Assembly (NCBI RefSeq): GCF_900090315.1
Contig: NZ_FMHZ01000002.1
Coordinates: 5,178,501-5,242,500 of the forward strand
DNA: 64,000 bases
Origin: Micromonospora citrea
Lineage (GTDB): Bacteria > Actinomycetota > Actinomycetes > Mycobacteriales > Micromonosporaceae
Direction: 5' to 3'
Part shown: positions 1 through 64,000 of the stretch, one piece after another
Numbering within the stretch: position 1 is the stretch's first letter
Layout: each line of letters starts with the position of its first letter
Program-made: the position numbers and the translations under genes
The notes under the pieces: generated by a model
What the model was told of the DNA's origin: nothing
Database searches by the model: none
The model's input: only the letters and a program-made list of their open reading frames with translations

Positions 1-381
1 TACGGGGTCGGGTCCGCCGAGGACGTCACGATAATCACGTTCGGTAACGGGGTGCGGATGTCGTTGCGCGCCGCGGCGACCCTCGCCGACGAGGGGATCG
101 GCACCCGGGTGGTGGACCTGCGCTGGTTGGCCCCGCTGCCGGTGGCCGACGTCATCCGGGAGGCCGCCGCCACCGGCCGGGTGCTGGTGGTGGACGAGAC
201 CCGCAGGTCGGGCGGGGTCGGCGAGGGCGTGATCGCCGCCCTGGTCGACGCCGGATATGTGGGCGCGGCGCGGCGAGTGGCCGGAGTTGACTCGTTTGTA
301 CCATTAGGTCCGGCGGCGCGTCAGGTTCTGGTCTCGGAGGAAGCAATTACCCAGGGTGCCCGTACGCTCCTGGCACGGTAA
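1..381 (+). CDS. 2-oxoacid dehydrogenase E1, C-terminal end (5' partial)
   Basis: The reading frame is open from base 1 to the TAA at 379-381, so the gene begins outside the window. The 126 visible residues match the transketolase C-terminal domain of E1-beta subunits of thiamine-diphosphate 2-oxoacid dehydrogenases (pyruvate or branched-chain type): an ITFGNGV-like strand, the VVDLRWLAPLP segment, VVDETRRSGGVGEGV and a C-terminal VPLGPA loop. In the family this domain helps form the dimer and the E2 contact; the catalytic ThDP-binding parts would lie upstream. An internal GTG at 52 is not a credible start because conserved sequence precedes it. Whether the protein is a separate beta subunit or an alpha-beta fusion cannot be seen. 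Confidence 0.85.
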   Translation, partial: YGVGSAEDVTIITFGNGVRMSLRAAATLADEGIGTRVVDLRWLAPLPVADVIREAAATGRVLVVDETRRSGGVGEGVIAALVDAGYVGAARRVAGVDSFVPLGPAARQVLVSEEAITQGARTLLAR

Positions 382-491
382 ATTCCGTTCCACCCGGTGC
401 GCCACTTGCGCGGGGAGCCACAACTGTGTGGACTTGCCTGACGGCGTCGCACGACGCCGCCGGCAGGGATGAGATGAGGAGGCACGCGACA

Positions 492-929
492 GTGAGCGCG
501 ACCGCTGGTCAGGCCGCCGACGGGGTACGCAGCCTGGCGGACCGGTTCGGGATCGAGCCGGGGATGGTCGTCATGGAGATGGGGTACGACGACGACGTCG
601 ACCAGGATCTCCGGGACGCCCTGACCGACCGCTGTGGAGATCTGGTCGACGAGGACACCGACGAGGTGGTCGACGCGGTGCTGGTCTGGTACCGCGACGG
701 CGACGGTGATCTCTTCGAACTCCTCGTCGACGCCCTCGGCCCGCTGGCCGACAACGGCGTCGTGTGGCTGCTCACGCCCAAGGCCGGGCGCGAGGGGCAC
801 GTGGAGCCGAGCGAGATCGCCGAGTCCGCGCCCACCGCCGGCCTCCAGCAGACCTCGACGGTCAACGCCGGCCGGGACTGGAGCGGCGCCCGCCTCGTCC
901 TGCGTCGCGGGGCCAAGGGCAAGAAGTAG
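492..929 (+). CDS. DUF3052 family protein
   Basis: A 145-residue acidic soluble protein of the actinobacterial DUF3052 family, function unknown. It starts with a short helix (SATAGQAADGVRSLADRFGI), then GMVVMEMGYDDDVDQDLRDAL, a VLVWYRDGDGDL strand and a final TVNAGRDWSGARLVLRR segment, the usual whole length of the family. I chose GTG 492 because GAGGAGG (476-482) sits nine bases upstream; the frame stays open to GTG 426 but that stretch does not look like the family. In mycobacteria and Streptomyces the same family lies between aceE and a peroxiredoxin, as here. A strong hairpin follows the stop. Confidence 0.85.
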   Translation: MSATAGQAADGVRSLADRFGIEPGMVVMEMGYDDDVDQDLRDALTDRCGDLVDEDTDEVVDAVLVWYRDGDGDLFELLVDALGPLADNGVVWLLTPKAGREGHVEPSEIAESAPTAGLQQTSTVNAGRDWSGARLVLRRGAKGKK

Positions 930-945
930 TCCCCTCAGCGGCGAT

Positions 946-971
946 CACCCGGCGGCGGTCGCCGCCGGGTG
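946..971 (+). terminator. Hairpin after the DUF3052 gene
   Basis: A perfect 12-bp inverted repeat, CACCCGGCGGCG (946-957) and CGCCGCCGGGTG (960-971), separated by two bases (in practice a 4-6 base loop). It lies 17 bases after the DUF3052 stop and before the AhpE ribosome site. There is no T-tract, as is common for actinobacterial terminators. Confidence 0.6.
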
Positions 972-1012
972 TGGCAGGCTGATGTCACCTGACCCCATCC
1001 TGAGGAGCTCGC

Positions 1013-1480
1013 ATGCCGATCGAGGTTGGCGCCGAGGCGCCGGACTTCGTGCTCAAGGACCAGAACAACCAGGAGGTCCGGCTCTCGGACTTCCGTGGCA
1101 AGCGCACCGTGCTGCTGGTCTTCTACCCGCTCGCCTTCACCGGGATCTGCCAGGGTGAGCTGTGCGAGGTGCGGGACAACCTCAACGAGTACGTCAACGA
1201 CGACGTCCAGGTGCTCACCGTCAGCGTCGACTCGGTCTACGCCCACAAGATCTGGGCCGACCGGGAGGGCTACCAGTTCCCGCTGCTGGCCGACTTCTGG
1301 CCGCACGGCGCGGTCGCCCAGGCGTACGGCGTCTTCAACGACGTCGCCGGCATCGCCAACCGGGGCACCTTCGTCATCGACAAGGCGGGCGTGGTGCGCT
1401 TCGCCGAGATGAACATGCCGGGGGAGGCCCGCGACCAGCAGGGCTGGCGCAAGGCGCTGGCCGAGGCCGTCGCCGCCTGA
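1013..1480 (+). CDS. ahpE: Peroxiredoxin, AhpE type
   Basis: A 155-residue thiol peroxidase that reduces hydroperoxides in the cytoplasm. The thioredoxin-fold peroxiredoxin core is complete: VGAEAPDFVLKDQN at the start, then VFYPLAFTGICQGELC with the peroxidatic cysteine at Cys46 inside the FTxxC motif and Arg in the later conserved position. Cys51 is five residues after it, and no C-terminal resolving cysteine is visible, which fits the one-cysteine AhpE group of actinobacteria (M. tuberculosis Rv2238c). ATG 1013 is preceded by GAGGAG. It follows DUF3052 and precedes tRNA-Val, an order known in related genomes. Confidence 0.92.
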   Translation: MPIEVGAEAPDFVLKDQNNQEVRLSDFRGKRTVLLVFYPLAFTGICQGELCEVRDNLNEYVNDDVQVLTVSVDSVYAHKIWADREGYQFPLLADFWPHGAVAQAYGVFNDVAGIANRGTFVIDKAGVVRFAEMNMPGEARDQQGWRKALAEAVAA

Positions 1481-1558
1481 CAACCGGGCACGCCGTACGA
1501 CCGGGCCGGTGGCGGCAGGGTAAGCTTGCCAACCTCCGGCCCGCCGTACGGGCGTTCC

Positions 1559-1630
1559 GGGCGCGTAGCTCAGTGGGAGAGCACTCGCCTTACAAGCGAG
1601 GGGTCGCAGGTTCGAAACCTGCCGCGCCCA
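1559..1630 (+). tRNA. tRNA-Val (anticodon TAC)
   Basis: A 72-nt cloverleaf. The acceptor stem is GGGCGCG (1559-1565) with CGCGCCC (1623-1629), discriminator A1630. The D arm contains the GTAGCTCAGTGGGAGAGC segment, the anticodon stem CTCGC/GCGAG closes loop CTTACAA with anticodon TAC (reads GTA, valine), and the T arm contains GGTTCGAAACC. The CCA end is not encoded. Confidence 0.97.
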
Positions 1631-1645
1631 CACTCTGACCAGCAA

Positions 1646-1682
1646 CGAGAACGGGCCGCCGATCATCGGCGGCCCGTTCTCG
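1646..1682. terminator. Strong hairpin downstream of tRNA-Val
   Basis: An 18-bp perfect inverted repeat (1646-1663 and 1665-1682) centred on one base, with arms beginning CGAGAACGGGCC. It lies 15 bases after the tRNA and is the best candidate for ending its transcript. The 215 bases between it and the next gene (1684-1898) hold no recognisable gene. Confidence 0.7.
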
Positions 1683-1898
1683 GTTCAGTCGTCGTCTCGG
1701 TCAGCGTTCTCAGCCTGAGCTGTCCGGACAGTCCCTTGAGCGCTGTGCCGTCAAGGTATAGGTGGTCTTCGCGGGTCAGCGGCTGTGGGGATGAGGCGTT
1801 GCAGGGCAGCGTGGGCGGGTGGGGCCAGGTGGGCTTGCCGCGGGGCGGCCGTGGACGCCGGTGTCGCCGAGGGATGCCGCCGAGGACCGAGCCGTCGG

Positions 1899-3062
1899 TC
1901 AGGGGCAGCTCCAGACCAACGTGACCTGCTCGTGGTGCCGCGGGCACTGGAGGACGTAGCCAACGCCGCTGTGGTCCCCGTCCCGCCATTGGTGATCCTC
2001 CGTGTCGTGGAAGATCTGCAGGATCAGTTGCCGCATCGGCTCACCGTCCTCCGGGCAGGGCGGGTACCTCGAATCGTGCACCCAGCACGGCCAGCCGCCG
2101 AGTTTGTCGCCGGAGCGGTTGAGCTTGAACTTGGCGTCGCGCTCGTCGCGGGTCAGTGAAGCGTGGTCGATTGCCTCGTCGAACTCGTCCAGGTAGGTGG
2201 GATGGTCCTTGATCGGGCGATGCCAGCCGGTGACGGGGTGCGCGGGAATCACCTCGACAGAATCGGGCGCTTCCGCCGGTGCCGTCGGGCTGGCCGAATC
2301 GATGATCCGGATCAGGTTCCCACCGGGGTCGGTCGGATCGCATTCGAGGCAGTAGAACATCTGCAGCAGCCCGGAGCCGAAGCGATCGTCGTCGACGCTC
2401 GGCGCCTGACCGAGGTCGATCTGGCCGTGAAAGGTCAACGGCTCCTCGCAGTTCGTGCACACCGGCCACGGTTCTCCGGCGCGGAGACTCGGCAGCCCTC
2501 CCAGTTGCGACCGGGTGTCCGTCGTCGCGGCCTCGCCGTACTCGATGACGGGTTTCCAGGCGTCGCGTGCGCTGGTGGCCCACCGGTGCGCGAGCCGCTC
2601 GATGTCGGGCTCGTCCGTCGTGACAGACCTGGCCCCCCGATCGAGAAGCGACGCGATGACGGCGGTGTCGCCGAGGTCTTCCGCGATGTCCAGCGGGCGT
2701 CGTAGTTCCCAGGGCGAGGTCGCGTTCACGTCGGCCCCGGCGTCGAGCAGGACGGCGACGGCCGTGACGTCGCCGCCGCGGATCGCCTCGATCAGCGGCA
2801 GCCCGCCGTTCGAGTTCGGGTCGGCGCCGGCGTCGAGCAACGCGCGGAGCAGGGGCGTGCTGCCGGGCCGGGCGGCGGCGAGAGCCAGCGACGTGTCGAG
2901 GCTCCACTGCTCGGGATCGTGGCGCAGGACGCATTCGAGCAGGTCGAGGCGCCCCCGCTGGACGGTGACGTGCAGCGCTCGCTCGACGGCCTCTCCGTGG
3001 GCGTCGAGATAATCGGACAGGACGGTCACGTCGCCGAGATCGACGGCCCTTTCAAGATCCAT
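1899..3062 (-). CDS. Ankyrin-repeat protein with DUF1963-like domain
   Basis: A 387-residue soluble protein. Residues about 30-145 carry ankyrin repeats, clearest in STPLLRALLDAGADPNSNGG and VTAVAVLLDAGADVNA, ending in LLDRGARS. The rest matches the DUF1963 (YwqG-like) pattern: a GGLPSLRAGEPWP motif, a CTNCEEPL and a CLECDP pair that could bind zinc, and the QMFYCLECD and HKLGGWP-like segments (here DKLGGWPCW). DUF1963 proteins are of unknown function and often occur with immunity or toxin-related genes; no toxin partner is visible next to this copy. It is a lone gene, with a divergent gap to the next minus-strand gene. Confidence 0.75.
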   Translation of the reverse strand: MDLERAVDLGDVTVLSDYLDAHGEAVERALHVTVQRGRLDLLECVLRHDPEQWSLDTSLALAAARPGSTPLLRALLDAGADPNSNGGLPLIEAIRGGDVTAVAVLLDAGADVNATSPWELRRPLDIAEDLGDTAVIASLLDRGARSVTTDEPDIERLAHRWATSARDAWKPVIEYGEAATTDTRSQLGGLPSLRAGEPWPVCTNCEEPLTFHGQIDLGQAPSVDDDRFGSGLLQMFYCLECDPTDPGGNLIRIIDSASPTAPAEAPDSVEVIPAHPVTGWHRPIKDHPTYLDEFDEAIDHASLTRDERDAKFKLNRSGDKLGGWPCWVHDSRYPPCPEDGEPMRQLILQIFHDTEDHQWRDGDHSGVGYVLQCPRHHEQVTLVWSCP

Positions 3063-3200
3063 GCGCGGATGCTACGACAGCCGTCACCGGAAGACCGTCC
3101 CTTGAGGACGGCCGTCGACCACGCGCACCGATCGGTGGCGCGAGGTGCCGGGTGCCGGAAACGGTCGGAGGCCGATCCGCCGCAGCCGCCGGGCCTTCCG

Positions 3201-4211
3201 TCAGGCCGGGCCGTTCAGTTGGCGGGCCAGGGAGCGCAGCCAGGGCTCGGCCAGCGCCGGCTCGCCGGCGATCGCCTTGGCGAGGCCGCGACGTCCGAGA
3301 GGGCTGCGGCCGTACCCCACCAGGGCGACCGCCTCGGCGAGTGCCTGGCGCGTCTCGTCCTCGCGGTTGGGGCCGTCGTCGGGCAGGTGCCAGCGGTCCG
3401 GCCGGAAGGATCGCGTGAGCTTCGTCTGGTGGTCGCCGAGGTACGACCACACGGTGCGGTCGAGGGAGACGTTCACCACCGCCCGGGCCGGGAGGCGACG
3501 AGCCCACCCCGCGTGCTGCTGCCACCGCCAGGTCTTGGGACTCGTCTTCAGACGTCGGGTGACACCGACGAAGCGGAGCTTGCGCCGGACGACGTCCCAG
3601 GGCTCGCGCGCCTCGATGACCCATTCGTCCAGCAGGTTGAACAACTCCGTGAACGTCGATCCTTCCCAGACCACGTCCACGAAGACCACGGGTCGGTTGC
3701 GCCGGGCCAGGGCCTGCGGCGTCACACCCAGCTCCGTCAGGACCCGACGTGCCGCCGCTCGCTGCCCGGCTGTCAGAGCCGGCAACCGCCACCTCTGCCC
3801 TCCCGCCTCGATCGGCCGCCGTGCGAACGAGAAAGGCAGCCGCGCCAGGCGCTGCTCGGTGGAGACGCCCGCCAGAGCGCCGCTGAGGAGGTCGAACATC
3901 GAGTCCAGCGACCGGCCGACGAACAGGAGGTCGCCGTTGCCGCTGCGGGCCAGCGTCCTGCCGGCGCACTCCACCAGGTCATCGACGAACCACAGGTTCG
4001 GCTCGGCCGTGCCGGCCAGCATCGAACCGAGCTGGTCGGGCGTCGCCAGGTCCCAGCGGAACGGCAGACTGGCCTCGACCCGCTCGCGCACGGCCACGAT
4101 TCTGCCAACCGGCGCGGCGACCGGCGAGAGCAATTCGACGACCACCGTACGCACCGGGCCGGGCGGTGCCGCCCCGTGGCCGGGCGGTGCCGCCCCGTGG
4201 CCGGGCGACAC
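3201..4211 (-). CDS. Conserved hypothetical protein, possible PRTase-like fold
   Basis: I do not recognise this 336-residue protein with certainty. It has alternating hydrophobic strands followed by acidic loops (NLWFVDDLVE, DLLFVGRSLDSMFDLL, PVVFVDVVWEGSTFTELFNLLDEW). The last of these resembles the PRPP-binding loop of phosphoribosyltransferases (hhhhDxxxxGxT), so a PRTase-like fold is possible but unproven. There is no signal peptide or membrane segment. The GTG at 4211 is followed by two copies of a 21-bp repeat that encode GHGAAPP twice; a GTG near residue 20 (VRTVVVELL) may be the real start. It is separated by 24 bases from the DoxX gene upstream, so the two may share a transcript. Confidence 0.55.
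   Translation of the reverse strand: MSPGHGAAPPGHGAAPPGPVRTVVVELLSPVAAPVGRIVAVRERVEASLPFRWDLATPDQLGSMLAGTAEPNLWFVDDLVECAGRTLARSGNGDLLFVGRSLDSMFDLLSGALAGVSTEQRLARLPFSFARRPIEAGGQRWRLPALTAGQRAAARRVLTELGVTPQALARRNRPVVFVDVVWEGSTFTELFNLLDEWVIEAREPWDVVRRKLRFVGVTRRLKTSPKTWRWQQHAGWARRLPARAVVNVSLDRTVWSYLGDHQTKLTRSFRPDRWHLPDDGPNREDETRQALAEAVALVGYGRSPLGRRGLAKAIAGEPALAEPWLRSLARQLNGPA
4159..4207. repeat. 21-bp tandem repeat, 2.3 copies
   Basis: Unit CCGGGCGGTGCCGCCCCGTGG at 4159-4179 and 4180-4200, with a partial third copy to 4207. It covers the proposed N-terminus of the 3201-4211 gene, which makes that start uncertain. Confidence 0.85.
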
Positions 4212-4235
4212 CCGTCGGCCTGCGGACCCGAGCGG

Positions 4236-4805
4236 TCAGAACCGCACGTTCGTCATCGTGTACCAGGTCGGCGCGAACACCGTGACGGCCAGCACGCCGA
4301 GGACCGCGGCCGACGCGAGGATCCCCGAGGTGGTGAGGGGCGCGGGTGCGACGGGCCTGCGGTCCCACCGCCCGACCGCGATGAACGCCGCGACCCCGCC
4401 CAGCACGACATTGGCGGGCATCAGCGCGTACTCGCCGCGCGTGAGGTGGAAGCCGGCGGCGAGGACCATCGTCAGCGCCAGGCCACCGGCGGCGAGCGGC
4501 GTCAGCTTCGGCCTGACCCGGGTCATCGCCGGCAGGATCAGGCCGACGCCGCCGAGGACCTCACAGGCTCCGACGAAGACGATGATTGCCTGCGGCACCG
4601 CCGCGTACCACGCCACGGCCTGGGGGGCCGCCGCATACAGGGCCTCGTCGTACATCAGCACCTTGCCGAAACCGCTGCCGGCGAAGAAGAAGCCCGCCAG
4701 CACCTGCAGCAGCCAGAGGACGCCGTTGAGGGTGAGCCTCGCTCCACGAGCCTGTGCCGGCCGCTGCCCGTGCTCGGCCAGGTTCACCTCGGTGTGAGAG
4801 TTCAT
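4236..4805 (-). CDS. DoxX family membrane protein
   Basis: A 189-residue integral membrane protein with four hydrophobic helices, typical of the DoxX/DoxD family. The first helix LLQVLAGFFFAGSGFGKVLM has the family pattern of a Gly/Phe-rich helix ending in GxxK; the second has GACEVLGGVGLILP, with the conserved Glu. Two more helices follow. Members are linked to respiration or thiol redox balance in mycobacteria, but the role is not established here. ATG 4805 (MNSHTEVN) was chosen over longer in-frame starts because the family begins near the first helix and the upstream stretch is low-complexity; AAAGG lies 13 bases upstream. Confidence 0.8.
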   Translation of the reverse strand: MNSHTEVNLAEHGQRPAQARGARLTLNGVLWLLQVLAGFFFAGSGFGKVLMYDEALYAAAPQAVAWYAAVPQAIIVFVGACEVLGGVGLILPAMTRVRPKLTPLAAGGLALTMVLAAGFHLTRGEYALMPANVVLGGVAAFIAVGRWDRRPVAPAPLTTSGILASAAVLGVLAVTVFAPTWYTMTNVRF

Positions 4806-5034
4806 GTTCTGCGACTGCCTTTCTTCCGTCTGGCGGTGGATCGTGCTGACGGGAGTCAGTCGACCATCGGGGCGCCGAGGCGTGCGTCGTCCCTGGGACA
4901 CCGCGGGACACGCGAGACGCGGCACACCAGCGGAAACATGCTTCCGATCCGTCGCGGTGGGCTGGGACGGGCCAGGTGGCCGCTCCCGCCGCGAACACGT
5001 CCGCCGGAGACACCAGCGGTCCACACCGCAGCGC

Positions 5035-5097
5035 GACCGGCACGCAGCGGCGGGCGCCGTCGACCGGCACGCAGCGGCGGGCGCCGTCGACCGGCGC
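5035..5097. repeat. 27-bp tandem repeat, 2.3 copies
   Basis: Two copies, 5035-5061 and 5062-5088, each beginning GACCGGCACGCAGCGG, then a partial third copy. The second copy and the following bases form the 13-bp hairpin listed next, so the repeat may be a duplicated terminator arm. Confidence 0.85.
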
Positions 5098-5104
5098 CCG
5101 CCGC
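5074..5104 (-). terminator. Terminator-like hairpin of the secreted-protein gene
   Basis: Perfect 13-bp stem GCGGCGGGCGCCG (5074-5086) with CGGCGCCCGCCGC (5092-5104) around loop TCGAC. It lies 37 bases beyond the stop of the minus-strand gene at 5141. Confidence 0.65.
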
Positions 5105-5140
5105 GTCCGCGTTCGTCGTACCGCCGGCCGGGTCGGTGGG

Positions 5141-6013
5141 TCAGCTCGCGCAGACGGCGTACGCGCGCACCTTCCAGTTGCTGCCGAAGCCGTCCTCGTC
5201 CTCCACCGCCGACACGGTGACGGTGGTCGACGTGGTGGCCCGCATCTGGGTCAGGCGCACCTGCCCGTCGCCGCCGAGGATCTCGCCGCCCACGCCGTGC
5301 ACGCGGGTGCCGGGCGGGCAGGTGGCGACGACCGACCGGGTGGCGGCGGAGGTGTAGTCGCTGTCGTTTGTCACCCGCTGCTCACCGGGCAGCGGGTCGG
5401 CGCAGATCGCGGTGGCGTCCAGCCACCAGCTGTCGTCGAAGCCGGTGCCGTCCTCGGCGCCCGCCACCACGACGCTGTTCTGGTGGATGCGCAGGTCCTC
5501 CAGGACGACCTCGCTGTTCGGCGCCCCGACGACCGCGCCGCCGACCCCGATGGCGCGCTTGCCGAGGGGGCAGGACTTCTCGAACCAGTTCGAGGTGCCG
5601 AGGCTGGGCGCCGAGCTGCCGGACACCATCACCAGGCCGGCGGGCGGCCTGGCACAGATCGCGCTCGCCGTGACCGCCCAGTTGCCGCCGACCCCGTTCT
5701 CGTCCTCACGGCCGGTCACCGAGTACGCGTCGCCGCCGACCAGCGGCCGCATGATGTCCATGCCGACCTGCCCGAGGCCGGAACCGGTGATCGCGCCGCC
5801 GCCGCCGATGACCTTGGTGCCCGTCGGGCAGGGCGCGTTCTGCGACTTCGCGATGCTGTTGCTGGGGCCGGTCGTCGTCTGGATGCTCAGGCCGGGCACC
5901 GCCGCCACCGGCCCGGCGAGGGCGAGCTGGCCGAGCACGAGCGCGCTCAGCGTGGCCCCGCCCACGGCGGCCGTCCGGCGCGACCAACGGGTGAGCTTCG
6001 ATCCTTCTCGCAT
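5141..6013 (-). CDS. Secreted protein with three internal repeats
   Basis: A 290-residue exported protein. The N-terminus (MREGSKLTRWSRR, then about 20 hydrophobic residues to GPVAAVPG) is a Sec signal peptide. The mature part is three copies of an 80-90 residue module. Each opens with CPxGxxxxGxGGxxxG (CPTGTKVIGGGG, CPLGKRAIGVGG, CPPGTRVHGVGG) and closes with an EDENGVGGNW-like turn followed by an alternating strand ending in AICA or AVCAS. Thus every module has one cysteine near each end, probably disulfide-bonded outside the cell. No enzyme motif is visible. ATG 6013 is preceded by GGAAGGGAAG. The gene is divergent from the sigma-factor gene at 6150, with a 136-base shared promoter region. 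Confidence 0.75.
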   Translation of the reverse strand: MREGSKLTRWSRRTAAVGGATLSALVLGQLALAGPVAAVPGLSIQTTTGPSNSIAKSQNAPCPTGTKVIGGGGAITGSGLGQVGMDIMRPLVGGDAYSVTGREDENGVGGNWAVTASAICARPPAGLVMVSGSSAPSLGTSNWFEKSCPLGKRAIGVGGAVVGAPNSEVVLEDLRIHQNSVVVAGAEDGTGFDDSWWLDATAICADPLPGEQRVTNDSDYTSAATRSVVATCPPGTRVHGVGGEILGGDGQVRLTQMRATTSTTVTVSAVEDEDGFGSNWKVRAYAVCAS

Positions 6014-6149
6014 GGTGTCTTCCCTTCCGGGGGTTGTTCGTTGCGATGACACCGGTAGGAGCGCGGTCGGGTCGGGATGCCAACAGAAAGCGCGAAGAAA
6101 AAAATTCCGCCGCTTTACTGGACCCGTCGACGAGCAGCGAGGGACACGG

Positions 6150-8018
6150 ATGGACACGGCGGCACAGGACGACACCGCACTGGTCGAGGCGCTGCGGCGC
6201 GGCGAGCGGGCCGGGCTGGAGGGCATGTACCGGCGCTACGCCGACCGGCTGTACACGTACGCCCGGGCCATGCTGCGCGAGCCGGACGCCGCCGCCGACG
6301 CCGTCCACGACGCGTTCCTCACCGCCGCCCAGCGCATCGGCCAGCTCCGCGAGGCCGACCGGCTGCGCTCCTGGTTGTACGCGATCGTGCGCAACGAGTG
6401 CCTCCGACAGCTCCGGGAGCGGTCCCGTTCCCTGCCGCTGGAGGAGGCCGGCGAGCCGGCGGCCGACGTGGCCGACCCGGGCACGGGCGTCAACGCCGAG
6501 CAGGTACGCGACCTGGTGCACACGGCGGTCGCCGCGCTGAACCCGGGCGACCGCGAGGTGGTCCACCTGGCCATCCGCCACGACCTGTCGTCCGCCGACA
6601 TCGGTACGGCCCTCGGGGTGCCCACGAACCACGCGCACGCCCGGCTGTCGCGCGCCCGCTCGCAGCTCGAACGGGCGCTGGGGGCGCTGCTGGTGGCCCG
6701 CACCGGGGCCCGGGACTGCCCGACCCTGGCCGGCCTGATCGACGGCTGGCAGGGCCGGCTCACCCCGATCCTCCGCAAGCGGGTCTCCCGGCACATCGAG
6801 AGCTGCGCCGTGTGCGGCCTGCTCCGACGGGAACAGCTCAGCCCGGCGGCGCTGTTGTCGGCGTACACGGCGCCGGCCTTCCTGGTCGTCGCGGACACGG
6901 TGTGGCCGAGGCTGGCCGGGGCCGGTGCGGCCGGCGGTCCGGCCGCCCACCCGGCCGGTCCGACCGGCCCGGCCGACCCGACGGTCGATCCGGCCCCGAC
7001 GGCCGACGGACCCGCCGGGGCCGGGGACGCCGCGACGGCGGCCGGGCCGGCGGACGGAGCGACGCCGGCGCCCGGCGGAGGGACGGCCTCGGACGCCGCG
7101 GCGGTGGCTCCGGACGGCCCGACGGCGGCCGATGCGCCGCCACCCACCGACGGTGCGACGGCAGCTTCCGCCGGCCCGGAGACGCCCGCCGACGGCACGC
7201 CGCCCGCCGACGGCACGCCGCCCGCCGACGGCACGCCGCCCGCCGACGGCACGCCGCCCACCGGCGGTGGGACGACGACCCGCGCGGCGGCCGCGCCCCG
7301 CGCCACGGCGCACGCCGTGCGGGCGGCCCCACCGGCCGGCCGCGATCGGCGCCGTCGACGGCTGGCCGTCGGCACGGCTCTGCTGATCCTCCTCGCCGCG
7401 CTCGGCACCTGGGCGCTGGGGCAAGGTCGCCCGACCGCCGCGCGAGACGGCTCCGCCCGGCCGGCGGCCGAGACCCTCGGCGATCCGGCGACGCCCGTCG
7501 CCGCGCCGCCGCCGTCCGGCCCGGCGGGGGAGGCGGGCACCGGACCTGCCACCACCACGCCGCCGCAGCCCGCCGCCGGCCCGGCGTCCGGGACGGCAGC
7601 CGCGCCGGCGGGCGGCACCGGCACCGGCCGGACCGCCGCACCCGACGCCGCGCCGGGTGGCTCCGCAACGGCAACCTCCCGGCCCCCGGCCGTGCCCCGG
7701 CCGACCGCCTCGCCACAGCTCGCCGCGCCGTTCACGGTCTCCGCCACCGCGCGGGTGCGGTGCGGCGCGGACACGTACAGCCTCGTGGTGCAGGCCACCG
7801 GCAGCGCCAGGCTCGGCGACGCGGAGGTGCAGTGGACACCCGCCGGGGCGCGGACGTCGACCCGGGCCATGACGGTGGACGGTGCGACCGCACGGGAGAC
7901 CGTCGGGCGACTGCGGGCGCCGTCGCTTACCTGGTCGGTGCGGGCGACCACCGTGGACGGTCGCACGGCGCGGAGCGCGACCCACACGGTCACCGACCCG
8001 TGCGTCCGGCCGGGATAG
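6150..8018 (+). CDS. Membrane-tethered ECF sigma factor with fused zinc-finger and outside domain
   Basis: A 622-residue protein. Residues 1-185 are an ECF sigma factor: region 2 (LEGMYRRYADRLYTYARAML, then AADAVHDAFLTAAQRI and RLRSWLYAIVRNECLRQLR) and region 4 (LNPGDREVVHLAIRHDLSSADIG as the HTH start). Residues 215-222 read HIESCAVC, a His-x3-Cys-x2-Cys signature as in zinc-binding anti-sigma domains. A long Pro/Ala/Gly/Thr-rich linker follows, including four DGTPPA repeats (residues 348-371), then a basic stretch and one membrane helix (about 405-424), another Pro-rich linker and a beta-rich C-terminal domain (about 530-622) with two cysteines. The order predicts a sigma factor anchored to the inner face with an external sensor. 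GAGGGA lies seven bases before ATG 6150. Similar fused ECF groups are known in actinobacteria, but I cannot assign the group. Confidence 0.85.
   Translation: MDTAAQDDTALVEALRRGERAGLEGMYRRYADRLYTYARAMLREPDAAADAVHDAFLTAAQRIGQLREADRLRSWLYAIVRNECLRQLRERSRSLPLEEAGEPAADVADPGTGVNAEQVRDLVHTAVAALNPGDREVVHLAIRHDLSSADIGTALGVPTNHAHARLSRARSQLERALGALLVARTGARDCPTLAGLIDGWQGRLTPILRKRVSRHIESCAVCGLLRREQLSPAALLSAYTAPAFLVVADTVWPRLAGAGAAGGPAAHPAGPTGPADPTVDPAPTADGPAGAGDAATAAGPADGATPAPGGGTASDAAAVAPDGPTAADAPPPTDGATAASAGPETPADGTPPADGTPPADGTPPADGTPPTGGGTTTRAAAAPRATAHAVRAAPPAGRDRRRRRLAVGTALLILLAALGTWALGQGRPTAARDGSARPAAETLGDPATPVAAPPPSGPAGEAGTGPATTTPPQPAAGPASGTAAAPAGGTGTGRTAAPDAAPGGSATATSRPPAVPRPTASPQLAAPFTVSATARVRCGADTYSLVVQATGSARLGDAEVQWTPAGARTSTRAMTVDGATARETVGRLRAPSLTWSVRATTVDGRTARSATHTVTDPCVRPG
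7191..7262 (+). repeat. 18-bp tandem repeat inside the sigma-factor gene
   Basis: Four head-to-tail copies (7191, 7209, 7227, 7245) of GACGGCACGCCGCCCGCC; the last has one change (ACC). They encode DGTPPA four times in the linker before the membrane helix. Confidence 0.95.
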
Positions 8019-8115
8019 CTCCGCCGCCCGGCACGCCGCCCCGGACCGGGCGGAAGGCAGAGGGATCGCGCGCGGAACAGCCCGGGACAGCCGGCCGCCG
8101 GGGTTGGATGAGGGC

Positions 8116-8913
8116 GTGAGCTACGTGGAGGTCGACGGGCTGCGCCTGTGGTACGAGGAGCACGGCGAGGGCCGTCCGCTGGTGCTGCTGCACGGCGGCT
8201 TCGGTGCCGTCGAGACGTTCGGGGCGATCCTGCCGGCGCTGGCCGGGCGGCGCCGGGTGATCGCGGTCGACCTGCAGGGCCACGGGCGCACCGCCGACGT
8301 CGACCGTCCGCTGCGCTACGAGTCGATGGCCGACGACGTCGCGGCGCTGATCAGCCGGCTCGGCCTGACGGAGGTCGAAGTCCTGGGCTATTCGCTCGGC
8401 GGTGGGGTGGCGCTGCGCACCGCCGTCCAGCATCCGGCGTTGCTGCGCCGGCTGGTCGTGGTCTCCGCGCCGTGCCGGCGGCGGGGCTGGTATCCCGAGG
8501 TGCTGGCGGGCATGCCGGAGCCCGACGAGGCGGCGGGCGAGCGGATGCGGGGCACCCCACCGCACCAGCTCTACGCCCGGATCGCGCCCCGGCCCGGGGA
8601 CTGGCCGAGACTCTGGGCGAAGACGGGGGAGCTGCTGCGGCGCGACTACGACTGGTCGGCCGAGGTGGCCGCCCTCACCGTGCCCACCCTCCTCGTCTTC
8701 GCCGACGGCGACTCGGTCACCACCGCGCACATGGTGGAGTTCTTCGGCCTGCTCGGCGGCGGCCACCGGGACGCCGGCTGGGACGGCACCGACCGACCTG
8801 CCTCGCGGCTGGCCGTACTGCCCGGGCTCACCCACTACGACATCGTGGCCTCGCCGGCGCTGCCGGCGGTGGTACTGCCCTTCCTGACCCGTCCGGCGCG
8901 GGCGCCCGGTTGA
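8116..8913 (+). CDS. Alpha/beta hydrolase
   Basis: A 265-residue alpha/beta-hydrolase. The oxyanion loop HGGFG follows strand RPLVLLHG, the GHGRT turn follows the third strand, and the nucleophile elbow is GYSLGG with Ser93. The acid is likely the Asp in FADGDS and the base the His in GLTHYD near the end. The substrate is not evident. GTG 8116 has only a weak ribosome site (GAGGGC overlaps it); TTG 8104 is an alternative. The gene stands alone and converges on the lipoprotein gene, with a bidirectional hairpin between them. Confidence 0.85.
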   Translation: MSYVEVDGLRLWYEEHGEGRPLVLLHGGFGAVETFGAILPALAGRRRVIAVDLQGHGRTADVDRPLRYESMADDVAALISRLGLTEVEVLGYSLGGGVALRTAVQHPALLRRLVVVSAPCRRRGWYPEVLAGMPEPDEAAGERMRGTPPHQLYARIAPRPGDWPRLWAKTGELLRRDYDWSAEVAALTVPTLLVFADGDSVTTAHMVEFFGLLGGGHRDAGWDGTDRPASRLAVLPGLTHYDIVASPALPAVVLPFLTRPARAPG

Positions 8914-8940
8914 CGGGAGGCGGCGGGGTGGGTTCGGGCG

Positions 8941-8984
8941 CCGGCCGGGCACGGCGGGTGCGGGCCGCTGCCGTGCCCGGCCGG
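8941..8984. terminator. Bidirectional terminator hairpin
   Basis: A perfect 15-bp stem, CCGGCCGGGCACGGC (8941-8955) with GCCGTGCCCGGCCGG (8970-8984), around a 14-base loop. It sits between the convergent hydrolase and lipoprotein genes. Confidence 0.75.
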
Positions 8985-8992
8985 GACGTCCG

Positions 8993-9751
8993 TCAGAGGA
9001 AGGCGTACGCCTCGTCGTCGGCGTCCTCGGTCTCGCCGGCGGGCGGAGCGGCCACCGACACCGGCTCGCCGAAGCCGCTCATCCGCATCTCGGTGACGAG
9101 ATCACCCAGGCTCTTGGTGGCGATGGTGTAGGACAGCTCGGTGACCCGGCCGTCGGCGTCGACCGTCGCCTCGAACGGGATCGCCCTGGGGTCCTTCGCC
9201 AGCTTGGCGGACGCCTTGATGCCGTCGCGCATGCCGCTCTCGGTGCTGGCGGCCTCGGCCGCCTTCTCCAGGTCGGTGATGCCCCGGTAACGGCCCTCGC
9301 CCACCTGCTCGGCGGAGACGATGCCGCCGATGACGCCGGTCTGCGACTTGAAGTCGAAGGACTGGCGCAGCGTGCTGCCCGGCCGGAGCTTGGTCAGGTC
9401 GATCTTCATCCACGCCTTGCCGCCGTCCGACGGGTCCGACTTGACGTAGGCGGCGTCACCGATCAGCCGGGCCTCGATCGGTTCCGGGGCGTTGCCGGTG
9501 ATGTGGAGCACGCGCGCCGCCGGGTCGACCTTGCCGTGCAGCTCGATCGACATCGGGCCGGCCTTCACCGAGGCGTCCATGGTGAGCGTGCCGGAGAGGC
9601 TCCGGTCCATGCCCTGCCGGACGACGGCGATCGGATCGGCCGCCGACGTGGCGGGGGCGGGGGAGCTCGCGGCGGAGCCGTCGGAGCCGGTGCCGCAGCC
9701 GGTTGCGAGCACGGCGAGGGCTGCCGCGAGGGCGGGGATCAGTCGACGCAT
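8993..9751 (-). CDS. Lipoprotein of the LppX/LprAFG type
   Basis: A 252-residue exported lipoprotein. The signal peptide MRRLIPALAAALAVLATGCG ends in a lipobox (ATGC), so Cys19 would be lipidated. After a Ser/Ala/Pro spacer the domain looks like the LppX/LprA/LprF/LprG fold: GTLTMDASV strands, IEARLIGDAAYVKSD, an AWMKIDLTKLRPG segment, and a C-terminal ELSYTIATKSLGDL. Family members bind and carry lipids or glycolipids at the cell envelope, so a lipid carrier role is inferred. Hairpins lie both upstream and downstream, so it is probably transcribed alone. Confidence 0.75.
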   Translation of the reverse strand: MRRLIPALAAALAVLATGCGTGSDGSAASSPAPATSAADPIAVVRQGMDRSLSGTLTMDASVKAGPMSIELHGKVDPAARVLHITGNAPEPIEARLIGDAAYVKSDPSDGGKAWMKIDLTKLRPGSTLRQSFDFKSQTGVIGGIVSAEQVGEGRYRGITDLEKAAEAASTESGMRDGIKASAKLAKDPRAIPFEATVDADGRVTELSYTIATKSLGDLVTEMRMSGFGEPVSVAAPPAGETEDADDEAYAFL

Positions 9752-9825
9752 GGTTGCGACCCTAACGGGCGGCGCCACCCGTTTTCGGCCGCCCGAACAG
9801 CCTCCGGTTCCCGGACCTGGGCGGG

Positions 9826-9860
9826 GCCGGGCGCGGCGGAGGAGTGCCGCCGCGCCCGGC
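9826..9860 (-). terminator. Terminator hairpin after the SDR gene
   Basis: A perfect 14-bp stem GCCGGGCGCGGCGG (9826-9839) with CCGCCGCGCCCGGC (9847-9860) around loop AGGAGTG, seven bases beyond the SDR stop on the minus strand. Confidence 0.75.
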
Positions 9861-9867
9861 TGTCGGG

Positions 9868-10608
9868 TCAGCCCGTGAAGCCGCCGTCGACGTTGACCAC
9901 CGCGCCGGTCACGTACCCGGCCTCCGGGGCGGCCAGGTGCGCGACGGTGGCGGCGATGTCGGCCGGCGCGGCGAAGCGGCCGAGGGCGGTGAAGCCCGCG
10001 ATCGCGGCCGCGTTCGGCCCGTCGGCCGGGTTGGTGTCGGTGTCCGTGGGCCCCGGGTTCACCAGGTTGGCCGTGATCCCGCGTGGGCCGAGCTCCCGGG
10101 CCAGTCCACGGGTCAGCCCGATCAGCGCGGTCTTGCTCATCGAGTAGAGCGACAGGCCGGGGAAGACGGCCCGCTCTCCGACGTTGCTGCCGATGCTGAT
10201 GATCCGGCCGCCCTCGGTGAGGTGGCGGGCGGCGGCCTGGGCGGCGAGGAAGGGGGCCCGGACGTTCACCGCGAGCGTCCGCTCCACCTCGTCGTCGCCC
10301 AGCTCCGTGACCGGACCGACCAGGAACACCGCGGCGTTGTTGACCAGGATGTCGAGCCGGCCCAGTGCCGTGGCCGTCCGGTCGACGGCGTCGCGGACGG
10401 CGGCGGGGTCCGCGCTGTCGGCGCGGATCGCCAGCGCCCGCCGGCCGAGCGCCTCGACCTGCTTCGCCACCACCGCCGCGCGGTCGGCGGAGTTCTCGTA
10501 CGTGATCGCCACGTCGGCCCCGTCCTGCGCCAGGCGCAGGGCGATGGCGGCGCCGATGCCCCGGGCGCCGCCGGTGACCAGGGCGACCTTTCCGTTGAGT
10601 GTCGTCAT
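9868..10608 (-). CDS. Short-chain dehydrogenase/reductase (FabG-like)
   Basis: A 246-residue classical SDR. The cofactor loop TGGARGIG is at residues 12-19 and the NNAA motif at 90-93. The catalytic residues are Tyr155 and Lys159 in YSMSK, with Ser141 in SIGSN. The PGPTDTDTN loop and a C-terminal VNVDGGFTG match 3-oxoacyl-ACP-reductase-like members of the family. It probably uses NADP(H) to reduce a ketone or oxidise an alcohol; the substrate is not shown. It is an isolated gene, divergent from the pyruvyl transferase gene with 252 bases between. Confidence 0.88.
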   Translation of the reverse strand: MTTLNGKVALVTGGARGIGAAIALRLAQDGADVAITYENSADRAAVVAKQVEALGRRALAIRADSADPAAVRDAVDRTATALGRLDILVNNAAVFLVGPVTELGDDEVERTLAVNVRAPFLAAQAAARHLTEGGRIISIGSNVGERAVFPGLSLYSMSKTALIGLTRGLARELGPRGITANLVNPGPTDTDTNPADGPNAAAIAGFTALGRFAAPADIAATVAHLAAPEAGYVTGAVVNVDGGFTG

Positions 10609-10860
10609 GCCACTGATCTTCCGAGGACCGGCGTCCAGGGTCTGGCGGTGATCGGACGCCTCGTTGCGGCCCGAAAAGGCGGTAGCCGCCCTCGTGTCCC
10701 GGACGGCCGGGTCCTGCGCTGCGTGGACGTGTCGGCGGCGGGACCGGCCCGACCCGGGAGGCGACCGCCGCCCGCCACCGGCCGGGGTGAGCCGCGGTCA
10801 GGAGTGTTCCCCGGCGCAGCGGGAAACCGTCCCCCCGACGCACCTGGGGAGGAGCGACGG

Positions 10861-12006
10861 ATGACGCATGGCGGCGGACTGACGATCGGCGTGCTCGGCT
10901 CGTACGGGGGGCGCAACCTCGGCGACGAGGCGATCCTGACCGGCCTCCTGGCCGACCTTCGGGAGCAGGAGCCGAACGGGCGGATCATCGTCTTCTCCCG
11001 CAATCCGGAGCACACCCGGGTCGCTCACCCGGACGTGGAGGCGGTGCCCTGGGAGGGCGTCAGCCGCACCGACTCGGCGCTGGTGCTGGCCCAGCTCGAC
11101 GTGCTGATCCTCGGCGGCGGCGGGATCCTCTACGACCGGGAGGCCCGCCGCTACCTGCGGGTGGTCCGGGTCGCCCAGGAGCGCGGGCTGCCGCTGCTGA
11201 CGTACGCGGTGGGGGTGGGGCCGCTCAGCGAGGGCGTGGACACCGGCATGGTGCGGGAGACCCTGGCCAGCGCCGCCCAGGTGACCGTGCGGGACCAGGA
11301 GTCCCGGATGGTGCTGGAGGAGGCGGGGCTGCTGAACCCGATCACGGTCACCGCGGACCCGGCGTTCCTGCTCGAACCCGAGGACTTCCCGGCGGAACTG
11401 CTCCGCGAGGAGGGGGTGCCGGCCGGGAAGCGACTGGTCGGGATGAGCGTACGGGAGCCGGGCCGGGCCGCCGAGCGGCTCGACGTCGACGGCTACCACC
11501 GCCTGCTGGCCCAGATCGGCGACTTCCTCGTGCACCGGATCGACGCGTACGTGCTCTTCGTCCCGATGGAGCGCGACGACATCCGGCACTCGCACGGCGT
11601 GCTGTCGCACATGATCGCCGCCGAGCGGGGGCGCATCCTGCACGGCACCTACTCGCCCGAGCAGGTGCTCGGGCTGATGCGCCACTTCGACCTGGCCGTC
11701 GGGATGCGGCTGCACTTCCTGATCTTCGCCGCGATGGTCGGCACGCCGTTCCTGCCGCTGCCGTACGCCGGCAAGGTCTTCGACCTGGCCCAGCGGCTCG
11801 GCGTGCCGGCGCTGCGCGGCGTGGAGCGGGAGGTCGAGGGCCCCCTGCTCGCCGAGGTCGACCGGCTCTGGGACGAGCGGGAGCAGCGGGCCGACGCCAC
11901 CGCCCGACGGGTGGCCGAGGTGTGCGAGCAGGCCCGGGGCACCTCGCAGGTCACCCGGGCGGTGCTGGAGAGCCTGCGCGCCCGCACCCTGAGCCGGGTG
12001 GGCTGA
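10861..12006 (+). CDS. Polysaccharide pyruvyl transferase family protein
   Basis: A 381-residue cytoplasmic enzyme of the CsaB/WcaK family, which transfers pyruvate from PEP to sugars of cell-surface polymers. The fold markers are SYGGRNLGDEAIL at residues about 13-25, the glycine-rich strand DVLILGGGGILYD, LLTYAVGVGPL and the late VGMRLHFLIFAAMVGTPFLPL with the conserved Arg-x-His. ATG 10861 follows GGAGGAG by five bases. No other polysaccharide gene is adjacent, so the target glycan is unknown. Confidence 0.85.
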   Translation: MTHGGGLTIGVLGSYGGRNLGDEAILTGLLADLREQEPNGRIIVFSRNPEHTRVAHPDVEAVPWEGVSRTDSALVLAQLDVLILGGGGILYDREARRYLRVVRVAQERGLPLLTYAVGVGPLSEGVDTGMVRETLASAAQVTVRDQESRMVLEEAGLLNPITVTADPAFLLEPEDFPAELLREEGVPAGKRLVGMSVREPGRAAERLDVDGYHRLLAQIGDFLVHRIDAYVLFVPMERDDIRHSHGVLSHMIAAERGRILHGTYSPEQVLGLMRHFDLAVGMRLHFLIFAAMVGTPFLPLPYAGKVFDLAQRLGVPALRGVEREVEGPLLAEVDRLWDEREQRADATARRVAEVCEQARGTSQVTRAVLESLRARTLSRVG

Positions 12007-12012
12007 GCGCGC

Positions 12013-12219
12013 TCAGACGGCCGGCCCGCGCCAGCAGTAGCGCCACCCGTCCGCCCCGGCATCCACGGACTCCAGCTCGTAGATCTCCGCCTCGGCCAGC
12101 CCTTCGGGGCCGAGGTGGTGGTGGGTCAGCGGCGGGCGGCCGTTCGGGTCCAGCTCGACGGTGACCGTCTCGCCGTCGGCCGCGCCACCCACCAGCGGGA
12201 TTTCTGCCGATGATGCCAT
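12013..12219 (-). CDS. Small conserved hypothetical protein
   Basis: A 68-residue protein with GETVTVELDPNGRPPLTHHH, an acidic middle (LAEAEIYELESVDAGADG) and a WRYCWRG end. No known domain is recognised and there is no signal peptide. The frame is complete, has actinobacterial codon use and faces the pyruvyl transferase gene with a seven-base gap. It diverges from the DinB gene. Moderate confidence that it is translated. Confidence 0.55.
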   Translation of the reverse strand: MASSAEIPLVGGAADGETVTVELDPNGRPPLTHHHLGPEGLAEAEIYELESVDAGADGWRYCWRGPAV

Positions 12220-12302
12220 GCGCCCATCCTGCCCCGGCCGGCTCGGCGCCGCAGCGGATAGCGGGGCAGCGGGCGGAGTGTCCGGGCGACTACCGTCGGC
12301 GG

Positions 12303-12824
12303 ATGGCGGAGATTGCGATCGACCCCACGCTCGGGCCCGTGCTGGCCCGCACGGGCGACGAGCGGGCCGTGCTCGAGTCGTTCCTCGACTTCCACCGGGG
12401 CGTGCTGCTGCGCAAGCTGCGCGGCCTGTCCGACGCCGACGCGGCGCGCCGGCTGGTGCCGTCGGCCACCACCGTCGCCGGGCTCGTCAAGCACCTGACC
12501 CTGGTGGAGCGGAACTGGTTCCCCTGCCTGCTCGCGCCCGGTCCCGGCGACGTCTACCTCACCTCGGAGGAGGACGCCGTGGCCAGCTTCGCGCTCACCG
12601 GGGAGGACACCGTCGAGCGGCTCGCCGGGGCGTACGAGCGGGCCTGCGCCCGGTCGCGGGAGGTCGCCGGGCGGTTCGACCTCGACCACGTCGTGCCGCA
12701 CCCGCAGCTCGGCGAGGTGTCGCTGCGCTGGATCCTGGTGCACATGATCGAGGAGACGGCCCGGCACGCGGGCCACGCCGACATCCTGCGCGAGCTGACC
12801 GACGGCTCCACCGGAGCCGTCTGA
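12303..12824 (+). CDS. DinB/DUF664 family protein
   Basis: A 173-residue four-helix-bundle protein of the DinB-like superfamily, DUF664 branch. Metal-ligand histidines are visible in GLVKHLTLVERNWF and in HMIEETARHAGHADILREL, which is the standard end of the family. Related actinobacterial members are mycothiol-dependent S-transferases or maleylpyruvate-isomerase-like enzymes; the substrate here is unknown. Start ATG 12303 gives a normal family length. Confidence 0.85.
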   Translation: MAEIAIDPTLGPVLARTGDERAVLESFLDFHRGVLLRKLRGLSDADAARRLVPSATTVAGLVKHLTLVERNWFPCLLAPGPGDVYLTSEEDAVASFALTGEDTVERLAGAYERACARSREVAGRFDLDHVVPHPQLGEVSLRWILVHMIEETARHAGHADILRELTDGSTGAV

Positions 12825-12868
12825 CCGGCCTCCCCGCCTCGCGGCGGCGGGCGGAGCATCGCACGGGT

Positions 12869-13741
12869 TCAGGGGCGCGGCAGCAGACCGGCCGGATACT
12901 CCATGCCGTCGTGGGTGCAGGCCGTCGCCGCGACCCGGGCCGCGTACGCCGCCGCGTCGCCCAGCGGCGCGCCGCGCAGCCGGGCGGCGATCACCCCGGC
13001 CGCGAACGCGTCCCCGGCGCCGTTCGTGTCGACGACCGGGGCGGGCGCCTCGGCGGCTGCCACCCGGACCGGGCCGCCCCCGCCGGTGTGCAGGTCGGCG
13101 CCGTCCGCCCCGTGGGTCACCAGCACCGTGCGGGGCGCCAGCGCGGCGGCGAGCGCGCCGGCGTCCGCGCCCAGCCGGACCCCGCTGACGAAGACCAGGT
13201 CGGCCGCCTCGGCGAAGGGGCGGTGGTACGGGTTCCGGCCGTCCCAGTCGTGCAGGTCGGTGGAGAGCGCGGCGCCGTCGGCGAGCGCGGCGCGCAGGTC
13301 GGGCAGCAGCGGCGGCACCCAGTCCATGATCGACACATGCACGTGCGCCGCCTCGCGGACCAGCGCGGCCAGCTCGGTCGCCGGGAACGGGGCCGGCCCC
13401 CGCCAGGGACGCGGATCGTAGAGCGACATCCGCCGGCCGGCCGGGTCGACCATGTTCACCGACCGCCGGGTGCCGGCCGGGGCGTCGCGCAGCACGGTCC
13501 GCACACCGGTGCGCGCCAGCGCCGCCCGGACCACGTCCCCGGCCGGGTCCGCGCCGAGCACGTCGACCACCGTCACCCGGAGCCCCAGCGCGTGCCCGGC
13601 GAGCGCCACCCCGGCGCCGGTGTTGCCGATCCGCAGCTCGATCGGGTCGACGGTGACGGAGTCCGCCGCGGGCAGCGGGATCGCGGGCACCCGCACCCGC
13701 ATGTCGACGCCGAGGCCGCCGACCACCAGAAGGTCGATCAC
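12869..13741 (-). CDS. PfkB family carbohydrate kinase
   Basis: A 290-residue sugar or nucleoside kinase of the ribokinase/PfkB family. It starts with LLVVGGLGVDMRV and has GNTGAGVALAGHALG (PfkB signature 1 region) and the ATP-site signature DTNGAGDAFAAG, whose Asp is the catalytic base. The family phosphorylates sugars, adenosine or similar compounds with ATP; the substrate cannot be named. GTG 13741 is the start. The gap to the upstream minus-strand gene is 93 bases of GC-rich inverted sequence. Confidence 0.87.
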   Translation of the reverse strand: MIDLLVVGGLGVDMRVRVPAIPLPAADSVTVDPIELRIGNTGAGVALAGHALGLRVTVVDVLGADPAGDVVRAALARTGVRTVLRDAPAGTRRSVNMVDPAGRRMSLYDPRPWRGPAPFPATELAALVREAAHVHVSIMDWVPPLLPDLRAALADGAALSTDLHDWDGRNPYHRPFAEAADLVFVSGVRLGADAGALAAALAPRTVLVTHGADGADLHTGGGGPVRVAAAEAPAPVVDTNGAGDAFAAGVIAARLRGAPLGDAAAYAARVAATACTHDGMEYPAGLLPRP

Positions 13742-13834
13742 GCTCCGACCCTAGCCGACCTCCTCGCCGCGCCCGAGCCGCCGGGTGGCGCGGGCGGGCC
13801 GGTGCGACACCGCCGGCCGACCCGCGCCCGGCGG

Positions 13835-16018
13835 TCACTCCAGCGGCCGGGGTTCGACCTGCTCGGGCGCGGGGGCGGTGCGCTGCCGCGGCGCCGTCGT
13901 CCGCCGGACCGCCGGCCCGTCGGTCAGCGCCAGGTCGAAGACGTTGCGGAAGAGCCTGGACATCGCCGCGTCGGTCGCCAGCGCCCCGGCGAAGGTGATC
14001 GAGGACGCGCTGAAGACGAACCCTCCGTTGGGCTTCCCCACCAGCACCATGGCCGCGCCGCCGCCGGTGTTCTGCCCCCGGGCGATGACCTCGCTCGGCT
14101 CGACCTCGCCGTCCAGGTTCAGCAGCGCGTCGGTCTCCCAGCCGCTGGCGGCGCCGTTGTAGCCGGCGAGGCCGAAGCGGCTGCCGACCGTCAGGCCGGT
14201 GCCGGCCAGCAGCTTGTGGTCACGCAGGACCGCGTACGGGGCGAAGGTGAACCAGCTCGCGCTGGTGTAGTTGACCCCGAGCAGTTGCGAGGCCGGCAGG
14301 CCCAGCGAGTTGTAGGTGTCCCGCCGCCCCTGCGGGGTGCGGAACGTGACGGCGCTGCGGTCCTCGCTGAACCGCACCCGCTCGTAGAGGCCGTTGCCGC
14401 CGGCGTAGATGACCCGGCCGCCGCCGGCCTGGTAGTCGGCGAGGTGCTGGCGCATCTGCTCCGACCAGTATTCCGGGTGGCTGCCCAGCACCAGCACCCG
14501 GTAACGGGTCAGCCAACCGCCGGAGACGTGCAGGTCGGTGTCGTCGTAGCAGTCGAACTCCAGCCCCTGCCGGGTCATCCAGCGCATCAGCAGCACGTCC
14601 GACCAGAGGGTGTGCTCCAGGTTGCCGGTCGCCTCGACGTTCAGCTCGGTCGACGGCCGGCGCAGGGTGAGGGTGCGTGCCCCCGCCAGGTCCCCGCAGT
14701 ACTGGTAGTGCCCGCCCCAGGTGTTGTAGGCGTGGTAGGTGTTCGTCGGCAGCAGCATCGCGATGTCGTTGCGGGGCGCCGCCGGCTTCACCACGAACGG
14801 CACGTGCCGGCGCAGCGAGTGCGGGCCCTCCAGCCGGGCGGCGTACAGGCCCGACGGCCAGCTCGACGGGATCGACAGCGCCAGGGTGTCCGACCAGTCG
14901 CAGCCCGAGTGCAGGTAGCCGGTCGGGAGCACCTGAAGCCTGCCGGTCACGTCGGTCGGCGCCTTCACCACCTCGGGCGCGCCCTCGGCGGGCGCCACCC
15001 GCACGACCGAGGCGGTGAACGTCGGGAAGGTGGTGGAGACGGCGATCCGCGCGGTCGAGCCGGCGGTGACGGTCGGCGTGCGCGCGTACCCCTGGAGGGC
15101 GGCCTGGCTCTGGAGGGTGAAGCCGCTGCCGACGGTGCGGCCGGAGCCGCCGTTGGCCCAGCTCGCCCGCCGGTCGGCGCCCACCCTGTTCCAGTTGGTG
15201 ATCCGGTAGGCGACCAGGCCGCCGGTGGCGCGCTGGGCCGGGGCGCTCGGCCGTACGCCGTAGAGGGTGCCCTGCCCGCCGCAGACCAGCCCGTTGATGG
15301 TCAGCTCCTCGAAGCCGGCGCCGATCCGCATGCCGGACCCGGCCGCCCACCGGCCGCCACCCAGGTGCTGGTACCAGTGGACGTTCCCGTGCCGGTACGC
15401 GTAGATCACCCCGGAGCCGTCCGCGACGCCCTGGTAGCTCTTGAAGCCGCGCGTGATCCGGCTGCCGCCGGTCCACGTCCCCGTCGACGGGGTGTACTGG
15501 TAGCCGTAAAGGTCGCCGTCGGCGTCGACCCCGTAGACGGCGCCGCCGAAGCCGAAGAGGCGGGGGAACTTCCCGAAGCCGCTGCCGATCTGCCTGCTGC
15601 CGCTCCAGTAGCCGGCCCCGGTGGTGTGGTTGGTGCAGACGTAGCGGTAGTAGTGGATGGTGCCGTCCGCGCGTACCCCGTAGAGCGAGCCGTCCCCGCT
15701 GCCGAGCACCGTGCGGAACTGGTGCCAGCCCGACCCGATCCGGCGGCCGGAGCCGCTCGCCCACCCGGTCACGCCGGTCTGCCAGCCCCAGTGCCGGTAC
15801 CAGATCAGCGCCCCGTCGGCCTGGATGGCGAAGATGACCCCGTTGCCGCCCGGGACGAGCTGGATGAACCGCTGCTCCGGGTCGTAGGTGGGGTCGGCGG
15901 CCCGTGCCGGCTCGGCGGAAGCCGCGAGCACCGAGGGCGCGGCGGTGGCCGCAGCCAACGCGCCGCCCGAGGCCAGCACACGGCGCCGGGTGATCCGGCG
16001 GGGGACGCGCAGTGACAT
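13835..16018 (-). CDS. Tat-exported protein: tachylectin-like lectin plus DMFase-like domain
   Basis: A 727-residue exported protein. The N-terminus RRITRRRVLASGG followed by an Ala-rich helix is a twin-arginine signal. Residues about 45-260 form tachylectin-2-like beta-propeller repeats: each has GSG..IGSGW-type turns and strands such as LYGVRADGTIHYYRY and VYGVDADGDLYGYQY, repeated about five times. The C-terminal 370 residues resemble the large-subunit domain of N,N-dimethylformamidase: LPTNTYHAYNTWGG, DVLLMRWMTRQGLEFD, VLVLGSHPEYWSEQMR and a GGGRVIYAGGNGLYERV segment. Together this suggests a secreted glycan-binding protein with a hydrolase-like or glutaminase-like fold. The catalytic activity is not proven. 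Confidence 0.8.
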   Translation of the reverse strand: MSLRVPRRITRRRVLASGGALAAATAAPSVLAASAEPARAADPTYDPEQRFIQLVPGGNGVIFAIQADGALIWYRHWGWQTGVTGWASGSGRRIGSGWHQFRTVLGSGDGSLYGVRADGTIHYYRYVCTNHTTGAGYWSGSRQIGSGFGKFPRLFGFGGAVYGVDADGDLYGYQYTPSTGTWTGGSRITRGFKSYQGVADGSGVIYAYRHGNVHWYQHLGGGRWAAGSGMRIGAGFEELTINGLVCGGQGTLYGVRPSAPAQRATGGLVAYRITNWNRVGADRRASWANGGSGRTVGSGFTLQSQAALQGYARTPTVTAGSTARIAVSTTFPTFTASVVRVAPAEGAPEVVKAPTDVTGRLQVLPTGYLHSGCDWSDTLALSIPSSWPSGLYAARLEGPHSLRRHVPFVVKPAAPRNDIAMLLPTNTYHAYNTWGGHYQYCGDLAGARTLTLRRPSTELNVEATGNLEHTLWSDVLLMRWMTRQGLEFDCYDDTDLHVSGGWLTRYRVLVLGSHPEYWSEQMRQHLADYQAGGGRVIYAGGNGLYERVRFSEDRSAVTFRTPQGRRDTYNSLGLPASQLLGVNYTSASWFTFAPYAVLRDHKLLAGTGLTVGSRFGLAGYNGAASGWETDALLNLDGEVEPSEVIARGQNTGGGAAMVLVGKPNGGFVFSASSITFAGALATDAAMSRLFRNVFDLALTDGPAVRRTTAPRQRTAPAPEQVEPRPLE

Positions 16019-16250
16019 GTGTGAGCAACCTTCCCGTTATCGAGCCAGGGAAATCTAGCGACCCGCGAGGGCCGCCGAGGACCCGGATCGGAGGGTGGAG
16101 GGGAAGATGGCCGGAAGGGCGGGGGGAGATCGGCCGATCGGGGGACGGGTGCCGTCCGACGGTTTCGTCCACCCGGGGCGCGGTGTGCTGGCCGAGGCGG
16201 GCGCGCCCGGCCGGATATCCTCGCCGAGGTCGTCACGGGGAGGGGGACGC

Positions 16251-19200
16251 GTGCTGGTCGTCCACGGGGTGTGGCGGTGGGGTGTCGGGCTCGCCGTCTG
16301 GGCCGAGGACAGCACGCTGCCGGCCCGCGCGTCGCGTCGCGCCGGCCGACCGCCCCGGGAGCGGCCACACCCGTTCGCCGCGGACCACGCGACGCTGGCC
16401 GCCGCGCTGGCCGATGCCGCCGAGCCGGCCGACCTCGACACGGCGCTGCTCACGCTCCCCACCCGGGCCGGCGCGCCGCTGGACTCACCGGAGCTGGTCC
16501 GCACCGCCGTCGCCGACCCCGTCCGCGGGCCGGTCACCCTCGCCGGGTGGCGCGTTCCTGTCCTCCGGTACGCCCCGGACGCCGCCCTGCCCCTGCTGCG
16601 CGGGCTGGGCGGGCTGGCCGTCGTGCCCGGCGCGACCCTGCGGCACCTCGCCGAGCTGGCCGACTTCGCGGTCGACCTGGCGGCCCGGGGCCGGGTCCTG
16701 CCCGGCCTCGCCGCCCCGACGACTGCCGACTCCACCGCCGGCCCGACGGTGGCCGACTCCACCGCCGCCCCGCCGCGTCGCGGGGCCGCCGCTGGGCCGG
16801 CGACCGCCGGGCCCCGGCGGGACGACGACTGGTCCGTCGGGGACGGGCGGACGCGGGTGGCCGCCCGCGCGGTGTGGCGGCCCCTGCTGACCGGCACCGA
16901 CGCCGCCTGGGCGCGGGCGCTCGCGCTGGCGCTGCCGCCGGCCGCGCGCGCCGCCGGGCCGGCCCACCCCGGCCCCGCCGTCACCGGTCCGGGCGGCTCG
17001 CCCGGCGTCACCGGTCCGGGCGGCTCGTCCGCCGTCACCGGTCCGGTCCACGCGGGCGCCGTCGCCACCGGGCCGGCCCGCCCGGACCCCGCCGCCACCG
17101 GTCCCGGCAGCGACGACGGTCCGGGCGGCGCCGACGGGCCCGGTGCGCTGGTCGCCGACGCGCTCGACGCGCTCACCGACGCCGCGGTCCGGGCGACCCT
17201 CGCGGAGACCGCGCTGGCCCGGGGCGTACGCCCGAACGGGGCGGTGCCCGCGTGGCTGGCCGCGCTCACCGGGCCGGTCCGGGACTTCGCCGCGGAGCCG
17301 GCCGCGCTGGACACCCTCCGTGCCGAGCTGGACGCCTGGCAGCGCGACGCGGCCGGCGGTGCGGTGCGGGCGAGCTTCCGACTGGTCGAGCCCCCCGCCG
17401 ACGAGATCGCCGAGCCGGTCGTCGTGGTGCCGGCCGACCCCGCGGCCACGGTCGCGACGGCCGGGCGGTGGCGGGTCGAGTTCGGGCTCCAGGCCGCAGA
17501 CGAGCCGAGCCTGCACGTGGACGCCGGCCAGGTCTGGCGGGCACCGGAGACCGTCGCCGGGCTCGCCGGTCGCGGGGGCGACCCGCAGGAGACGCTGCTC
17601 GCCGAGCTGGGCCGGGCCAGCCGGCTCTGGCCCGAACTGGACGCCGCCCTGCGCACCGCGACGCCCGAGGCGCTGGAGCTGGACGTCGAGGGCGCGCACC
17701 GGTTCCTCCGGGAGGGCGCGCCGGTGCTGCACGCCGCCGGCTTCGCCGTGCTGCTGCCCTCCTGGTGGCGGCGCCCGTCGTCCCGGCTCGGGGCGCGGTT
17801 GCAGGCCCGCAGCCGGACCGCCCCGGGCACCGTCGCCGGCGACGGCGGGGTCGGACTGGACGCGCTTGTCGACTACCGCTGGGAGGTGGCCCTCGGCGAC
17901 CAGCCGCTGACGGCCGAGGAGCTGGCGTCGCTGGCCGCGCTGAAGACCCCGCTGGTACGGCTGCGCGGGCGCTGGGTGGAGCTGGACCCGAAGCGCCTCG
18001 CCGCCGGTCTGCGGCTGCTCCGCTCCGCCGGCGAGCTGACCGTCGCCGACCTGCTCCGTCTCGGCCTGGCCGACGACGAGCAGCCGGACGCGCTGCCCGT
18101 GCTGGAGGTCAGCGCCGACGGCGCGCTCGGCGACCTGCTGGCCGGGGCGGTGGAGCGGCGGCTCACCCCGCTCGACCCGCCGCCCGCCTTCCACGGCACG
18201 CTGCGGCCGTACCAGCGGCGGGGGCTGGCCTGGCTGGCGTTCCTGCAGTCGCTCGGGCTGGGTGGGGTGCTGGCCGACGACATGGGGCTGGGCAAGACGG
18301 TGCAGCTGCTCGCCCTGCTCGCCGGGGATCCGCCGCAGGCCGGCCCGACGCTCCTGGTCTGCCCGATGTCGCTGGTCGGCAACTGGCAGCGGGAGGCGGC
18401 CCGGTTCACGCCGGGGCTGCGCGTACACGTGCACCACGGCGCGGAGCGGGCGCGGGGGGCGGCGTTCACCACGGCCGTGCACGACGCGGACCTGGTCCTC
18501 ACCACCTACTCGGTGGCCGCCCGGGACGCGGTCGACCTGGCCGGCATCGACTGGCACCGGGTCGTGGTCGACGAGGCGCAGGCGATCAAGAACGCCGCCA
18601 CCCGCCAGGCGGAGGCGGTCCGGGCGCTGCCCGCCCGGCACCGGATCGCGGTCACCGGCACGCCGGTGGAGAACCGGCTGGCCGACCTGTGGTCGATCAT
18701 GCAGTTCGCCAACCCGGGGCTGCTGGGGCCGGCGGCGAGCTTCAAGAAGGCGTACGCCGAGCCGATCGAGCGGCACGGCGACGCCGAGGCGGCCGAGCGG
18801 CTGCGCCGGATCACCGGCCCGTTCGTGCTGCGCCGGCTCAAGACCGACTCCTCGATCATCTCCGACCTGCCCGAGAAGCTGGAGATGGAGGTGGTCTGCA
18901 ACCTGACGGCGGAGCAGGCCTCGCTCTACCGGGCGGTGGTCGACGACATGCTGGCGCGCATCGAGTCCAGCGACGGCATCGAGCGGCGCGGGCTGGTGCT
19001 GGCCACCATGACCCGGCTCAAGCAGGTCTGCAACCACCCGGCCCAGCTGCTGCGCGACGGCTCGGCGCTGCCCGGCCGTTCCGGCAAGCTGGCCCGGCTG
19101 GAGGAGATCCTGGACGAGGTCCTGGCGGCGGGGGAGCGGGCGCTGCTCTTCACCCAGTACGCCGAGTTCGGCGGCATGCTGCGCGGCCACCTGTCGGCCC

Positions 19201-19619
19201 GGTTCGGGCGGGAGGTGGTCTTCCTGCACGGCGGCGTCGGCAAGGCCGACCGGGACGCGATGGTCACCCGGTTCCAGTCCCCCGGGGGCCCGGCGATCTT
19301 CGTGCTGTCGCTCAAGGCCGGCGGCACCGGGCTCACCCTGACCGAGGCCAACCACGTGGTGCACGTCGACCGGTGGTGGAACCCGGCGGTCGAGGACCAG
19401 GCCACCGACCGGGCCTTCCGGATCGGCCAGCGGCGCCGGGTGCAGGTGCGCAAGTTCGTCTGCGCCGGCACGGTGGAGGAGAAGGTGGCGGCCCTGATCG
19501 CCGACAAGCGCACCCTCGCCGCCTCGGTCGTCGGCACCGGCGAGCAGTGGGTCACCGAGCTGTCCACCGCCCAGCTGCGGGAGCTGTTCACCCTGGAGGC
19601 CGGGGCGGTGGTGGAGTGA
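16251..19619 (+). CDS. SNF2-family DEAD/DEAH helicase-like ATPase
   Basis: A 1122-residue SNF2/RapA-type ATPase. The N-terminal third is typical of actinobacterial members (VLVVHGVWRWGVGLAVWAED) and includes a low-complexity Gly/Pro/Val stretch (about residues 245-290). The ATPase has Walker A DDMGLGKT near residue 677, VVDEAQAIKN near 772, VTGTPVENRLADLWS, and helicase C with LKAGGTGLTLTEAN and the Arg finger in DRAFRIGQ. These proteins move along double-stranded DNA or remodel complexes; its exact role is unknown. GTG 16251 is preceded by GGGGAGGGGG. It overlaps the SWIM gene by four bases (GTGA), so the two are translationally coupled. Confidence 0.92.
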   Translation: MLVVHGVWRWGVGLAVWAEDSTLPARASRRAGRPPRERPHPFAADHATLAAALADAAEPADLDTALLTLPTRAGAPLDSPELVRTAVADPVRGPVTLAGWRVPVLRYAPDAALPLLRGLGGLAVVPGATLRHLAELADFAVDLAARGRVLPGLAAPTTADSTAGPTVADSTAAPPRRGAAAGPATAGPRRDDDWSVGDGRTRVAARAVWRPLLTGTDAAWARALALALPPAARAAGPAHPGPAVTGPGGSPGVTGPGGSSAVTGPVHAGAVATGPARPDPAATGPGSDDGPGGADGPGALVADALDALTDAAVRATLAETALARGVRPNGAVPAWLAALTGPVRDFAAEPAALDTLRAELDAWQRDAAGGAVRASFRLVEPPADEIAEPVVVVPADPAATVATAGRWRVEFGLQAADEPSLHVDAGQVWRAPETVAGLAGRGGDPQETLLAELGRASRLWPELDAALRTATPEALELDVEGAHRFLREGAPVLHAAGFAVLLPSWWRRPSSRLGARLQARSRTAPGTVAGDGGVGLDALVDYRWEVALGDQPLTAEELASLAALKTPLVRLRGRWVELDPKRLAAGLRLLRSAGELTVADLLRLGLADDEQPDALPVLEVSADGALGDLLAGAVERRLTPLDPPPAFHGTLRPYQRRGLAWLAFLQSLGLGGVLADDMGLGKTVQLLALLAGDPPQAGPTLLVCPMSLVGNWQREAARFTPGLRVHVHHGAERARGAAFTTAVHDADLVLTTYSVAARDAVDLAGIDWHRVVVDEAQAIKNAATRQAEAVRALPARHRIAVTGTPVENRLADLWSIMQFANPGLLGPAASFKKAYAEPIERHGDAEAAERLRRITGPFVLRRLKTDSSIISDLPEKLEMEVVCNLTAEQASLYRAVVDDMLARIESSDGIERRGLVLATMTRLKQVCNHPAQLLRDGSALPGRSGKLARLEEILDEVLAAGERALLFTQYAEFGGMLRGHLSARFGREVVFLHGGVGKADRDAMVTRFQSPGGPAIFVLSLKAGGTGLTLTEANHVVHVDRWWNPAVEDQATDRAFRIGQRRRVQVRKFVCAGTVEEKVAALIADKRTLAASVVGTGEQWVTELSTAQLRELFTLEAGAVVE

Positions 19620-20671
19620 GCGGGCCGGTGGAGGGCGGCGGCGGGGCGGACGGCCGGTTCGCCGACTACGGCCGGCCGCGCCGGGTCGACGGCGGGCTCA
19701 AGGCGCGCAGCACCCGGGGCGCGATCGGGCGGTCCTGGTGGTCGCGGCGCTTCCTGGAGGTGCTGGAGTCCTTCGCCCTCGGCACCCGGCTCACCCGTGG
19801 CCGGTCGTACGCGCGGGCCGGCCAGGTGGTCAGCCTGGACGTCGCCCCCGGCACGGTCACCGCCGTCGTGCAGGGCTCCCGCGCGCAGCCGTACGAGGTG
19901 GGCATCGCCCTGCCGGTGTTCCCGGAGGCGCTGTGGGCCCGCGTCGAGGCGGAGCTGGCCGCCCAGGCGTTCTTCAGCGCCCGGCTGCTCGCCGGCGACC
20001 TGCCCGCCGAGCTGGAGGAGCTGTTCGCGGCGGCCGGCGCCCCGCTCTTCCCGGGCGGGGTGGCGGACCTGCGCCAGCGGTGCAGCTGCCCCGACTTCGC
20101 CGTGCCCTGCAAGCACCTCGCGGCCACCTTCTACCTGCTGGCCGAGGCGTTCGACGCCGACCCGTTCCAGCTGCTGCACTGGCGGGGCCGGGGCCGGGCC
20201 GAGCTGCTCGACCGGCTGCGCGCCCTGCGGGCCGAGGCGGCCACCGGCGTCGACGCGCCGGCGGGTCCGACCGGAGTGCGGCCGGACGGCGCCGGCGACG
20301 GGCCGCCCGACGCGGAGCGGGGCGGTGCCGGCGACGGGTCTTCCGGTGGCGGCTCCGGTGGCGTTGCGACCGGCCTGCGGCACCACGGCCCCGGCGACGG
20401 CTCGTCCATGATGGACGGCGACGGTCGGGACGCCTCGGTGGACGTCGCGCCGGCCGGGGCCGCGCGGGCGCTCGCCGGCCTGCCGCCGGCACCCCTGGCC
20501 GACGCGGTCGACCGGTTCTGGCTGCCGCCCGTCCCGCTGCCCGACCGGCCGCCCAGCCTCGCGACCGGGCCGGACCTGCTGTTGCGGCAGCTCGGCGCGC
20601 CGGCTCCCGCCATCGGCGGGCCCGGCCTGGTCGAGCGGCTGCGGCGGGCGTACCGGCTCCTGGGCCGGTGA
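19616..20671 (+). CDS. SWIM zinc-finger protein
   Basis: A 351-residue partner of the SNF2 ATPase. The SWIM motif is complete: Cys156, Cys158, Cys165 and His167 (CSCPDF...CKHLAA). The N-terminus has RSWWSRRFLEVLESFALGTRL, typical of this family, and a C-terminal Gly/Asp-rich linker with repeats leads to a conserved DRFWLPPVPLP segment. SWIM domains bind DNA or protein partners; the SNF2-SWIM pair is widespread in actinobacteria and probably acts on DNA together. The start GTG lies inside the SNF2 stop region (GTGA). Confidence 0.9.
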   Translation: MSGPVEGGGGADGRFADYGRPRRVDGGLKARSTRGAIGRSWWSRRFLEVLESFALGTRLTRGRSYARAGQVVSLDVAPGTVTAVVQGSRAQPYEVGIALPVFPEALWARVEAELAAQAFFSARLLAGDLPAELEELFAAAGAPLFPGGVADLRQRCSCPDFAVPCKHLAATFYLLAEAFDADPFQLLHWRGRGRAELLDRLRALRAEAATGVDAPAGPTGVRPDGAGDGPPDAERGGAGDGSSGGGSGGVATGLRHHGPGDGSSMMDGDGRDASVDVAPAGAARALAGLPPAPLADAVDRFWLPPVPLPDRPPSLATGPDLLLRQLGAPAPAIGGPGLVERLRRAYRLLGR

Positions 20672-20708
20672 GGGCGGCCGGTCGCGCGCCGCGAGTGCCC
20701 GCGCCCGC

Positions 20709-20966
20709 TCACAGCCAGCGCCGGCGGAACCGCCACATGAGCGCGGCGTTGGCCACCAGGACCACCGCGCAGACGGCCCCGGCCAGTCGCCCGGCCAGCA
20801 CGGTCATCGCCGGGAGCGAGGCCCACAGCACGATGGTCAACAGCATCAGCCACCGGCCGCGGCGGGCCCGGGCCCGGTGGTCGAGCCGGGCGAAGAACGC
20901 CGGGTCACTCTCCCGGAGCTGACGGGTGATCTGCTCGAACCTGCGCTGATCCTCTTTGCTGAGCAT
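20709..20966 (-). CDS. DUF3040 family membrane protein
   Basis: An 85-residue actinobacterial protein. It starts MLSKEDQRRFEQITRQL, the classic DUF3040 head, followed by an Arg-rich segment and two closely spaced membrane helices (MLLTIVLWASLPAMTVLAG and AVCAVVLVANAALMW) with a basic end. Function unknown. ATG 20966 has GAGGGGAAGG upstream, better than the longer in-frame start at 20981. Confidence 0.85.
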   Translation of the reverse strand: MLSKEDQRRFEQITRQLRESDPAFFARLDHRARARRGRWLMLLTIVLWASLPAMTVLAGRLAGAVCAVVLVANAALMWRFRRRWL

Positions 20967-21419
20967 GTGCCTTCCCCTCACGTGTTCAGCGGTTCGGCGG
21001 CATACCCGCTGCGGCGGCGGCTCACGCCGCCGGCCTGCCGCTACTTTGCGGCCCGCCGGTCGGCGGCGTACCCCGGCCCGGGGGGCGGCGCCTCAGCGCA
21101 GGCTTATCCGCGCCTTAAGTTTGCCTGTGTCGATGAACGCGGCGATCGGCGTCGGAAGGCCGGAAATCGTCACGTCCGGGGCCTGGCGTGTCGCGTACGC
21201 CCTGCTCGGGAGGTCCGTGCCGGGGCGGGTGGAATTCCACGACCGCCGACGGGTGCTGAGGGCCGCCTTAAGTGCCCTCGCGGGTGGTTTCCGCGCTGCT
21301 TGATGGCACCTGGGGCCTTGGTTACCTTCCCGTAAACCCCCCTCAGGCACGAGTCGCCGCACCTGCACCCCCATGCCCGGTCGCAGTCGTCGCGGCGCGT
21401 GGAGAAACGGATTTGGTAC
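20967..21419. other. Intergenic region with two CCTTAAGT boxes and a TTAC-N6-GTAA dyad
   Basis: 453 bases between the divergent DUF3040 gene and the DUF1800 gene, without a convincing gene. The nonamer GCCTTAAGT occurs at 21112-21120 and again at 21265-21273, rare sequence in this GC-rich DNA. A dyad TTAC-CTTCCC-GTAA lies at 21322-21335, 84 bases before the DUF1800 start. These could be promoter or operator elements; I see no further evidence. Confidence 0.4.
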
Positions 21420-23468
21420 ATGGCCGACCAGAATGTGCCACCACGCCGACCGCGGGACGACCGCGGCTGGGCCGGGCACCAGCGCCCCGCCTCCGACGGA
21501 CACCGCGACACCTGGACCCCCGCGCCGTACGGCTACGCCGCCCCCGCCCAGACCTCGGCCGACCCGCGCGGTCCCCACGCCCACCACGGGGCGCGAGGCC
21601 CGCAGTGGGTCGGCCCGGACGGCTTCGCCCGGCAGGGCGCCGCGCCCTCGGGCGGCCCCGGACTGCCCAACCTGGACGACGACGAGCCGGGCCGCCGGGT
21701 CGGCCGGCGCAAGGCCCTCGCGGCGCTCGGCGGCACCGCGGCCGTCGTCGCCGGCGGCGCGGCCCTGGCCATGACCCCGCAGGTCCGCGGCCTGCTCGGC
21801 GACGACGTGGTGGCCGGCGACGCCACCGGCACCACCGTGACCGACGGCGCCCCCACCCGGCCGAGCGGGCAGCAGCCGAGCACGGTACGCACCTACACGG
21901 AGCAGAACGAGAGCTACATGGGCTCCCGGGCCGGCGAGGCGCTGAAGAAGAACAACCCGGCCGGTGGTCGTACCTTCTCCGGGCCGGCCGCCGCCGCCGC
22001 GGAGACCAGGGTGACGGTCAGGACGGTGCTCGCCAAGGACCCCGTCCTGCACCTGGCCCGGCGGGCCACCTTCGGCGTGACCCCGCAGGTCGTCGCCGAC
22101 ATCTCCGAACGCGGCATCGACGGCTGGCTGCGCTGGCAGCTCGACCCCGAGAAGATCGCCCCGACGAGGGCCGAGCTGAAGCTCGCCGACCTGCCGACGC
22201 TGAAGCTCGGCACGGCGCAGCTGCGCGAGCAGCGCGAGCAGCTCAACGAGCGGGGCGCACACCCGGAGAAGGAGATGGTGGACGCCACCATCGCCCGGCA
22301 GATCTGGTCGAAGCGGCAGCTCTTCGAGGTGATGGTCGACTTCTGGAACGACTTCCTGCACGTCGCCGCGGACTTCGACGGCGGCGAGGTGCACCGGGCC
22401 TCCTTCGACCGGGACGTCGTGCGGGCGCACGCCCTCGGCAGCTACCCCGAGATGCTGCTCGCCGCGAACCGGCACCCGGCGCTGCTGCTCTACCTCAACC
22501 AGAACGACTCCCGCGCGGACGCGGTCAACGAGAACCTGGCCCGGGAGAACCTGGAGCTGTACTCCGTCGGCGTCGACGGCGGCTACACCGAGAAGGACGT
22601 CCGGCAGGCGGCCCTGTTGCAGACCGGCCGGGGCGTCAGCGACGGCAGGTACGTGTTCCGCCCCGAGCGGCACTACGTCGGCAAGGTGAAGATCCTCGGC
22701 TTCACCCACGCGAACAACTCCAAGGACCCGAAGAAGGCCGAGGCGGCCATCGACGCGTACCTGACGTACATCGCGCTGCACCCGTCGACCGCGAAGTACG
22801 TGGCGCAGAGCCTCGCCACCCGGTTCGTCTCGGACACCCCGCCGAAGTCCCTCGTGGACCGGCTGGCCCGGACGTACACCGCCAACAAGGGCATGATCAA
22901 GCCGGTGCTGATGACGCTGTTCAGCTCCTCGGAGTTCTGGGCGGCGGTGGGCCAGAAGGTGCGCCGGCCGATGGAGTACCTGGTCGCCACGTACCGCGCC
23001 CTGGGCGTCGCCCCGGACGCCTCTCCGAGGCACGACAACGGCGACAGCAAGCGCACCCCGTACGCGCGGGGCCTGCGGCAGATCCACGACAAGATGCGCG
23101 AGCTGGGCCAGTACCCGATGGGCCAGCCCACCCCGGACGGCTACCCCGACGTCTACGTCGCCTGGACCTCCGCCGGCACCATGGTCAACGGCTGGAACGA
23201 GGCGGGCGACCTGCTCGCCGGCCGGCGCACCGTGTTCACCTACACCCCGGCCGAGCGGTTGGTGGCCAGGCCGCCGGCGACCGCCGGGGCGTACGTCGAC
23301 GCGCTGGCCCTGCGACTGGTCGGCCAGAAGCTGAGCGCCAGGGAACGGACGCTGATCCTCGGCGTGGCCGGCGTGCCGGCCGGCGCCCGGGTCGACGCCA
23401 CGTTCAACGGGGCCGTCACCGCCGTCGCGCGGGCGATCCTCGCTTCCCCCCAGCACCACCTCCGGTGA
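21420..23468 (+). CDS. DUF1800 family exported protein
   Basis: A 682-residue protein. After a Pro/Gly/His-rich head (to about residue 90) come RRKALAALGGTAAVVAGGAALA (one membrane or Tat-like signal segment, RRK) and a linker. The DUF1800 domain then begins with LHLARRATFGVTPQVV and contains VNENLARENLELYSVG, a motif of the family, and a C-terminal LILGVAGVPAG. The function is unknown; the family almost always sits next to DUF1501, as here. ATG 21420 is used; GTG 21399 lacks a ribosome site. The stop is followed after eight bases by the DUF1501 start. Confidence 0.88.
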   Translation: MADQNVPPRRPRDDRGWAGHQRPASDGHRDTWTPAPYGYAAPAQTSADPRGPHAHHGARGPQWVGPDGFARQGAAPSGGPGLPNLDDDEPGRRVGRRKALAALGGTAAVVAGGAALAMTPQVRGLLGDDVVAGDATGTTVTDGAPTRPSGQQPSTVRTYTEQNESYMGSRAGEALKKNNPAGGRTFSGPAAAAAETRVTVRTVLAKDPVLHLARRATFGVTPQVVADISERGIDGWLRWQLDPEKIAPTRAELKLADLPTLKLGTAQLREQREQLNERGAHPEKEMVDATIARQIWSKRQLFEVMVDFWNDFLHVAADFDGGEVHRASFDRDVVRAHALGSYPEMLLAANRHPALLLYLNQNDSRADAVNENLARENLELYSVGVDGGYTEKDVRQAALLQTGRGVSDGRYVFRPERHYVGKVKILGFTHANNSKDPKKAEAAIDAYLTYIALHPSTAKYVAQSLATRFVSDTPPKSLVDRLARTYTANKGMIKPVLMTLFSSSEFWAAVGQKVRRPMEYLVATYRALGVAPDASPRHDNGDSKRTPYARGLRQIHDKMRELGQYPMGQPTPDGYPDVYVAWTSAGTMVNGWNEAGDLLAGRRTVFTYTPAERLVARPPATAGAYVDALALRLVGQKLSARERTLILGVAGVPAGARVDATFNGAVTAVARAILASPQHHLR

Positions 23469-23476
23469 GGCACCCG

Positions 23477-24856
23477 ATGGAGAAGACTGTGCACACGTTC
23501 CCTCTGCACCCCGAATGCCCCGACCTGCGGCGGCTGGCCGACGACCCGGCCGAGGCGCTGCTCCGGGCCGAGGCCGACATCGTCGCCGCCGAGAACGCCG
23601 CCGAGGCCGACCGCTACCGGCGGCTGGAGGACCTGGAGGAGGCCCAGCAGGACGGTCGCGGCGTCACCCGGCGGACGTTCGTGGCCGGCGCCGCCGCCAC
23701 CGCCACCGCCCTGGCCACCGCCCAGTTCGTCACCACCTCGGCGTCGTTCGCCGCCACGAAGACCGGCACCCTCATCCACGTCTTCCTCTACGGCGGGCTG
23801 GACGGGCTGAGCCTGGTCGCCCCGGCGGACGACCCGGTGCTGGCCAAGGCCCGTCCCGACCTGCTGCTCGCCGACGACTCCCTGGCGGTGGGGCGCGGCT
23901 TCAAGCTGACCAGCGCGTTCAAGCCGCTGGAGAAGTGGCTGCGCAGCGGGAACCTCGGCTTCGTCCCGGCGGTCTCCGACGAGCGGCTGTCCCGCAGCCA
24001 CTTCCAGGCCGCGGACGCCTGCAACCTCGGCGGCCTGCCCAGCGAGACCGGCGGCCGGGGCTGGCTCGACAGTCTGGTCGACACGCTCGGCACGGGCACC
24101 GCGTTCCGCAGCGTCGGCATCGGCAGCACGCTGCCCCGCTCGCTGGTCGGCACCAACGGCGCACTCTCCCTCAACAGCGTCGGCTCGCTGCGGCTCAACG
24201 GCGACGACCGCTACCGGGCCGCGACCGAGAAGGCGATCAAGGGGCTCTTCACCGGGATCAACCACCCCGTCCAGGAGGCCGTGCAGGACGGCCTGGGCGC
24301 GCTGGCCACCGCGCAGCGCCTCGCCGCCAAGCCGTACGAGCCGGCCGCGGGCGTCGAGTACCGGGGCGTCGGCTACGCGTTCCAGCAGCTCGCCCAGCTG
24401 ATCAAGGGCGGCGCGAACGTGCGCGTCGCCACCGTCGGGATGGGCGGCTACGACACCCACGAGAACCAGGGCACCCGCGACGGCGGCCAACTGCACCGGC
24501 GGCTCAACGAGCTGGCCGGCGCGATGGCGGCGTTCTTCACCGACCTGGGGGAGCGCTCCGCCGACGTGACGATCATGGTGTCCAGCGAGTTCGGCCGGCG
24601 GGTCGCCTCCAACGGCGGCGGCACCGACCACGGCCACGGCGGGGTGGTCACCCTGCTCTCCGGCCGCAAGCTCGCCGGCTCGCTGCTCGGCACCTGGAAC
24701 GGACTGAGCGACCTGGACTCCGGCGACGTGCCCGAGTACAACAACATGTTCGACGTCTACGGTTCGGTCGCCCAGGGGCGGTTCGGGCTCACCAACGCGC
24801 AGGTGGACAAGATCTTCCCGCGCCGGAAGTACACCCCGATGAAGCTGTACGCGTGA
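23477..24856 (+). CDS. DUF1501 family exported protein
   Basis: A 459-residue exported protein of the DUF1501 family, which has an alkaline-phosphatase/sulfatase-like fold. A Tat signal is visible near residue 65 (TRRTFVAGAAATATAL). Then come LIHVFLYGGLDGLSLV with the conserved GGxDG, HFQAADAC, a THENQGTRDGGQLHRRL segment carrying His, a SSEFGRRVASNGGGTDHGHGG metal-site-like motif and NMFDVYGSV. Function is unproven. It is in one transcript with DUF1800 and overlaps the next gene by four bases (GTGA). Confidence 0.88.
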   Translation: MEKTVHTFPLHPECPDLRRLADDPAEALLRAEADIVAAENAAEADRYRRLEDLEEAQQDGRGVTRRTFVAGAAATATALATAQFVTTSASFAATKTGTLIHVFLYGGLDGLSLVAPADDPVLAKARPDLLLADDSLAVGRGFKLTSAFKPLEKWLRSGNLGFVPAVSDERLSRSHFQAADACNLGGLPSETGGRGWLDSLVDTLGTGTAFRSVGIGSTLPRSLVGTNGALSLNSVGSLRLNGDDRYRAATEKAIKGLFTGINHPVQEAVQDGLGALATAQRLAAKPYEPAAGVEYRGVGYAFQQLAQLIKGGANVRVATVGMGGYDTHENQGTRDGGQLHRRLNELAGAMAAFFTDLGERSADVTIMVSSEFGRRVASNGGGTDHGHGGVVTLLSGRKLAGSLLGTWNGLSDLDSGDVPEYNNMFDVYGSVAQGRFGLTNAQVDKIFPRRKYTPMKLYA

Positions 24857-26274
24857 CGTACCCCCGCACCCACGCCGCCGGCCGCCGCGGCGGGACGACA
24901 CCGTCCCGTCGCGGCGGCCGGCCGGCTGCCGACGTACGCCTGCTGGTGCCGCCGCGACGCGGACCCGGCGGCCGGCGGCTACTGGCCGGCCTGCTCGTCG
25001 CCGGCCTGCTCGGCAGCGTGCTGCCCTGGTGGCTGGACACCCCCGCCGGCTCGCTGCGCAGCACCGCCGCCACCGTCACCGCCGCCGGGCGGATCACCGG
25101 CCTGGTCGCCGGCTACCTGCTGCTCGTGCAGGTGCTGATGATGAGCCGGCTGCCCGTGCTGGAGCGGTGGGTCGGCGGCGAGCGGATCGCCCGCCTGCAC
25201 CGCGACGTCGGCGCCACCCTGCTGGTCGCGGTGCTCGCGCACGCGTCGCTGATCCTGGTCGGGTACGCCGACCTGGAGGACAACTCCGTGCTCACCGAGG
25301 CCGGGGTGCTGCTGCGCGACCACGAGGACATGGTCTCCGCGTTCGCCGCCGCCGGCATCCTGGTGCTCGTCGGCCTCACCGGCGTCCGGGCGATCCGCAC
25401 CGCGCTGCCCTACGAGCTGTGGCACGCCCTGCACCTGTCGAGCTACGCGGTGCTGCTGCTCGGCTTCGCCCACCAGTTCAGCAACGGCGCGCAGCTGTTC
25501 CGGCCCGGCCCCGTGCGCACCGGCTGGATCGCCGCGTACGCGCTGGTGGTCGCCGCCCTGCTGTGGGGCCGGGTGCTCGCGCCGCTGGCGTTCAACCTGC
25601 GGCACCGGCTGCGGGTCGCCGACGTGGTCGCGGAGAGCCCGGACACGATCTCCATCTACCTGACGGGCGACCGACTGGAGCGGCTGGACCTGCTCGGCGG
25701 TCAGTTCTTCCGCTGGCGCTTCCTGACCCGGGGCTGCTGGTGGCAGGCGCACCCGTTCTCCGTCTCCGCCGCCGCCAACGGCCGGTGGCTGCGGCTCACC
25801 GTCAAGGTCGTCGGCGCGCACACCGCCGACCTGCGTGACCTGGACCCGGGCACCCGGGTCTGGGCCGAGGGGCCGTCGGGCACCTTCACCGCCGCGCACC
25901 GCACCCGGGAGAGGGCGCTGCTGATCGCCGGCGGCAGCGGGATCACCCCGATCCGGGCCATGCTGGAGGAGTTGCCCCCGGGCGCCGCGCTGATCTACCG
26001 CGCCCGCACCCCGGCCGACGTGCTGCTGCAGCGGGAGCTGGACTGGCTCGCCGAGGCCCGGGACACCTCGATCTGGTACGTCGTCGGTTCCCGCCACGAC
26101 CCCGGCCCCCGCCAGGTGCTGAGCCCGGAGGGGCTGCGCCGCCTGGTGCCCGACGTCGCCCGCCGCGACGTCTACCTCTGCGGGCCGCCCGGCCTGGTCG
26201 AGGAGGCGCTGCGGGCGCTCCGCCGGGCCGGCGTGCCCGGCCGGCAGATCCACCTCGCCACGTTCGAGCTGTAG
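24853..26274 (+). CDS. Ferric-reductase-like transmembrane flavocytochrome
   Basis: A 473-residue membrane oxidoreductase. The first half has about six membrane helices with heme-ligand histidines in HRDVGATLLVAVLAHASLI and HALHLSSYAVLLLGFAHQF, as in ferric reductase/NOX proteins. The second half is a ferredoxin-NADP-reductase-like module: an FAD site (the HPFSVSAA motif after the GGQFFRW segment) and an NAD(P) site (LLIAGGSGITPIRAM) ending with YLCGPPGLVEEAL. It moves electrons from cytosolic NAD(P)H across the membrane through hemes. Neighbouring FMN-binding and ApbE genes suggest the electrons go to an outside flavoprotein. GTG 24853 overlaps DUF1501. Confidence 0.88.
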   Translation: MTYPRTHAAGRRGGTTPSRRGGRPAADVRLLVPPRRGPGGRRLLAGLLVAGLLGSVLPWWLDTPAGSLRSTAATVTAAGRITGLVAGYLLLVQVLMMSRLPVLERWVGGERIARLHRDVGATLLVAVLAHASLILVGYADLEDNSVLTEAGVLLRDHEDMVSAFAAAGILVLVGLTGVRAIRTALPYELWHALHLSSYAVLLLGFAHQFSNGAQLFRPGPVRTGWIAAYALVVAALLWGRVLAPLAFNLRHRLRVADVVAESPDTISIYLTGDRLERLDLLGGQFFRWRFLTRGCWWQAHPFSVSAAANGRWLRLTVKVVGAHTADLRDLDPGTRVWAEGPSGTFTAAHRTRERALLIAGGSGITPIRAMLEELPPGAALIYRARTPADVLLQRELDWLAEARDTSIWYVVGSRHDPGPRQVLSPEGLRRLVPDVARRDVYLCGPPGLVEEALRALRRAGVPGRQIHLATFEL

Positions 26275-26283
26275 GAAGGTCTC

Positions 26284-26874
26284 ATGCGCCGCGCACTGCT
26301 CGCGATCACCGGCCTGGCGGCCAGCACCACCGTCCTGGTGGTGCTGAAGGGCTCGCCCGGCGCCACCGGGGTCGCCCAGGACCTGCCGGCCGAGCGGCCG
26401 CCGGTCGTCCCCGCCCCGGCGGGCCCGACCCCGACCGGCGGCGACGCCTCCGCCGCCCCGTCGCCCAGCGGCTCCACCGCGTCCCCCCGCCCCGGGCGCA
26501 CCGCCACCCGGGCGTCGTCGGTCCGGCCCGGTGCCACCACCCGGGCGCCATCGGCCCCGCGCACCAGCAGCAAGCCGCCACCGGCGCCGACCACCCGCAC
26601 GGTGACGGGCCCAGTCGTGGAGAACGAGTACGGCAACGTCCAGGTGCAGATCACCCTCTCCGGGACGCGGATCGTCGACGTGGTGGCGCTGGAACTGCCG
26701 GAGGAGACGGCCCAGTCCGACCAGCGCAGTGAGCAGGTCGACGGCCGCTACAGCGGCAGCTCCGGGCTGGTGGTGCAGCGGCAGAGCGCCGACGTGGACA
26801 CCGTCTCCGGGGCGACCGCCACCAGCGACGCGTACAAGCAGTCGTTGCAGGCCGCGATCGACCGGGCGAACTGA
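26284..26874 (+). CDS. FMN-binding domain protein
   Basis: A 196-residue exported protein. A short hydrophobic N-terminus (LLAITGLAASTTVLVVL) anchors or exports it, followed by a Pro/Ser/Thr linker of about 80 residues. The C-terminal domain is an FMN-bind fold (VVENEYGNVQVQITLSGTRI) ending with the SGATATS motif. In the family the Thr of SGAT (Thr178 here) receives FMN covalently from ApbE. It lies nine bases after the reductase gene, with AGGAAGG before ATG 26284. It is the likely external electron carrier of this set. Confidence 0.88.
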   Translation: MRRALLAITGLAASTTVLVVLKGSPGATGVAQDLPAERPPVVPAPAGPTPTGGDASAAPSPSGSTASPRPGRTATRASSVRPGATTRAPSAPRTSSKPPPAPTTRTVTGPVVENEYGNVQVQITLSGTRIVDVVALELPEETAQSDQRSEQVDGRYSGSSGLVVQRQSADVDTVSGATATSDAYKQSLQAAIDRAN

Positions 26875-26883
26875 CGTGCGGCC

Positions 26884-27003
26884 GTCATCCCCAGCTTCGT
26901 CCTCGGTCGCGGCGTCGTTCTTCGCGTCATCCACGGCTTCGTCCTCGGTCGCGGTGTCGTCCTTCGCGTCATCCCCGGCTTCGTCCTCGGTCGCGGTTTC
27001 GGT
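26884..27003. repeat. 42-bp tandem repeat, about three copies
   Basis: Copies start at 26884, 26926 and 26968, each beginning GTCATCC and containing CTTCGTCCTCGGTCGCGG. The last is incomplete. It lies between the FMN-binding gene and the credible start of the ApbE gene. If read in the ApbE frame from GTG 26876 it gives a Ser/Ala-rich 14-residue repeat. Confidence 0.9.
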
Positions 27004-27061
27004 CTCGTGCCCGGGGGCGGAGCGTGGTCGGGGCGGGTCCCTGCCGGCGACCAGGCCCGGT

Positions 27062-27829
27062 TTGCGCAGGGTCGAGCAGGTGATGGGCACGGCGATCAGC
27101 CTCGACCTCGCCGACGACCTGCCCGTCGCCGAGCTGGACGAGCTGGCCGGGGGCGTGTTCGCCTGGCTGCGCGAGGTGGACGCGCGGTTCAGCACGTACC
27201 GGGCCGACAGCGAAGTGCGCCGCCTCGACCGGGGTGAGCTGCCGCTCGCCGAGGCCAGCGACGACCTGCGGCACGTGCTGGCGCGCTGCGCCGACCTGTG
27301 GGCCGCCACCGACGGCTTCTTCGACGCGTACGCCACCGGCCGGCTCGACCCGTCCGGGTACGTCAAGGGCTGGGCGGCGCAGGTCGCCTCGGACCGGCTG
27401 CTGGCGGCCGGGGCGGCGAACCACTGCCTCAACGCCGGTGGCGACGTGCGGGCACGCGGCCACTCGTCGTCCGGGCGGCCCTGGCGGATCGGCGTCCGGC
27501 ACCCGTGGGACCCGATGTCCACCTGCCTGGTGCTGGCCGGCACCGACCTGGCCGTGGCCACCTCGGGCGTCTACGAGCGCGGCCACCACGTGCGGGATCC
27601 GCGCCGGGGCGTGCCGGCCGTGGGGCTGCGCTCCGTGACCGTGGTCGGCCCCGACCTCGGCCTGGCCGACGCGTACGCCACCGCCGCCGTGGCGATGGGT
27701 GCCGCCGGCATCGGCTGGCTCGACAACCTTCCCGACCACCAGCACGCGGTCGTCACCGACGACGCCCGCCTCGTTCTCCCCGCCACCCTCCAGCCAACGC
27801 CAACGCCAACGCCAACATCGACGGTCTGA
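27062..27829 (+). CDS. apbE: FAD:protein FMN transferase (ApbE family)
   Basis: A 255-residue enzyme that splits FAD and links FMN to a Thr of target proteins. The family signature is present: the MGTAISLDL head, FDAYATGRLDPSGYVKGWA, an NAGGDVRARG strand and SGVYERGHHVRDPRRG near the end. The target is probably the FMN-binding protein just upstream. TTG 27062 gives the usual LRRVEQVMGT start; GTG 26876 stays in frame but would add the 42-bp repeat, and ATG 27083 would clip the first strand. The C-terminus ends in a PTPTPTPTSTV run encoded by a hexamer repeat. Confidence 0.88.
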   Translation: MRRVEQVMGTAISLDLADDLPVAELDELAGGVFAWLREVDARFSTYRADSEVRRLDRGELPLAEASDDLRHVLARCADLWAATDGFFDAYATGRLDPSGYVKGWAAQVASDRLLAAGAANHCLNAGGDVRARGHSSSGRPWRIGVRHPWDPMSTCLVLAGTDLAVATSGVYERGHHVRDPRRGVPAVGLRSVTVVGPDLGLADAYATAAVAMGAAGIGWLDNLPDHQHAVVTDDARLVLPATLQPTPTPTPTSTV

Positions 27830-27932
27830 GTGCCGACGCCGGCCCCGCCGGTCCTGGCGCCCGTGACCCGGGTCGTCCGGCGAACGGCCGTGGTTCCGGA
27901 CGACCATGGCCGGATCTGTGGGGCGGCCGTCG

Positions 27933-27968
27933 TTGCCGCGGCGCGGCGCGCGCTTCGATACTCGCTGC
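27933..27968 (+). promoter_or_regulatory. Leaderless promoter of the GlxA-type gene
   Basis: TTGCCG (27933-27938), 18-base spacer and GATACT (27957-27962) lie six bases before ATG 27969, so transcription should begin at or near the start codon. No Shine-Dalgarno sequence is visible, which fits a leaderless mRNA. Confidence 0.5.
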
Positions 27969-28961
27969 ATGACAGCTCCGCATCCGCGCGCTGACGGCTC
28001 ACGCGACGTGGTCGTCGCGGCGGGCGACGGCGCGGTGCTGCTGGACGTCACCGGGCCGTTGCAGGTGTTCGCACTCGCGGCGAAGTGCGGCGGGCACTAC
28101 CGGGTCCGACTGGCATCGCCCGACGGTCGGCCGGTCGACACCCAGGAAGGGGTGCGGCTCGGCGTCCACACGGCCCTGGACGCGGTGACCGGCCCGGTGC
28201 ACGTCCTGCTGGTGGCCGGGTGCGACACCGCGCCGGCGGGCACCGCGTTGGTGCCACTCGCCCAGGCGGTGCAGCGGGTGAGCGGGCGGTGCGCGGTGGT
28301 GGCGTCGGTGTGCATCGGCGCGTTCGTGCTGGCGGAGGCCGGTCTGCTCGACGGCCGGCGGGCAACCACCCACTGGGCCTCCTGCCGGGACCTGATCGTC
28401 CGCTACCCGCGGGTCATCGTCGAGTCCGACGGCATGTACGTGCGCGACGGCGACGTGTACACCGCCGCCGGGGTCACCGCCGGCATCGACCTCGCCCTGG
28501 CGCTTGTGGAGCGCGACCACGGCGCCGCGCTCGCCCGTCAGGTCGCCCAGTGGCTGGTGCTCTTCCTGCAACGGCCGGCCGGCCAGTCGCAGCTGTCGGT
28601 ACGCGGCCGCGCCCGGCCGTCACGCCAACCGGCGTTGCGGGCGGTGCTCGACGCGGTCGCCGAGCAGCCGCACGCGGACCACTCGCTGGAGGCGATGGCC
28701 GCCCGCGCCGCGGTGAGCCCTCGTCACCTGTCCCGCCTGTTCACCGAAGTGTTGGGCACCACGCCCGGCCAGTACGTCCAGCGGATCCGCGTCGAGGCGG
28801 CCCAGCAGCTCCTCGAAGCCGGCGACGACCCCGTCGATGTCGTGGCCAGGCGCTGCGGCTTCCGCAGCGTCGAGACCATGCGGCAGACCTTCCACCGGGT
28901 CCTGGGGATGGCCCCGACGAGGTACCGCCACCAAGTGCAGAAAGGTGCGACAGATGCCTGA
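27969..28961 (+). CDS. GlxA family transcriptional regulator (DJ-1/PfpI plus AraC HTH)
   Basis: A 330-residue regulator. The N-terminal half is a DJ-1/PfpI-like class I amidotransferase domain (DVVVAAGDGAVLLDVTGPLQVF; ASVCIGAFVLAEAGLLDGRRATTHW with Cys at the nucleophile position). The C-terminal half is an AraC/XylS pair of HTH motifs (LEAMAARAAVSPRHLSRLFTEVLGTTP and PVDVVARRCGFRSVETMRQTF). Such proteins sense small nitrogen or stress compounds, ligand unknown. The coding end overlaps the start of the following DJ-1 gene by eight bases, so the two are co-translated. Confidence 0.9.
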   Translation: MTAPHPRADGSRDVVVAAGDGAVLLDVTGPLQVFALAAKCGGHYRVRLASPDGRPVDTQEGVRLGVHTALDAVTGPVHVLLVAGCDTAPAGTALVPLAQAVQRVSGRCAVVASVCIGAFVLAEAGLLDGRRATTHWASCRDLIVRYPRVIVESDGMYVRDGDVYTAAGVTAGIDLALALVERDHGAALARQVAQWLVLFLQRPAGQSQLSVRGRARPSRQPALRAVLDAVAEQPHADHSLEAMAARAAVSPRHLSRLFTEVLGTTPGQYVQRIRVEAAQQLLEAGDDPVDVVARRCGFRSVETMRQTFHRVLGMAPTRYRHQVQKGATDA

Positions 28962-29751
28962 CAACCCGAACCGGCGGCAGTTGCTGACCCTCGGCGCCGC
29001 GCTCGCCGCGACCGGCCTCACCGTGGGCGACGCCGCCCCGGCCGCGGCCCGCCACAGTGCCCCGGCGGGCGGTGAAGAGCCGCTCGACATCGCGTTCCTG
29101 GTCTTTGACGGGCTCGTCCCGCTCGACCTGGTCGGTCCGCTGAGCGTTCTCGGCGCCACCGGGCGCGCGGGCGGACCACCGGCCCGGCTGCACTTCGTCG
29201 GCCCGGACCTCACGCCGATACCCGGCGGCGGTGGCCTGCAGTGGGTGCCGACCGCCACCTACGACACGCTGCCCCGGCCCGACGTGCTCGTCGTGCCCGG
29301 GCCGGGGCAGCCGAGCATCCTGATGCGGGACCGCCGCCTCCTGGACTACATCCGCGCCGCGCACCCGCACACCCGCGTTACGTTCGGCATCTGCACCGGC
29401 GTGCTGCTGCTGGCCGCCGCGGGCATCCTGCGGGGCCGCTCGGCGACCACCTACTGGGCGTTCGCCGACGAGCTTCCCCTGTCGGGCGCGCGGTTCAGAC
29501 GGCGCCGCTGGGTCGTCGACGGGCGGATCGTCACCAGCGCCGGTGTCAGCGCTGGAATGGACGCCGCCCTGGTGGTGGCCGCGCGCCTGTGGGGGGAGCG
29601 GGCCGCCGGCCGGGGGCAGGCGTTCCTGGAGTACGACCCCGAGCCGCCGTTCGACTACGGCCGGGTCGAAAACCTGCCGGACGCGGACGAGGACCACATG
29701 TGGAGCCTGTTCCAGGCGGAGCGTGCGCGGGTCCGCGAGGTGCTCACCTGA
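28954..29751 (+). CDS. Exported DJ-1/PfpI family protein
   Basis: A 265-residue protein with a Tat-like signal (NRRQLLTLGAALAATGL) and a DJ-1/PfpI domain: IAFLVFDGLVPLDLVGPLSVLG, VPGPGQPSILM, and the nucleophile elbow FGICTGVLLLAAAGILRGR with a Cys, followed by the SATTYWAF segment. Domain layout matches isonitrile hydratase-like members, but substrate is unknown. It overlaps the GlxA regulator, whose sensor half is a relative, so the pair may act on the same compound. Confidence 0.85.
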   Translation: MPDNPNRRQLLTLGAALAATGLTVGDAAPAAARHSAPAGGEEPLDIAFLVFDGLVPLDLVGPLSVLGATGRAGGPPARLHFVGPDLTPIPGGGGLQWVPTATYDTLPRPDVLVVPGPGQPSILMRDRRLLDYIRAAHPHTRVTFGICTGVLLLAAAGILRGRSATTYWAFADELPLSGARFRRRRWVVDGRIVTSAGVSAGMDAALVVAARLWGERAAGRGQAFLEYDPEPPFDYGRVENLPDADEDHMWSLFQAERARVREVLT

Positions 29752-30066
29752 GCTTCTGCGCCGGCCACCGCGGTCAGCGGAAGGGGCGGTGGGTGGCGGG
29801 GCGGGAGCCGAGGGGGCGTGGGCGGCCCGGCCGGGAGCCGGCGGGCCGGGTGGCCGCCCAGCGGCGGTGCGGACGATGGTGGCGGGGCGGCGGTTCGGCC
29901 CCGCCCGGCTGACGCGTCGTGTCGTCGGTGGACATCTAACCCCCCGCTCCCGGCGCGGACGCGCCGTCGCCGTGCTCAACGAGCACCGACCCCTGAGCGT
30001 CGCGTCGCCACCTGCCCGCCCGCCACCTGCCCGCCCGCCCCCGGGCCCTGCCCCGGCGACCGGAGT
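29752..30066. other. Intergenic region, nothing recognised
   Basis: 315 bases between the DJ-1 gene and the convergent gene at 30067. Short C-rich repeats (CCCGCCCGCC) are present, but I see no gene, RNA or strong hairpin. Confidence 0.5.
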
Positions 30067-30738
30067 TCACATGCCCCGGCGGGGGAGCGGCAGGTGGCCG
30101 GGGAGTAGGTCGGAGGTGAGCGTGACGCCGGTGGCCCGCAGGGCGTCGATCAGGGCGTTCTGCACCAGATAGGAGTCCGGCAACTGCCAGCGTGCCTGCT
30201 CGGGCGCGACCGCCCAGCGGACGGTGCCCTCGGGCAGCCGGGTCGGCGGGGCCGGGATCCACGAGCCGGGGCCGTGCCGGACGACGTGGAAGCAGTGGTC
30301 CAGTTCGGGGCGGAGCGGGTCTCCGGGACGGACCAGGAACATCCAGCGGCCGGTGGGGGTCACCAGCACCGGGCCGCGTACGCCGACGCCGGCCGGGTGG
30401 GTCTGCACCGCGTCCAGGACGTGCCGACCGAGGTGCGTGGGGACCTCCAGCACGTCGAACGCCCGGCCGGTGGGCAGCAGCACCCCGTGCGGGCGGGTGC
30501 GCCACCAGGTCGCGACCCGGGCCGGGTCGGCGCTGGCCGCGTGCTCCCAGTTCTCCAGCGCGGGGTGGCAGCCGACCGTGGGGCAGCCGGCGCGCCCGCA
30601 GACGAAGCGGCTGCGGGCGAGGCAGGCACCTGGGGTCACGTCCCAGCCGTGCAGCGCGTACCGCACGGCGACCCGGCGCAGGCGCACCCGTTCCAGTGGC
30701 GACAGTTGCACGACGCGCGGACCGACATTCCCCCACAT
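30067..30738 (-). CDS. Prim-Pol-like (bifunctional primase/polymerase N-terminal) protein
   Basis: A 223-residue protein resembling the actinobacterial stand-alone primase/polymerase N-terminal family. Evidence is the order RVAVRYALHGWDVTPGA, CGRAGCPTVGCHPALENWEHAASADP, TWWRTRPHGVLLPTGRAFDVLEVP and a GPVLVTPTGRWMFLV strand. In catalytic Prim-Pol proteins the acidic motif is hDhD; here it reads FDVLEV, so the active site may be lost or changed. Four Cys and one His near residues 42-62 could bind zinc. ATG 30738 (MWGNVG) has GGAGGGAGA upstream. It diverges from the HTH regulator at 30980. Confidence 0.55.
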   Translation of the reverse strand: MWGNVGPRVVQLSPLERVRLRRVAVRYALHGWDVTPGACLARSRFVCGRAGCPTVGCHPALENWEHAASADPARVATWWRTRPHGVLLPTGRAFDVLEVPTHLGRHVLDAVQTHPAGVGVRGPVLVTPTGRWMFLVRPGDPLRPELDHCFHVVRHGPGSWIPAPPTRLPEGTVRWAVAPEQARWQLPDSYLVQNALIDALRATGVTLTSDLLPGHLPLPRRGM

Positions 30739-30979
30739 GTGCCATCTCCCTCCGCCGGACCCGGTCGGCATCCAGGTCGCATGTCGAGCACCGTCACTGC
30801 CGTAACCCGCGATCGTTGAGCTGACGAACGGCTGATGCAACTTGCACGAAAATTACGAGAACTGGCTGTACGGCTGACGTACACGCTGTGCGACCGGCGA
30901 AAACCTGAGACGTACCGCGCGCCCGCAACCGCGTAGCCAATCGGCCGCCGGCCGGCTCAGGCAGGGGAGGGGTGGGAAG

Positions 30980-32209
30980 ATGGACGAGTTACCCATCGGG
31001 CGGCGGGTGGCCTACTGGCGCGGGCGGCGCAAGATGTCGCAGCAGGTCTTCGCCGATCGGCTGGGCAAGTCGAAGAGCTGGGTGGACAAGGTCGAGCGCG
31101 GGGTGCGCCGGCTCGACAAGTTCTCGGTCCTCTACGAGATCGCCGACATCCTCCAGGTCGACGTGCAACTGCTGCTCGGCAAGGACCCGGAGCGGCGTAC
31201 GGACGCGTTGAACTGCATCGACCAGGTCGAGGTGCAGGAGATCCGGGCGGCCCTCGAGCGGTACGACTCGATGAGCGCGTACTTCGACGCCGCGCCCTTC
31301 CCGCCGCCGCTGGCCGACATGCGCAAGGCCGTCAACCACGCCTGGCTGACCTACCAGTACGGCCGCTACGGGATGCTCACCCGGGCGCTGCCGAAGCTGC
31401 TGCGCGACGCCCAGGCCGCCGACGCCGGCTACCGCGGCGACGAGGGCCGGGAGGCCGCCCACCTGCTGGGGCAGGTCTACCAGATCGCCTCGTCGGTGCT
31501 GCGCAAGTTGGGCGAGTGCGAGCTGGCCTGGCTTGCCGCCGACCGCTCAATGGCGGTCGCCCAGCGCGCCGACGACCAGCTCCTGGCCGGCATCGCCACC
31601 ACCCGGGTGTGCAACGCGCTGGTGGCGATGGGCCGGCCCCGCCCCGCCCTCGAACTCAACGTCACCATCGCCAACCGGCTCGCCCCCGGCGGCGGCAACG
31701 AGGCGTCCCCGGCCCGGCTCTCGGTCTACGGGATGCTGCTGCTCCAGGGCGCGATGGCCGCCGCGCGGATCGGTGACTCGGCCACGGTCGGCGACCTGAT
31801 CAACGGCGCGCAGGAGGCCGCCACCCTCCTCGGCGGCGACCACAACCACTACTGGACCTCCTTCGGGCCGACCAACGTGGAGCTGCACCGCGCGGCGGCG
31901 GCGGTCGAGCTGGGCGACGGCGGCCGGGCCGTGGAGGTCCACCGGCAGCGCATCCAGGAGCCCGCGTTCAACGCGCTGCTGCCCGAACGCCGCGCCCACC
32001 ACCTGCTCGACATCGCCCGGGGCTTCGCCCAGATCGGCGACGTGGCCAACGCCGGCGAGATGCTGCTGCGCGGCGACCGCCTCGCCCCGTCGGAGATTCG
32101 TTGCCGGCCGATCGCCCACGAGGCGATGTCGGACATCCTGCGTCGCACACGGGGTGCGCCGCCTTCTCTGATCGCGGAGTTGGCTGAGCACATGGGAGTA
32201 GGGGTATGA
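30980..32209 (+). CDS. HTH (XRE) regulator with TPR-like repeats
   Basis: A 409-residue protein. Residues 1-75 are a Cro/CI-type HTH (IGRRVAYWRGRRKMSQQVFADRLGKSKSWVDKVERG). The rest is all-helical with TPR-like pairs (HLLGQVYQIASSVLRKLGECELAWLAADRSM; HLLDIARGFAQIGDVANAGEMLL). This matches Streptomyces-type regulators in which TPRs sense a signal. ATG 30980 follows GGGGAGGGG. The stop precedes the flavoprotein start by 16 bases, indicating one transcript. Confidence 0.85.
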   Translation: MDELPIGRRVAYWRGRRKMSQQVFADRLGKSKSWVDKVERGVRRLDKFSVLYEIADILQVDVQLLLGKDPERRTDALNCIDQVEVQEIRAALERYDSMSAYFDAAPFPPPLADMRKAVNHAWLTYQYGRYGMLTRALPKLLRDAQAADAGYRGDEGREAAHLLGQVYQIASSVLRKLGECELAWLAADRSMAVAQRADDQLLAGIATTRVCNALVAMGRPRPALELNVTIANRLAPGGGNEASPARLSVYGMLLLQGAMAAARIGDSATVGDLINGAQEAATLLGGDHNHYWTSFGPTNVELHRAAAAVELGDGGRAVEVHRQRIQEPAFNALLPERRAHHLLDIARGFAQIGDVANAGEMLLRGDRLAPSEIRCRPIAHEAMSDILRRTRGAPPSLIAELAEHMGVGV

Positions 32210-32225
32210 GCACGGAGCCGGCCTG

Positions 32226-32798
32226 ATGACCGGCCCACGCCCGAGCAGCGAGCGCCGCGAGGTGCTCTACGTCATCGCTTGCGGTTCGCCGCTGGCCCGC
32301 GACGTCGGTCGGCTCGTCGAGCTGGCCCAGCAGGACGGTTGGGACGTCTGCGTGGTGACCACGCCGGACGGCGCCAAGTTCGTCGACCGGGCCGAGCTGG
32401 CCCGGCGGACCGGGCACCCGGTCCGCACCCACTACAAGAACCCCGGCGACCTCGACGTGCTGCCGCCGGCGGACGCGATGATCGTCTGTCCGGCGACGGT
32501 CAACACGGTCAACAAGTGGGCGGCCGGCATCACCGACACGCTGGCCCTCGGCCTGCTGGTGGAGGCGCAGGGGTTGGGGGTTCCGCTGGTGGCCGTGCCG
32601 TACACCAACGCGGCGATGGCGGTCCATCCGGCCTTCCGGGCGGCCCTCGACCGGCTCGCCGAGTGGGGGGTGACGGTGCTCTTCGGCGACCACGTCGTCC
32701 CGCTGCACCCGCCCGGCACCGGCGAGCGTCACCTGCACGCCTTCCCGTGGGCCATGGGCCTGGCCGCCGTCCGGGACCGCCTCTGCCCCGCCGCGTGA
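32226..32798 (+). CDS. Flavoprotein of the HFCD (PPC decarboxylase-like) family
   Basis: A 190-residue FMN-binding protein of the HFCD fold. It begins LYVIACGSPLARDVGRLVELAQQDGWDVCVVTTPDGAKFV, then has the PADAMIVCPATVNTVNKWAAGITDTLALGLL motif. The PxMN-type motif of phosphopantothenoylcysteine decarboxylases is replaced by VPYTNAAMAVHPAF, so the enzyme class may differ or it may only bind flavin. It is co-transcribed with the HTH-TPR regulator and may supply the sensed signal (inference). Confidence 0.82.
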   Translation: MTGPRPSSERREVLYVIACGSPLARDVGRLVELAQQDGWDVCVVTTPDGAKFVDRAELARRTGHPVRTHYKNPGDLDVLPPADAMIVCPATVNTVNKWAAGITDTLALGLLVEAQGLGVPLVAVPYTNAAMAVHPAFRAALDRLAEWGVTVLFGDHVVPLHPPGTGERHLHAFPWAMGLAAVRDRLCPAA

Positions 32799-32991
32799 CG
32801 CCCGGTGGGGGACCCTGCCGCGATCGGCGGGCCCGCTCGCGGGCCGACGCGTCGAGGCGGCGGGGTCCCCTTGCCGCGCCGCCACGGACGGTGCAGCGGC
32901 GACGCGACGCGACCCACCGCCCCGCGGACACTTCCGTCGCGTCGGTGGGCGACGCCCCCCGCCACGGCCCGCGCCGGTAAGCTGGCCCGCC

Positions 32992-33858
32992 GTGAGCACC
33001 AACGCGGTCCCGCCGACCGTCTCCGACGTGGTCGCCGAGCTGGAGCGGCGTTACCCGCCCGCCTGGGCCGAGGAGTGGGACCGGGTCGGGCTGGTGCTGG
33101 GCGAGCCGTGCGCCCCGGTGCGCCGGGTGCTCTGCGTGGTCGACGTGGTGCCCGAGACGGTCGCCGAGGCGCTCGACGCCGGCGTCGACATGATCGTCGC
33201 CCACCATCCGCTGCTGCTGCGCGGCGTCTCGTCGGTGGCCCCGACGACGTACAAGGGGCGGATCGTCCACCGGCTGATCAAGGCCGACGTGGCGCTGTAC
33301 GTCGCGCACACCAACGCCGACGTGGCCGACCCGGGGGTGTCCGACGCGCTCGCCGCCCGGTTCGGGCTGACCGGCCTGCGCCCGCTGCACCGGCCCGCGC
33401 CCGGCTCGCCGGCCCACGGCGCAGGCCGGGGGATCGGCCGGATCGGGGAGCTGCCGGAGCCGATGACCCTGGCGGAGCTGACCCGGCACGCCGCCGCCGT
33501 GCTCCCCGCCACGTCCTGGGGGGTTCGCGCCGCCGGGGATCCCGGGCGTATGGTTCGTACCCTCGCGGTCAGCGGCGGCGCGGGGGACGGCTTCCTCGCC
33601 GACGCGACCGCCGCGGGGGTGGACGCGTTCCTCACCGCCGACCTGCGGCACCACCCGGCCGGCGAGCACCTCGCCGCCGACGGCCCGGCACTGCTCGACG
33701 CCGCCCACTGGGCGACCGAACGACCGTGGCTGGACGACCTGGCCGCCATCCTGCGGGAGGCGCCGGGCGTCGAGACGCTGGTGTCCGACCTGGACACCGA
33801 CCCGTGGACCGTACACGCCGCCCCACCCGCGGTGGACGACAAGGAGCCCCGACCGTGA
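32992..33858 (+). CDS. Nif3-like dinuclear metal-centre protein
   Basis: A 288-residue Nif3/YbgI-family protein (annotated in some databases as GTP cyclohydrolase 1 type 2). Metal-ligand motifs are MIVAHHPLL near residue 63, HTNADVA and the late LTADLRHHPA and HWATERP. Role unproven; conserved across bacteria. GTG start at 32992. It is the first of three overlapping or adjacent genes (Nif3, zinc ribbon, RNase H/phosphatase) found in the same order in M. tuberculosis (Rv2230c-Rv2228c). Confidence 0.9.
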   Translation: MSTNAVPPTVSDVVAELERRYPPAWAEEWDRVGLVLGEPCAPVRRVLCVVDVVPETVAEALDAGVDMIVAHHPLLLRGVSSVAPTTYKGRIVHRLIKADVALYVAHTNADVADPGVSDALAARFGLTGLRPLHRPAPGSPAHGAGRGIGRIGELPEPMTLAELTRHAAAVLPATSWGVRAAGDPGRMVRTLAVSGGAGDGFLADATAAGVDAFLTADLRHHPAGEHLAADGPALLDAAHWATERPWLDDLAAILREAPGVETLVSDLDTDPWTVHAAPPAVDDKEPRP

Positions 33859-34592
33859 AGGCTGACCCGCAGGTCCAGCGCCGCCTGCTCGACCTCCAGG
33901 CGATCGACACCAACCTCGCCCAGCTCGCCCACCGCCGCCGCACGCTCCCGGAGCGGGCCGAGCTGGAAGGGCTGGCCCGGGAGCTCTCCGCGTTGGAGGA
34001 CGAGCGGGTCCGCGCGCAGGTGGCGGTCGACGACCTCGACCGGGACATCGCCCGGCTGGAGAAGGACATCGACCAGGTGCGGGCCCGCAAGGCCAAGAAC
34101 GAGGACCGGCTGGCCGCCGGCACCGGCCCGGCCCGGGAGCTGGAGGCGCTCCAGCACGAGCTGGTCTCGCTCAACCGCCGCCAGGGCGACCTGGAGGACG
34201 CCGAGCTGGAGCTGATGGAGCAGCGGGAGACCGCCCAGGGCGTGCTGGACGGCATCGAGAAGCGGCTCGCCGAGGCGCGGGAGAAGCGGGACTCCGTCGA
34301 GCGGCGCCGCGACGACGCCCTGGCCGAGATCGCCAAGGAGGAGGAGTTCAAGCGCGGCGCCCGTCAGCCGCTCGCGGCCGACCTCCCCGCCGACCTGGTC
34401 CAGCTGTACGACCGGATCCGCGAGGACTCGGGGCTCGGCGCGGCGCTGCTCACCGCCGGCCGGTGCGGCGGCTGCCGGCTGGACCTCTCCGGCGCCGACC
34501 TGGCCCGGATCCGCAAGGCGGCGCCGGACGACGTGGTCCGCTGCGAGGAGTGCCGGCGGATCATGGTCCGCACCAACGAGTCCGGCCTGTAG
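33855..34592 (+). CDS. Zinc-ribbon coiled-coil protein (CT398/DUF164-like)
   Basis: A 245-residue protein that is mostly a long coiled coil (about residues 15-180, with many Glu/Arg/Leu heptads) ending in a zinc ribbon CGGC ... CEEC. This matches the CT398/FlgZ-like family, of unknown function. GTG 33855 overlaps the Nif3 stop (GTGA), so translation is coupled. Confidence 0.88.
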   Translation: MKADPQVQRRLLDLQAIDTNLAQLAHRRRTLPERAELEGLARELSALEDERVRAQVAVDDLDRDIARLEKDIDQVRARKAKNEDRLAAGTGPARELEALQHELVSLNRRQGDLEDAELELMEQRETAQGVLDGIEKRLAEAREKRDSVERRRDDALAEIAKEEEFKRGARQPLAADLPADLVQLYDRIREDSGLGAALLTAGRCGGCRLDLSGADLARIRKAAPDDVVRCEECRRIMVRTNESGL

Positions 34593-34595
34593 CCC

Positions 34596-35819
34596 GTGGC
34601 ACCGCGCGTGGTCGTCGTCGAGGCCGACGGCGGGTCCCGGGGCAACCCCGGCCCGGCGGGCTACGGCGCGGTGGTCCGCGACCCGGGCACCGGCGAGGTG
34701 CTGGCCGAGCGGAGCGAGTCGATCGGCGTCGCCACCAACAACGTCGCCGAGTACCGGGGGCTGATCGCCGGGCTGGAGGCCGCCGCCGAGCTGGGCGCGG
34801 CCGAGGTCGAGGCCAGGATGGACTCGAAGCTGGTGGTCGAGCAGATGTGCGGTCGCTGGCAGATCAAGCACCCGGGGTTGCGCCCGCTCGCCGCGCGGGC
34901 CGCCGGCCTGGTGGAGCGCTTCGCGGCGGTCCGGTTCAGCTGGATCCCCCGGGAACGCAACCGGCACGCCGACGCCCTCGCCAACGCCGCCATGGACGCC
35001 GCGGCCGCCGGCCGGGCCCCGGCCTCAGCCCCGGTCGAGCCGCCCCGCGTGGTGGAGCCACCGCGCGAGGTCGCCGCGCCCGACTCGGCCGCCCGGGCGA
35101 GGGCCCGTGAGGTGGCCACCCGTGCCGCGTCGGCGACGAGCACCGGTACCGACCCGGCGACCGCTCCCGCCTCCTGGGAGCCGCGGCCGAGCTTCACGGC
35201 CACCCGGCTGATCCTGGTCCGGCACGGCGAGACCGCGTACACCGAGCAGCGCCGCTACTCGGGTCGCGGCGACGTGCCGCTGTCGGAGCGGGGCCGGGCC
35301 CAGGCCCGGGCGACGGCCGCCCGGGTGGCCGGGCTGGCCCCGTCCGTCGCGGCCGTGGTCAGCTCCCCCCTGTCCCGGTGTACGGCGACCGCGGAGGCGA
35401 TCGCCGGGGCGCTCGGCGGGGTGCCGGTGCGCCGCGAGGACGACCTCGTCGAGTGCGACTTCGGGGCCTGGGAGGGGCGCACCTTCGCCGAGGTCCGCGA
35501 GGGCTGGCCGGGGGAGATGGACGCCTGGCTCGCCTCCACCCGGATCGCCCCGCCGGGCGGCGAGTCGTTCGTCGACGTCGCCGAGCGCAGCCGCCGCGCG
35601 GTCGACGGCCTGTGCCGGGCGTACCCCGGGGAGACCGTCGTGGTGGTCTCCCACGTCTCGCCGATCAAGCTGGTGCTGCGCGACGCGCTGGCGGCCGGCG
35701 ACGGGTTCCTGCACCGGCTCTTCCTCGACGCGGCCGGCATCTCGGTGCTGGACACGTGGCCCGACGGCGGCGTCGCCGTGCGCACGGTGAACGACACCGC
35801 GCACCTCGCCGCGATCTGA
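34596..35819 (+). CDS. Bifunctional RNase H / histidine phosphatase
   Basis: A 407-residue fusion. Residues 1-135 are an RNase HI-type domain with the acidic catalytic set Asp11, Glu52, Asp76, Asp126 (EADGGSRGNPGPAGYG; RMDSKLV; RHADALAN). After a low-complexity linker, residues 205-400 form a phosphoglycerate-mutase-like phosphatase with LVRHGETAYTEQ, LSERGRAQA, SSPLSRCTATAEAI and a late VSHVSP. This is the domain order of M. tuberculosis Rv2228c, which cuts RNA in RNA-DNA hybrids and has alpha-ribazole phosphatase activity. GTG start three bases after the zinc-ribbon stop. Confidence 0.93.
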   Translation: MAPRVVVVEADGGSRGNPGPAGYGAVVRDPGTGEVLAERSESIGVATNNVAEYRGLIAGLEAAAELGAAEVEARMDSKLVVEQMCGRWQIKHPGLRPLAARAAGLVERFAAVRFSWIPRERNRHADALANAAMDAAAAGRAPASAPVEPPRVVEPPREVAAPDSAARARAREVATRAASATSTGTDPATAPASWEPRPSFTATRLILVRHGETAYTEQRRYSGRGDVPLSERGRAQARATAARVAGLAPSVAAVVSSPLSRCTATAEAIAGALGGVPVRREDDLVECDFGAWEGRTFAEVREGWPGEMDAWLASTRIAPPGGESFVDVAERSRRAVDGLCRAYPGETVVVVSHVSPIKLVLRDALAAGDGFLHRLFLDAAGISVLDTWPDGGVAVRTVNDTAHLAAI

Positions 35820-36017
35820 GCCCCACGGTCTGAGCCCCGCCGGTCCCCGGCCGCAGGGGCTCGGCCAGTGCCCCCGCTCGCCCGGTGCCGGCAGCCGTTC
35901 GGCGCACGCCGCCGCCCGTTCGGCGCATCGGCGCTCCCCGGCAGAACGTGACCGGGCTCACAGGGTCGTAGCCTCCGGCCGTCATCCTGTCGATCTACGA
36001 CACCGGAGGTGTGTCAC

Positions 36018-36260
36018 ATGGCAGCACCCGAACCGGAGGCGCCGACAGCGGCGCGGTCCAGGGCGAAGGACCACAGCCCCTGGAACTGGTTGCTCTTCAT
36101 CCCCATCGTGGTGCCGCTGATCCCGGTGTTCTTCAACGCGGACTCGCCCCGGATTCTCGGCTTCCCGCGCTTCTACTGGCTCCAGCTCGCCTACATCCTG
36201 CTCGGCGTGGCCACCACGACGCTGGTGTACCAGATGACGAAGAAGCGGGGTGGCCGCTGA
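36018..36260 (+). CDS. DUF3311 small membrane protein
   Basis: An 80-residue protein with two membrane helices (WLLFIPIVVPLIPVFFN and WLQLAYILLGVATTTLVY) and a basic end, the DUF3311 pattern. Members are encoded directly before sodium:solute symporters, as here, and are thought to be an accessory subunit. GGAGG before ATG 36018; stop overlaps the symporter start by one base (TGATG). Confidence 0.85.
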   Translation: MAAPEPEAPTAARSRAKDHSPWNWLLFIPIVVPLIPVFFNADSPRILGFPRFYWLQLAYILLGVATTTLVYQMTKKRGGR

Positions 36261-37915
36261 TGTGGCGCGACCATCTCACCGAGATCATCATCTTCTCGCT
36301 GCTCTTCCTGCTGGTCAGCGGGATGGGCTTCGTGGCCGCCCGGTGGCGCGCCCCGAAGGACATGGCCCACCTCGACGAGTGGGGGCTGGGCGGGCGTAAC
36401 TTCGGCGGCTGGATCACCTGGTTCCTGGTCGGCGGCGACCTCTACACGGCGTACACCTTCGTGGCGGTGCCGGCGCTGATGTTCGGGGCCGGCGCGGCGG
36501 GTTTCTTCGCCGTCCCGTACACCATCGTGATCTACCCGTTGGTGTTCCTGGTGCTGTGCCGGCTCTGGTCGGTCTCGCACCGGCACGGCTTCGTCACCCC
36601 GGCGGACTTCGTCCGCAGCCGGTTCGACTCGCCGGTGCTGGCGCTGCTCGTGGCGATCACCGGCATCGTCGCCACGATGCCCTACATCGCGCTGCAACTC
36701 GTCGGCATCGAGGCGGTGCTCAAGACGATGGGGGTCACCGGCGAGAGCGCCCTGGCCCGGCACCTGCCCATCATCGTCGCGTTCGCGATCCTGGCCGCGT
36801 ACACGTACCAGTCGGGGCTGCGGGCACCGGCGCTGATCGCGTTCGTCAAGGACACGCTGATCTACATCGTGATCCTGGTGGCGGTCATCTGGCTGCCCTA
36901 CAAGCTCGGCGGTTGGGGCGAGATCTTCGACGCCGCCGACGCGAAGTTCGACGCGTCGCCGAACCCGAACGACGGGGTGCTGCTGGGCGCCAACAACCAG
37001 CTCCAGTACGTCACGCTGGCGTTCGGTTCGGCGCTGGCGCTGTTCCTCTACCCGCACAGCATCACCGGCGTGCTGGCCAGCCGGAACCGGGACGTGATCA
37101 AGCGGAACATGTCGGCGCTGCCCGCGTACAGCCTGCTGCTGGGGCTGATCGCGCTGCTCGGCTTCATGGCCATCGCGGCCGGGGTGAAGCCGCTGCCCGG
37201 GGCGAAGGAAGGCTCCGTCGACAGCAACACCGTCGTGCCGGTCCTGTTCGACCAGCAGTTCCCCGACTGGTTCGCCGGCGTCGCCTACGCGGCCATCGGC
37301 ATCGGCGCGCTGGTGCCGGCGGCGATCATGTCCATCGCGGCGGCGAACCTGTTCACCCGCAACATCTACAAGGAGTACCTGAAGCGGGACGCCTCCCCGG
37401 CCCAGGAGGCGAACGTCTCGAAGATCACCTCGCTGGTGGTGAAGGTCGGCGCGGTGGCCTGCATCGTCTTCCTCGACCCGCAGTTCTCCATCGACCTCCA
37501 GCTCATCGGCGGCGTGATCATCCTCCAGACGCTGCCGGCGGTGGCGCTGGGCCTCTACACCCGCTGGTTCCACCGGGGCGCGCTCGTCGCCGGCTGGGCC
37601 GCCGGCATGGGGCTGGGCATGTGGATGCTCTACCAGATCCCCAACGCGGCCACCGGGCGCAAGCACTTCGGCGGCTCGGCGTTCCCGCTGTCGGACTTCG
37701 GCTTCGACACCCCGAAGACGATCTACGTCGGGATCGTGGCGGTGCTGGTCAACCTGCTGGTGGCGGCGCTGCTGACGCTGGTGCTGCGGGCGGCCAGGGT
37801 ACGCGACGGCGTCGACGGCACCACGCCGGACGACTACTTCGCCGACGAGGGCGACCCGCGCGTCGTGCCGGGGCAGCGCCGCGACGCCGACGCCGCACCG
37901 GAACCGGTCGCCTGA
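36260..37915 (+). CDS. Sodium:solute symporter (MctP-like, monocarboxylate type)
   Basis: A 551-residue SSS-family transporter with about 13 membrane helices. It begins with a short periplasmic head, then SGMGFVAARWRAP and GGRNFGGWITWFLVGGDLYTAYTFV, motifs of the MctP/pantothenate-type branch. GHGFVTPADFVRSRF-like sequence (RHGFVTPADFVRSRF) and PHSITGVLASRNRDVIKRNM are also typical. It uses the sodium gradient to import a small carboxylate, exact substrate unknown. Coupled to DUF3311. A terminator follows. Confidence 0.88.
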   Translation: MWRDHLTEIIIFSLLFLLVSGMGFVAARWRAPKDMAHLDEWGLGGRNFGGWITWFLVGGDLYTAYTFVAVPALMFGAGAAGFFAVPYTIVIYPLVFLVLCRLWSVSHRHGFVTPADFVRSRFDSPVLALLVAITGIVATMPYIALQLVGIEAVLKTMGVTGESALARHLPIIVAFAILAAYTYQSGLRAPALIAFVKDTLIYIVILVAVIWLPYKLGGWGEIFDAADAKFDASPNPNDGVLLGANNQLQYVTLAFGSALALFLYPHSITGVLASRNRDVIKRNMSALPAYSLLLGLIALLGFMAIAAGVKPLPGAKEGSVDSNTVVPVLFDQQFPDWFAGVAYAAIGIGALVPAAIMSIAAANLFTRNIYKEYLKRDASPAQEANVSKITSLVVKVGAVACIVFLDPQFSIDLQLIGGVIILQTLPAVALGLYTRWFHRGALVAGWAAGMGLGMWMLYQIPNAATGRKHFGGSAFPLSDFGFDTPKTIYVGIVAVLVNLLVAALLTLVLRAARVRDGVDGTTPDDYFADEGDPRVVPGQRRDADAAPEPVA

Positions 37916-37918
37916 CGA

Positions 37919-37960
37919 GGAAGGGCCCCTTGTCGCATCTCGATGTGCGGGGGCCCTTCC
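37919..37960 (+). terminator. Terminator after the symporter, with repeated GTGCGGGGGCCC motif
   Basis: Stem GGAAGGGCCCC (37919-37929) with GGGGCCCTTCC (37950-37960). A near copy of the right half (GATGTGCGGGGCCCTTCCCC) follows at 37974-37993, giving the left arm two possible partners. Confidence 0.6.
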
Positions 37961-38019
37961 CCACACCTCGACCGATGTGCGGGGCCCTTCCCCACAGCTG
38001 GACCGGCGGCCCGGCGGGC

Positions 38020-38781
38020 TCAGCCCACGGCGCGCCAGAGCAGGTACAGGCCGATCACCGTGCCGAAGGCCACGATCAGCGTCTTGAGCACCACCGACGG
38101 CAGCCGGCGGACCAGCCGGGCGCCTGCGTACCCGCCGACCAGCGTCGCCGGCGCGACCAGCGCCACCGCCGCCCAGTTCACCGGGCCGAACAGCGCGAAC
38201 ACCACGAGCGTGGTCAACCCGACCAGGGCGGAGAGCAGGTTCTTGATCGCGCTCACCCGGGCCAGTGTCGCGTCCAGCACCAGAGCCAGGCCGGCGACCA
38301 GCATCACCCCGAGCGCCGCGCCGAAGTAGCCGCCGTACACCGCGCCGACCGCGACCATCGCCTGCACACCGACCGTACGGCGGCGGGGCGACAGGTCGCG
38401 CGGATGCCCGACCAGCCGGCGCAGCGGATCCTGGAATGCCAGCACCGCCGTCGCCCCGAGCACCAGGAAGGGCACCACCAGCTCGAACGCCCGCGCCGGG
38501 GTGGCCAGCAGCAGCAGGGCCCCGGCGATCGTGCCGACGATGGTGGTCGGCACCAGCGTGGCCAGCGCCCGCCCCCGCGGCAGGTCGGTGCGGCTGCCCG
38601 CCACGCTCGCCACGTACCCCGGAAAGACCGCCACCGAGTTGCTCACGTTGGCCGGCACCGGCGGCAGGCCCACCGCGATCATCGCCGGGAAGGTGATGAG
38701 CGAGCCGCCGCCGGCCACCGCGTTGACGGTGCCCGCGGCGAGACCGGCGGTGAGCAGCAGCGCGGCGTCGGAGAGATCCAT
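38020..38781 (-). CDS. TSUP family (TauE/SafE) exporter
   Basis: A 253-residue membrane protein with about eight helices. It starts with LLLTAGLAAGTVNAVAGGGSLITFPAMIAVGLP, the TauE/SafE signature, and repeats it as an internal copy (VGAVYGGYFGAALGVMLV). Members move sulfite, taurine products or other organic acids out of the cell. Isolated gene, opposite to the symporter. Confidence 0.88.
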   Translation of the reverse strand: MDLSDAALLLTAGLAAGTVNAVAGGGSLITFPAMIAVGLPPVPANVSNSVAVFPGYVASVAGSRTDLPRGRALATLVPTTIVGTIAGALLLLATPARAFELVVPFLVLGATAVLAFQDPLRRLVGHPRDLSPRRRTVGVQAMVAVGAVYGGYFGAALGVMLVAGLALVLDATLARVSAIKNLLSALVGLTTLVVFALFGPVNWAAVALVAPATLVGGYAGARLVRRLPSVVLKTLIVAFGTVIGLYLLWRAVG

Positions 38782-39029
38782 GGTCCCCAGAGGCTAGTAA
38801 GCGCCCCGCCCGGCCGCCCGCGACGGTGAGCCCGGCCGCCAGCTCTGCCCGCCCGGCCCCGCCTCGCCGTGCCTGGCCGGCGCGGCGGGGCGGGCCTTGG
38901 CGGCGTTTTCAGGTCGGTGCTGCCTCGCGAGGCGGGGAGGCGGCAGTTTCCCTGAAGCAGCGCGATCGGCTCCGGTGTCGCGCTCGGGCGGCGGGGCCGG
39001 GGTGGCAATAGACGCGGCGGTGGCGTCGT

Positions 39030-39035
39030 TAGGAT
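39030..39035 (+). promoter_or_regulatory. Probable -10 box of rnpB
   Basis: TAGGAT lies seven bases before the proposed 5' end of RNase P RNA (G39042). A weak -35 candidate TAGACG is at 39009-39014 with a 15-base spacer. Confidence 0.4.
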
Positions 39036-39041
39036 GGGTGC

Positions 39042-39470
<429 letters not shown>

Positions 39471-40041
39471 CCACCTGCTGGCGGGGCTGATCAAGCCTCT
39501 GACCTGGCTCTATCGTCGGGTGTCTATGGTCGTTGTCGGTCGACTTTGGTCGGCGTTTGACGCCCTGGCGACGCCCTGATCTTGGACTTGTTTCGCCTCG
39601 CTGGCCGGTCTGGTTGGCGGGGTTTCGTCGTGTCCGTCGGCAGGCGTCCGCGGTGCGGCTGACGGCGTCTCGCGGCTGGCCGGGGGAGCTGGTTGCCGGC
39701 GGCCGGGTGAGTCGGTGGCAAGCCAGTCCCGGGGTTGGACTGGCGCGGCAGTCGGAAGCCCCGACCCGTCGACCAGGCCGCCTCGGCGGCTTCCGTCGCG
39801 GCCTCGTCGGGCCCGGTGCTGCTGGCTGGTTCCTGGTCACCCTGGGGGCGGCGTCCCGGCGGGTGTCGGTGGCTCACCGCCCCGGCGCCGGAGGCGTCCG
39901 GGGCGGCTTGCCGCCGGCCGGGCTTGCCGGCCCCGCGCCGCGCTTGCGCGGCGCCTTGATCCATAACAGAGGAATTCGGCAAGGCCATGCGGACTGACGT
40001 GGCGGGTCTGACCAGTGCCCTCGACTGTGCCACGTCCAAGC
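39471..40041. other. Long unassigned region after rnpB
   Basis: 571 bases with no gene that I can support. Both strands have open frames of 150-170 codons but with Pro/Arg/Gly-biased translations and no family resemblance. Several short GC hairpins occur. It ends at the left border of the IS debris. Confidence 0.5.
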
Positions 40042-40260
40042 CTAGTACTCCAGCAGGGGATCCGTTTCAGGGCTCGGTGAGGGCTTGTCGGGCGTAGTGG
40101 CTGATCTTGCCTTCGGCTTGGTATTGGCGTCGGAAGATGAGTTCAGAGCGGGTCCGCACCGTGCGGTGCAGCAGGGTCTTCCCGACGCCCAGGCCCCAGG
40201 TCCGATGACGGTCCTCTGCATCTTCTTGGCCTTCGTGCGCCGGTCGACGAAATATCGCAA
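40042..40260 (-). mobile_element. IS701-like transposon end with transposase C-terminus remnant
   Basis: CTAG (40042-40045) precedes TACTCCAGCAGGG, a 13-bp terminal repeat. Reading leftwards on the minus strand ends with FRRQYQAEGKISHYARQALTEP and stop at 40067, the typical basic tail of an IS701-type DDE transposase. Upstream of that tail no transposase core remains. The right limit is not sharp, so this is a truncated copy. Confidence 0.6.
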
Positions 40261-40462
40261 GACAGGGCTGCGGAGATCGCACTACCGGCGCGGGAATATA
40301 CCAATCATGGGCCACTCCGATACGCAGTTCGAGATATTCGGTCTCCAAAGTGTGGCAGCCCCTACTCTGAAGGGCGATAGGCCGGTCGACCCTGCACGGG
40401 ATTTCCATTGCCGACTGCGGAGCGGACCGGGCTCTTGTGTGGCGGACCCATCGAGGAGAGCT
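40261..40462. other. Lower-GC intergenic part of the island
   Basis: 202 bases between the transposon remnant and the first beta-rich gene. It is clearly less GC-rich than the window (many A/T runs such as GAATATACC). I see no gene. It may hold the promoter for the two following genes. Confidence 0.4.
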
Positions 40463-40789
40463 GTGGAGAACGTTGGCAAGATTCGCCTGCATCAGAACGC
40501 GTGGGTTGTGGCAAAGCTGCAATTCACCTATTTGGATGGCGGCAAGATGATCCACACGGACGGCAGTCCTGGCGTCGCGCTAGGGAACTCGGTCACCTTG
40601 GACCCGAGTGAGTTCGGCGTGCCCGAAGGAGCGTCCGTCTCTGCGTACATTTTCGTGGTGTGGGGGAACGACAACCATGGGAAGGAAATTTTCACTATGG
40701 TTCACGGCAGTCCGAACATTGCGGACTACACCCTTGAGGGCACGACCCTGGGGAATACGCTCACGTACAACGGCATGAAGCAGAAATAA
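40463..40789 (+). CDS. Small beta-sandwich-like protein, copy A
   Basis: A 108-residue soluble protein with no signal peptide. Alternating strands: GKIRLHQNAWVVAKLQFTYLDGGK, VALGNSVTLDP, SAYIFVVWGNDN, and an ending YTLEGTTLGNTLTYNG. It is a clear paralogue of the next gene (shared NAWVVA, FVVWGND, GTTL). The strand pattern and GTTL-x-N turn recall the immunoglobulin-like domain 4 of cholesterol-dependent cytolysins, but the Trp-rich membrane loop is absent, so this is a tentative fold guess. GTG 463 has AGGAG four bases upstream. Lower GC than flanking genes suggests transfer. Confidence 0.55.
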   Translation: MENVGKIRLHQNAWVVAKLQFTYLDGGKMIHTDGSPGVALGNSVTLDPSEFGVPEGASVSAYIFVVWGNDNHGKEIFTMVHGSPNIADYTLEGTTLGNTLTYNGMKQK

Positions 40790-40821
40790 CAACGCACGGC
40801 CGATCGGGAAGGACGTTCGCC

Positions 40822-41172
40822 ATGGATTATGAGACCGTCGGCAAGATTTGTCTCCAGCAGAATGCTTGGGTTGTCGCGCGTGTCGAGTTTGTCGTTCTTC
40901 ACAATGGAGAGATGGTGCACATCAAGTGCGATACCGGTGACGTGCGACTCGGGCAAAAGATTGTCGTTGACCCAGGAAAGCAGTGCAAGATGTCCGACGG
41001 CTCGCTCATGCCCACCGGGGCGTTGTTCTCTCTGTACGTGTTCGTGGTCTGGGGAAATGACGTGCAAGCGCATGAGATCTTCAAGTATGAGTCGGGCAAT
41101 TCCCGTACGGCGAATTACACTCTGACGGGGACAACCCTCGATTCTCACCTGCAGCTCACGGGCATCAGTTGA
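40822..41172 (+). CDS. Small beta-sandwich-like protein, copy B
   Basis: A 116-residue paralogue of the preceding gene, 32 bases after it. Shared landmarks: VGKICLQQNAWVVARVEFVV, RLGQKIVVDPG, LYVFVVWGNDVQAHEIFKYE and NYTLTGTTLDSHLQLTG. It has an added loop with two extra cysteines. No signal peptide or catalytic motif. GGAAGGA sits eight bases before ATG 40822. As in copy A the fold resembles a CDC domain-4-like beta sandwich only weakly. The pair is probably co-transcribed and is bounded on both sides by transposon ends. Confidence 0.6.
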   Translation: MDYETVGKICLQQNAWVVARVEFVVLHNGEMVHIKCDTGDVRLGQKIVVDPGKQCKMSDGSLMPTGALFSLYVFVVWGNDVQAHEIFKYESGNSRTANYTLTGTTLDSHLQLTGIS

Positions 41173-41183
41173 GTTGGGAGTAG

Positions 41184-41452
41184 CTAGTACTCCAGCAGGA
41201 GATTATCTTCAGGGCTCCGTCAGGGCCTGTCGGGCGTAGTGGCTTGCTCAGGCCGACCGAAGCACGACCCGACCACGTCCATCAGCTCGTCGAACAGCCC
41301 AGACCATCGCTGGACGTCTCTGGTCTGCAGGCGGCAGCCACCGCCGAATCTTTGATCCACAGAACCACGAGACTCAGCGGTGACTGCTCCATGCCCACGG
41401 ACAAAACCGCACAGCTCCAGCAGGTCCGAACGGATCCCTGCTGGAGTACTAG
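41184..41452. mobile_element. 261-bp internally deleted IS701-like element (MITE-type)
   Basis: Terminal inverted repeats TACTCCAGCAGG (41188-41199) and CCTGCTGGAGTA (41437-41448) are bounded on both sides by CTAG (41184-41187 and 41449-41452), which looks like a 4-bp target duplication. Read on the minus strand it holds the start-like part of a transposase (VQRWSGLFDELMDVVGSCFG) and the tail SHYARQALTEP in another frame, with the middle deleted. It shares its left end with the remnant at 40042. It cannot encode an active transposase. Confidence 0.75.
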
Positions 41453-41571
41453 TCAGGACGTGCTATTGAGCTACGGAAAGAAGAGACTTGAGGTCTAGTT
41501 GTCCGAGAGCGAAGGCAATCACCGCTAAAGCGATAACCACTGCTTGCCACCGGCTTTGTAACCATACGAGG
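41453..41571. other. Lower-GC gap, nothing recognised
   Basis: 119 bases between the deleted element and the APH-like gene. A/T-rich for this genome; no gene or hairpin seen. Confidence 0.4.
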
Positions 41572-42657
41572 CTACGGTCGACGTAGCGGGCCGCGATGCG
41601 GACGGTTCGTGCCTGCTTTGAGAACGTAGAGCTCTCTGCGCGCCACCGCCTCGCCTCGTTCGTTCAGCTGGTAGCCGTCCAGCCAAGTCCACCCGCTGTA
41701 GGTATGCAGATCAGCGCGGATCTTGATGAGGCGGAAGAGGATCGGTCGCGCGAACTGGGGGCTTGCGGCGCGGGTTAGGTGCAGTACGTCACCGGCCTTC
41801 ACGTCGGCTCTTCCTGTCTCGCCAGGCCCGTAGGGTCTCGCCGAGTCCCACAGGTCCGCCAGCCAGTAGAGCGAGACCGACAGCATCCAGGCCCACCCGC
41901 GCACCCAGGTCGCCTCGTCGAACCCGAGCGCCTCCCGGTAGGCGGCCCGCGCTCGGGCATCGAACAGGCTCCAGCCCGGCCGCACCTCGACCGCCGGATC
42001 GCCGCGGCCGAGACCGCCGAAGTCGATCACCCCGACGAGCCTGCCCTGGTTCACCAGCAGGTTGCCCGCCAGGAGATCACCGTGCAGCCATACCGGCGGT
42101 CCGGGCCACTCGCCCGCCGCCATCGCCTCGTCCCACGCGGCAGTCACCGCCCGCCCGTCGATCCGGTCGCCCAGCGCCGCGATCGACCGGCGGGTCAGCT
42201 CGTCCCGCTGCACCAGTGGTACGCCGCGCTGAATCCCCTCCTTGACCGGCCCGCCCATCGGGTCGATGGCGATCATCGCGCGCACGAAGCCGGCGAGGTC
42301 GACGGCGAGGTCGACGAGGTCCTGCCCGGCTTCCGGGTTGCGCCCGGGCAGCCACGGGACGACCGTCCACGGCCACGGATAGTTTCCGCCCGGCCGGCCG
42401 ACAGCGACCGGCACCGGTACCGGCACCGGAAGGTACGGCGCCAGCCGCGGCAGCCAGGTCGCGTCGGTCGCCACCTGGTCGACCGCCCACTGCGCCCGCG
42501 GTAGCCGTGCCGTGAGGGAATCACCCAGCCGGAACAACGCGTTGTCGGTGCCGTTCGACGGCTGCCGAACGAGCGGCAGGTCCGACCATTCGGGGAACTG
42601 CTCGTCGACCAGGGCGCGTACCTGCTCGACAGTGACGACGATCTCTCCAGGGCGCAT
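41572..42657 (-). CDS. Aminoglycoside-phosphotransferase-like protein with foreign C-terminus
   Basis: A 361-residue protein. The first about 270 residues are an APH/choline-kinase-like domain: NGTDNALFRLGD, the Brenner-type WLHGDLLAGNLLV (catalytic Asp) and IDFGGLGRGDPAVEV (metal Asp). After GWAWMLSVSLYWLADLW the sequence departs from the family, which normally ends about 30 residues later. It continues for about 90 residues as HLTRAASPQFARPILFRLIKIRADLHTYSGWTWLDGYQLN, a stretch that looks like an independent small protein family. This appears to be a fusion. Substrate is unknown. The gene abuts the mobile island, so recombination is plausible. Confidence 0.7.
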   Translation of the reverse strand: MRPGEIVVTVEQVRALVDEQFPEWSDLPLVRQPSNGTDNALFRLGDSLTARLPRAQWAVDQVATDATWLPRLAPYLPVPVPVPVAVGRPGGNYPWPWTVVPWLPGRNPEAGQDLVDLAVDLAGFVRAMIAIDPMGGPVKEGIQRGVPLVQRDELTRRSIAALGDRIDGRAVTAAWDEAMAAGEWPGPPVWLHGDLLAGNLLVNQGRLVGVIDFGGLGRGDPAVEVRPGWSLFDARARAAYREALGFDEATWVRGWAWMLSVSLYWLADLWDSARPYGPGETGRADVKAGDVLHLTRAASPQFARPILFRLIKIRADLHTYSGWTWLDGYQLNERGEAVARRELYVLKAGTNRPHRGPLRRP

Positions 42658-42825
42658 CCGCGCGAACGTAGGACCGGCTCGGTCATCCTGTCAATCGAAA
42701 TCGGACCACGCCGCACCGCGCGCCGGATCGACCGCCCGCCGTCGGCTTCGACGGGACGCCCGGACCAGCAACCGTTCCTGGTGCTCGGTGTGCTACCGAT
42801 CGCAGCGGTGAAGGACAATGTGCCG

Positions 42826-43215
42826 ATGGTTGATCACCGCCTCTGTCGTCTCTCCGTGCGCGACGACGAGTTGGAGCTTGCCGGTCCGCCGGCTGCGCTC
42901 CGTGCACTCAGCCGGCTGCTACGCCAGCATGCTGCGCCCGTTGAGGTGGCGGTCACCGGCGGGGTCGTCAGTCAGAAGGTGACGGCGGGCCCGCTGCTCG
43001 TCAGTCTGGAAGGCGGGACCACGCTGCGTCTCACCGGCGGGCGCGAGTGTCTCGACATCATCTGGGGCGCGCTCGATGGCCTGGCGGAGCAAGCCGAGAC
43101 CGCCGATGACCGGACGGTCCACCGGCATCTGCACATCGAGCACTCTCCTGGTGACGAGTACCGGTCGCCGGACTCGGTCCCATTGATCATCGTGGCCGAC
43201 TGGCCAGAAGTGTAG
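42826..43215 (+). CDS. Hypothetical protein
   Basis: A 129-residue soluble protein without a family match I can name. Strands such as RLSVRDDELELAG, VEVAVTGGVVSQKV and TLRLTGGRECLDIIWGAL are followed by HRHLHIEHSPGDEYRSPDSVPLIIVAD. ATG 42826 has AAGGA ten bases upstream; GTG 42820 is closer to it and also possible. Divergent from the APH-like gene with 168 bases between. Confidence 0.5.
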   Translation: MVDHRLCRLSVRDDELELAGPPAALRALSRLLRQHAAPVEVAVTGGVVSQKVTAGPLLVSLEGGTTLRLTGGRECLDIIWGALDGLAEQAETADDRTVHRHLHIEHSPGDEYRSPDSVPLIIVADWPEV

Positions 43216-43300
43216 GTGCACGACTGCCGCGCGGCGAGCGGGGTGAGTGTGACCGAACCGTCCCGACGCGTCCGGGCAGGTGCATGGCGTAACACGACCT

Positions 43301-43651
43301 CTAGGGCCAGGGCTCCCAGGGCAGCGCGTCCCGCCAGCCTTGGCGGCCGGCGGCCCAGTCCGCGACGACCCTCGCCACCGGATCGACCCCGATCACGACC
43401 GGTTGGGCCGGCACGTGGGCCTGGAAGTGCCTGTCCTCGCCACCCTCGCGGTATTCCACCTGGTAGCTCAGGTCGTCGTTGAGATAGACCTGCATGTAGT
43501 GCTGCCCGGCGGGCTCCAGGTCGAGTCGCTCGACGATCACGAAGCGCCACGTCAGGTTCATGTCCGCCAGGGCGTCGTACAGAGTGGTCTCGGACGGGTC
43601 GTCCCAGGCCTGCCCGCTCGCCTCTCGCGCCCTCACCACGGGTCCGGTCAC
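43301..43651 (-). CDS. Hypothetical protein
   Basis: A 116-residue acidic soluble protein with a strand-rich middle (WRFVIVERLDLEPAGQHYMQVYLNDDLSYQVEYREGG) and a Trp-rich end (DWAAGRQGWRDALPWEPWP). I do not recognise the family; no signal peptide or membrane segment. GTG start. It faces the preceding gene. Confidence 0.5.
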   Translation of the reverse strand: MTGPVVRAREASGQAWDDPSETTLYDALADMNLTWRFVIVERLDLEPAGQHYMQVYLNDDLSYQVEYREGGEDRHFQAHVPAQPVVIGVDPVARVVADWAAGRQGWRDALPWEPWP

Positions 43652-43824
43652 GACCCGACCCTACCGAAGTGTCGGACGGCAACCGGAGTCGGTGACTCGA
43701 CCCCGACTCACGGCAGAGAAATGCCCAATATCTACCTTTTCGGATGGTTGACGTTATCTGGCCGTGACACACCGCCTTGGTCGTCGTTGCCTGGATGTCA
43801 ACTGTCCACAACACGGGGGATTAC

Positions 43825-45186
43825 ATGAGCAGGACCTCTACGCGGCGCCGATGGGGCGGTGCCTACGCACGACTGGCGGCGCTCGCGCTGCTGGCCGGTG
43901 CACTGTTGCTCGCGGGCGGCTCGCCGGCCAGCGCCGCATCCACGATCAACATCAATCCGGGGAACGTGCCGACCACGGCGGCGAACTTCACCCAGGACTG
44001 TGACCCCAACCTCGGCGGTGGGCCTTTCGCCAACGAGGACGTGTGGGTGTTCAACCTGCCGGGCAACCAGGACACCACCGGCGTCTTCCAGACGATCACG
44101 GCGACGTTCAGCACGCCGACCGGCGACGTCACGAGGACGATCCCCGGCCCGGACAGCGCCATCGTCAACAACCTGGGTACCAGCAAGGCGTGGATCCGGG
44201 TTCCGGCCGGCTGGACGTTGACCGGCGCCACCGCGGTGATCTCGGGAACCGCGGACTTCTTCGTGCTCACCCACACCTGCGCGGCGTCGAACCCACGGGT
44301 GAACCCGAAGCTGCACCTGACCAAGACCGGTTCCCCGGCCACCGGTGTGAAGGCCGGTGACGTGGTCACCTACACCTACACGGTGACGAACCAGAGCACG
44401 GGCACGACCGACCCGATCACCAACATCACCGTCACCGACAACGTGGTCACCGGCATCACCTGCGAGGACACGTCGCTCGCGCAGGGGGAGAGCACCACCT
44501 GCACCGGCACGTACACGGTCAAGAGCAGCGACGTGAAGAACGGTAAGATCGTCAACACCGCCCAGGCGAGCGGGTTGTTCCTGCAGCAGACGGTTCCGTC
44601 GAACCAGGCGACGTTCACGGTGACCACCAAGCCGGCCCCGCCGAAGCAGGTCAGCCTGTCGATCGACAAGAAGGCGCGGGTCGACTCGGACTGCCGCGAC
44701 AAGTGCGCGAACGACGGCTACGCCGCCAAGGGTGACAAGATCTTCTACACGTACCGGGTGACGAACACGGGCACGGTCACCATCACCGACGTGGGCGTCG
44801 ACGACCCGAAGGCCGGCGAGGTCGTCTGCAACAGCACCACCCTGGCGCGGGGCACGAGCACCGACTGCCACGCCGTCGAGCCGTACGTGGTCACCAAGGC
44901 CGACGTCAAGGCCGGAAAGGTGGTCAACACGGCCCGGGCGACCGGCAGGTACGACGGCAGGTCCGTGGTCTCCGACCCGGACACCGTCACCGTCTGCATC
45001 CGGGGCGGCAAGTACGACCACCGGCACGACGGCAAGCACGACAAGGACGGCAAGCACCACAAGGAGTTGCCGGTCACCGGCGACGACTCCTCCGTGGCGC
45101 TCTCCCTGGGCGGTGGCCTGCTGGCCGCCGGTGGCCTCCTGATCGGGGCCAGCCGGATCCGCCGTAAGGCGGGCGTCCAGGCCTGA
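43825..45186 (+). CDS. Cell-wall-anchored protein with DUF11-type repeats and LPVTG
   Basis: A 453-residue exported protein. A signal peptide (basic SRTSTRRRW, then about 25 hydrophobic residues to SPASAAS) is followed by a 140-residue N-domain with two cysteines. Two DUF11-like beta repeats follow (VVTYTYTVTNQSTGTTDPITNITVTD and FYTYRVTNTGTVTITDVGVDD, each with a Cys pair and VVNTA end). A His/Lys/Asp-rich linker (KYDHRHDGKHDKDGKHHK) leads to LPVTG, a hydrophobic helix and basic tail, a sortase sorting signal. It should be covalently attached to the wall. The linker could bind metal. ATG 43825 has GGGGGA upstream. Confidence 0.82.
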   Translation: MSRTSTRRRWGGAYARLAALALLAGALLLAGGSPASAASTININPGNVPTTAANFTQDCDPNLGGGPFANEDVWVFNLPGNQDTTGVFQTITATFSTPTGDVTRTIPGPDSAIVNNLGTSKAWIRVPAGWTLTGATAVISGTADFFVLTHTCAASNPRVNPKLHLTKTGSPATGVKAGDVVTYTYTVTNQSTGTTDPITNITVTDNVVTGITCEDTSLAQGESTTCTGTYTVKSSDVKNGKIVNTAQASGLFLQQTVPSNQATFTVTTKPAPPKQVSLSIDKKARVDSDCRDKCANDGYAAKGDKIFYTYRVTNTGTVTITDVGVDDPKAGEVVCNSTTLARGTSTDCHAVEPYVVTKADVKAGKVVNTARATGRYDGRSVVSDPDTVTVCIRGGKYDHRHDGKHDKDGKHHKELPVTGDDSSVALSLGGGLLAAGGLLIGASRIRRKAGVQA

Positions 45187-45200
45187 TCCGGCACGACAGA

Positions 45201-45236
45201 CACTCCGGGCACCGCCGCGAGGCGGTGCCCGGAGTG
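45201..45236 (+). terminator. Terminator of the surface-protein gene
   Basis: A perfect 16-bp stem CACTCCGGGCACCGCC (45201-45216) with GGCGGTGCCCGGAGTG (45221-45236) and a stable GCGA tetraloop, 14 bases after the stop. Confidence 0.85.
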
Positions 45237-45419
45237 CTTCCTCCGTCCCCTGCGGCCCTTCCGGTGCCCCACTCGTCGCACGCTTCGCAGGCCGTCGGCA
45301 TCGCGGGCTGGAAGGATCACCAGGGCAACTCTCGGGCCGACCGATCCGGGCACGACATGTCGGGTCCGGCACCCCCTCGCGCGCCTAGCGTTGCTCCTCG
45401 AACAGGGAAGGGGAAATGG

Positions 45420-46286
45420 GTGCTGGAGCGGCTCAACCAGGCCATGGAGCACATCGAGCGGCACCTCGACCAGCCGATCGAGGTGGCCGAGCTGGCGCGG
45501 ATCGCGGTGACGTCGGAGTACCACCTCCGGCGGATCTTCTCCGCGCTGGCGGGCGTCGGCCTGTCCGAGTACATCCGCCGCCGGCGGCTCACCGTCGCGG
45601 GCGCCGAGGTGCTCGCGGGGGAACGGACGCTGCTCGACGTCGCGGTGCGCTACGGCTACGGCTCCACCGAGGCGTTCGCCCGGGCGTTCCACGCCATGCA
45701 CGGCGTGGGCCCCGGCGAGGCCAGGCGTACGGGGGCGGCGCTGCGCTCCCAGCCCCGGATGTCCTTCCGACTCGTCGTCGAAGGGAGCAGCAGCATGCGA
45801 TACCGGATCGTGCACAAGGAGGAGTTCCGGCTGGTCGGCCGCAAGGCCCGGGTACCGCTCGTGCACGAGGGGATGAACCCGGCGATCGTGGCCTTCGTCA
45901 GGAGCATCGAGCCGGAGACGGTACGCCGGATCGAGGCGCTGTCCGACCAGGAGCCGCGCGGCATCGTCAACGTCAGCGACAAGGTGGCCGACGACCGCGC
46001 GGAGGGCACCGAGTTGGACTACTGGCACGGCGTGGTGACCGGCGAGGACGCGCCGGCGGACCTCGACGCGCTCGCCGTGCCGGCGGGCACCTGGGCGGTC
46101 TTCGAGACCTCCGGGGCGTTCCCCCAGGCGGTGCAGTACCTGTGGCGGGACGTGTTCACCCAGTGGTTCCCGTCCAACCCGTACCGCAGCCGGCCGGGGC
46201 CGGAGATCTCCCGCACCCGGCTCTCGGCGGACGGCGCCGAGGCGGAGGCCGAGCTGTGGATCCCGGTGGAGCCGGTCAGCCGCTGA
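45420..46286 (+). CDS. AraC-family regulator with effector-binding domain
   Basis: A 288-residue regulator. Residues 1-110 contain two AraC HTH motifs (VAELARIAVTSEYHLRRIFSALAGVGLSEYIRRRRL and LLDVAVRYGYGSTEAFARAF). Residues 125-288 are a GyrI-like effector-binding domain (MRYRIVHKEEFRLVGRKARVPL; YWHGVVTGED; VPAGTWAVFETSG; AELWIPV). The family resembles SoxS/Rob regulators fused to a drug-binding module. GTG 45420 has AAGGGGA upstream; the frame is open further up but is non-conserved. The end overlaps the convergent nucleotidyltransferase gene by 11 bases. Confidence 0.85.
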   Translation: MLERLNQAMEHIERHLDQPIEVAELARIAVTSEYHLRRIFSALAGVGLSEYIRRRRLTVAGAEVLAGERTLLDVAVRYGYGSTEAFARAFHAMHGVGPGEARRTGAALRSQPRMSFRLVVEGSSSMRYRIVHKEEFRLVGRKARVPLVHEGMNPAIVAFVRSIEPETVRRIEALSDQEPRGIVNVSDKVADDRAEGTELDYWHGVVTGEDAPADLDALAVPAGTWAVFETSGAFPQAVQYLWRDVFTQWFPSNPYRSRPGPEISRTRLSADGAEAEAELWIPVEPVSR

Positions 46287-47181
46287 TCTCGGCGAGGACG
46301 CGGCGCTGGAAGGCCCGGGCCTCCGGGCCGCCCGGCGGCGGCCCGCCCTCCCGCGCCGCGATCGACCGCTCGATCAGGTCGGCGTCCCCGCCGTCGCCGC
46401 CGGTGGACGCAGCCGCAGCCGAACCGGCGACGCCGCCGAGCGACCCGCCGGCAACGGCGCCGGGTGTCCTACCGGCATCGGCGGCGAGGGACCGGCCGGC
46501 GACAGCGCCGATCGGCCGGCCGTCGGCGATCAGCCGGCGGCCGGCGTCGGCCTTCGACAGCCAGACCCCGTGACGGACCTTCACCAGGGACCGGCAGGCG
46601 CCGAGCACCGCGTCCTCGGCGCCGGGGGCGGGACCGTCGCCGGGCGGCGTCGGCAGGGCCAGCCACCAGCGCAGCGCGTCGGTCAGCAGGCGACGCAGGT
46701 CGGTGGCGGAGAGGTCGGCGAAGGTGTCGGCGGCCGGCGGCCCGAGCAGGGCGTACCCGCACTGGTGCAGGATGCTGCGGTCCAGCCCGTACCAGAACAG
46801 GCCGTCCTCGGCCGCCCGCTCGGCGGCGGCCCAGGTGGCCCGGAACGCCATCCGCGCGCCGGTGTTCAGCTCGACCTCGAATCCGGGTTCCGGCGTGCCG
46901 GAGCAGGCGACCGCCCGACGGTAGACGACCAGTTCCAGCCCGCGCGCCGGGCAGGGCAGCGACTCGTGCCGCAGCCGCGCCACCAGTTCCCGCTTGCGCG
47001 CCGGGTCGAGGGCGTCCGCGCAGACCAGCGCCACGTCGACGTCGCTGCGCCCCGGCTGGTACGCGCCCAAACCCACCGAGCCGGCCGCGTACGCCCCGAC
47101 GAGGTCGTCGCCGAGGACGTCGCGGGCGGCGGCGAGCAGGTCGACGAGGTAGCGGCGCAGGGCGGGGTCGAGGTCAGTCAT
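46276..47181 (-). CDS. Nucleotidyltransferase of the aminoglycoside-adenylyltransferase type
   Basis: A 301-residue protein. The Pol-beta-like motif AGSVGLGAYQPGRSDVDVALV (GS...DVD) is at residues about 34-54, and a later helical domain resembles DUF4111 of AadA-like enzymes (DALRWWLALPTPPG; GACRSLVKVRHGVWLSKADAG). A Gly/Ala-rich insertion near residue 245 is unusual. It may transfer AMP to a small molecule such as an antibiotic, but no test is possible here. The start overlaps the NUDIX stop by eight bases, so it lies in one transcript. Confidence 0.8.
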   Translation of the reverse strand: MTDLDPALRRYLVDLLAAARDVLGDDLVGAYAAGSVGLGAYQPGRSDVDVALVCADALDPARKRELVARLRHESLPCPARGLELVVYRRAVACSGTPEPGFEVELNTGARMAFRATWAAAERAAEDGLFWYGLDRSILHQCGYALLGPPAADTFADLSATDLRRLLTDALRWWLALPTPPGDGPAPGAEDAVLGACRSLVKVRHGVWLSKADAGRRLIADGRPIGAVAGRSLAADAGRTPGAVAGGSLGGVAGSAAAASTGGDGGDADLIERSIAAREGGPPPGGPEARAFQRRVLAEISG

Positions 47182-47671
47182 CGGACTCCGTCCAGACCGT
47201 GCCGGCGGGCAGGAACCAGGCGGTGGCCTCGGCGCCGAGGGCGTGCGCGATGACCAGCCGGGCGTGCCGGTCCAGCGGCGGCAGCCGGTCGGGCGGGAAC
47301 CACTCCACGGCCACCGACTCGTCGTCGTTGACCCGCGCGGTGCTGCCCAGCAGCCGGCACTCGAAGCCGAGGTTCAGGTATTCGCAGCGGTCGCCGTTGG
47401 GATAGGTGTGCGGGTGGGTGAGGACGCTGCTCAACCGGACCGGCTCCACGTGCAGGCCGGTCTCCTCCCGTACCTCGCGGACCACCGCCGTGGCCGGCTG
47501 CTCGCTCGGCTCGACGACGCCGCTGGCGACGGACCACCGGCCGTCGTCGGCGCGCCTGCCCAGCAGCAGTTCCCCGGCGTCGTTGCGGACCACCGCGCTC
47601 ACGCTCGGCAGCCAGAGCAGGTCGTGGCCGACGTGCTCGCGGATCCGCAGGATGTAGTCCGATGCGCCCAC
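47174..47671 (-). CDS. NUDIX hydrolase
   Basis: A 165-residue pyrophosphohydrolase. The NUDIX box is GVVEPSEQPATAVVREVREETGL, complete with REx2EExG spacing (here REVREETG). The preceding strand LGRRADDGRWSVASGV is typical. Substrate is unknown (nucleotide sugar or ADP-ribose-type). GTG 47671. It is the first gene of a two-gene unit with the nucleotidyltransferase. Confidence 0.9.
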   Translation of the reverse strand: MGASDYILRIREHVGHDLLWLPSVSAVVRNDAGELLLGRRADDGRWSVASGVVEPSEQPATAVVREVREETGLHVEPVRLSSVLTHPHTYPNGDRCEYLNLGFECRLLGSTARVNDDESVAVEWFPPDRLPPLDRHARLVIAHALGAEATAWFLPAGTVWTESDD

Positions 47672-47794
47672 CCGGCGACCCTAACCCGCCCTCCGCCCGG
47701 CGGCCCGGCCGGAGCCCGGCGGCCCGGCCCGCGAGCACGTAGGTCCGGCCGGAGCACGGCGGCCCCGGCCCCGAGTGCCCACGGCGCGGCACGG

Positions 47795-47813
47795 GCACGG
47801 CGGCGCGCCGTGC
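47795..47813 (-). terminator. Hairpin downstream of the 47848 gene
   Basis: 8-bp stem GCACGGCG (47795-47802) with CGCCGTGC (47806-47813), loop GCG, 35 bases beyond the minus-strand stop. Confidence 0.45.
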
Positions 47814-47847
47814 GGGCGGCGGAGCGGGGAGGCCCGTGCCGGCGGGG

Positions 47848-48309
47848 TCAGTCGGGGCAGGGCAGCCGTTCCAGGGCGGCCGGTCCGGCGTCGGTGTGCA
47901 CGACCTGCGCGAAGCAGGCCGTCGAGTCGGCCCGCTGCCAGCCGAAGACCGACGACGCCGTCTTCGCCACCCGCACCCGGAACACCAGTCGGACGGCGGG
48001 CCCGGAACCCGGCCCGTCGCTGCGTACGGTCAGCACCTCGACCCCGTCGACCCCGCCGGCGGCCTGTCGCAGCGTCGACTCCCCGACGGCGGGGGCGGCG
48101 AGCAGTCGCGCGCGGGCGAGCTGCGCGGTCGCGGTCACCTCCCGATCGGCCCGCTGCTCCAGCCGCTGCTGCGACCTGTCCCGCAGCAGGGGCAGCCCGG
48201 CGGCCACCCCGACGGCGGCCAGCAGGCCCGCCACCGCCGCCGCGACCAGCCCGCGCCGCAACCGCACCGGTGTTCTTCCCCCGCGTCGCACGGGGGGATT
48301 GTGCGACAC
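47848..48309 (-). CDS. Hypothetical single-membrane-anchored protein
   Basis: A 153-residue protein with a basic N-terminus, one membrane helix (LVAAAVAGLLAAVGVAAGLPLL) and an external domain of about 105 residues with two cysteines at the end (STACFAQVVHTDAG and LPCPD). No family recognised. GTG 48309 gives the basic lead-in; GTG 48267, with a better ribosome site (GGGGGAAG), would start just before the helix. Confidence 0.55.
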   Translation of the reverse strand: MSHNPPVRRGGRTPVRLRRGLVAAAVAGLLAAVGVAAGLPLLRDRSQQRLEQRADREVTATAQLARARLLAAPAVGESTLRQAAGGVDGVEVLTVRSDGPGSGPAVRLVFRVRVAKTASSVFGWQRADSTACFAQVVHTDAGPAALERLPCPD

Positions 48310-48482
48310 CGGCGCGCCCCGCGGCTGCCCCGTCGGGCCGGCGCCGGGCCGTTCCCGAACGCCCGATCGCCCTGTTTTCGCAGTTCCAGCCCCTGCGGCC
48401 GACAGCACGTCTACTGTGGAGAACATCGGCGACTTGTGGTGTTCCGGTGGCGGCCGGGTGGTTCGCGGTGCACAGTGATCCC

Positions 48483-48686
48483 ATGAGCGACAGCGGAAGC
48501 GGTGGGCACCACTACTGGTGCACCCGACACCACCGGGTCGAGACCGATGCCGACGTGTGCCCCGCCAAGCACGTTCTCGGGCCGTACGCCTCGGCCGCCG
48601 ACGCGGAGAACGCTCTGCAACAGGTGCGGGAGCGCAACGAGGCGTGGGACGCCGAGGACGCCCGCTGGGCCGGGGAGGACAGATAG
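48483..48686 (+). CDS. Small conserved actinobacterial protein
   Basis: A 67-residue protein with HHYWCTRHHRVETD (a possible metal site with Cys and His) and GPYASAADAENALQQVRERNEAWDAEDARW, a motif often seen in small actinobacterial proteins. Function unknown. Divergent from the membrane-anchored gene; 76 bases before the histone-like gene. Confidence 0.65.
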   Translation: MSDSGSGGHHYWCTRHHRVETDADVCPAKHVLGPYASAADAENALQQVRERNEAWDAEDARWAGEDR

Positions 48687-48762
48687 GCGGCGCGGGACGG
48701 TCCGCGTCGAGATGCTCCGTGCTCCGCGAGGGCGAGAGCACGTCCCCAAGGAGGGAACCGAG

Positions 48763-49629
48763 ATGGCCGAAGCACAGCAGGCCACCACCCGCCCGGCCGC
48801 CGGACGCACGACCGCCAGGAAGACCGCCGCGGCGGAGCGGTCCGCGGGCGCGGCACGGACCGTACGGCCGTCCGGCTCGACCACCGCGGCGAAGAAGGCG
48901 CCGGCCAGCAAGGCGACGGGCGGCGCCGGGCGGGCCCCGGCGAAGAAGACCGCCGCCGCGAAGGCCCCGGCGAAGAAGGCCCCCGCGAAGAAGACGGCGA
49001 CCAAGGCCGCCACCGGGGCGAAGAAGACGACGGCCGCGGCGAAGAAGACGGCCGCCGCGACCGCGAAGAAGGCACCGGCCGCGGCGAAGAAGACGACGGC
49101 GGCGGCCAAGAGCACCGCCACGAGGAAGACCACCTCGGCGAAGACGCCCGCCTGGCAGGCGGCGACCAGGGCGACCACCGCGGCGAAGAAGGCCGCCGCG
49201 CCGGCGAGGAAGACCACCGCCCCCGCCAGGAAGGCCCCCGCCAAGACGACCGCCGCCGCCCGCAAGGTCACCTCGACGGCGAAGAAGACCACCGCGACGG
49301 CGGCGAAGAAGACCACCACGGCCGCGAAGGCGCCGGCCCGGAAGGCCGCCGCCAAGAAGACGACGCCGGCCCGGAAGACGGCCGCGACCCGCCCCACCGG
49401 CGGCGCGCGCAAGGCGGCCGCGAAGAAGGCCCCGGCGAAGAAGGCCACCGCGACGTCGTCGGCCACCACCCGCAAGGCGGCCGCGAAGAAGGCGCCGGCG
49501 AAGAAGACGACCGTCGCCAAGGCGCCGGCCAAGAAGGTCACCGCCCGGAAGGCACCGGCGCGGACGACGGCCGCCCGGGCCACCGCGCCCCGGGGCGCGC
49601 GGGCGGCCGCGCGGAAGGCGACCGGCTGA
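48763..49629 (+). CDS. Histone H1-like Ala/Lys-rich protein
   Basis: A 288-residue very basic protein made almost wholly of AAKK, APAKK and TTAAKK units from residue 45 to the end, with a short Ala/Arg-rich head. This is the composition of eukaryotic H1 tails and of bacterial H1-like DNA-binding proteins. It lacks the globular domain of HupS/HupB. It should bind DNA or RNA by charge. AAGGAGGG lies before ATG 48763. The last 57 bases belong to a 62-bp tandem repeat that continues after the stop. Confidence 0.8.
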   Translation: MAEAQQATTRPAAGRTTARKTAAAERSAGAARTVRPSGSTTAAKKAPASKATGGAGRAPAKKTAAAKAPAKKAPAKKTATKAATGAKKTTAAAKKTAAATAKKAPAAAKKTTAAAKSTATRKTTSAKTPAWQAATRATTAAKKAAAPARKTTAPARKAPAKTTAAARKVTSTAKKTTATAAKKTTTAAKAPARKAAAKKTTPARKTAATRPTGGARKAAAKKAPAKKATATSSATTRKAAAKKAPAKKTTVAKAPAKKVTARKAPARTTAARATAPRGARAAARKATG

Positions 49630-49758
49630 CCGTCGCCCGGGCCACCGCGCCCCGGGGCGCGCGGGCGGCCGCGCGGAAGGCGACCGGCTGACCGCCGCCC
49701 GGGTCACCGTGCCCGGGGGCGCGCGGAGGGCCGCGCGGAAGGCGACCGGCTGACCGTC
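49573..49758. repeat. 62-bp tandem triplication at the 3' end of the histone-like gene
   Basis: Three copies at 49573, 49635 and 49697, each beginning GCCCGGG and ending with CGACCGGCTGACCG. The first two are nearly identical; the third has about six changes. The first copy ends the gene (stop TGA inside it); since 62 is not a multiple of three, later copies lie in other frames. 49630-49822 holds no gene besides these repeats. Confidence 0.92.
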
Positions 49759-49822
49759 GACCCGTGACTCCCGGCGCGCGCCCGGGGAGCGGATCATCCG
49801 CCACGCTGTCAGGATTGACCCC

Positions 49823-51256
49823 GTGGTGATCCGACGCGTACTCGCGCCCCGCATCGACTTCGGCGCGCTGCGCCGCGAGCTGGGACTGCCCGAGGGGTTC
49901 CCGGCCGCGGCGCAGCGTGAGGCCGACGCCGCGGCGGCGGCGCCGCCCAGGCCGGCCGTCGACCGCACCGACATCCCGTTCGTCACCGTCGACCCCGCCG
50001 GCTCCCGCGACCTCGACCAGGCGATGCACCTCGCCCGCCGCGTCGGCGGCGGCTACCGGGTGTCGTACGCGATCGCCGACGTGGCGGCGCACGTGCGCCC
50101 CGGCGGCGCGTTGGAGGAGGAGACCTGGCGGCGCGGGCAGACCGTCTACCTGCCCGACGGGACGGTGCCGCTGCACCCGGAGACCCTCAGCGAGGGCGCG
50201 GCGAGCCTCCTGCCGGAGGTCGACCGGGCCGCCGTCGTGTGGACCGTCGACCTCGACTCCGAGGGCGGCACCGTCGGGGTCGAGCTGGAGCGGGCGCTGG
50301 TGCGCAGCCGGGCCCAGTTGGACTACGCCGGCGTCCAGGTTGCCGCCGACGCCGGCCGGCTGCCCGACCCGATCGCCCTGCTGCCCGAGATCGGGGCCCT
50401 GCTCACCGCCCGCGGCCTGCGCCGGGGAGCGATCAACCTGCCGCTGCCCGAGCAGGACGTGGAGGCGGACGGCGACGGCTGGCGGCTGGTGCTGCGCGGG
50501 CCGGTGCCGATGGAGGAGCACAACGCGCAGATCTCCCTGCTGACCGGGATGGCCGCCGCCGAGATCATGCTGGCCGGCGGGGTCGGCCTGCTGCGCACGA
50601 TGCCGGCCCCGAAACCCGAGGCGGTGGCGCGGCTGCGCGCCGCCGCCGCCCCGCTGGGCGTGCACTGGCCCGAGGGGGCCGGCCCCGGCGAGGTGCTCGC
50701 CGGGCTGGACCCGTCGCAGCCCCGGGCCGCCGCCTTCGTCGACCAGGCGGCCGAGCTGATGCGCGGCGCCGCGTACACGGCCTTCGACGGCGCACCGCCG
50801 GAGCAGCGGGAGCACGGCGGGGTGGCGGCCGCGTACGCCCATGTCACCGCGCCGCTGCGCCGCCTGGCCGACCGGTACGCCACAGAGGTCTGCCTGGCGC
50901 TGCACGAGGGCCGGCCGGTGCCCGACTGGGCCCGCGCGGCGCTGCCCCGGCTGCCCGAGGTGATGGCGACGACCGACCGGGTGGCCTCGGCGGCCAGCCG
51001 GGGCGCGATCGAGCTCGCCGAGGCGGTGCTGCTCCGGCACCGGGTCGGGGAGACCTTCGACGCGGCGGTGCTCGACGCCGACGCGGTCCCGGAGGGCAAG
51101 CCCCGCCCGGGTCGCCGGCCCGGCGGCACGGTGGCGCTCGACGACCCGCCGGTGCGCGCCCGCTGCCTGGGCGAGCTGCCGCTCGGGGAGCGGGTCCGGG
51201 TCCGGCTGGTCACCGCCGACCCGGCGACGCGTTCGGTGGCCTTCGAACGAGCCTGA
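49823..51256 (+). CDS. RNB-domain ribonuclease
   Basis: A 477-residue protein centred on a catalytic RNB domain of the RNase II/R family, which degrades RNA 3'-5'. Landmarks: VDPAGSRDLDQAM (metal-binding Asp residues), YAIADVAAHV, GTVPLHPETLSEGAASLLPEVDRAAVVW and YAHVTAPLRRLADRY. Cold-shock and S1 domains of full-length RNase R are missing, as in other short actinobacterial RNB proteins. GTG 49823 is the start. Confidence 0.9.
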   Translation: MVIRRVLAPRIDFGALRRELGLPEGFPAAAQREADAAAAAPPRPAVDRTDIPFVTVDPAGSRDLDQAMHLARRVGGGYRVSYAIADVAAHVRPGGALEEETWRRGQTVYLPDGTVPLHPETLSEGAASLLPEVDRAAVVWTVDLDSEGGTVGVELERALVRSRAQLDYAGVQVAADAGRLPDPIALLPEIGALLTARGLRRGAINLPLPEQDVEADGDGWRLVLRGPVPMEEHNAQISLLTGMAAAEIMLAGGVGLLRTMPAPKPEAVARLRAAAAPLGVHWPEGAGPGEVLAGLDPSQPRAAAFVDQAAELMRGAAYTAFDGAPPEQREHGGVAAAYAHVTAPLRRLADRYATEVCLALHEGRPVPDWARAALPRLPEVMATTDRVASAASRGAIELAEAVLLRHRVGETFDAAVLDADAVPEGKPRPGRRPGGTVALDDPPVRARCLGELPLGERVRVRLVTADPATRSVAFERA

Positions 51257-51368
51257 CGCCGGCTGCCCGTCGTGCCGGTCTTCGGTGCCGATGGGGGCGG
51301 GGCGGCAGCGGGGTTTGTCACAGTGCTCGCCCCTGCTGACGCGGGGCCGGGTTTGCGAGGATGACGGC

Positions 51369-52067
51369 ATGGCTTACGACGCGAGCACGCTGCCCGACGT
51401 GTCCGGGCTGACCGTCGGCATCATCGGCGGCACCGGCGACCAGGGACGGGGGCTCGCCTACCGGTTCGCCCGGGCCGGCCAGTCCGTGCTGATCGGGTCG
51501 CGGTCGGCCGAGCGGGCCGCACAGTCCGCGCAGGAGATCGCGTCGCTGCCCGGCGTCCCGGCCGGGGCCGAGGTCGCGGGCGCCGGCAACGAGGAGGTGG
51601 CCCGGCGCAGCGACGTGGTCGTCGTCGCGGTGCCGTGGGACGGGCACGCCGCGACCGTCGCCGCGCTCGCCGAGCCCCTCGCCGGCAAGATCGTCATCGA
51701 CTGCGTCAACCCGCTCGGCTTCGACAAGCAGGGCCCCTACGCGCTCGCCGTGCCGGAGGGCAGCGCCGTCCAGCAGGCCGCCGGGCTGCTGCCCGACTCC
51801 CGGGTCTGCGCCGCGTTCAACCACGTCAGCGCGCCGCTGCTGGCCGACCCGGAGATCGACCGGATCGACCTCGACGTGCTCATCTGCACCGAGGACCGGG
51901 ATCTGGTCGGCGTGGTCGCCGCCCTCGCGGCCCGGATCCCCGGCATGCGCGGCATCTACGCCGGCCGGCTGCGCAACGCCCACCAGATCGAGGCGTTCAC
52001 CGCCAACCTGATCGCCATCAACAAGCGCTACAAGGCGCACGCCGGGATCCGGGTCACCGACCTCTGA
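51369..52067 (+). CDS. npdG: F420-dependent NADP reductase
   Basis: A 232-residue NPDR-type enzyme that shuttles hydride between coenzyme F420 and NADP. It opens VGIIGGTGDQGRGLAYRFARAG (Rossmann loop), has LIGSRSAERA, VVVAVPWDGHA and VIDCVNPLGF, and an F420-site segment AFNHVSAPLL. ATG 51369 (MAYDAS). Its presence fits an actinobacterium with F420. Confidence 0.9.
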   Translation: MAYDASTLPDVSGLTVGIIGGTGDQGRGLAYRFARAGQSVLIGSRSAERAAQSAQEIASLPGVPAGAEVAGAGNEEVARRSDVVVVAVPWDGHAATVAALAEPLAGKIVIDCVNPLGFDKQGPYALAVPEGSAVQQAAGLLPDSRVCAAFNHVSAPLLADPEIDRIDLDVLICTEDRDLVGVVAALAARIPGMRGIYAGRLRNAHQIEAFTANLIAINKRYKAHAGIRVTDL

Positions 52068-52101
52068 CGTCCGGCGGCGTGCCGGTCCGGCGGTGGCCCG
52101 C

Positions 52102-52497
52102 TCAGGGCCGGGCGGCGACCGCGTCGACCTCGAAGAGCATGTCGGGCAGCGCGAGGGCGGCCACGCCGGTGAGGGTCTGCGTGGGCGGCGTGGCACCCCA
52201 GATCTCGCCGATGACCCCCGCGACGACGGCCAGCTTGTCGGCGTCGTGGTCCACGATGTGGGTGCGCAGCTGCACGATGTGGCGGTGCTCCAGCCCCTCG
52301 GCGGCCAACGCCTTCCCCAGGTTGGCGAACGACTGCCTCACCTGTGCGGCGAAGTCCGGGGAGGTGACCTGGCCGGTGGCGTCTGAGGCGTACTGGCCGG
52401 CGACGAGGACCAGTTCTCCCGAGACGCGGGCGACGTGGCTGTAGCCGTAGCTCACCGGGTCGTGCAGGGTGTCGGGGTTGCTGATGGTGTGTGGCAT
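52102..52497 (-). CDS. RidA family protein
   Basis: A 131-residue YjgF/RidA protein that may deaminate reactive enamines or imines. Landmarks: YSHVARVSGELVLVAGQYASDATG, VRQSFANLGKALAAEG and a C-terminal LTGVAALALPDMLFEVDAVA. The usual arginine appears to be missing from the ALPDMLFEVD end, where classical RidA has RxxLP; this may be another RidA subfamily. The gene starts 16 bases downstream of a transporter remnant. Confidence 0.85.
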   Translation of the reverse strand: MPHTISNPDTLHDPVSYGYSHVARVSGELVLVAGQYASDATGQVTSPDFAAQVRQSFANLGKALAAEGLEHRHIVQLRTHIVDHDADKLAVVAGVIGEIWGATPPTQTLTGVAALALPDMLFEVDAVAARP

Positions 52498-52513
52498 GGT
52501 GGTCCTTCCGTGG

Positions 52514-52798
52514 TCAGGCGGTGCGGTCCCGCCGGGCGGCGGCGACCGTGACGGTCGTGAGCAGGGCGAGGACGCCGGCGACGCCGAACGCGGCGCGCCA
52601 GCCGAGGAGGTCGCCGACCACCGTGCCGGCCGGCACGCCGAGGACGGACGCGGTGGAGACCCCGCCGAAGATGACGGCGGTGGCGGGCGCGACGTGCCGG
52701 GCCGGCACGAGGCGGACCGCGAGGCCACCGGCGATCACCCAGAGGCCGCCGACGCTGAGGACTGGTGGACGGGAGCGCCCCGCGGGAATGGGCGTAGG
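52514..52798 (-). pseudogene. MFS transporter remnant
   Basis: Ninety-four codons, stop to stop, hold VIAGGLAVRLVPARHVAPATAV, IFGGVSTASVLGVPAGTVVGDLLGWRAAFG and GVLALLTTVTVAAA, the helices 4-6 region of a drug-efflux MFS protein. There is no N-terminal third and no second half, and no good start. It is a broken gene left between the RidA and Rrf2 genes. The stop of Rrf2 abuts its 5' end, suggesting a deletion that joined them. Confidence 0.7.
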
Positions 52799-53284
52799 TC
52801 AGCCCCGCAGGGCGGTGAAGCGGTTCCGGGTCTGGCCCGGCGCGGCCGGGAACCGGTGCTCCACGGTGGCCTTGATGTCGGCCAGGCTCTGCGCGGCCAG
52901 CTCCCGCCGCCAGCTCAGCTCCGCCCGGCGCATGGCCTGGGAGATCACGCAGGTCTGCCGGTAGTCGACGTCCGGCTGGCCGCCGGGCCCCTGGCGCAGG
53001 ATCTCGCTGCACCGGAACGCCTCCTCGGTGCCCTCGATCGCGACCACCACGTCCAGCAGGGTGATCTCCTCCGGCCGACGGGCCAGCCGGAAGCCGCCCC
53101 TCGGGCCGGAGGTGGAGGTGACGATGCCGGCGCGGGCCAGCGCCTGGAGCTGCTTGTTCAGATAGGCGGGGGGCAGCTCGTAGAACGCGGCGAGGGTGGT
53201 CGCGCGGATCGCCCGGCCGTCGGTGACCCAGGACAGGTTGAGGCAGGTGTGCAGGGCCCACTCGACGCCCTCGCTCATCTTCAT
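52799..53284 (-). CDS. Rrf2-family transcriptional regulator
   Basis: A 161-residue winged-helix regulator. It has the Rrf2 head MKMSEGVEWALHTCLNLSW, an HTH (RATTLAAFYELPPAYLNKQLQALARAGIVTSTSGPRGGFRLA), and cysteines in CSEILRQGPGG and CVISQAM. Two of the three usual iron-sulfur cysteines are there; the sensor class (NsrR, IscR or ligand-free) is not settled. Start ATG 53284. It probably represses its own promoter and neighbours. Confidence 0.88.
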   Translation of the reverse strand: MKMSEGVEWALHTCLNLSWVTDGRAIRATTLAAFYELPPAYLNKQLQALARAGIVTSTSGPRGGFRLARRPEEITLLDVVVAIEGTEEAFRCSEILRQGPGGQPDVDYRQTCVISQAMRRAELSWRRELAAQSLADIKATVEHRFPAAPGQTRNRFTALRG

Positions 53285-53288
53285 AACA

Positions 53289-53320
53289 TGGACGTTACTT
53301 GTCCAGGATCGCTGTGGCAA
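53289..53320 (-). promoter_or_regulatory. Promoter of the Rrf2 gene with an overlapping dyad
   Basis: Reading the minus strand: -35 TTGCCA (53320-53315), 17-base spacer, -10 TAACGT (53297-53292), then CCATGTT and ATG. The dyad TGGAC-N7-GTCCA (53289-53305) overlaps the -10, a good place for an autoregulatory operator. Confidence 0.5.
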
Positions 53321-53445
53321 CGTCTCCGGCGGGTCGGCCCGCCTCGGCCGCGGGGGGAGAGGCCCACGCCCGGCGGGCGGCCCGGGGGCCGTGTGCGCGT
53401 CCCCGGGCCGCCCGGCCGGCATCAAGAGGCGTCGGCCGACCGGCG

Positions 53446-54291
53446 TCAGAAGGTGTGCTCGGCGGCGGGGAAGTCGCCGCCACGGACCTCGTCGGCAAAG
53501 CGCCGGGTCGCGTCGGCGAGGGTGCCGGCCAGGTCGGCGTAGCGCTTCACGAAGCGGGGCGCCTTGCCGGCACGCAGGCCGGCCATGTCCTGCCAGACCA
53601 GCACCTGGGCGTCGGTGTCCGGGCCGGCGCCGATGCCGACGGTCGGGATCGGCAGCTCCGCGGTGATCCGCTTGGCTACCTCGCCGGGCACCATCTCCAG
53701 CACCACGGCGAACGCGCCCGCCTCGGCCACGGCGCGGGCGTCGGCGATGACGTCCTCGGCCGCGTCGCCGCGCCCCTGGACCCGGTAGCCGCCGATGGCG
53801 TGCTCGCTCTGCGGGGTGAAGCCGATGTGCGCCATCACCGGGATGCCGGCGCCGGTGATCGCGGCGATCTGCCCGGCACAGCGCCGGCCGCCCTCCAGCT
53901 TCACCGCGTGGCAGCCGCCCTCCTTCATGAACCGCACCGCGGTGCGCAGCGCCTGCGTCGGACCCTCCTCGTACGAGCCGAAGGGCAGGTCGCCGACGAC
54001 CAGCGTGTGCCGGGTCGCCCGCACCACCGCGCGGACCAGCGGGAGCAGCTCCTCGGCGGTCACCGGCAACGTCGTCTCGTAGCCGAAGACGTTGTTCGCC
54101 GCCGAGTCGCCGACCAGCAGCACCGGGATGCCGGCCTGGTCGAAGATCGAGGCGGTGTACTGGTCGTACGAGGTGAGCATCGGCCACCGCTCGCCGCGCT
54201 CCTTGGCGGCGATCAGGTCGCGGGTGCGTACCCGCCGGGTGGCCGGGCCGCCGTAGAGGGCGGTCACCTCGGACGGGGTGGACTCCACCAT
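53446..54291 (-). CDS. panB: 3-methyl-2-oxobutanoate hydroxymethyltransferase
   Basis: A 281-residue enzyme, the first step of pantothenate synthesis: it adds a one-carbon unit from methylene-THF to 3-methyl-2-oxobutanoate. Landmarks: [66 protein letters not shown] and [27 protein letters not shown] lies before ATG 54291. Minus strand, 141 bases after nadE with a terminator between. Confidence 0.95.
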
Positions 54292-54391
54292 GACTCTCTC
54301 CTTCCTCGAGGCCGCGTGCGCGGTCCCCGGGTTCCGTCGCGATCGTCGCACCCGACGACCGGCCGGCGGCAGAGCCCAGTGGAGGATGTCA

Positions 54392-54423
54392 CTCCCGGGC
54401 CGGCGTGGTGACCGGCCCGGGAG
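54392..54423 (-). terminator. Terminator after nadE
   Basis: 12-bp stem CTCCCGGGCCGG (54392-54403) with CCGGCCCGGGAG (54412-54423), loop CGTGGTGA, ten bases beyond the nadE stop and before panB. Confidence 0.7.
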
Positions 54424-54432
54424 CGACCCGGC

Positions 54433-56193
54433 TCAGCCGTCCTCGCGCCACCGGTTCGTGATCGGCAGCCGCCGGTCCCGCCCGAACGCCTTCATCGAGA
54501 TCTTCGTGCCCGGCGCGGACTGGCGGCGCTTGTACTCGGCGGTATCCACCATCCGCAGCACCCGGTCGACGATGGCCGGGTCGTGGCCGGACGCGACCAG
54601 CCCGTCGCGGCCCAGGTCGCCGTCGACGTAGCCGATCAGGATCGGGTCCAGCACGTCGTAGTCGGGCAGCGTGTCGCTGTCGAGCTGGCCCGGGCTCAGC
54701 TCGGCGCTCGGCGGCTTGCCGATCGAGTTCTCGGGGATGGGCGGGGTCTCGCCCCGGCGGGCGGCGTCCGCGTTGCGCCACTTCGCCAACCGCCACACCA
54801 GCGTCTTCCACACGTCCTTGACGGGGTTGAAGCCGCCGACCGAGTCGCCGTAGAGGGTGGAGTAGCCGACCGCCAGCTCGCTCTTGTTGCCGGTGGTGAG
54901 CACCAGGTGCCCCTCCTGGTTCGACAGGGCCATGAGGATCACCCCGCGCACCCGCGCCTGGAGGTTCTCCACCGAGACGCCGGAGAGCGACATGTTGGCC
55001 AGGAAGGTGTCCACCATCGGCTGGATCGGCTCGACCCGGTAGTCCAGCCCGGTCCGCTTGGCCAGCTCCGCCGCGTCCTCGCGGCTGTGCTCGGAGGAGT
55101 GCTGGCTGGGCAGCGACACGCCGACCACCCGGTCGGGCCCGAGCGCGTCGACGGCCAGCGCGGCCACCACCGCCGAGTCGATGCCGCCGGAGAGGCCCAG
55201 CACCACCGACGGGAACCGGTTCTTGTCGACGTAGTCGCGCAGCCCCAGCACCAGCGCCTGCCACACCTCGGCCTCGTCGGCCACCGGGGCGATGATGCCG
55301 CCCGTGGCGGCGGGCCCGCCGGCCGGTGGCGGGACGGCGTCGACCGCGGCGCGGACCACCCGCATGTCGTCGGCCAGCGCCTCGTCGGGGCCCGCCGACT
55401 CCCGGGCCGGCGGCAGGTCGACGTCGTGCACCAGCAGGTGCTCGACGAACTGCGGCGCGCGGGTGAGCAGTTCGCCGTCCGCGGTCACGATCATCGAGTC
55501 GCCCTCGAAGACCAGCTCGTCCTGGCCGCCGATCATGTTGACGTACGCGATGGTGGCCCCCGCCTCGGCGGCCCGGCGCCGCACCAGCGGCAGCCGGATG
55601 TCGTCCTTGTTCAGCTCGTACGGCGAGCCGTTGATGTTCAGGACCAGACCGACGCCGGCCTGGCGGGCCGCGGCGAACGGGCCGCCGGCCTGCCACAGGT
55701 CCTCGCAGATGGTCAGCGCCACGTCCACCCCGCCGACGCGGACGACGGTCAGCTCCCGGCCGGGGACGAAGTAGCGGTCCTCGTCGAAGACGCCGTAGTT
55801 GGGCAGGTGGTGCTTGAAGTAGGTGGCCACGATGCCGCCCCGGTGCAGCAGCGCGGCCGCGTTACGGGCCCCGCGACCCGGTTCGGCGTCGCCGCTGACC
55901 TGCGGCGGGCCGTCGGCGTCCAGGTATCCCACCAGCACCGGCAGCTCGCCCAGCCCGTCGGCGGCGAGATCGGCGGCGAGCCGGTCCAGCGCGGCCCTCG
56001 ACGCGGCGACGAAGGACCGCCGGAAGACCAGGTCCTCGACCGGGTAGCCGGTCAGCACCATCTCCGGGAACGCGACGAGCTGGGCGCCGGCGTCGGCGGC
56101 ACGGCGGGCCCAGGCACGGACCAGGGCGGCGTTGCCGGCGAGGTCGCCGACGGTCGGGTTGACCTGGCACAGGGCGAGACGCAGGGTGGGCAT
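54433..56193 (-). CDS. nadE: Glutamine-dependent NAD synthase
   Basis: A 586-residue two-domain enzyme that makes NAD from deamido-NAD, ATP and glutamine. The N-terminal nitrilase-like glutaminase has the triad Glu44, Lys127, Cys163 (AFPEM; FKHHLPNYGVFDE; ICEDLW). The C-terminal synthetase has the P-loop SGGIDS at 335-340, SSEHSREDAAELAKRTG, and LLTTGNKSE-like VLTTGNKSELAVGYSTLYGD. Length fits the family. panB follows after a terminator. Confidence 0.95.
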   Translation of the reverse strand: MPTLRLALCQVNPTVGDLAGNAALVRAWARRAADAGAQLVAFPEMVLTGYPVEDLVFRRSFVAASRAALDRLAADLAADGLGELPVLVGYLDADGPPQVSGDAEPGRGARNAAALLHRGGIVATYFKHHLPNYGVFDEDRYFVPGRELTVVRVGGVDVALTICEDLWQAGGPFAAARQAGVGLVLNINGSPYELNKDDIRLPLVRRRAAEAGATIAYVNMIGGQDELVFEGDSMIVTADGELLTRAPQFVEHLLVHDVDLPPARESAGPDEALADDMRVVRAAVDAVPPPAGGPAATGGIIAPVADEAEVWQALVLGLRDYVDKNRFPSVVLGLSGGIDSAVVAALAVDALGPDRVVGVSLPSQHSSEHSREDAAELAKRTGLDYRVEPIQPMVDTFLANMSLSGVSVENLQARVRGVILMALSNQEGHLVLTTGNKSELAVGYSTLYGDSVGGFNPVKDVWKTLVWRLAKWRNADAARRGETPPIPENSIGKPPSAELSPGQLDSDTLPDYDVLDPILIGYVDGDLGRDGLVASGHDPAIVDRVLRMVDTAEYKRRQSAPGTKISMKAFGRDRRLPITNRWREDG

Positions 56194-56450
56194 GCCCTCA
56201 TCTTGCCCCAGCGGTGCGGACCCGACACGCGCGGCGGGACGAGACCGCGGCGGGGCGGCGACCGGCCCCGGCGCCGGGTGTCGGGGCGGTGCCGGCGGGC
56301 GGCCACGGCCGGGCCGGCGGGTGCCGCGGGACAGGGCGGGACGAGGGCCGGCCGGTCGCGTAACGTCGGCGTAACGAGGCGGGTGGAGACTGGTCGGTCA
56401 GGCCGGGTCGACCCCGGTCGAAGGCGGACAACGTGTCGCGAGGGGTGGAA

Positions 56451-57800
56451 GTGGACCGTCAGCAGGAGTTCGTCCTCCGTACGCTGGAAGAGCGGGACAT
56501 CCGGTTCGTCCGGCTGTGGTTCACCGACGTGCTGGGCACGCTCAAGAGCGTCTCGGTGGCCCCCGCCGAGCTGGAGGCGGCCTTCGAGGAGGGCATCGGC
56601 TTCGACGGCTCGGCGATCGAGGGCTTCGCCCGGGTCTTCGAGTCCGACATGGTCGCCATGCCCGACCCGACCACCTTCCAGGTCTTCCCGTTCGAGGGCG
56701 GGGTCAGCGGCGAGAGCGCCCGGATGTTCTGCGACATCCTGCTGCCCGACGGCGGCCCGTCCTGGGCCGACCCGCGGCACGTGCTGCGCCGGGCGCTGTC
56801 GAAGGCGGCCGAGAAGGGGTTCACCTTCTACACCCACCCCGAGATCGAGTTCTTCCTGCTGGAGAACGGCCCGCTGGACGGTTCGGTGCCGGTCCCGGTC
56901 GACACCGGCGGCTACTTCGAGCACACCACCCACGCGGTGGCCCGCGACTTCCGCCGCCAGGCCGTGCTGGCGCTGGAGCGGATCGGCATCTCGGTGGAGT
57001 TCAGCCACCACGAGGTGGCCCCCGGCCAGCAGGAGATCGACCTGCGCTACGCCGACGCGCTGACCACCGCCGACAACATCATGACCTTCCGGCACGTGGT
57101 GAAGGAGGTGGCGCTCTCCACCGGAGTGCAGGCCACCTTCATGCCGAAGCCCTTCACCGACCAGCCCGGCAGCGGCATGCACACCCACCTGTCGCTGTTC
57201 GAGGGGGAGCGCAACGCGTTCCACGACGGCGGCGACCCGATGAAGCTGTCCAAGGTGGCCCGCGCCTTCATCGCCGGGCTGCTGGTGCACGCCAGGGAAT
57301 ACACGGCCGTCACCAACCAGTGGGTCAACTCCTACAAGCGGCTCTTCCCGCAGGCGCTGCCCGACCGGGTCACCGAGAGCCCCGCGTACGTCTGCTGGGG
57401 TCACCTGAACCGGTCCGCGCTGGTCCGGGTCCCGGCCTACGGCAAGCCGAACTCGGCCCGGGTCGAGGTCCGCTCGCCCGACTCGGCGGCCAACCCCTAC
57501 CTGGCCTTCGCGGTGCTGCTCGGGGCCGGGATGAAGGGCATCGAGGAGGGCTACGAGCTGCCGCCGGGCGCCGAGGACGACGTCTGGTCGCTGACCAGCG
57601 CCGAGCGGCGGGCGATGGGATACGAGCCGCTGCCGGAGAACCTGGCCGAGGCGATCGACGTGATGGCCGGCTCCGAGCTTGTCGCCGAGGTGCTCGGCGA
57701 GCACGTCTTCGACTTCTTCCTGCGCAACAAGCGGGCCGAGTGGGAGCAGTACCGCCGCGAGGTCACCCCCTACGAGCGGCAGCGCTACCTGTCGCTGTAG
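56451..57800 (+). CDS. glnA2: Glutamine synthetase-like protein, GlnA2 type
   Basis: A 449-residue glutamine-synthetase-fold enzyme. VDRQQEFVLRTLEERDIRFVRLWFTDVLG matches the start of M. tuberculosis GlnA2, so GTG 56451 was chosen; GTG 56433 is 18 bases longer. Other landmarks: GFDGSAIEGFARVFESDM, EIEFFLL, GMHTHLSLF and the RVEVRSPDSAANPYLAFA loop. In Streptomyces GlnA2 is a gamma-glutamylpolyamine synthetase rather than an ammonia-fixing GS. The adenylylation-site sequence of GlnA1 is not evident at the usual place. Divergent from nadE. Confidence 0.92.
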   Translation: MDRQQEFVLRTLEERDIRFVRLWFTDVLGTLKSVSVAPAELEAAFEEGIGFDGSAIEGFARVFESDMVAMPDPTTFQVFPFEGGVSGESARMFCDILLPDGGPSWADPRHVLRRALSKAAEKGFTFYTHPEIEFFLLENGPLDGSVPVPVDTGGYFEHTTHAVARDFRRQAVLALERIGISVEFSHHEVAPGQQEIDLRYADALTTADNIMTFRHVVKEVALSTGVQATFMPKPFTDQPGSGMHTHLSLFEGERNAFHDGGDPMKLSKVARAFIAGLLVHAREYTAVTNQWVNSYKRLFPQALPDRVTESPAYVCWGHLNRSALVRVPAYGKPNSARVEVRSPDSAANPYLAFAVLLGAGMKGIEEGYELPPGAEDDVWSLTSAERRAMGYEPLPENLAEAIDVMAGSELVAEVLGEHVFDFFLRNKRAEWEQYRREVTPYERQRYLSL

Positions 57801-57890
57801 GGCAGGGCTCCCGCCGCTGGCGCGGTGCCGCTATCGTCTCGATCACCGCGCCGGCACCCCGCCGGGCGTAGGACGGTCGGGAGGCAGTCG

Positions 57891-58316
57891 GTGCTGGAGG
57901 ACCTGCTCAGCGGAGCCTGGCAGAGCGTCGTGTTCGGGGTCGTCGGGGTGGCCCTGATGGCGGCCGGGTTCGGGCTGGTCGACGTGCTCACTCCCGGGCG
58001 GCTGCGCGAGCTGATCTGGGTGCGTCGCAACGGCAACGCCGCGCTGCTGCTCGCCGCCAACCAGCTCGGCATCGCCGGGATCGTGTTCACCGCGATCCTG
58101 ACCAGCTACAGCGACTTCGCCAAGGGGCTGGCCTCGACGGTCATCTTCGGCCTGATCGGGCTGGCCATCATGGCGCTGGCGTTCTTCGTGCTGGACCTGC
58201 TCACGCCGGGCAGGCTCGGTGAGATCATCTGCTCGGACGAGCCGCACCCGGCGGCCCGGGTCAGCGCCGCCACGCACTTCGGAGCCGCCCTGATCGTCTG
58301 CGCCTGCATCGCCTGA
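57891..58316 (+). CDS. DUF350 membrane protein
   Basis: A 141-residue protein with four membrane helices in two repeated pairs. Both halves contain the family phrase: GVALMAAGFGLVDVLTPGRLRELIW and GLAIMALAFFVLDLLTPGRLGEIIC. Function unknown. GTG 57891 follows GGGAGG by six bases. Confidence 0.85.
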   Translation: MLEDLLSGAWQSVVFGVVGVALMAAGFGLVDVLTPGRLRELIWVRRNGNAALLLAANQLGIAGIVFTAILTSYSDFAKGLASTVIFGLIGLAIMALAFFVLDLLTPGRLGEIICSDEPHPAARVSAATHFGAALIVCACIA

Positions 58317-58413
58317 GCCGTCGCCCGCTCCCGCGTCGCCCACGCCGGCTGTGCGCGCCGCCGCCTGACCGGGGCGGAGCGGTTCCGTCGGACCCCCGTC
58401 GTAGGTTGCGGGA

Positions 58414-59109
58414 GTGAACCGGACGGATCGTCTCTACGCACTGGTGGAGGAGCTGCGCGCCGTGTCGCCCCGGCCGCGCAGCGCCCGCTGGCTCGCCGAG
58501 CGCTTCGAGGTGAGCACCCGCACGATCGAGCGCGACATCAACGCCCTCCAGGAATCCGGCGTGCCGATCTGGGCCGAGCAGGGCCGCACGGGCGGCTACG
58601 CGCTCGACCGGGCGCGCACGCTGCCGCCGGTCAACCTGACCCCCGGCGAGGCCGTCGCCCTGGCGGTGGCGCTGCACCGGATGCGCGGCACCCCGTTCGC
58701 CGCCGCGGCCGGCTCCGCGCTGCGCAAGCTGGTCGCCGTGATGCCGGCCGCCGACGCCGCCGAGGCACACCGGCTGGCCGCGCGGGTGCACCTGATCGGC
58801 GAGGGCCCGGCGACACCCGTCCCGGCCGGCGTCGCCGACGCCGTACGCGCGGGGCGCGTGCTGCGCATCCGCTACGCCGACCGGGCGGGCGCCGGCTCGC
58901 TGCGCGACGTGGAACCGTTGGGCTACCTCGGCAACGCCCGGCACTGGTACCTGCTGGCCTGGTGCCGGTTGCGCGGCGGCATCCGGGCCTTCCGCACCGA
59001 CCGGATCAGCACGGTCACCACCCTCGGCGAGCGGGTGCCGGAGCGGGAGCTGGCTGTCGACGACCTCGACATCCCCCGGGAGCGCATCCGCCGGCTCAGC
59101 CTGGTCTGA
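58414..59109 (+). CDS. YafY-type HTH/WYL regulator
   Basis: A 231-residue regulator. The N-terminal HTH (RTDRLYALVEELRAVSPRPRSARWLAERFEVSTRTIERDINAL) is followed by QESGVPIWAEQGRTGGYALD and a WYL domain with the WYLLAWC motif near residue 180. Ligands of WYL domains are single-stranded nucleic acids or small molecules. It lies 73 bases before the NACHT gene. In other actinobacteria such regulators are paired with VOC proteins (from memory), and a VOC gene does appear just after the NACHT gene. No obvious promoter dyad was found. Confidence 0.85.
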   Translation: MNRTDRLYALVEELRAVSPRPRSARWLAERFEVSTRTIERDINALQESGVPIWAEQGRTGGYALDRARTLPPVNLTPGEAVALAVALHRMRGTPFAAAAGSALRKLVAVMPAADAAEAHRLAARVHLIGEGPATPVPAGVADAVRAGRVLRIRYADRAGAGSLRDVEPLGYLGNARHWYLLAWCRLRGGIRAFRTDRISTVTTLGERVPERELAVDDLDIPRERIRRLSLV

Positions 59110-59182
59110 GACGGGACAGCGCCGGCCGCCGGGCGCACGGCATGCTGTCCCATCTGGACGTTCCGTGGGAGGAGTCACCGAC

Positions 59183-62100
59183 GTGCCCGACACGCTCAGC
59201 TACGCCGACGCCGTACGCCTGCTCGGCGGGGAGAAGAGCAGGTTCGTCGACTGGTTCGACAGGCTGACCGGCTGGTCGCTGCTCGGCGCCTCCGCCGCCG
59301 GCGTCCCGGGCGCGCTGGGCATCTTCGACGCGAAGGCGGAGTTCGTCCGGCTCGGCCACGAGCTGGTGCGCGGCGTGGTCGAGAAGCGCTCCGGCCTGTC
59401 CCGGTACGGCCGGACGCAGCGGCTGGAGGCGGCGCACGCGGTGATCGCGGTGACCGCGTTCTTCGAGGCGCTCGACGAGATCGACCTGCCCTTCGACGTG
59501 GCGGGCGCCCGGATCGGCAAGGCCGAGCAGTTGTCGCTGGCCGGCGCGGGCGCGGTGCACGAGGCGGCTGTCACCGACGCGTTCTTCGCCACCACCGCGC
59601 CCCTGCCCGGCCCGCACCTGCCCTGTCCGGCGTTGCGGCACGCCCTGGTCGCCCACTACGACGTGCTCGTCAACCGGCTGCTGCACTTCCTGCGCGGCCT
59701 GGCCGTGTGGGAGGCCACCGACGAGGGGCGGCGACGGGCGACGGAGGAGGGGCTGCTCCGGCTGCCCGCGGCCGCCGCAGACCGGCACCGGGACCTGCTC
59801 ACCCGGCTCGCGGTCGACTTTTCCGAGGTGTCGTTCTGGATCGGCCTGCACGAGCACGAGGCGACCCGGGAGCAGGTCCGTGCCCTGTCGACGGGGCTGG
59901 CCGAGATGCGGCAGGCCCTCGCCTCGCTCTCCACCGGCCGCTCGCCCGACGACCGTCGCGCGGCGCTGGCCGCGGCGTACACGGCCGAGCTGGGGCGGCC
60001 GATCATCTCGTCCGGGGACGTGCCGGCCGGGCTGACGGTGCCCACGCTCGGCCAGGCGTACGTGCCGCCGCTGTGCCGGATCGAGGAGCTGCTCGCCGAC
60101 GCGCGGCCGAGCGACGAGGCGTGGTGGGACGAGCGGCCGCTGCGGAACGACCTGTGGCAGTCCCTGGTCGTACACCTCACCTCGCCAAACGCCGTCCGGG
60201 CCCCGCTGCTGGTGCTGGGCCAACCGGGCTCCGGGAAGTCCGTGCTGACCCGGGTCGTCGCCGCGCAGCTGCCGGCCGCCGACTTCATGGCGGTGCGGGT
60301 GGTGCTGCGGGACGTCTACGCCGCCGGGGAGCTCCAGGACCAGATCGAGCAGGCGGTCCGCAACGACACCGGCGAGCGGGTGGACTGGCCCGCGCTGTCC
60401 CGGTCGGCCGGCGACGCGCTGCCGGTCGTGCTGCTCGACGGTTTCGACGAGCTGCTCCAGGCCACCGGGGTCAGCCAGACCGACTACCTGCGCCGGGTGG
60501 CGTCCTTCCAGCGCCGAGAGGCCGACCAGGGGCGACCGGTGGCGGTGCTGGTGACCAGCCGCACCAGCGTCGCCGACCGGGCCCAGCCCCCGCCCGGCAC
60601 GGTGGCGGTGCGGCTGGAGCCGTTCGACGACGACCAGGTGAGGGCCTGGATCGCCACCTGGAACCGGGTCAACACCGTGGCGTTCCGGGCGACCGGCGGG
60701 CGGCCCCTGGAGCCGGCGACGGTGCTGGTCCACCGCGAGCTGGCCGCGCAGCCGCTGCTGCTGCTGATGCTGGCGCTCTACGACGCCGAGGGCAACGACC
60801 TGCGGTCGGCGGGCGAGCTGCGCCGGAGCGAGCTCTACGAGCGCCTGCTGCGCAGCTTCGCCCGGCGGGAGGTCGTCAAGCACCGGCCGGGCCTGTCCGA
60901 GCGGGAGCTGGGCCGGGCGACGGAGGACGAGCTTCGCAGGCTGTCGATCGTGGCGTTCGGCATGTTCAACCGGGGCGTCCAGTGGATCACCGAGAACGAC
61001 TTCGAGGCGGATCTCGCCGCGCTGCCGTTCCTGGGTAGCCGCCCGGCGCCCGTCTCGACCGACGGAAATCTCCGCACGCCGCTGCGAGCTGCCGAGATCG
61101 TTCTCGGCCGCTTCTTCTTCGTGCACCGCTCACAGGCGACGCGGGACGACACCCGATACCGGACGTACGAGTTCCTGCACGCCACCTTCGGCGAGTTCCT
61201 GATCGCCCGGACGACCGCGCTGGTGCTGGGCGACCTGGCGGCCCGGGAGGCGAGCGCCCTGCTGGGAGCCACGCCGACGGACGACGACCCGCTGCACGCC
61301 CTGCTGTCCTTCGCGGCACTGACCGGACGCACCCCGATCGTCACCTTCCTCACCGAGATCCTGACGTCCTGGGACGAGAGCCGGCGGGACGCCGTCGTCG
61401 ACATGCTGTTGCGGCTGTTCCGGGGGGTGTGCGATCGGCGACCGGCTCGGCACTTCGAGTCGTACCAGCCCCGGCGGTTGTCGGTCCCGGCACGCCACGC
61501 CCTGTACGGCGTGAACCTGCTCGTGCTGCTTCTCGCGGCGACCGGGCAGCTGCGGGGGGCCGAGCTCCATCCGGACAGCGGCGACGGGGTGTCCGGGTGG
61601 AACCGGCAGGCTCTCTTCTGGCGTTCCCAGCTCAGCTACGGCGAGTACGACAGCCTCCTGAGCGTCGTGCGGGTCAGCCGGACGTGGACGGGGACCCGAA
61701 GAGATCTCGTCCTCTCGCTCCGGGAGGGCCGGGAGGAGCCGCCCCCACCGGCGAACGATCCTCGCTGGTTCATCGCCGCAATCAGGGACGACGGCCCTGC
61801 GGAGGACGCGGAGAGCTACTACCTGACGACCGGAACCGACTTCGCCCTTCTCGCCCGGACCGCCCACTTCGAGTGCGACCCGGACCTCGACACGGCGCTG
61901 CACGCGCTGGGACCGCTGGGCGACCCGCTCGACGCGCTCGACGGCTTCTGGACGTTCACGGACGGCGATCGGTCGGAAGCCCGGCTTCTGCTCGACGTGT
62001 CGCTCCTTCCGATCCTCGGCGCGAAGGTTCCGCAGCGGGAACGGGAGCGGGCCTACGAACGCCTGCTGGCCACCGTGGACGAGGAGGACGAGGTGCCGCA

Positions 62101-62518
62101 GCCACCGGTGGCGAGGTTCGTGCTGGATCGGATCTCGACCGACCCCGAGTTGTCCGCCGAGTTCGTCGCCGATGTGCTGGGTCGTCTCCAACGGGACGCG
62201 ACGATCGTCGGCTCTCTCCTGACGTCGGCCGCCCGCTGCGTCCTCGCCTTCCTCGGCCGCGACCCGCAGACCGACCTCAGGCTGGGTGAGCAGGTCGACG
62301 GCCTGATCGCCGGCGCGCGTTGGTTCGCCGCCGCCGGCGGCCGTCGGCTCGACTGGCTGGGCATCGACACCGCGGAGCTGGTGGTCCGCACCTACGAGGC
62401 GGGCGTTCGGCGGTATCCGGTGTCGGTGGCCGAGGCGGAGAGCTTCCGCACCCGGCACGGTTCCCACCGCCCAGACCTGGTTGCGCGGATGCGTCCGCTC
62501 GCCGACCCGGCCGAATAG
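59183..62518 (+). CDS. NACHT-domain STAND NTPase (candidate anti-phage protein)
   Basis: An 1111-residue protein. Residues 1-about 230 are a helical domain starting LSYADAVRLLGGEKSRFVDWF and including GIFDAKAEFVRLGHELV and AAHAVIAVTAFFEALDEIDLP; this resembles the NNH7-type N-terminal domain of actinobacterial NACHT proteins. The NACHT core has Walker A GQPGSGKS at residues 346-353 and Walker B VVLLDGFDELL near 415, then arginine-rich LVTSRTS. Residues about 640-1111 are helical with EFLHATFGEFLIAR, a conserved NACHT winged-helix end, and no canonical repeats. Such proteins sense phage or stress and trigger cell death or arrest. GGAGGAG lies before GTG 59183. No separate effector gene is adjacent. 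Confidence 0.88.
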   Translation: MPDTLSYADAVRLLGGEKSRFVDWFDRLTGWSLLGASAAGVPGALGIFDAKAEFVRLGHELVRGVVEKRSGLSRYGRTQRLEAAHAVIAVTAFFEALDEIDLPFDVAGARIGKAEQLSLAGAGAVHEAAVTDAFFATTAPLPGPHLPCPALRHALVAHYDVLVNRLLHFLRGLAVWEATDEGRRRATEEGLLRLPAAAADRHRDLLTRLAVDFSEVSFWIGLHEHEATREQVRALSTGLAEMRQALASLSTGRSPDDRRAALAAAYTAELGRPIISSGDVPAGLTVPTLGQAYVPPLCRIEELLADARPSDEAWWDERPLRNDLWQSLVVHLTSPNAVRAPLLVLGQPGSGKSVLTRVVAAQLPAADFMAVRVVLRDVYAAGELQDQIEQAVRNDTGERVDWPALSRSAGDALPVVLLDGFDELLQATGVSQTDYLRRVASFQRREADQGRPVAVLVTSRTSVADRAQPPPGTVAVRLEPFDDDQVRAWIATWNRVNTVAFRATGGRPLEPATVLVHRELAAQPLLLLMLALYDAEGNDLRSAGELRRSELYERLLRSFARREVVKHRPGLSERELGRATEDELRRLSIVAFGMFNRGVQWITENDFEADLAALPFLGSRPAPVSTDGNLRTPLRAAEIVLGRFFFVHRSQATRDDTRYRTYEFLHATFGEFLIARTTALVLGDLAAREASALLGATPTDDDPLHALLSFAALTGRTPIVTFLTEILTSWDESRRDAVVDMLLRLFRGVCDRRPARHFESYQPRRLSVPARHALYGVNLLVLLLAATGQLRGAELHPDSGDGVSGWNRQALFWRSQLSYGEYDSLLSVVRVSRTWTGTRRDLVLSLREGREEPPPPANDPRWFIAAIRDDGPAEDAESYYLTTGTDFALLARTAHFECDPDLDTALHALGPLGDPLDALDGFWTFTDGDRSEARLLLDVSLLPILGAKVPQRERERAYERLLATVDEEDEVPQPPVARFVLDRISTDPELSAEFVADVLGRLQRDATIVGSLLTSAARCVLAFLGRDPQTDLRLGEQVDGLIAGARWFAAAGGRRLDWLGIDTAELVVRTYEAGVRRYPVSVAEAESFRTRHGSHRPDLVARMRPLADPAE

Positions 62519-62625
62519 CGGCCGGTTCGGCCGGAAACACCGACAGGACGGTGTCGTGGAGGGGGCGGAGGCTTTCTCCCGACGACGCCGGCCGAGGGGG
62601 CCGGCGTGCGAACGGGAGGCGAGAG

Positions 62626-63000
62626 ATGTCCGCGATCACCAGCGGGGTCAACTGGTTCGAGGTCGGCACCGACCGGCCGGAGGAGACCAGGCGGTTCTAC
62701 ACGGAGTTGTTCGGCTGGGCGTACGGCGAGCAGGGCACGCCCGAGGAGCCCTACCAGGTGGTCGAGCCGGGGCCGGAGGGCTCCATCCAGGGCGGGATCC
62801 GCGAGATTCGCGGGGCGGGCCCGAACTACGCGGTCTTCTACGTGCAGGTGGCCGACGTGGCGCAGACCTGCCGGCAGGCGGAGTCGGCGGGCGGCAGGGT
62901 GCTGGTGCCGGCGACAGAGAACCACAACGGGCTCACCTTCGCCCACCTGCACGACCCGGCCGGCAACCTGATCGGCGTCTACAGCCCGCCCGGGGCCTGA
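62626..63000 (+). CDS. VOC family (glyoxalase-like) protein
   Basis: A 124-residue protein with one VOC-type fold of two beta-alpha-beta-beta-beta modules: NWFEVGTDRPEETRRFYTELFGW, then FYVQVADVAQTCRQAESAGG and TFAHLHDPAGNLIGVY. Metal-ligand residues (His, Glu) typical of glyoxalases are partly absent, so activity is uncertain. GGGAGG is eight bases before ATG 62626. Co-directional with the NACHT gene, 107 bases apart. Confidence 0.85.
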   Translation: MSAITSGVNWFEVGTDRPEETRRFYTELFGWAYGEQGTPEEPYQVVEPGPEGSIQGGIREIRGAGPNYAVFYVQVADVAQTCRQAESAGGRVLVPATENHNGLTFAHLHDPAGNLIGVYSPPGA

Positions 63001-63003
63001 CCC

Positions 63004-63208
63004 GGTCCGCCGTCCGCCCCGGCCGGATCCGCCGCGTGCGTCGGTGTCGGTCCGCCGTCCGCCCCGGCCGGATCCGCCGCGTGCGTCGGCGTCGGTCCGC
63101 CGTCCGCCCCGGCCGGATCCGCCGCGTGCGTCGGTGTCGGTCCGCCGTCCGCCCCGGCCGGATCCGCCGCGCGCGTCGGCGTCGGATCGCCGTCCGCCCC
63201 GGCCGGTT
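63004..63208. repeat. 45-bp tandem repeat, about 4.5 copies
   Basis: Copies start at 63004, 63049, 63094, 63139 and 63184 (partial), each beginning GGTCCGCCGTCCGCCC (last with a change). Copies differ by one to three bases. They fill the space after the VOC stop; no spacers separate them. Confidence 0.95.
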
Positions 63209-63224
63209 CGCCGGGGCGGACGGC
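63189..63224. terminator. Terminator-like hairpin in the last repeat
   Basis: 14-bp stem GCCGTCCGCCCCGG (63189-63202) with CCGGGGCGGACGGC (63211-63224), loop of eight bases, between the VOC gene and the convergent secreted-protein gene. It may end transcription from both sides. Confidence 0.7.
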
Positions 63225-63230
63225 GTGCGG

Positions 63231-63701
63231 TCACCTGCCGGCCGGGCCGCCGCGACCGCCCGGGCCGGGCAGGACGCCGGCCTCGGCGGCGGCGCTGACG
63301 GCGTCCGCCTGCTCCTGGGTGAGCTTGCCGTCCTCGACGGCCTGCGCCAGGCGTTCCTTCAGCGCGGCCCGACGGTCGGCGGAGTCGCCCTTCTCGGGCC
63401 GGTCGCCCTTGTCGCCCCTACCGGGCCGGTCGGCCGGCTTGTGCTCCTCGCGCAGCTTCTTCAGCGCTGCCGTGACCTTGTCGGTGTCGACGCCCAGCTC
63501 CTTGGCCAGCTTCTCGGCGAACTCCGCCTGCCGGTCGGCCCGCTGCTGCTGGCGGTCGCCGTCCTCGGTGGTGCTGGCGCTCGGCGTCGGGGTGGCGCCG
63601 TCCGCGGCGAACGCGACCGTCGGGGCCGCGACGCCCACGCCGAGTACGCCGGCCGCGGCCAGCCCGGCCAGCAGGTGCTTCTTCCTCATCGTGCGGGACA
63701 C
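63231..63701 (-). CDS. Small secreted protein
   Basis: A 156-residue exported protein. The signal peptide is MRKKHLLAGLAAAGVLGVG ending in AFAAD. The mature part has a helical, highly charged centre (RADRQAEFAEKLAKELGVDTDKVTAALKKLREEH; RRAALKERLAQAVEDGKLTQEQADAVSAAAE), as in small secreted actinobacterial proteins with EF-hand-like or Spy-like helices. Function unknown. GTG 63701 has GGAGG upstream; ATG 63713 and ATG 63689 are possible. Confidence 0.7.
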   Translation of the reverse strand: MSRTMRKKHLLAGLAAAGVLGVGVAAPTVAFAADGATPTPSASTTEDGDRQQQRADRQAEFAEKLAKELGVDTDKVTAALKKLREEHKPADRPGRGDKGDRPEKGDSADRRAALKERLAQAVEDGKLTQEQADAVSAAAEAGVLPGPGGRGGPAGR

Positions 63702-63898
63702 GTCGTCCTCCATCTGGTCGGTGGTGGTGCGAAGACCTCACCTACAGTGACCAGTCGGGCTGGGTGGAAGCCGTGGCGAGCCTGTCAGCGAGCTGGCAAT
63801 CCGGGGCGCCCGAGCGGACAAACGGGTTGCATCGGCGCGCGGGGACGGCGAGGGTGGACGATCGGCACGGCCCCGCCGGGGCTGTAAGGTAACGGAAG

Positions 63899-64000
63899 GT
63901 GACCCTCTTGACGACCTCCGCGAAGATCCGGGAAGTCCCGCTGGCCGGTGCGGGCACCGGCCCGTACGCCGTCACGGTCGGCCCCGACGGCGCGCTGTGG
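63899..64000 (+). CDS. Streptogramin B lyase-like protein (3' partial)
   Basis: The first 34 residues of a gene that runs off the window. KIREVPLAGAGTGPYAVTVGPDGALW matches the first blade of the Vgb-type beta-propeller family, whose members include virginiamycin B lyase. Catalytic residues would lie later. GTG 63899 has an AAGG about ten bases upstream. Confidence 0.7.
   Translation, partial: MTLLTTSAKIREVPLAGAGTGPYAVTVGPDGALW

What the first reader, a model, noticed from the sequence alone, without database searches (positions are those of the whole stretch)
59183..62518. Large stand-alone NACHT ATPase, candidate phage defence gene
The sequence shows a full NACHT core (Walker A at residues 346-353, Walker B near 415) with a helical N-terminal domain and a helical C-terminal half. 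NACHT proteins in bacteria (bNACHT, Avs and NNH-type proteins) are known defence factors. The N-terminal domain resembles NNH7, for which I know of no solved trigger or effector role. There is no adjacent nuclease, so the effector may be the N-terminal domain itself.
Basis: partly seen in the sequence, partly recalled or inferred. Interest (0 to 1): 0.78.

Follow-up and report, generated by a model that had tools for sequence, protein, structure and literature searches.

The report
Stand-alone NLR-like receptor, swapped alleles
This soil bacterium (a Micromonospora) carries a one-gene relative of animal NLR immune receptors at a chromosomal site that is empty in many sister species and filled by differing, apparently exchanged versions in others, which fits an immune receptor although defence itself was not tested.

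Summary
The gene is real: 1111 aa, GTG 59183 to stop 62518. It has Pfam NNH7 (E 7e-73), intact Walker A and B, and a model whose residues 256-786 match NLRP3 and NLRC4. Pfam NACHT alone scores below its cut-off, so motifs and fold carry the NACHT call.

In 121 genomes of the genus, 22 hold an orthologue, 22 of 22 in this region, 19 exactly between the WYL and glyoxalase genes; in 61 others those two genes abut. Presence changes at least 10-12 times on the WYL tree. Flank data lose 354-409 lnL units on the gene's tree, against 9-85 on each other's (5 of those 6 comparisons are also rejected). The C-terminal domain is least conserved (36% mean identity against 77% for the nucleotide-binding part). 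No dedicated partner and no clear defence-island signal were found.

Best explanation: a single-protein NLR-type receptor (variable C-terminal sensor, NACHT switch, NNH7 output) acting by cell arrest or death. Defence is inferred from class and evolution, not shown. NNH7 has no assigned fold and lacks the HEPN motif; it carries an uncharged Gly/Ala-rich stretch compatible with membrane insertion (hypothesis). Catalogued family, untested function: a new member of a known kind.

The parts
59183..62518 (+). NNH7-NACHT protein gene, 1111 aa
   Evidence: ORF; 119 further proteins covering 82-100% of it in the list of 120 shown
59167..59174 (+). ribosome-binding-like GGGAGGAG, 8 nt before the start
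   Evidence: sequence
59189..59854 (+). NNH7 domain, residues 3-224 (proposed output domain)
   Evidence: Pfam PF22738 E 7.3e-73; models
59264..59326 (+). uncharged Gly/Ala-rich stretch, residues 28-48, between two helices
   Evidence: longest stretch without D/E/K/R/H lies in residues 20-66 in 80 of 109 sequences; pLDDT under 50 at 31-55
59945..61549 (+). NACHT module, residues about 255-789 (nucleotide-binding, HD1, winged helix, HD2)
60218..60241 (+). Walker A GQPGSGKS, residues 346-353
60425..60451 (+). Walker B VVLLDGFDE, residues 415-423
61166..61198 (+). YEFLHATFGEF, residues 662-672, near the winged-helix part
   Evidence: EFLHAT invariant in 109 sequences
61550..62515 (+). variable C-terminal domain, residues 790-1111 (proposed sensor)
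   Evidence: mean pairwise identity 35.6% against 77.3% for residues 255-560 over 19 unbroken carriers
58414..59109 (+). WYL-domain regulator: left flank of the site, not a dedicated partner
   Evidence: Pfam WYL 1.5e-18; also present beside the empty site in 61 genomes
62626..63000 (+). glyoxalase-family gene: right flank of the site
   Evidence: Pfam 1.3e-10 on the frame 62320-62997; next to WYL in empty sites
62534..62555 (+). 22-bp conserved element GAAACACCGACAGGACGGTGTC before the glyoxalase gene; here the right boundary of the polymorphic site
   Evidence: up to 5 substitutions allowed: 61 of 61 empty sites, 16 of 18 occupied loci, 0 of 610 base shuffles; the 2 loci without it also lack the glyoxalase gene

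Best explanation
A single-protein NLR-type receptor. Shown (by computation): an N-terminal helical NNH7 domain, a NACHT-HD1-WHD-HD2 module that matches animal NLR structures in the model, and a fast-diverging C-terminal domain. Inferred: the C-terminal domain senses a foreign or stress signal, probably of phage; ADP-to-ATP exchange in NACHT lets the protein oligomerise; clustering NNH7 switches on its output in cis, which arrests or kills the infected compartment of the mycelium. How NNH7 acts is unknown. The least bad guess is that its uncharged Gly/Ala-rich stretch inserts into the membrane when clustered (about 0.25 by itself). The gene persists as a polymorphic site: absent, or one of many alleles; the tree conflict suggests that alleles move between species by exchange limited to the gene and little else.
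Against: No direct evidence of defence. No clear defence-island signal. No PADLOC or NCBIfam assignment. Pfam NACHT under its cut-off for this protein. NNH7 has no assigned fold; its hydrophobic stretch has low model confidence and could be a buried core segment, and with a 15-residue window it is the most hydrophobic part in only 49 of 109 sequences (3 of 11 distant ones). Patchiness and exchange also occur in non-immune accessory genes; flank genes reject each other's trees too in 5 of 6 comparisons, though by far less. In one pair of 8 NNH7 evolves faster than the C-terminal part. AlphaFold model, not an experiment; whole-chain TM-scores to the top matches are low (mostly 0.20-0.25 by query length).
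Confidence: 0.6

Rival explanations
1. Adaptor or helper NLR: NNH7 only recruits a separate effector encoded elsewhere.
For: No enzymatic motif was recognised in NNH7 and no known fold; helical N-terminal domains of other NLR systems recruit partners (LypA/LypB, PMC13236601, passages read).
Against: Only one NNH7 in this genome; no neighbour family shared by most loci; 13 short NNH7 proteins found, 6 of 6 read look like truncated NNH7-NACHT, 7 not read. A partner with a different domain is not excluded.
Confidence: 0.17
2. STAND regulator of development or metabolism, without an immune role.
For: Metabolic neighbours such as glutamine synthetase; STAND proteins also regulate transcription (general knowledge); the 79 listed loci are from Actinomycetota, mostly genera that I recall as filamentous.
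Against: No DNA-binding domain in the Pfam scan; no orthologue in 99 of 121 genus genomes, in 61 of which the flanking genes abut; variable C-terminus and tree conflict are not expected of a conserved regulator.
Confidence: 0.14
3. Allorecognition or mycelial self/non-self cell-death locus, like fungal NLR het genes.
For: One site, many divergent alleles plus a null state, apparent exchange between species. Fungal NLRs het-d and het-e act in incompatibility (PMC12222747, start of abstract in search listing).
Against: I know of no evidence for cytoplasmic mixing between Micromonospora mycelia (recall, not searched); phage pressure explains the same pattern; relatives in other genera are not at one site.
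Confidence: 0.07

Closest known systems
Bacterial NACHT proteins bNACHT02/12 (clade 14) and bNACHT25/32 (clade 6)
   Same: Single-gene, sensor-NACHT-effector layout; clade 14 also lacks a discernible effector domain (PMC12169576, passages read).
   Different: Clade 14 has a short SNaCT C-terminus and clade 6 a PD-(D/E)XK nuclease with NCH1; here NNH7 and a C-terminal domain of about 320 aa. Defence untested here; clade placement not computed.
Avs3 (8dgc, bound to phage terminase)
   Same: STAND NTPase; structural match E 9.2e-5.
   Different: This protein is 1111 aa against about 2000 residues in the Avs3 chain and has no nuclease domain in the Pfam scan.
Animal NLRs NLRC4, NOD2, NLRP3
   Same: NACHT-HD1-WHD-HD2 module, top structural matches.
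   Different: No leucine-rich repeats listed by Pfam; N-terminal NNH7 instead of CARD or PYD.
CARD-NLR systems (LypABC)
   Same: NLR-like ATPase controlling cell lysis (PMC13236601, passages read).
   Different: Multi-gene with proteases and nuclease; here a single gene.

Membership tests
NACHT-type STAND/NLR-like protein | Walker A, Walker B with DGxDE, invariant T458/R460 | tested here: met
   invariant or nearly so in 109 sequences; the reading of these as NACHT motifs is recalled.
NACHT-type STAND/NLR-like protein | Pfam NACHT match over the curated cut-off | tested here: not met
   17.2 bits against 26.7 for this protein; 33 of 37 relatives match at E<=0.01. This lowers the sequence-based label only.
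NACHT-type STAND/NLR-like protein | Fold of NACHT-HD1-WHD-HD2 | tested here: met
NNH7 family (Pfam PF22738) | Profile match over cut-off at the N-terminus | tested here: met
   245.9 bits against 27, residues 3-224.
bNACHT anti-phage protein | Phage protection dependent on Walker A | not testable with these tools
   Needs phage challenge.
bNACHT anti-phage protein | Placement in a described clade (SNaCT, NCH1 and others) | not tested
   No reference clade alignment at hand.
EruA (NCBIfam NF058535) | Equivalog score 1000 bits | tested here: not met
   11.6 bits.
Avs | N-terminal nuclease or other known effector domain | tested here: not met
   Pfam scan at E<=0.1 shows only NNH7 before the P-loop region.
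HEPN RNase (as nature of NNH7) | Conserved R-x4-6-H | tested here: not met
   R80 of R80-x4-H85 is L or V in 12 of 14 distant members; H85 kept in 13 of 14. The HEPN motif itself is recalled.
Effector-associated adaptor domain | Same domain also on a separate partner in the genome | tested here: not met
   One NNH7 place in the own genome.
Defence-island gene | Enrichment of defence genes nearby | tested here: inconclusive
   140 neighbours in 36 loci: 47 PADLOC families matched, none by more than 3 members; 3 each mad3, MkoA and AriA, 2 each mad6, a kinase and PD-T4-6 (25 of 47 families shown). No matched control set; PADLOC of 2023.

The most novel reading that the evidence does not exclude
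The WYL-glyoxalase site of Micromonospora is an allelic NLR locus: species carry nothing or one of many divergent NNH7-NACHT receptors, and whole alleles, and to some extent N-terminal and C-terminal modules, are swapped between species. NNH7 is a new kind of membrane-inserting death effector that fires when the NACHT wheel forms, like a plant resistosome, in defence or in mycelial non-self recognition.
Probability: 0.12. Interest if true: 0.85.

Novelty: new member of a known kind. Interest (0 to 1): 0.5.

Why it matters
NNH7 is a catalogued N-terminal domain of bacterial NLR-like proteins for which two searches of the held library gave no functional paper. A single gene at a fixed site with natural null alleles and many divergent alleles (19 unbroken ones compared here) makes two open questions testable: what an N-terminal helical domain without a recognised activity does, and whether the variable C-terminus decides what is sensed. 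It also shows an NLR-like gene turning over without a clear defence-island setting, which island-based searches could miss.

Tried and rejected
HEPN RNase for NNH7: rejected, the arginine is not conserved in distant members.

Gene remnants as proof of repeated loss: a first tblastn of the 61 empty sites gave 21 sites above the best of 610 shuffles, all at the protein's C-terminal end. This was an artefact: by a short-motif test 21 of 75 orthologous frames read into the conserved 22-bp element that 61 of 61 sites hold. After cutting at the element only G022 keeps a clear remnant: 40 aa at the C-terminal end, 97.5% identical to P0019, and 21 aa near the N-terminus, 90% identical to P0020. L160 (12 aa, 28.9 bits against a shuffle maximum of 27.3) is doubtful. 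Gain and loss are therefore not told apart in general. The tblastn shuffles permuted blocks of two bases; the element shuffles permuted single bases.

Rows left out: from the WYL tree 3 short rows and 1 without a WYL match; before counting empty sites L156, L159, L167 (carriers), L196 (WYL and a glyoxalase 1762 bp apart with another gene between) and L153, L154 (same genomes as L217, L218); the three broken copies from the identity and dN/dS sets; the copies on L064-L066 from the Mantel and topology tests. 38 of 121 genus genomes (121 minus 22 minus 61) are neither carriers of an orthologue nor scored empty sites. Five of the 61 (G019, G021, G030, G063, G119) hold a distant NNH7 relative elsewhere.

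Full report
OBSERVATION. The frame at 59183-62518 encodes 1111 aa with a ribosome-binding-like GGGAGGAG 8 nt before GTG 59183. The window lies in a 7.2-Mb genome at G000:C2:5178501-5242500; the nearest named relatives of the protein are from Micromonospora, so the host is taken as a Micromonospora. Pfam gives NNH7 for residues 3-224 (E 7.3e-73); the P-loop region matches AAA at 1.4e-4 and NACHT at 0.0049, the latter below its curated cut-off. Among 37 aligned relatives NACHT is matched by 33 at E<=0.01.

DOMAIN EVOLUTION. Over 19 unbroken carriers (171 pairs) mean identity is 64% for NNH7, 77% for 255-560, 62% for 561-789 and 36% for 790-1111. In 8 compared pairs dN/dS (NG86) is below 1 in every domain; NACHT (336-690) has 0.09-0.30, lower than NNH7 (0.19-0.51) and the C-terminal part (691-1111, 0.28-0.56) in 8 of 8; in one pair the linker is 0.01 lower than NACHT, and in one pair NNH7 exceeds the C-terminal part. 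The family is under purifying selection, and its C-terminal end is the most variable part, as expected for a sensor; that function is inferred.

NNH7. Across 134 aligned sequences including 14 distant ones, A10, A83, P142, A198 and E215 are kept in 14 of 14 distant members, H85 in 13 and R77 in 12, while R80 is kept in only 2, so the HEPN R-x4-6-H motif is not met. In 80 of 109 sequences the longest stretch of the whole protein without charged residues or histidine lies at residues 20-66, and in 62 and 58 of 109 the most hydrophobic window of 19 and 23 residues lies at 22-65, against a 4% share of length; with a 15-residue window it is 49 of 109, and 3 of 11 distant members. Share of length is a crude control. 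The stretch could be a membrane-active hairpin or a buried core; the model does not decide. NNH7 occurs once in this genome. A search for short NNH7 proteins found 13 (162-461 aa); the 6 read look like truncated or frame-shifted NNH7-NACHT proteins, three of them reaching past Walker A; the other 7 were not read.

DISTRIBUTION. NNH7 is found in 4 of 296 genomes sampled across the phylum (one is the own genome, one is below the cut-off), and in 135 of 300 of the family, with up to 7 matches per genome. Thirty-four of 121 genomes of the genus match this protein; 22 of them, the own genome included, carry an orthologue (at least 58% identity over the best stretch), the other 12 only distant or partial matches. 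No phage record of 50,697 matches and 4 of 72,556 plasmid records do, one of them 11.85 Mb long.

SITE. All 22 genus orthologues stand in the same region, between the glnA side and the gene at 63231-63713 or with at least one of these flanks. In 19 of 22 the gene is exactly between WYL and glyoxalase; in G099 it follows the glyoxalase, and G071 and G081 lack WYL, glyoxalase and the element. A Plantactinospora (L111), a Micromonosporaceae bacterium (L075) and Micromonospora sp. HM5-17 (L077) share the region with slightly different gene order and without a called WYL gene. In 61 other genomes WYL and glyoxalase are 91-412 bp apart. A 22-bp element with an inverted repeat (ACACCG...CGGTGT) stands 60-87 bp before the glyoxalase match in 61 of 61 empty sites, in 16 of 18 occupied loci and in the three further ones, and once in this genome; the two loci without it have no glyoxalase there. 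It belongs to the glyoxalase side, not to the NACHT gene, and it misled a first search for remnants (see Tried and rejected). One genome, G022, holds a decayed remnant of the gene with pieces of both ends, and 3 of 22 copies have frame breaks, in draft assemblies for two of the three (460 and 530 contigs).

TURNOVER. On a tree of the WYL gene (77 rows, 17 carriers) presence changes at least 12 times, 10 forced by well-supported branches; shuffled labels average 15.5, and 6 of 500 shuffles are as low, so presence is only weakly clustered. Among 16 carriers, pairwise identity of NACHT and of the C-terminal part is uncorrelated with identity of four flanking proteins (Mantel r -0.04 and -0.13; NNH7 0.16, p 0.17), while NACHT and C-terminal part correlate (0.70, p 0.001) and NNH7 correlates weakly with both (0.33, p 0.018; 0.17, p 0.04); flank identities span only 90-99%. 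Topology tests agree: NACHT data reject the flank tree by 604 lnL units (p-AU 1.2e-4) and the flank data reject the NACHT tree by 715. As a control, three sets of flanking genes, including the immediate neighbours on both sides, were compared: on each other's trees they lose 9-85 units and share 7-9 of 13 splits, but 354-409 on the NACHT tree, sharing 3-4 splits; NACHT data lose 599-625 on the flank trees. Against a simple reading, 5 of the 6 flank-against-flank comparisons are rejected too (p-AU 0.0001-0.006; not rejected: one, 0.275), so recombination or error affects the region in general; the NACHT conflict is several times larger on the same data. NNH7 data reject the NACHT tree by 52 units (p-AU 5e-5), a hint of mosaic alleles. 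Alleles thus appear to be exchanged between species in place; unequal rates or hidden paralogy at one site are less likely but not excluded.

CONTEXT. In 37 loci of other genera (a part of the 79) a co-directional gene lies within 60 bp upstream in 5 and downstream in 2 (own gene caller), and no neighbour family is shared by most loci (the largest besides the gene itself, a loose cluster, is in 19 of 79). Of 140 neighbours in 36 loci, 47 PADLOC families are matched, none by more than 3 proteins (3 each mad3, MkoA, AriA; 2 each mad6 and PD-T4-6); the commonest Pfam families are TetR regulators (8), transporter components (5) and MFS (4), with 3 MafB19-like deaminase and 3 AAA_21 matches. There was no matched control, so this shows no clear defence-island signal rather than its absence. 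The genome holds 8 further places matching NACHT at E<=0.001, 6 over the cut-off.

INTERPRETATION. The layout equals that described for bacterial NACHT proteins: C-terminal sensor, NACHT switch, N-terminal effector (PMC12169576, outline and passages read). What is shown here is the layout, the fold match, the selection pattern and the turnover. Sensing, oligomerisation and killing are inferred from the class. The call that it is an NLR-like protein is near certain; that it is a defence gene I put at about 0.6; the membrane model of NNH7 at about 0.25.

NOVELTY. The family is catalogued (Pfam NNH7; database names 'NACHT domain-containing protein'). A search for 'NNH7' in the held library found 2 unrelated papers, and 'NACHT' with 'NNH', 'bacteria' and 'defense' found 3, of which the 2 listed are unrelated. 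To my knowledge, and within those searches, the new parts are the polymorphic site, the apparent exchange of alleles and the uncharged stretch in NNH7; the site and exchange were not searched for in print separately.

Noticed in passing
window 62534-62555: GAAACACCGACAGGACGGTGTC, an inverted-repeat element 60-87 bp before the glyoxalase match in 61 of 61 empty sites, found once in this genome with up to 3 mismatches; possibly an operator (of the neighbouring WYL regulator?) or promoter.
   Followed up: partly
L063 (G022), between WYL and glyoxalase: Decayed remnant of the NACHT gene with pieces of both its N-terminal and C-terminal ends: an internal deletion.
   Followed up: yes
L042 (G099), L046 (G071), L049 (G081): Exceptions to the site: the NACHT gene follows the glyoxalase in G099; G071 and G081 have the gene but lack WYL, element and glyoxalase.
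   Followed up: partly
G000:C2, 8 places (L221-L228): The genome has several other NACHT-matching places, 6 of 8 over Pfam's cut-off, while NNH7 is found only in the window's gene.
   Followed up: no
L079, L099, L149: Two NACHT-family genes of the query's cluster near each other in one locus (Actinoplanes utahensis, Asanoa hainanensis, Streptomyces spiroverticillatus), suggesting local duplication.
   Followed up: no
window 40001-42000: G+C drops to 0.60 against 0.69-0.80 in the other 2-kb blocks; only one gene called between 38781 and 43301; possibly acquired DNA.
   Followed up: no
family search, genus codes g226 and g241: Large genomes (mostly 8-12 Mb) of the family carry up to 7 NNH7 matches: a receptor repertoire worth study.
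   Followed up: no
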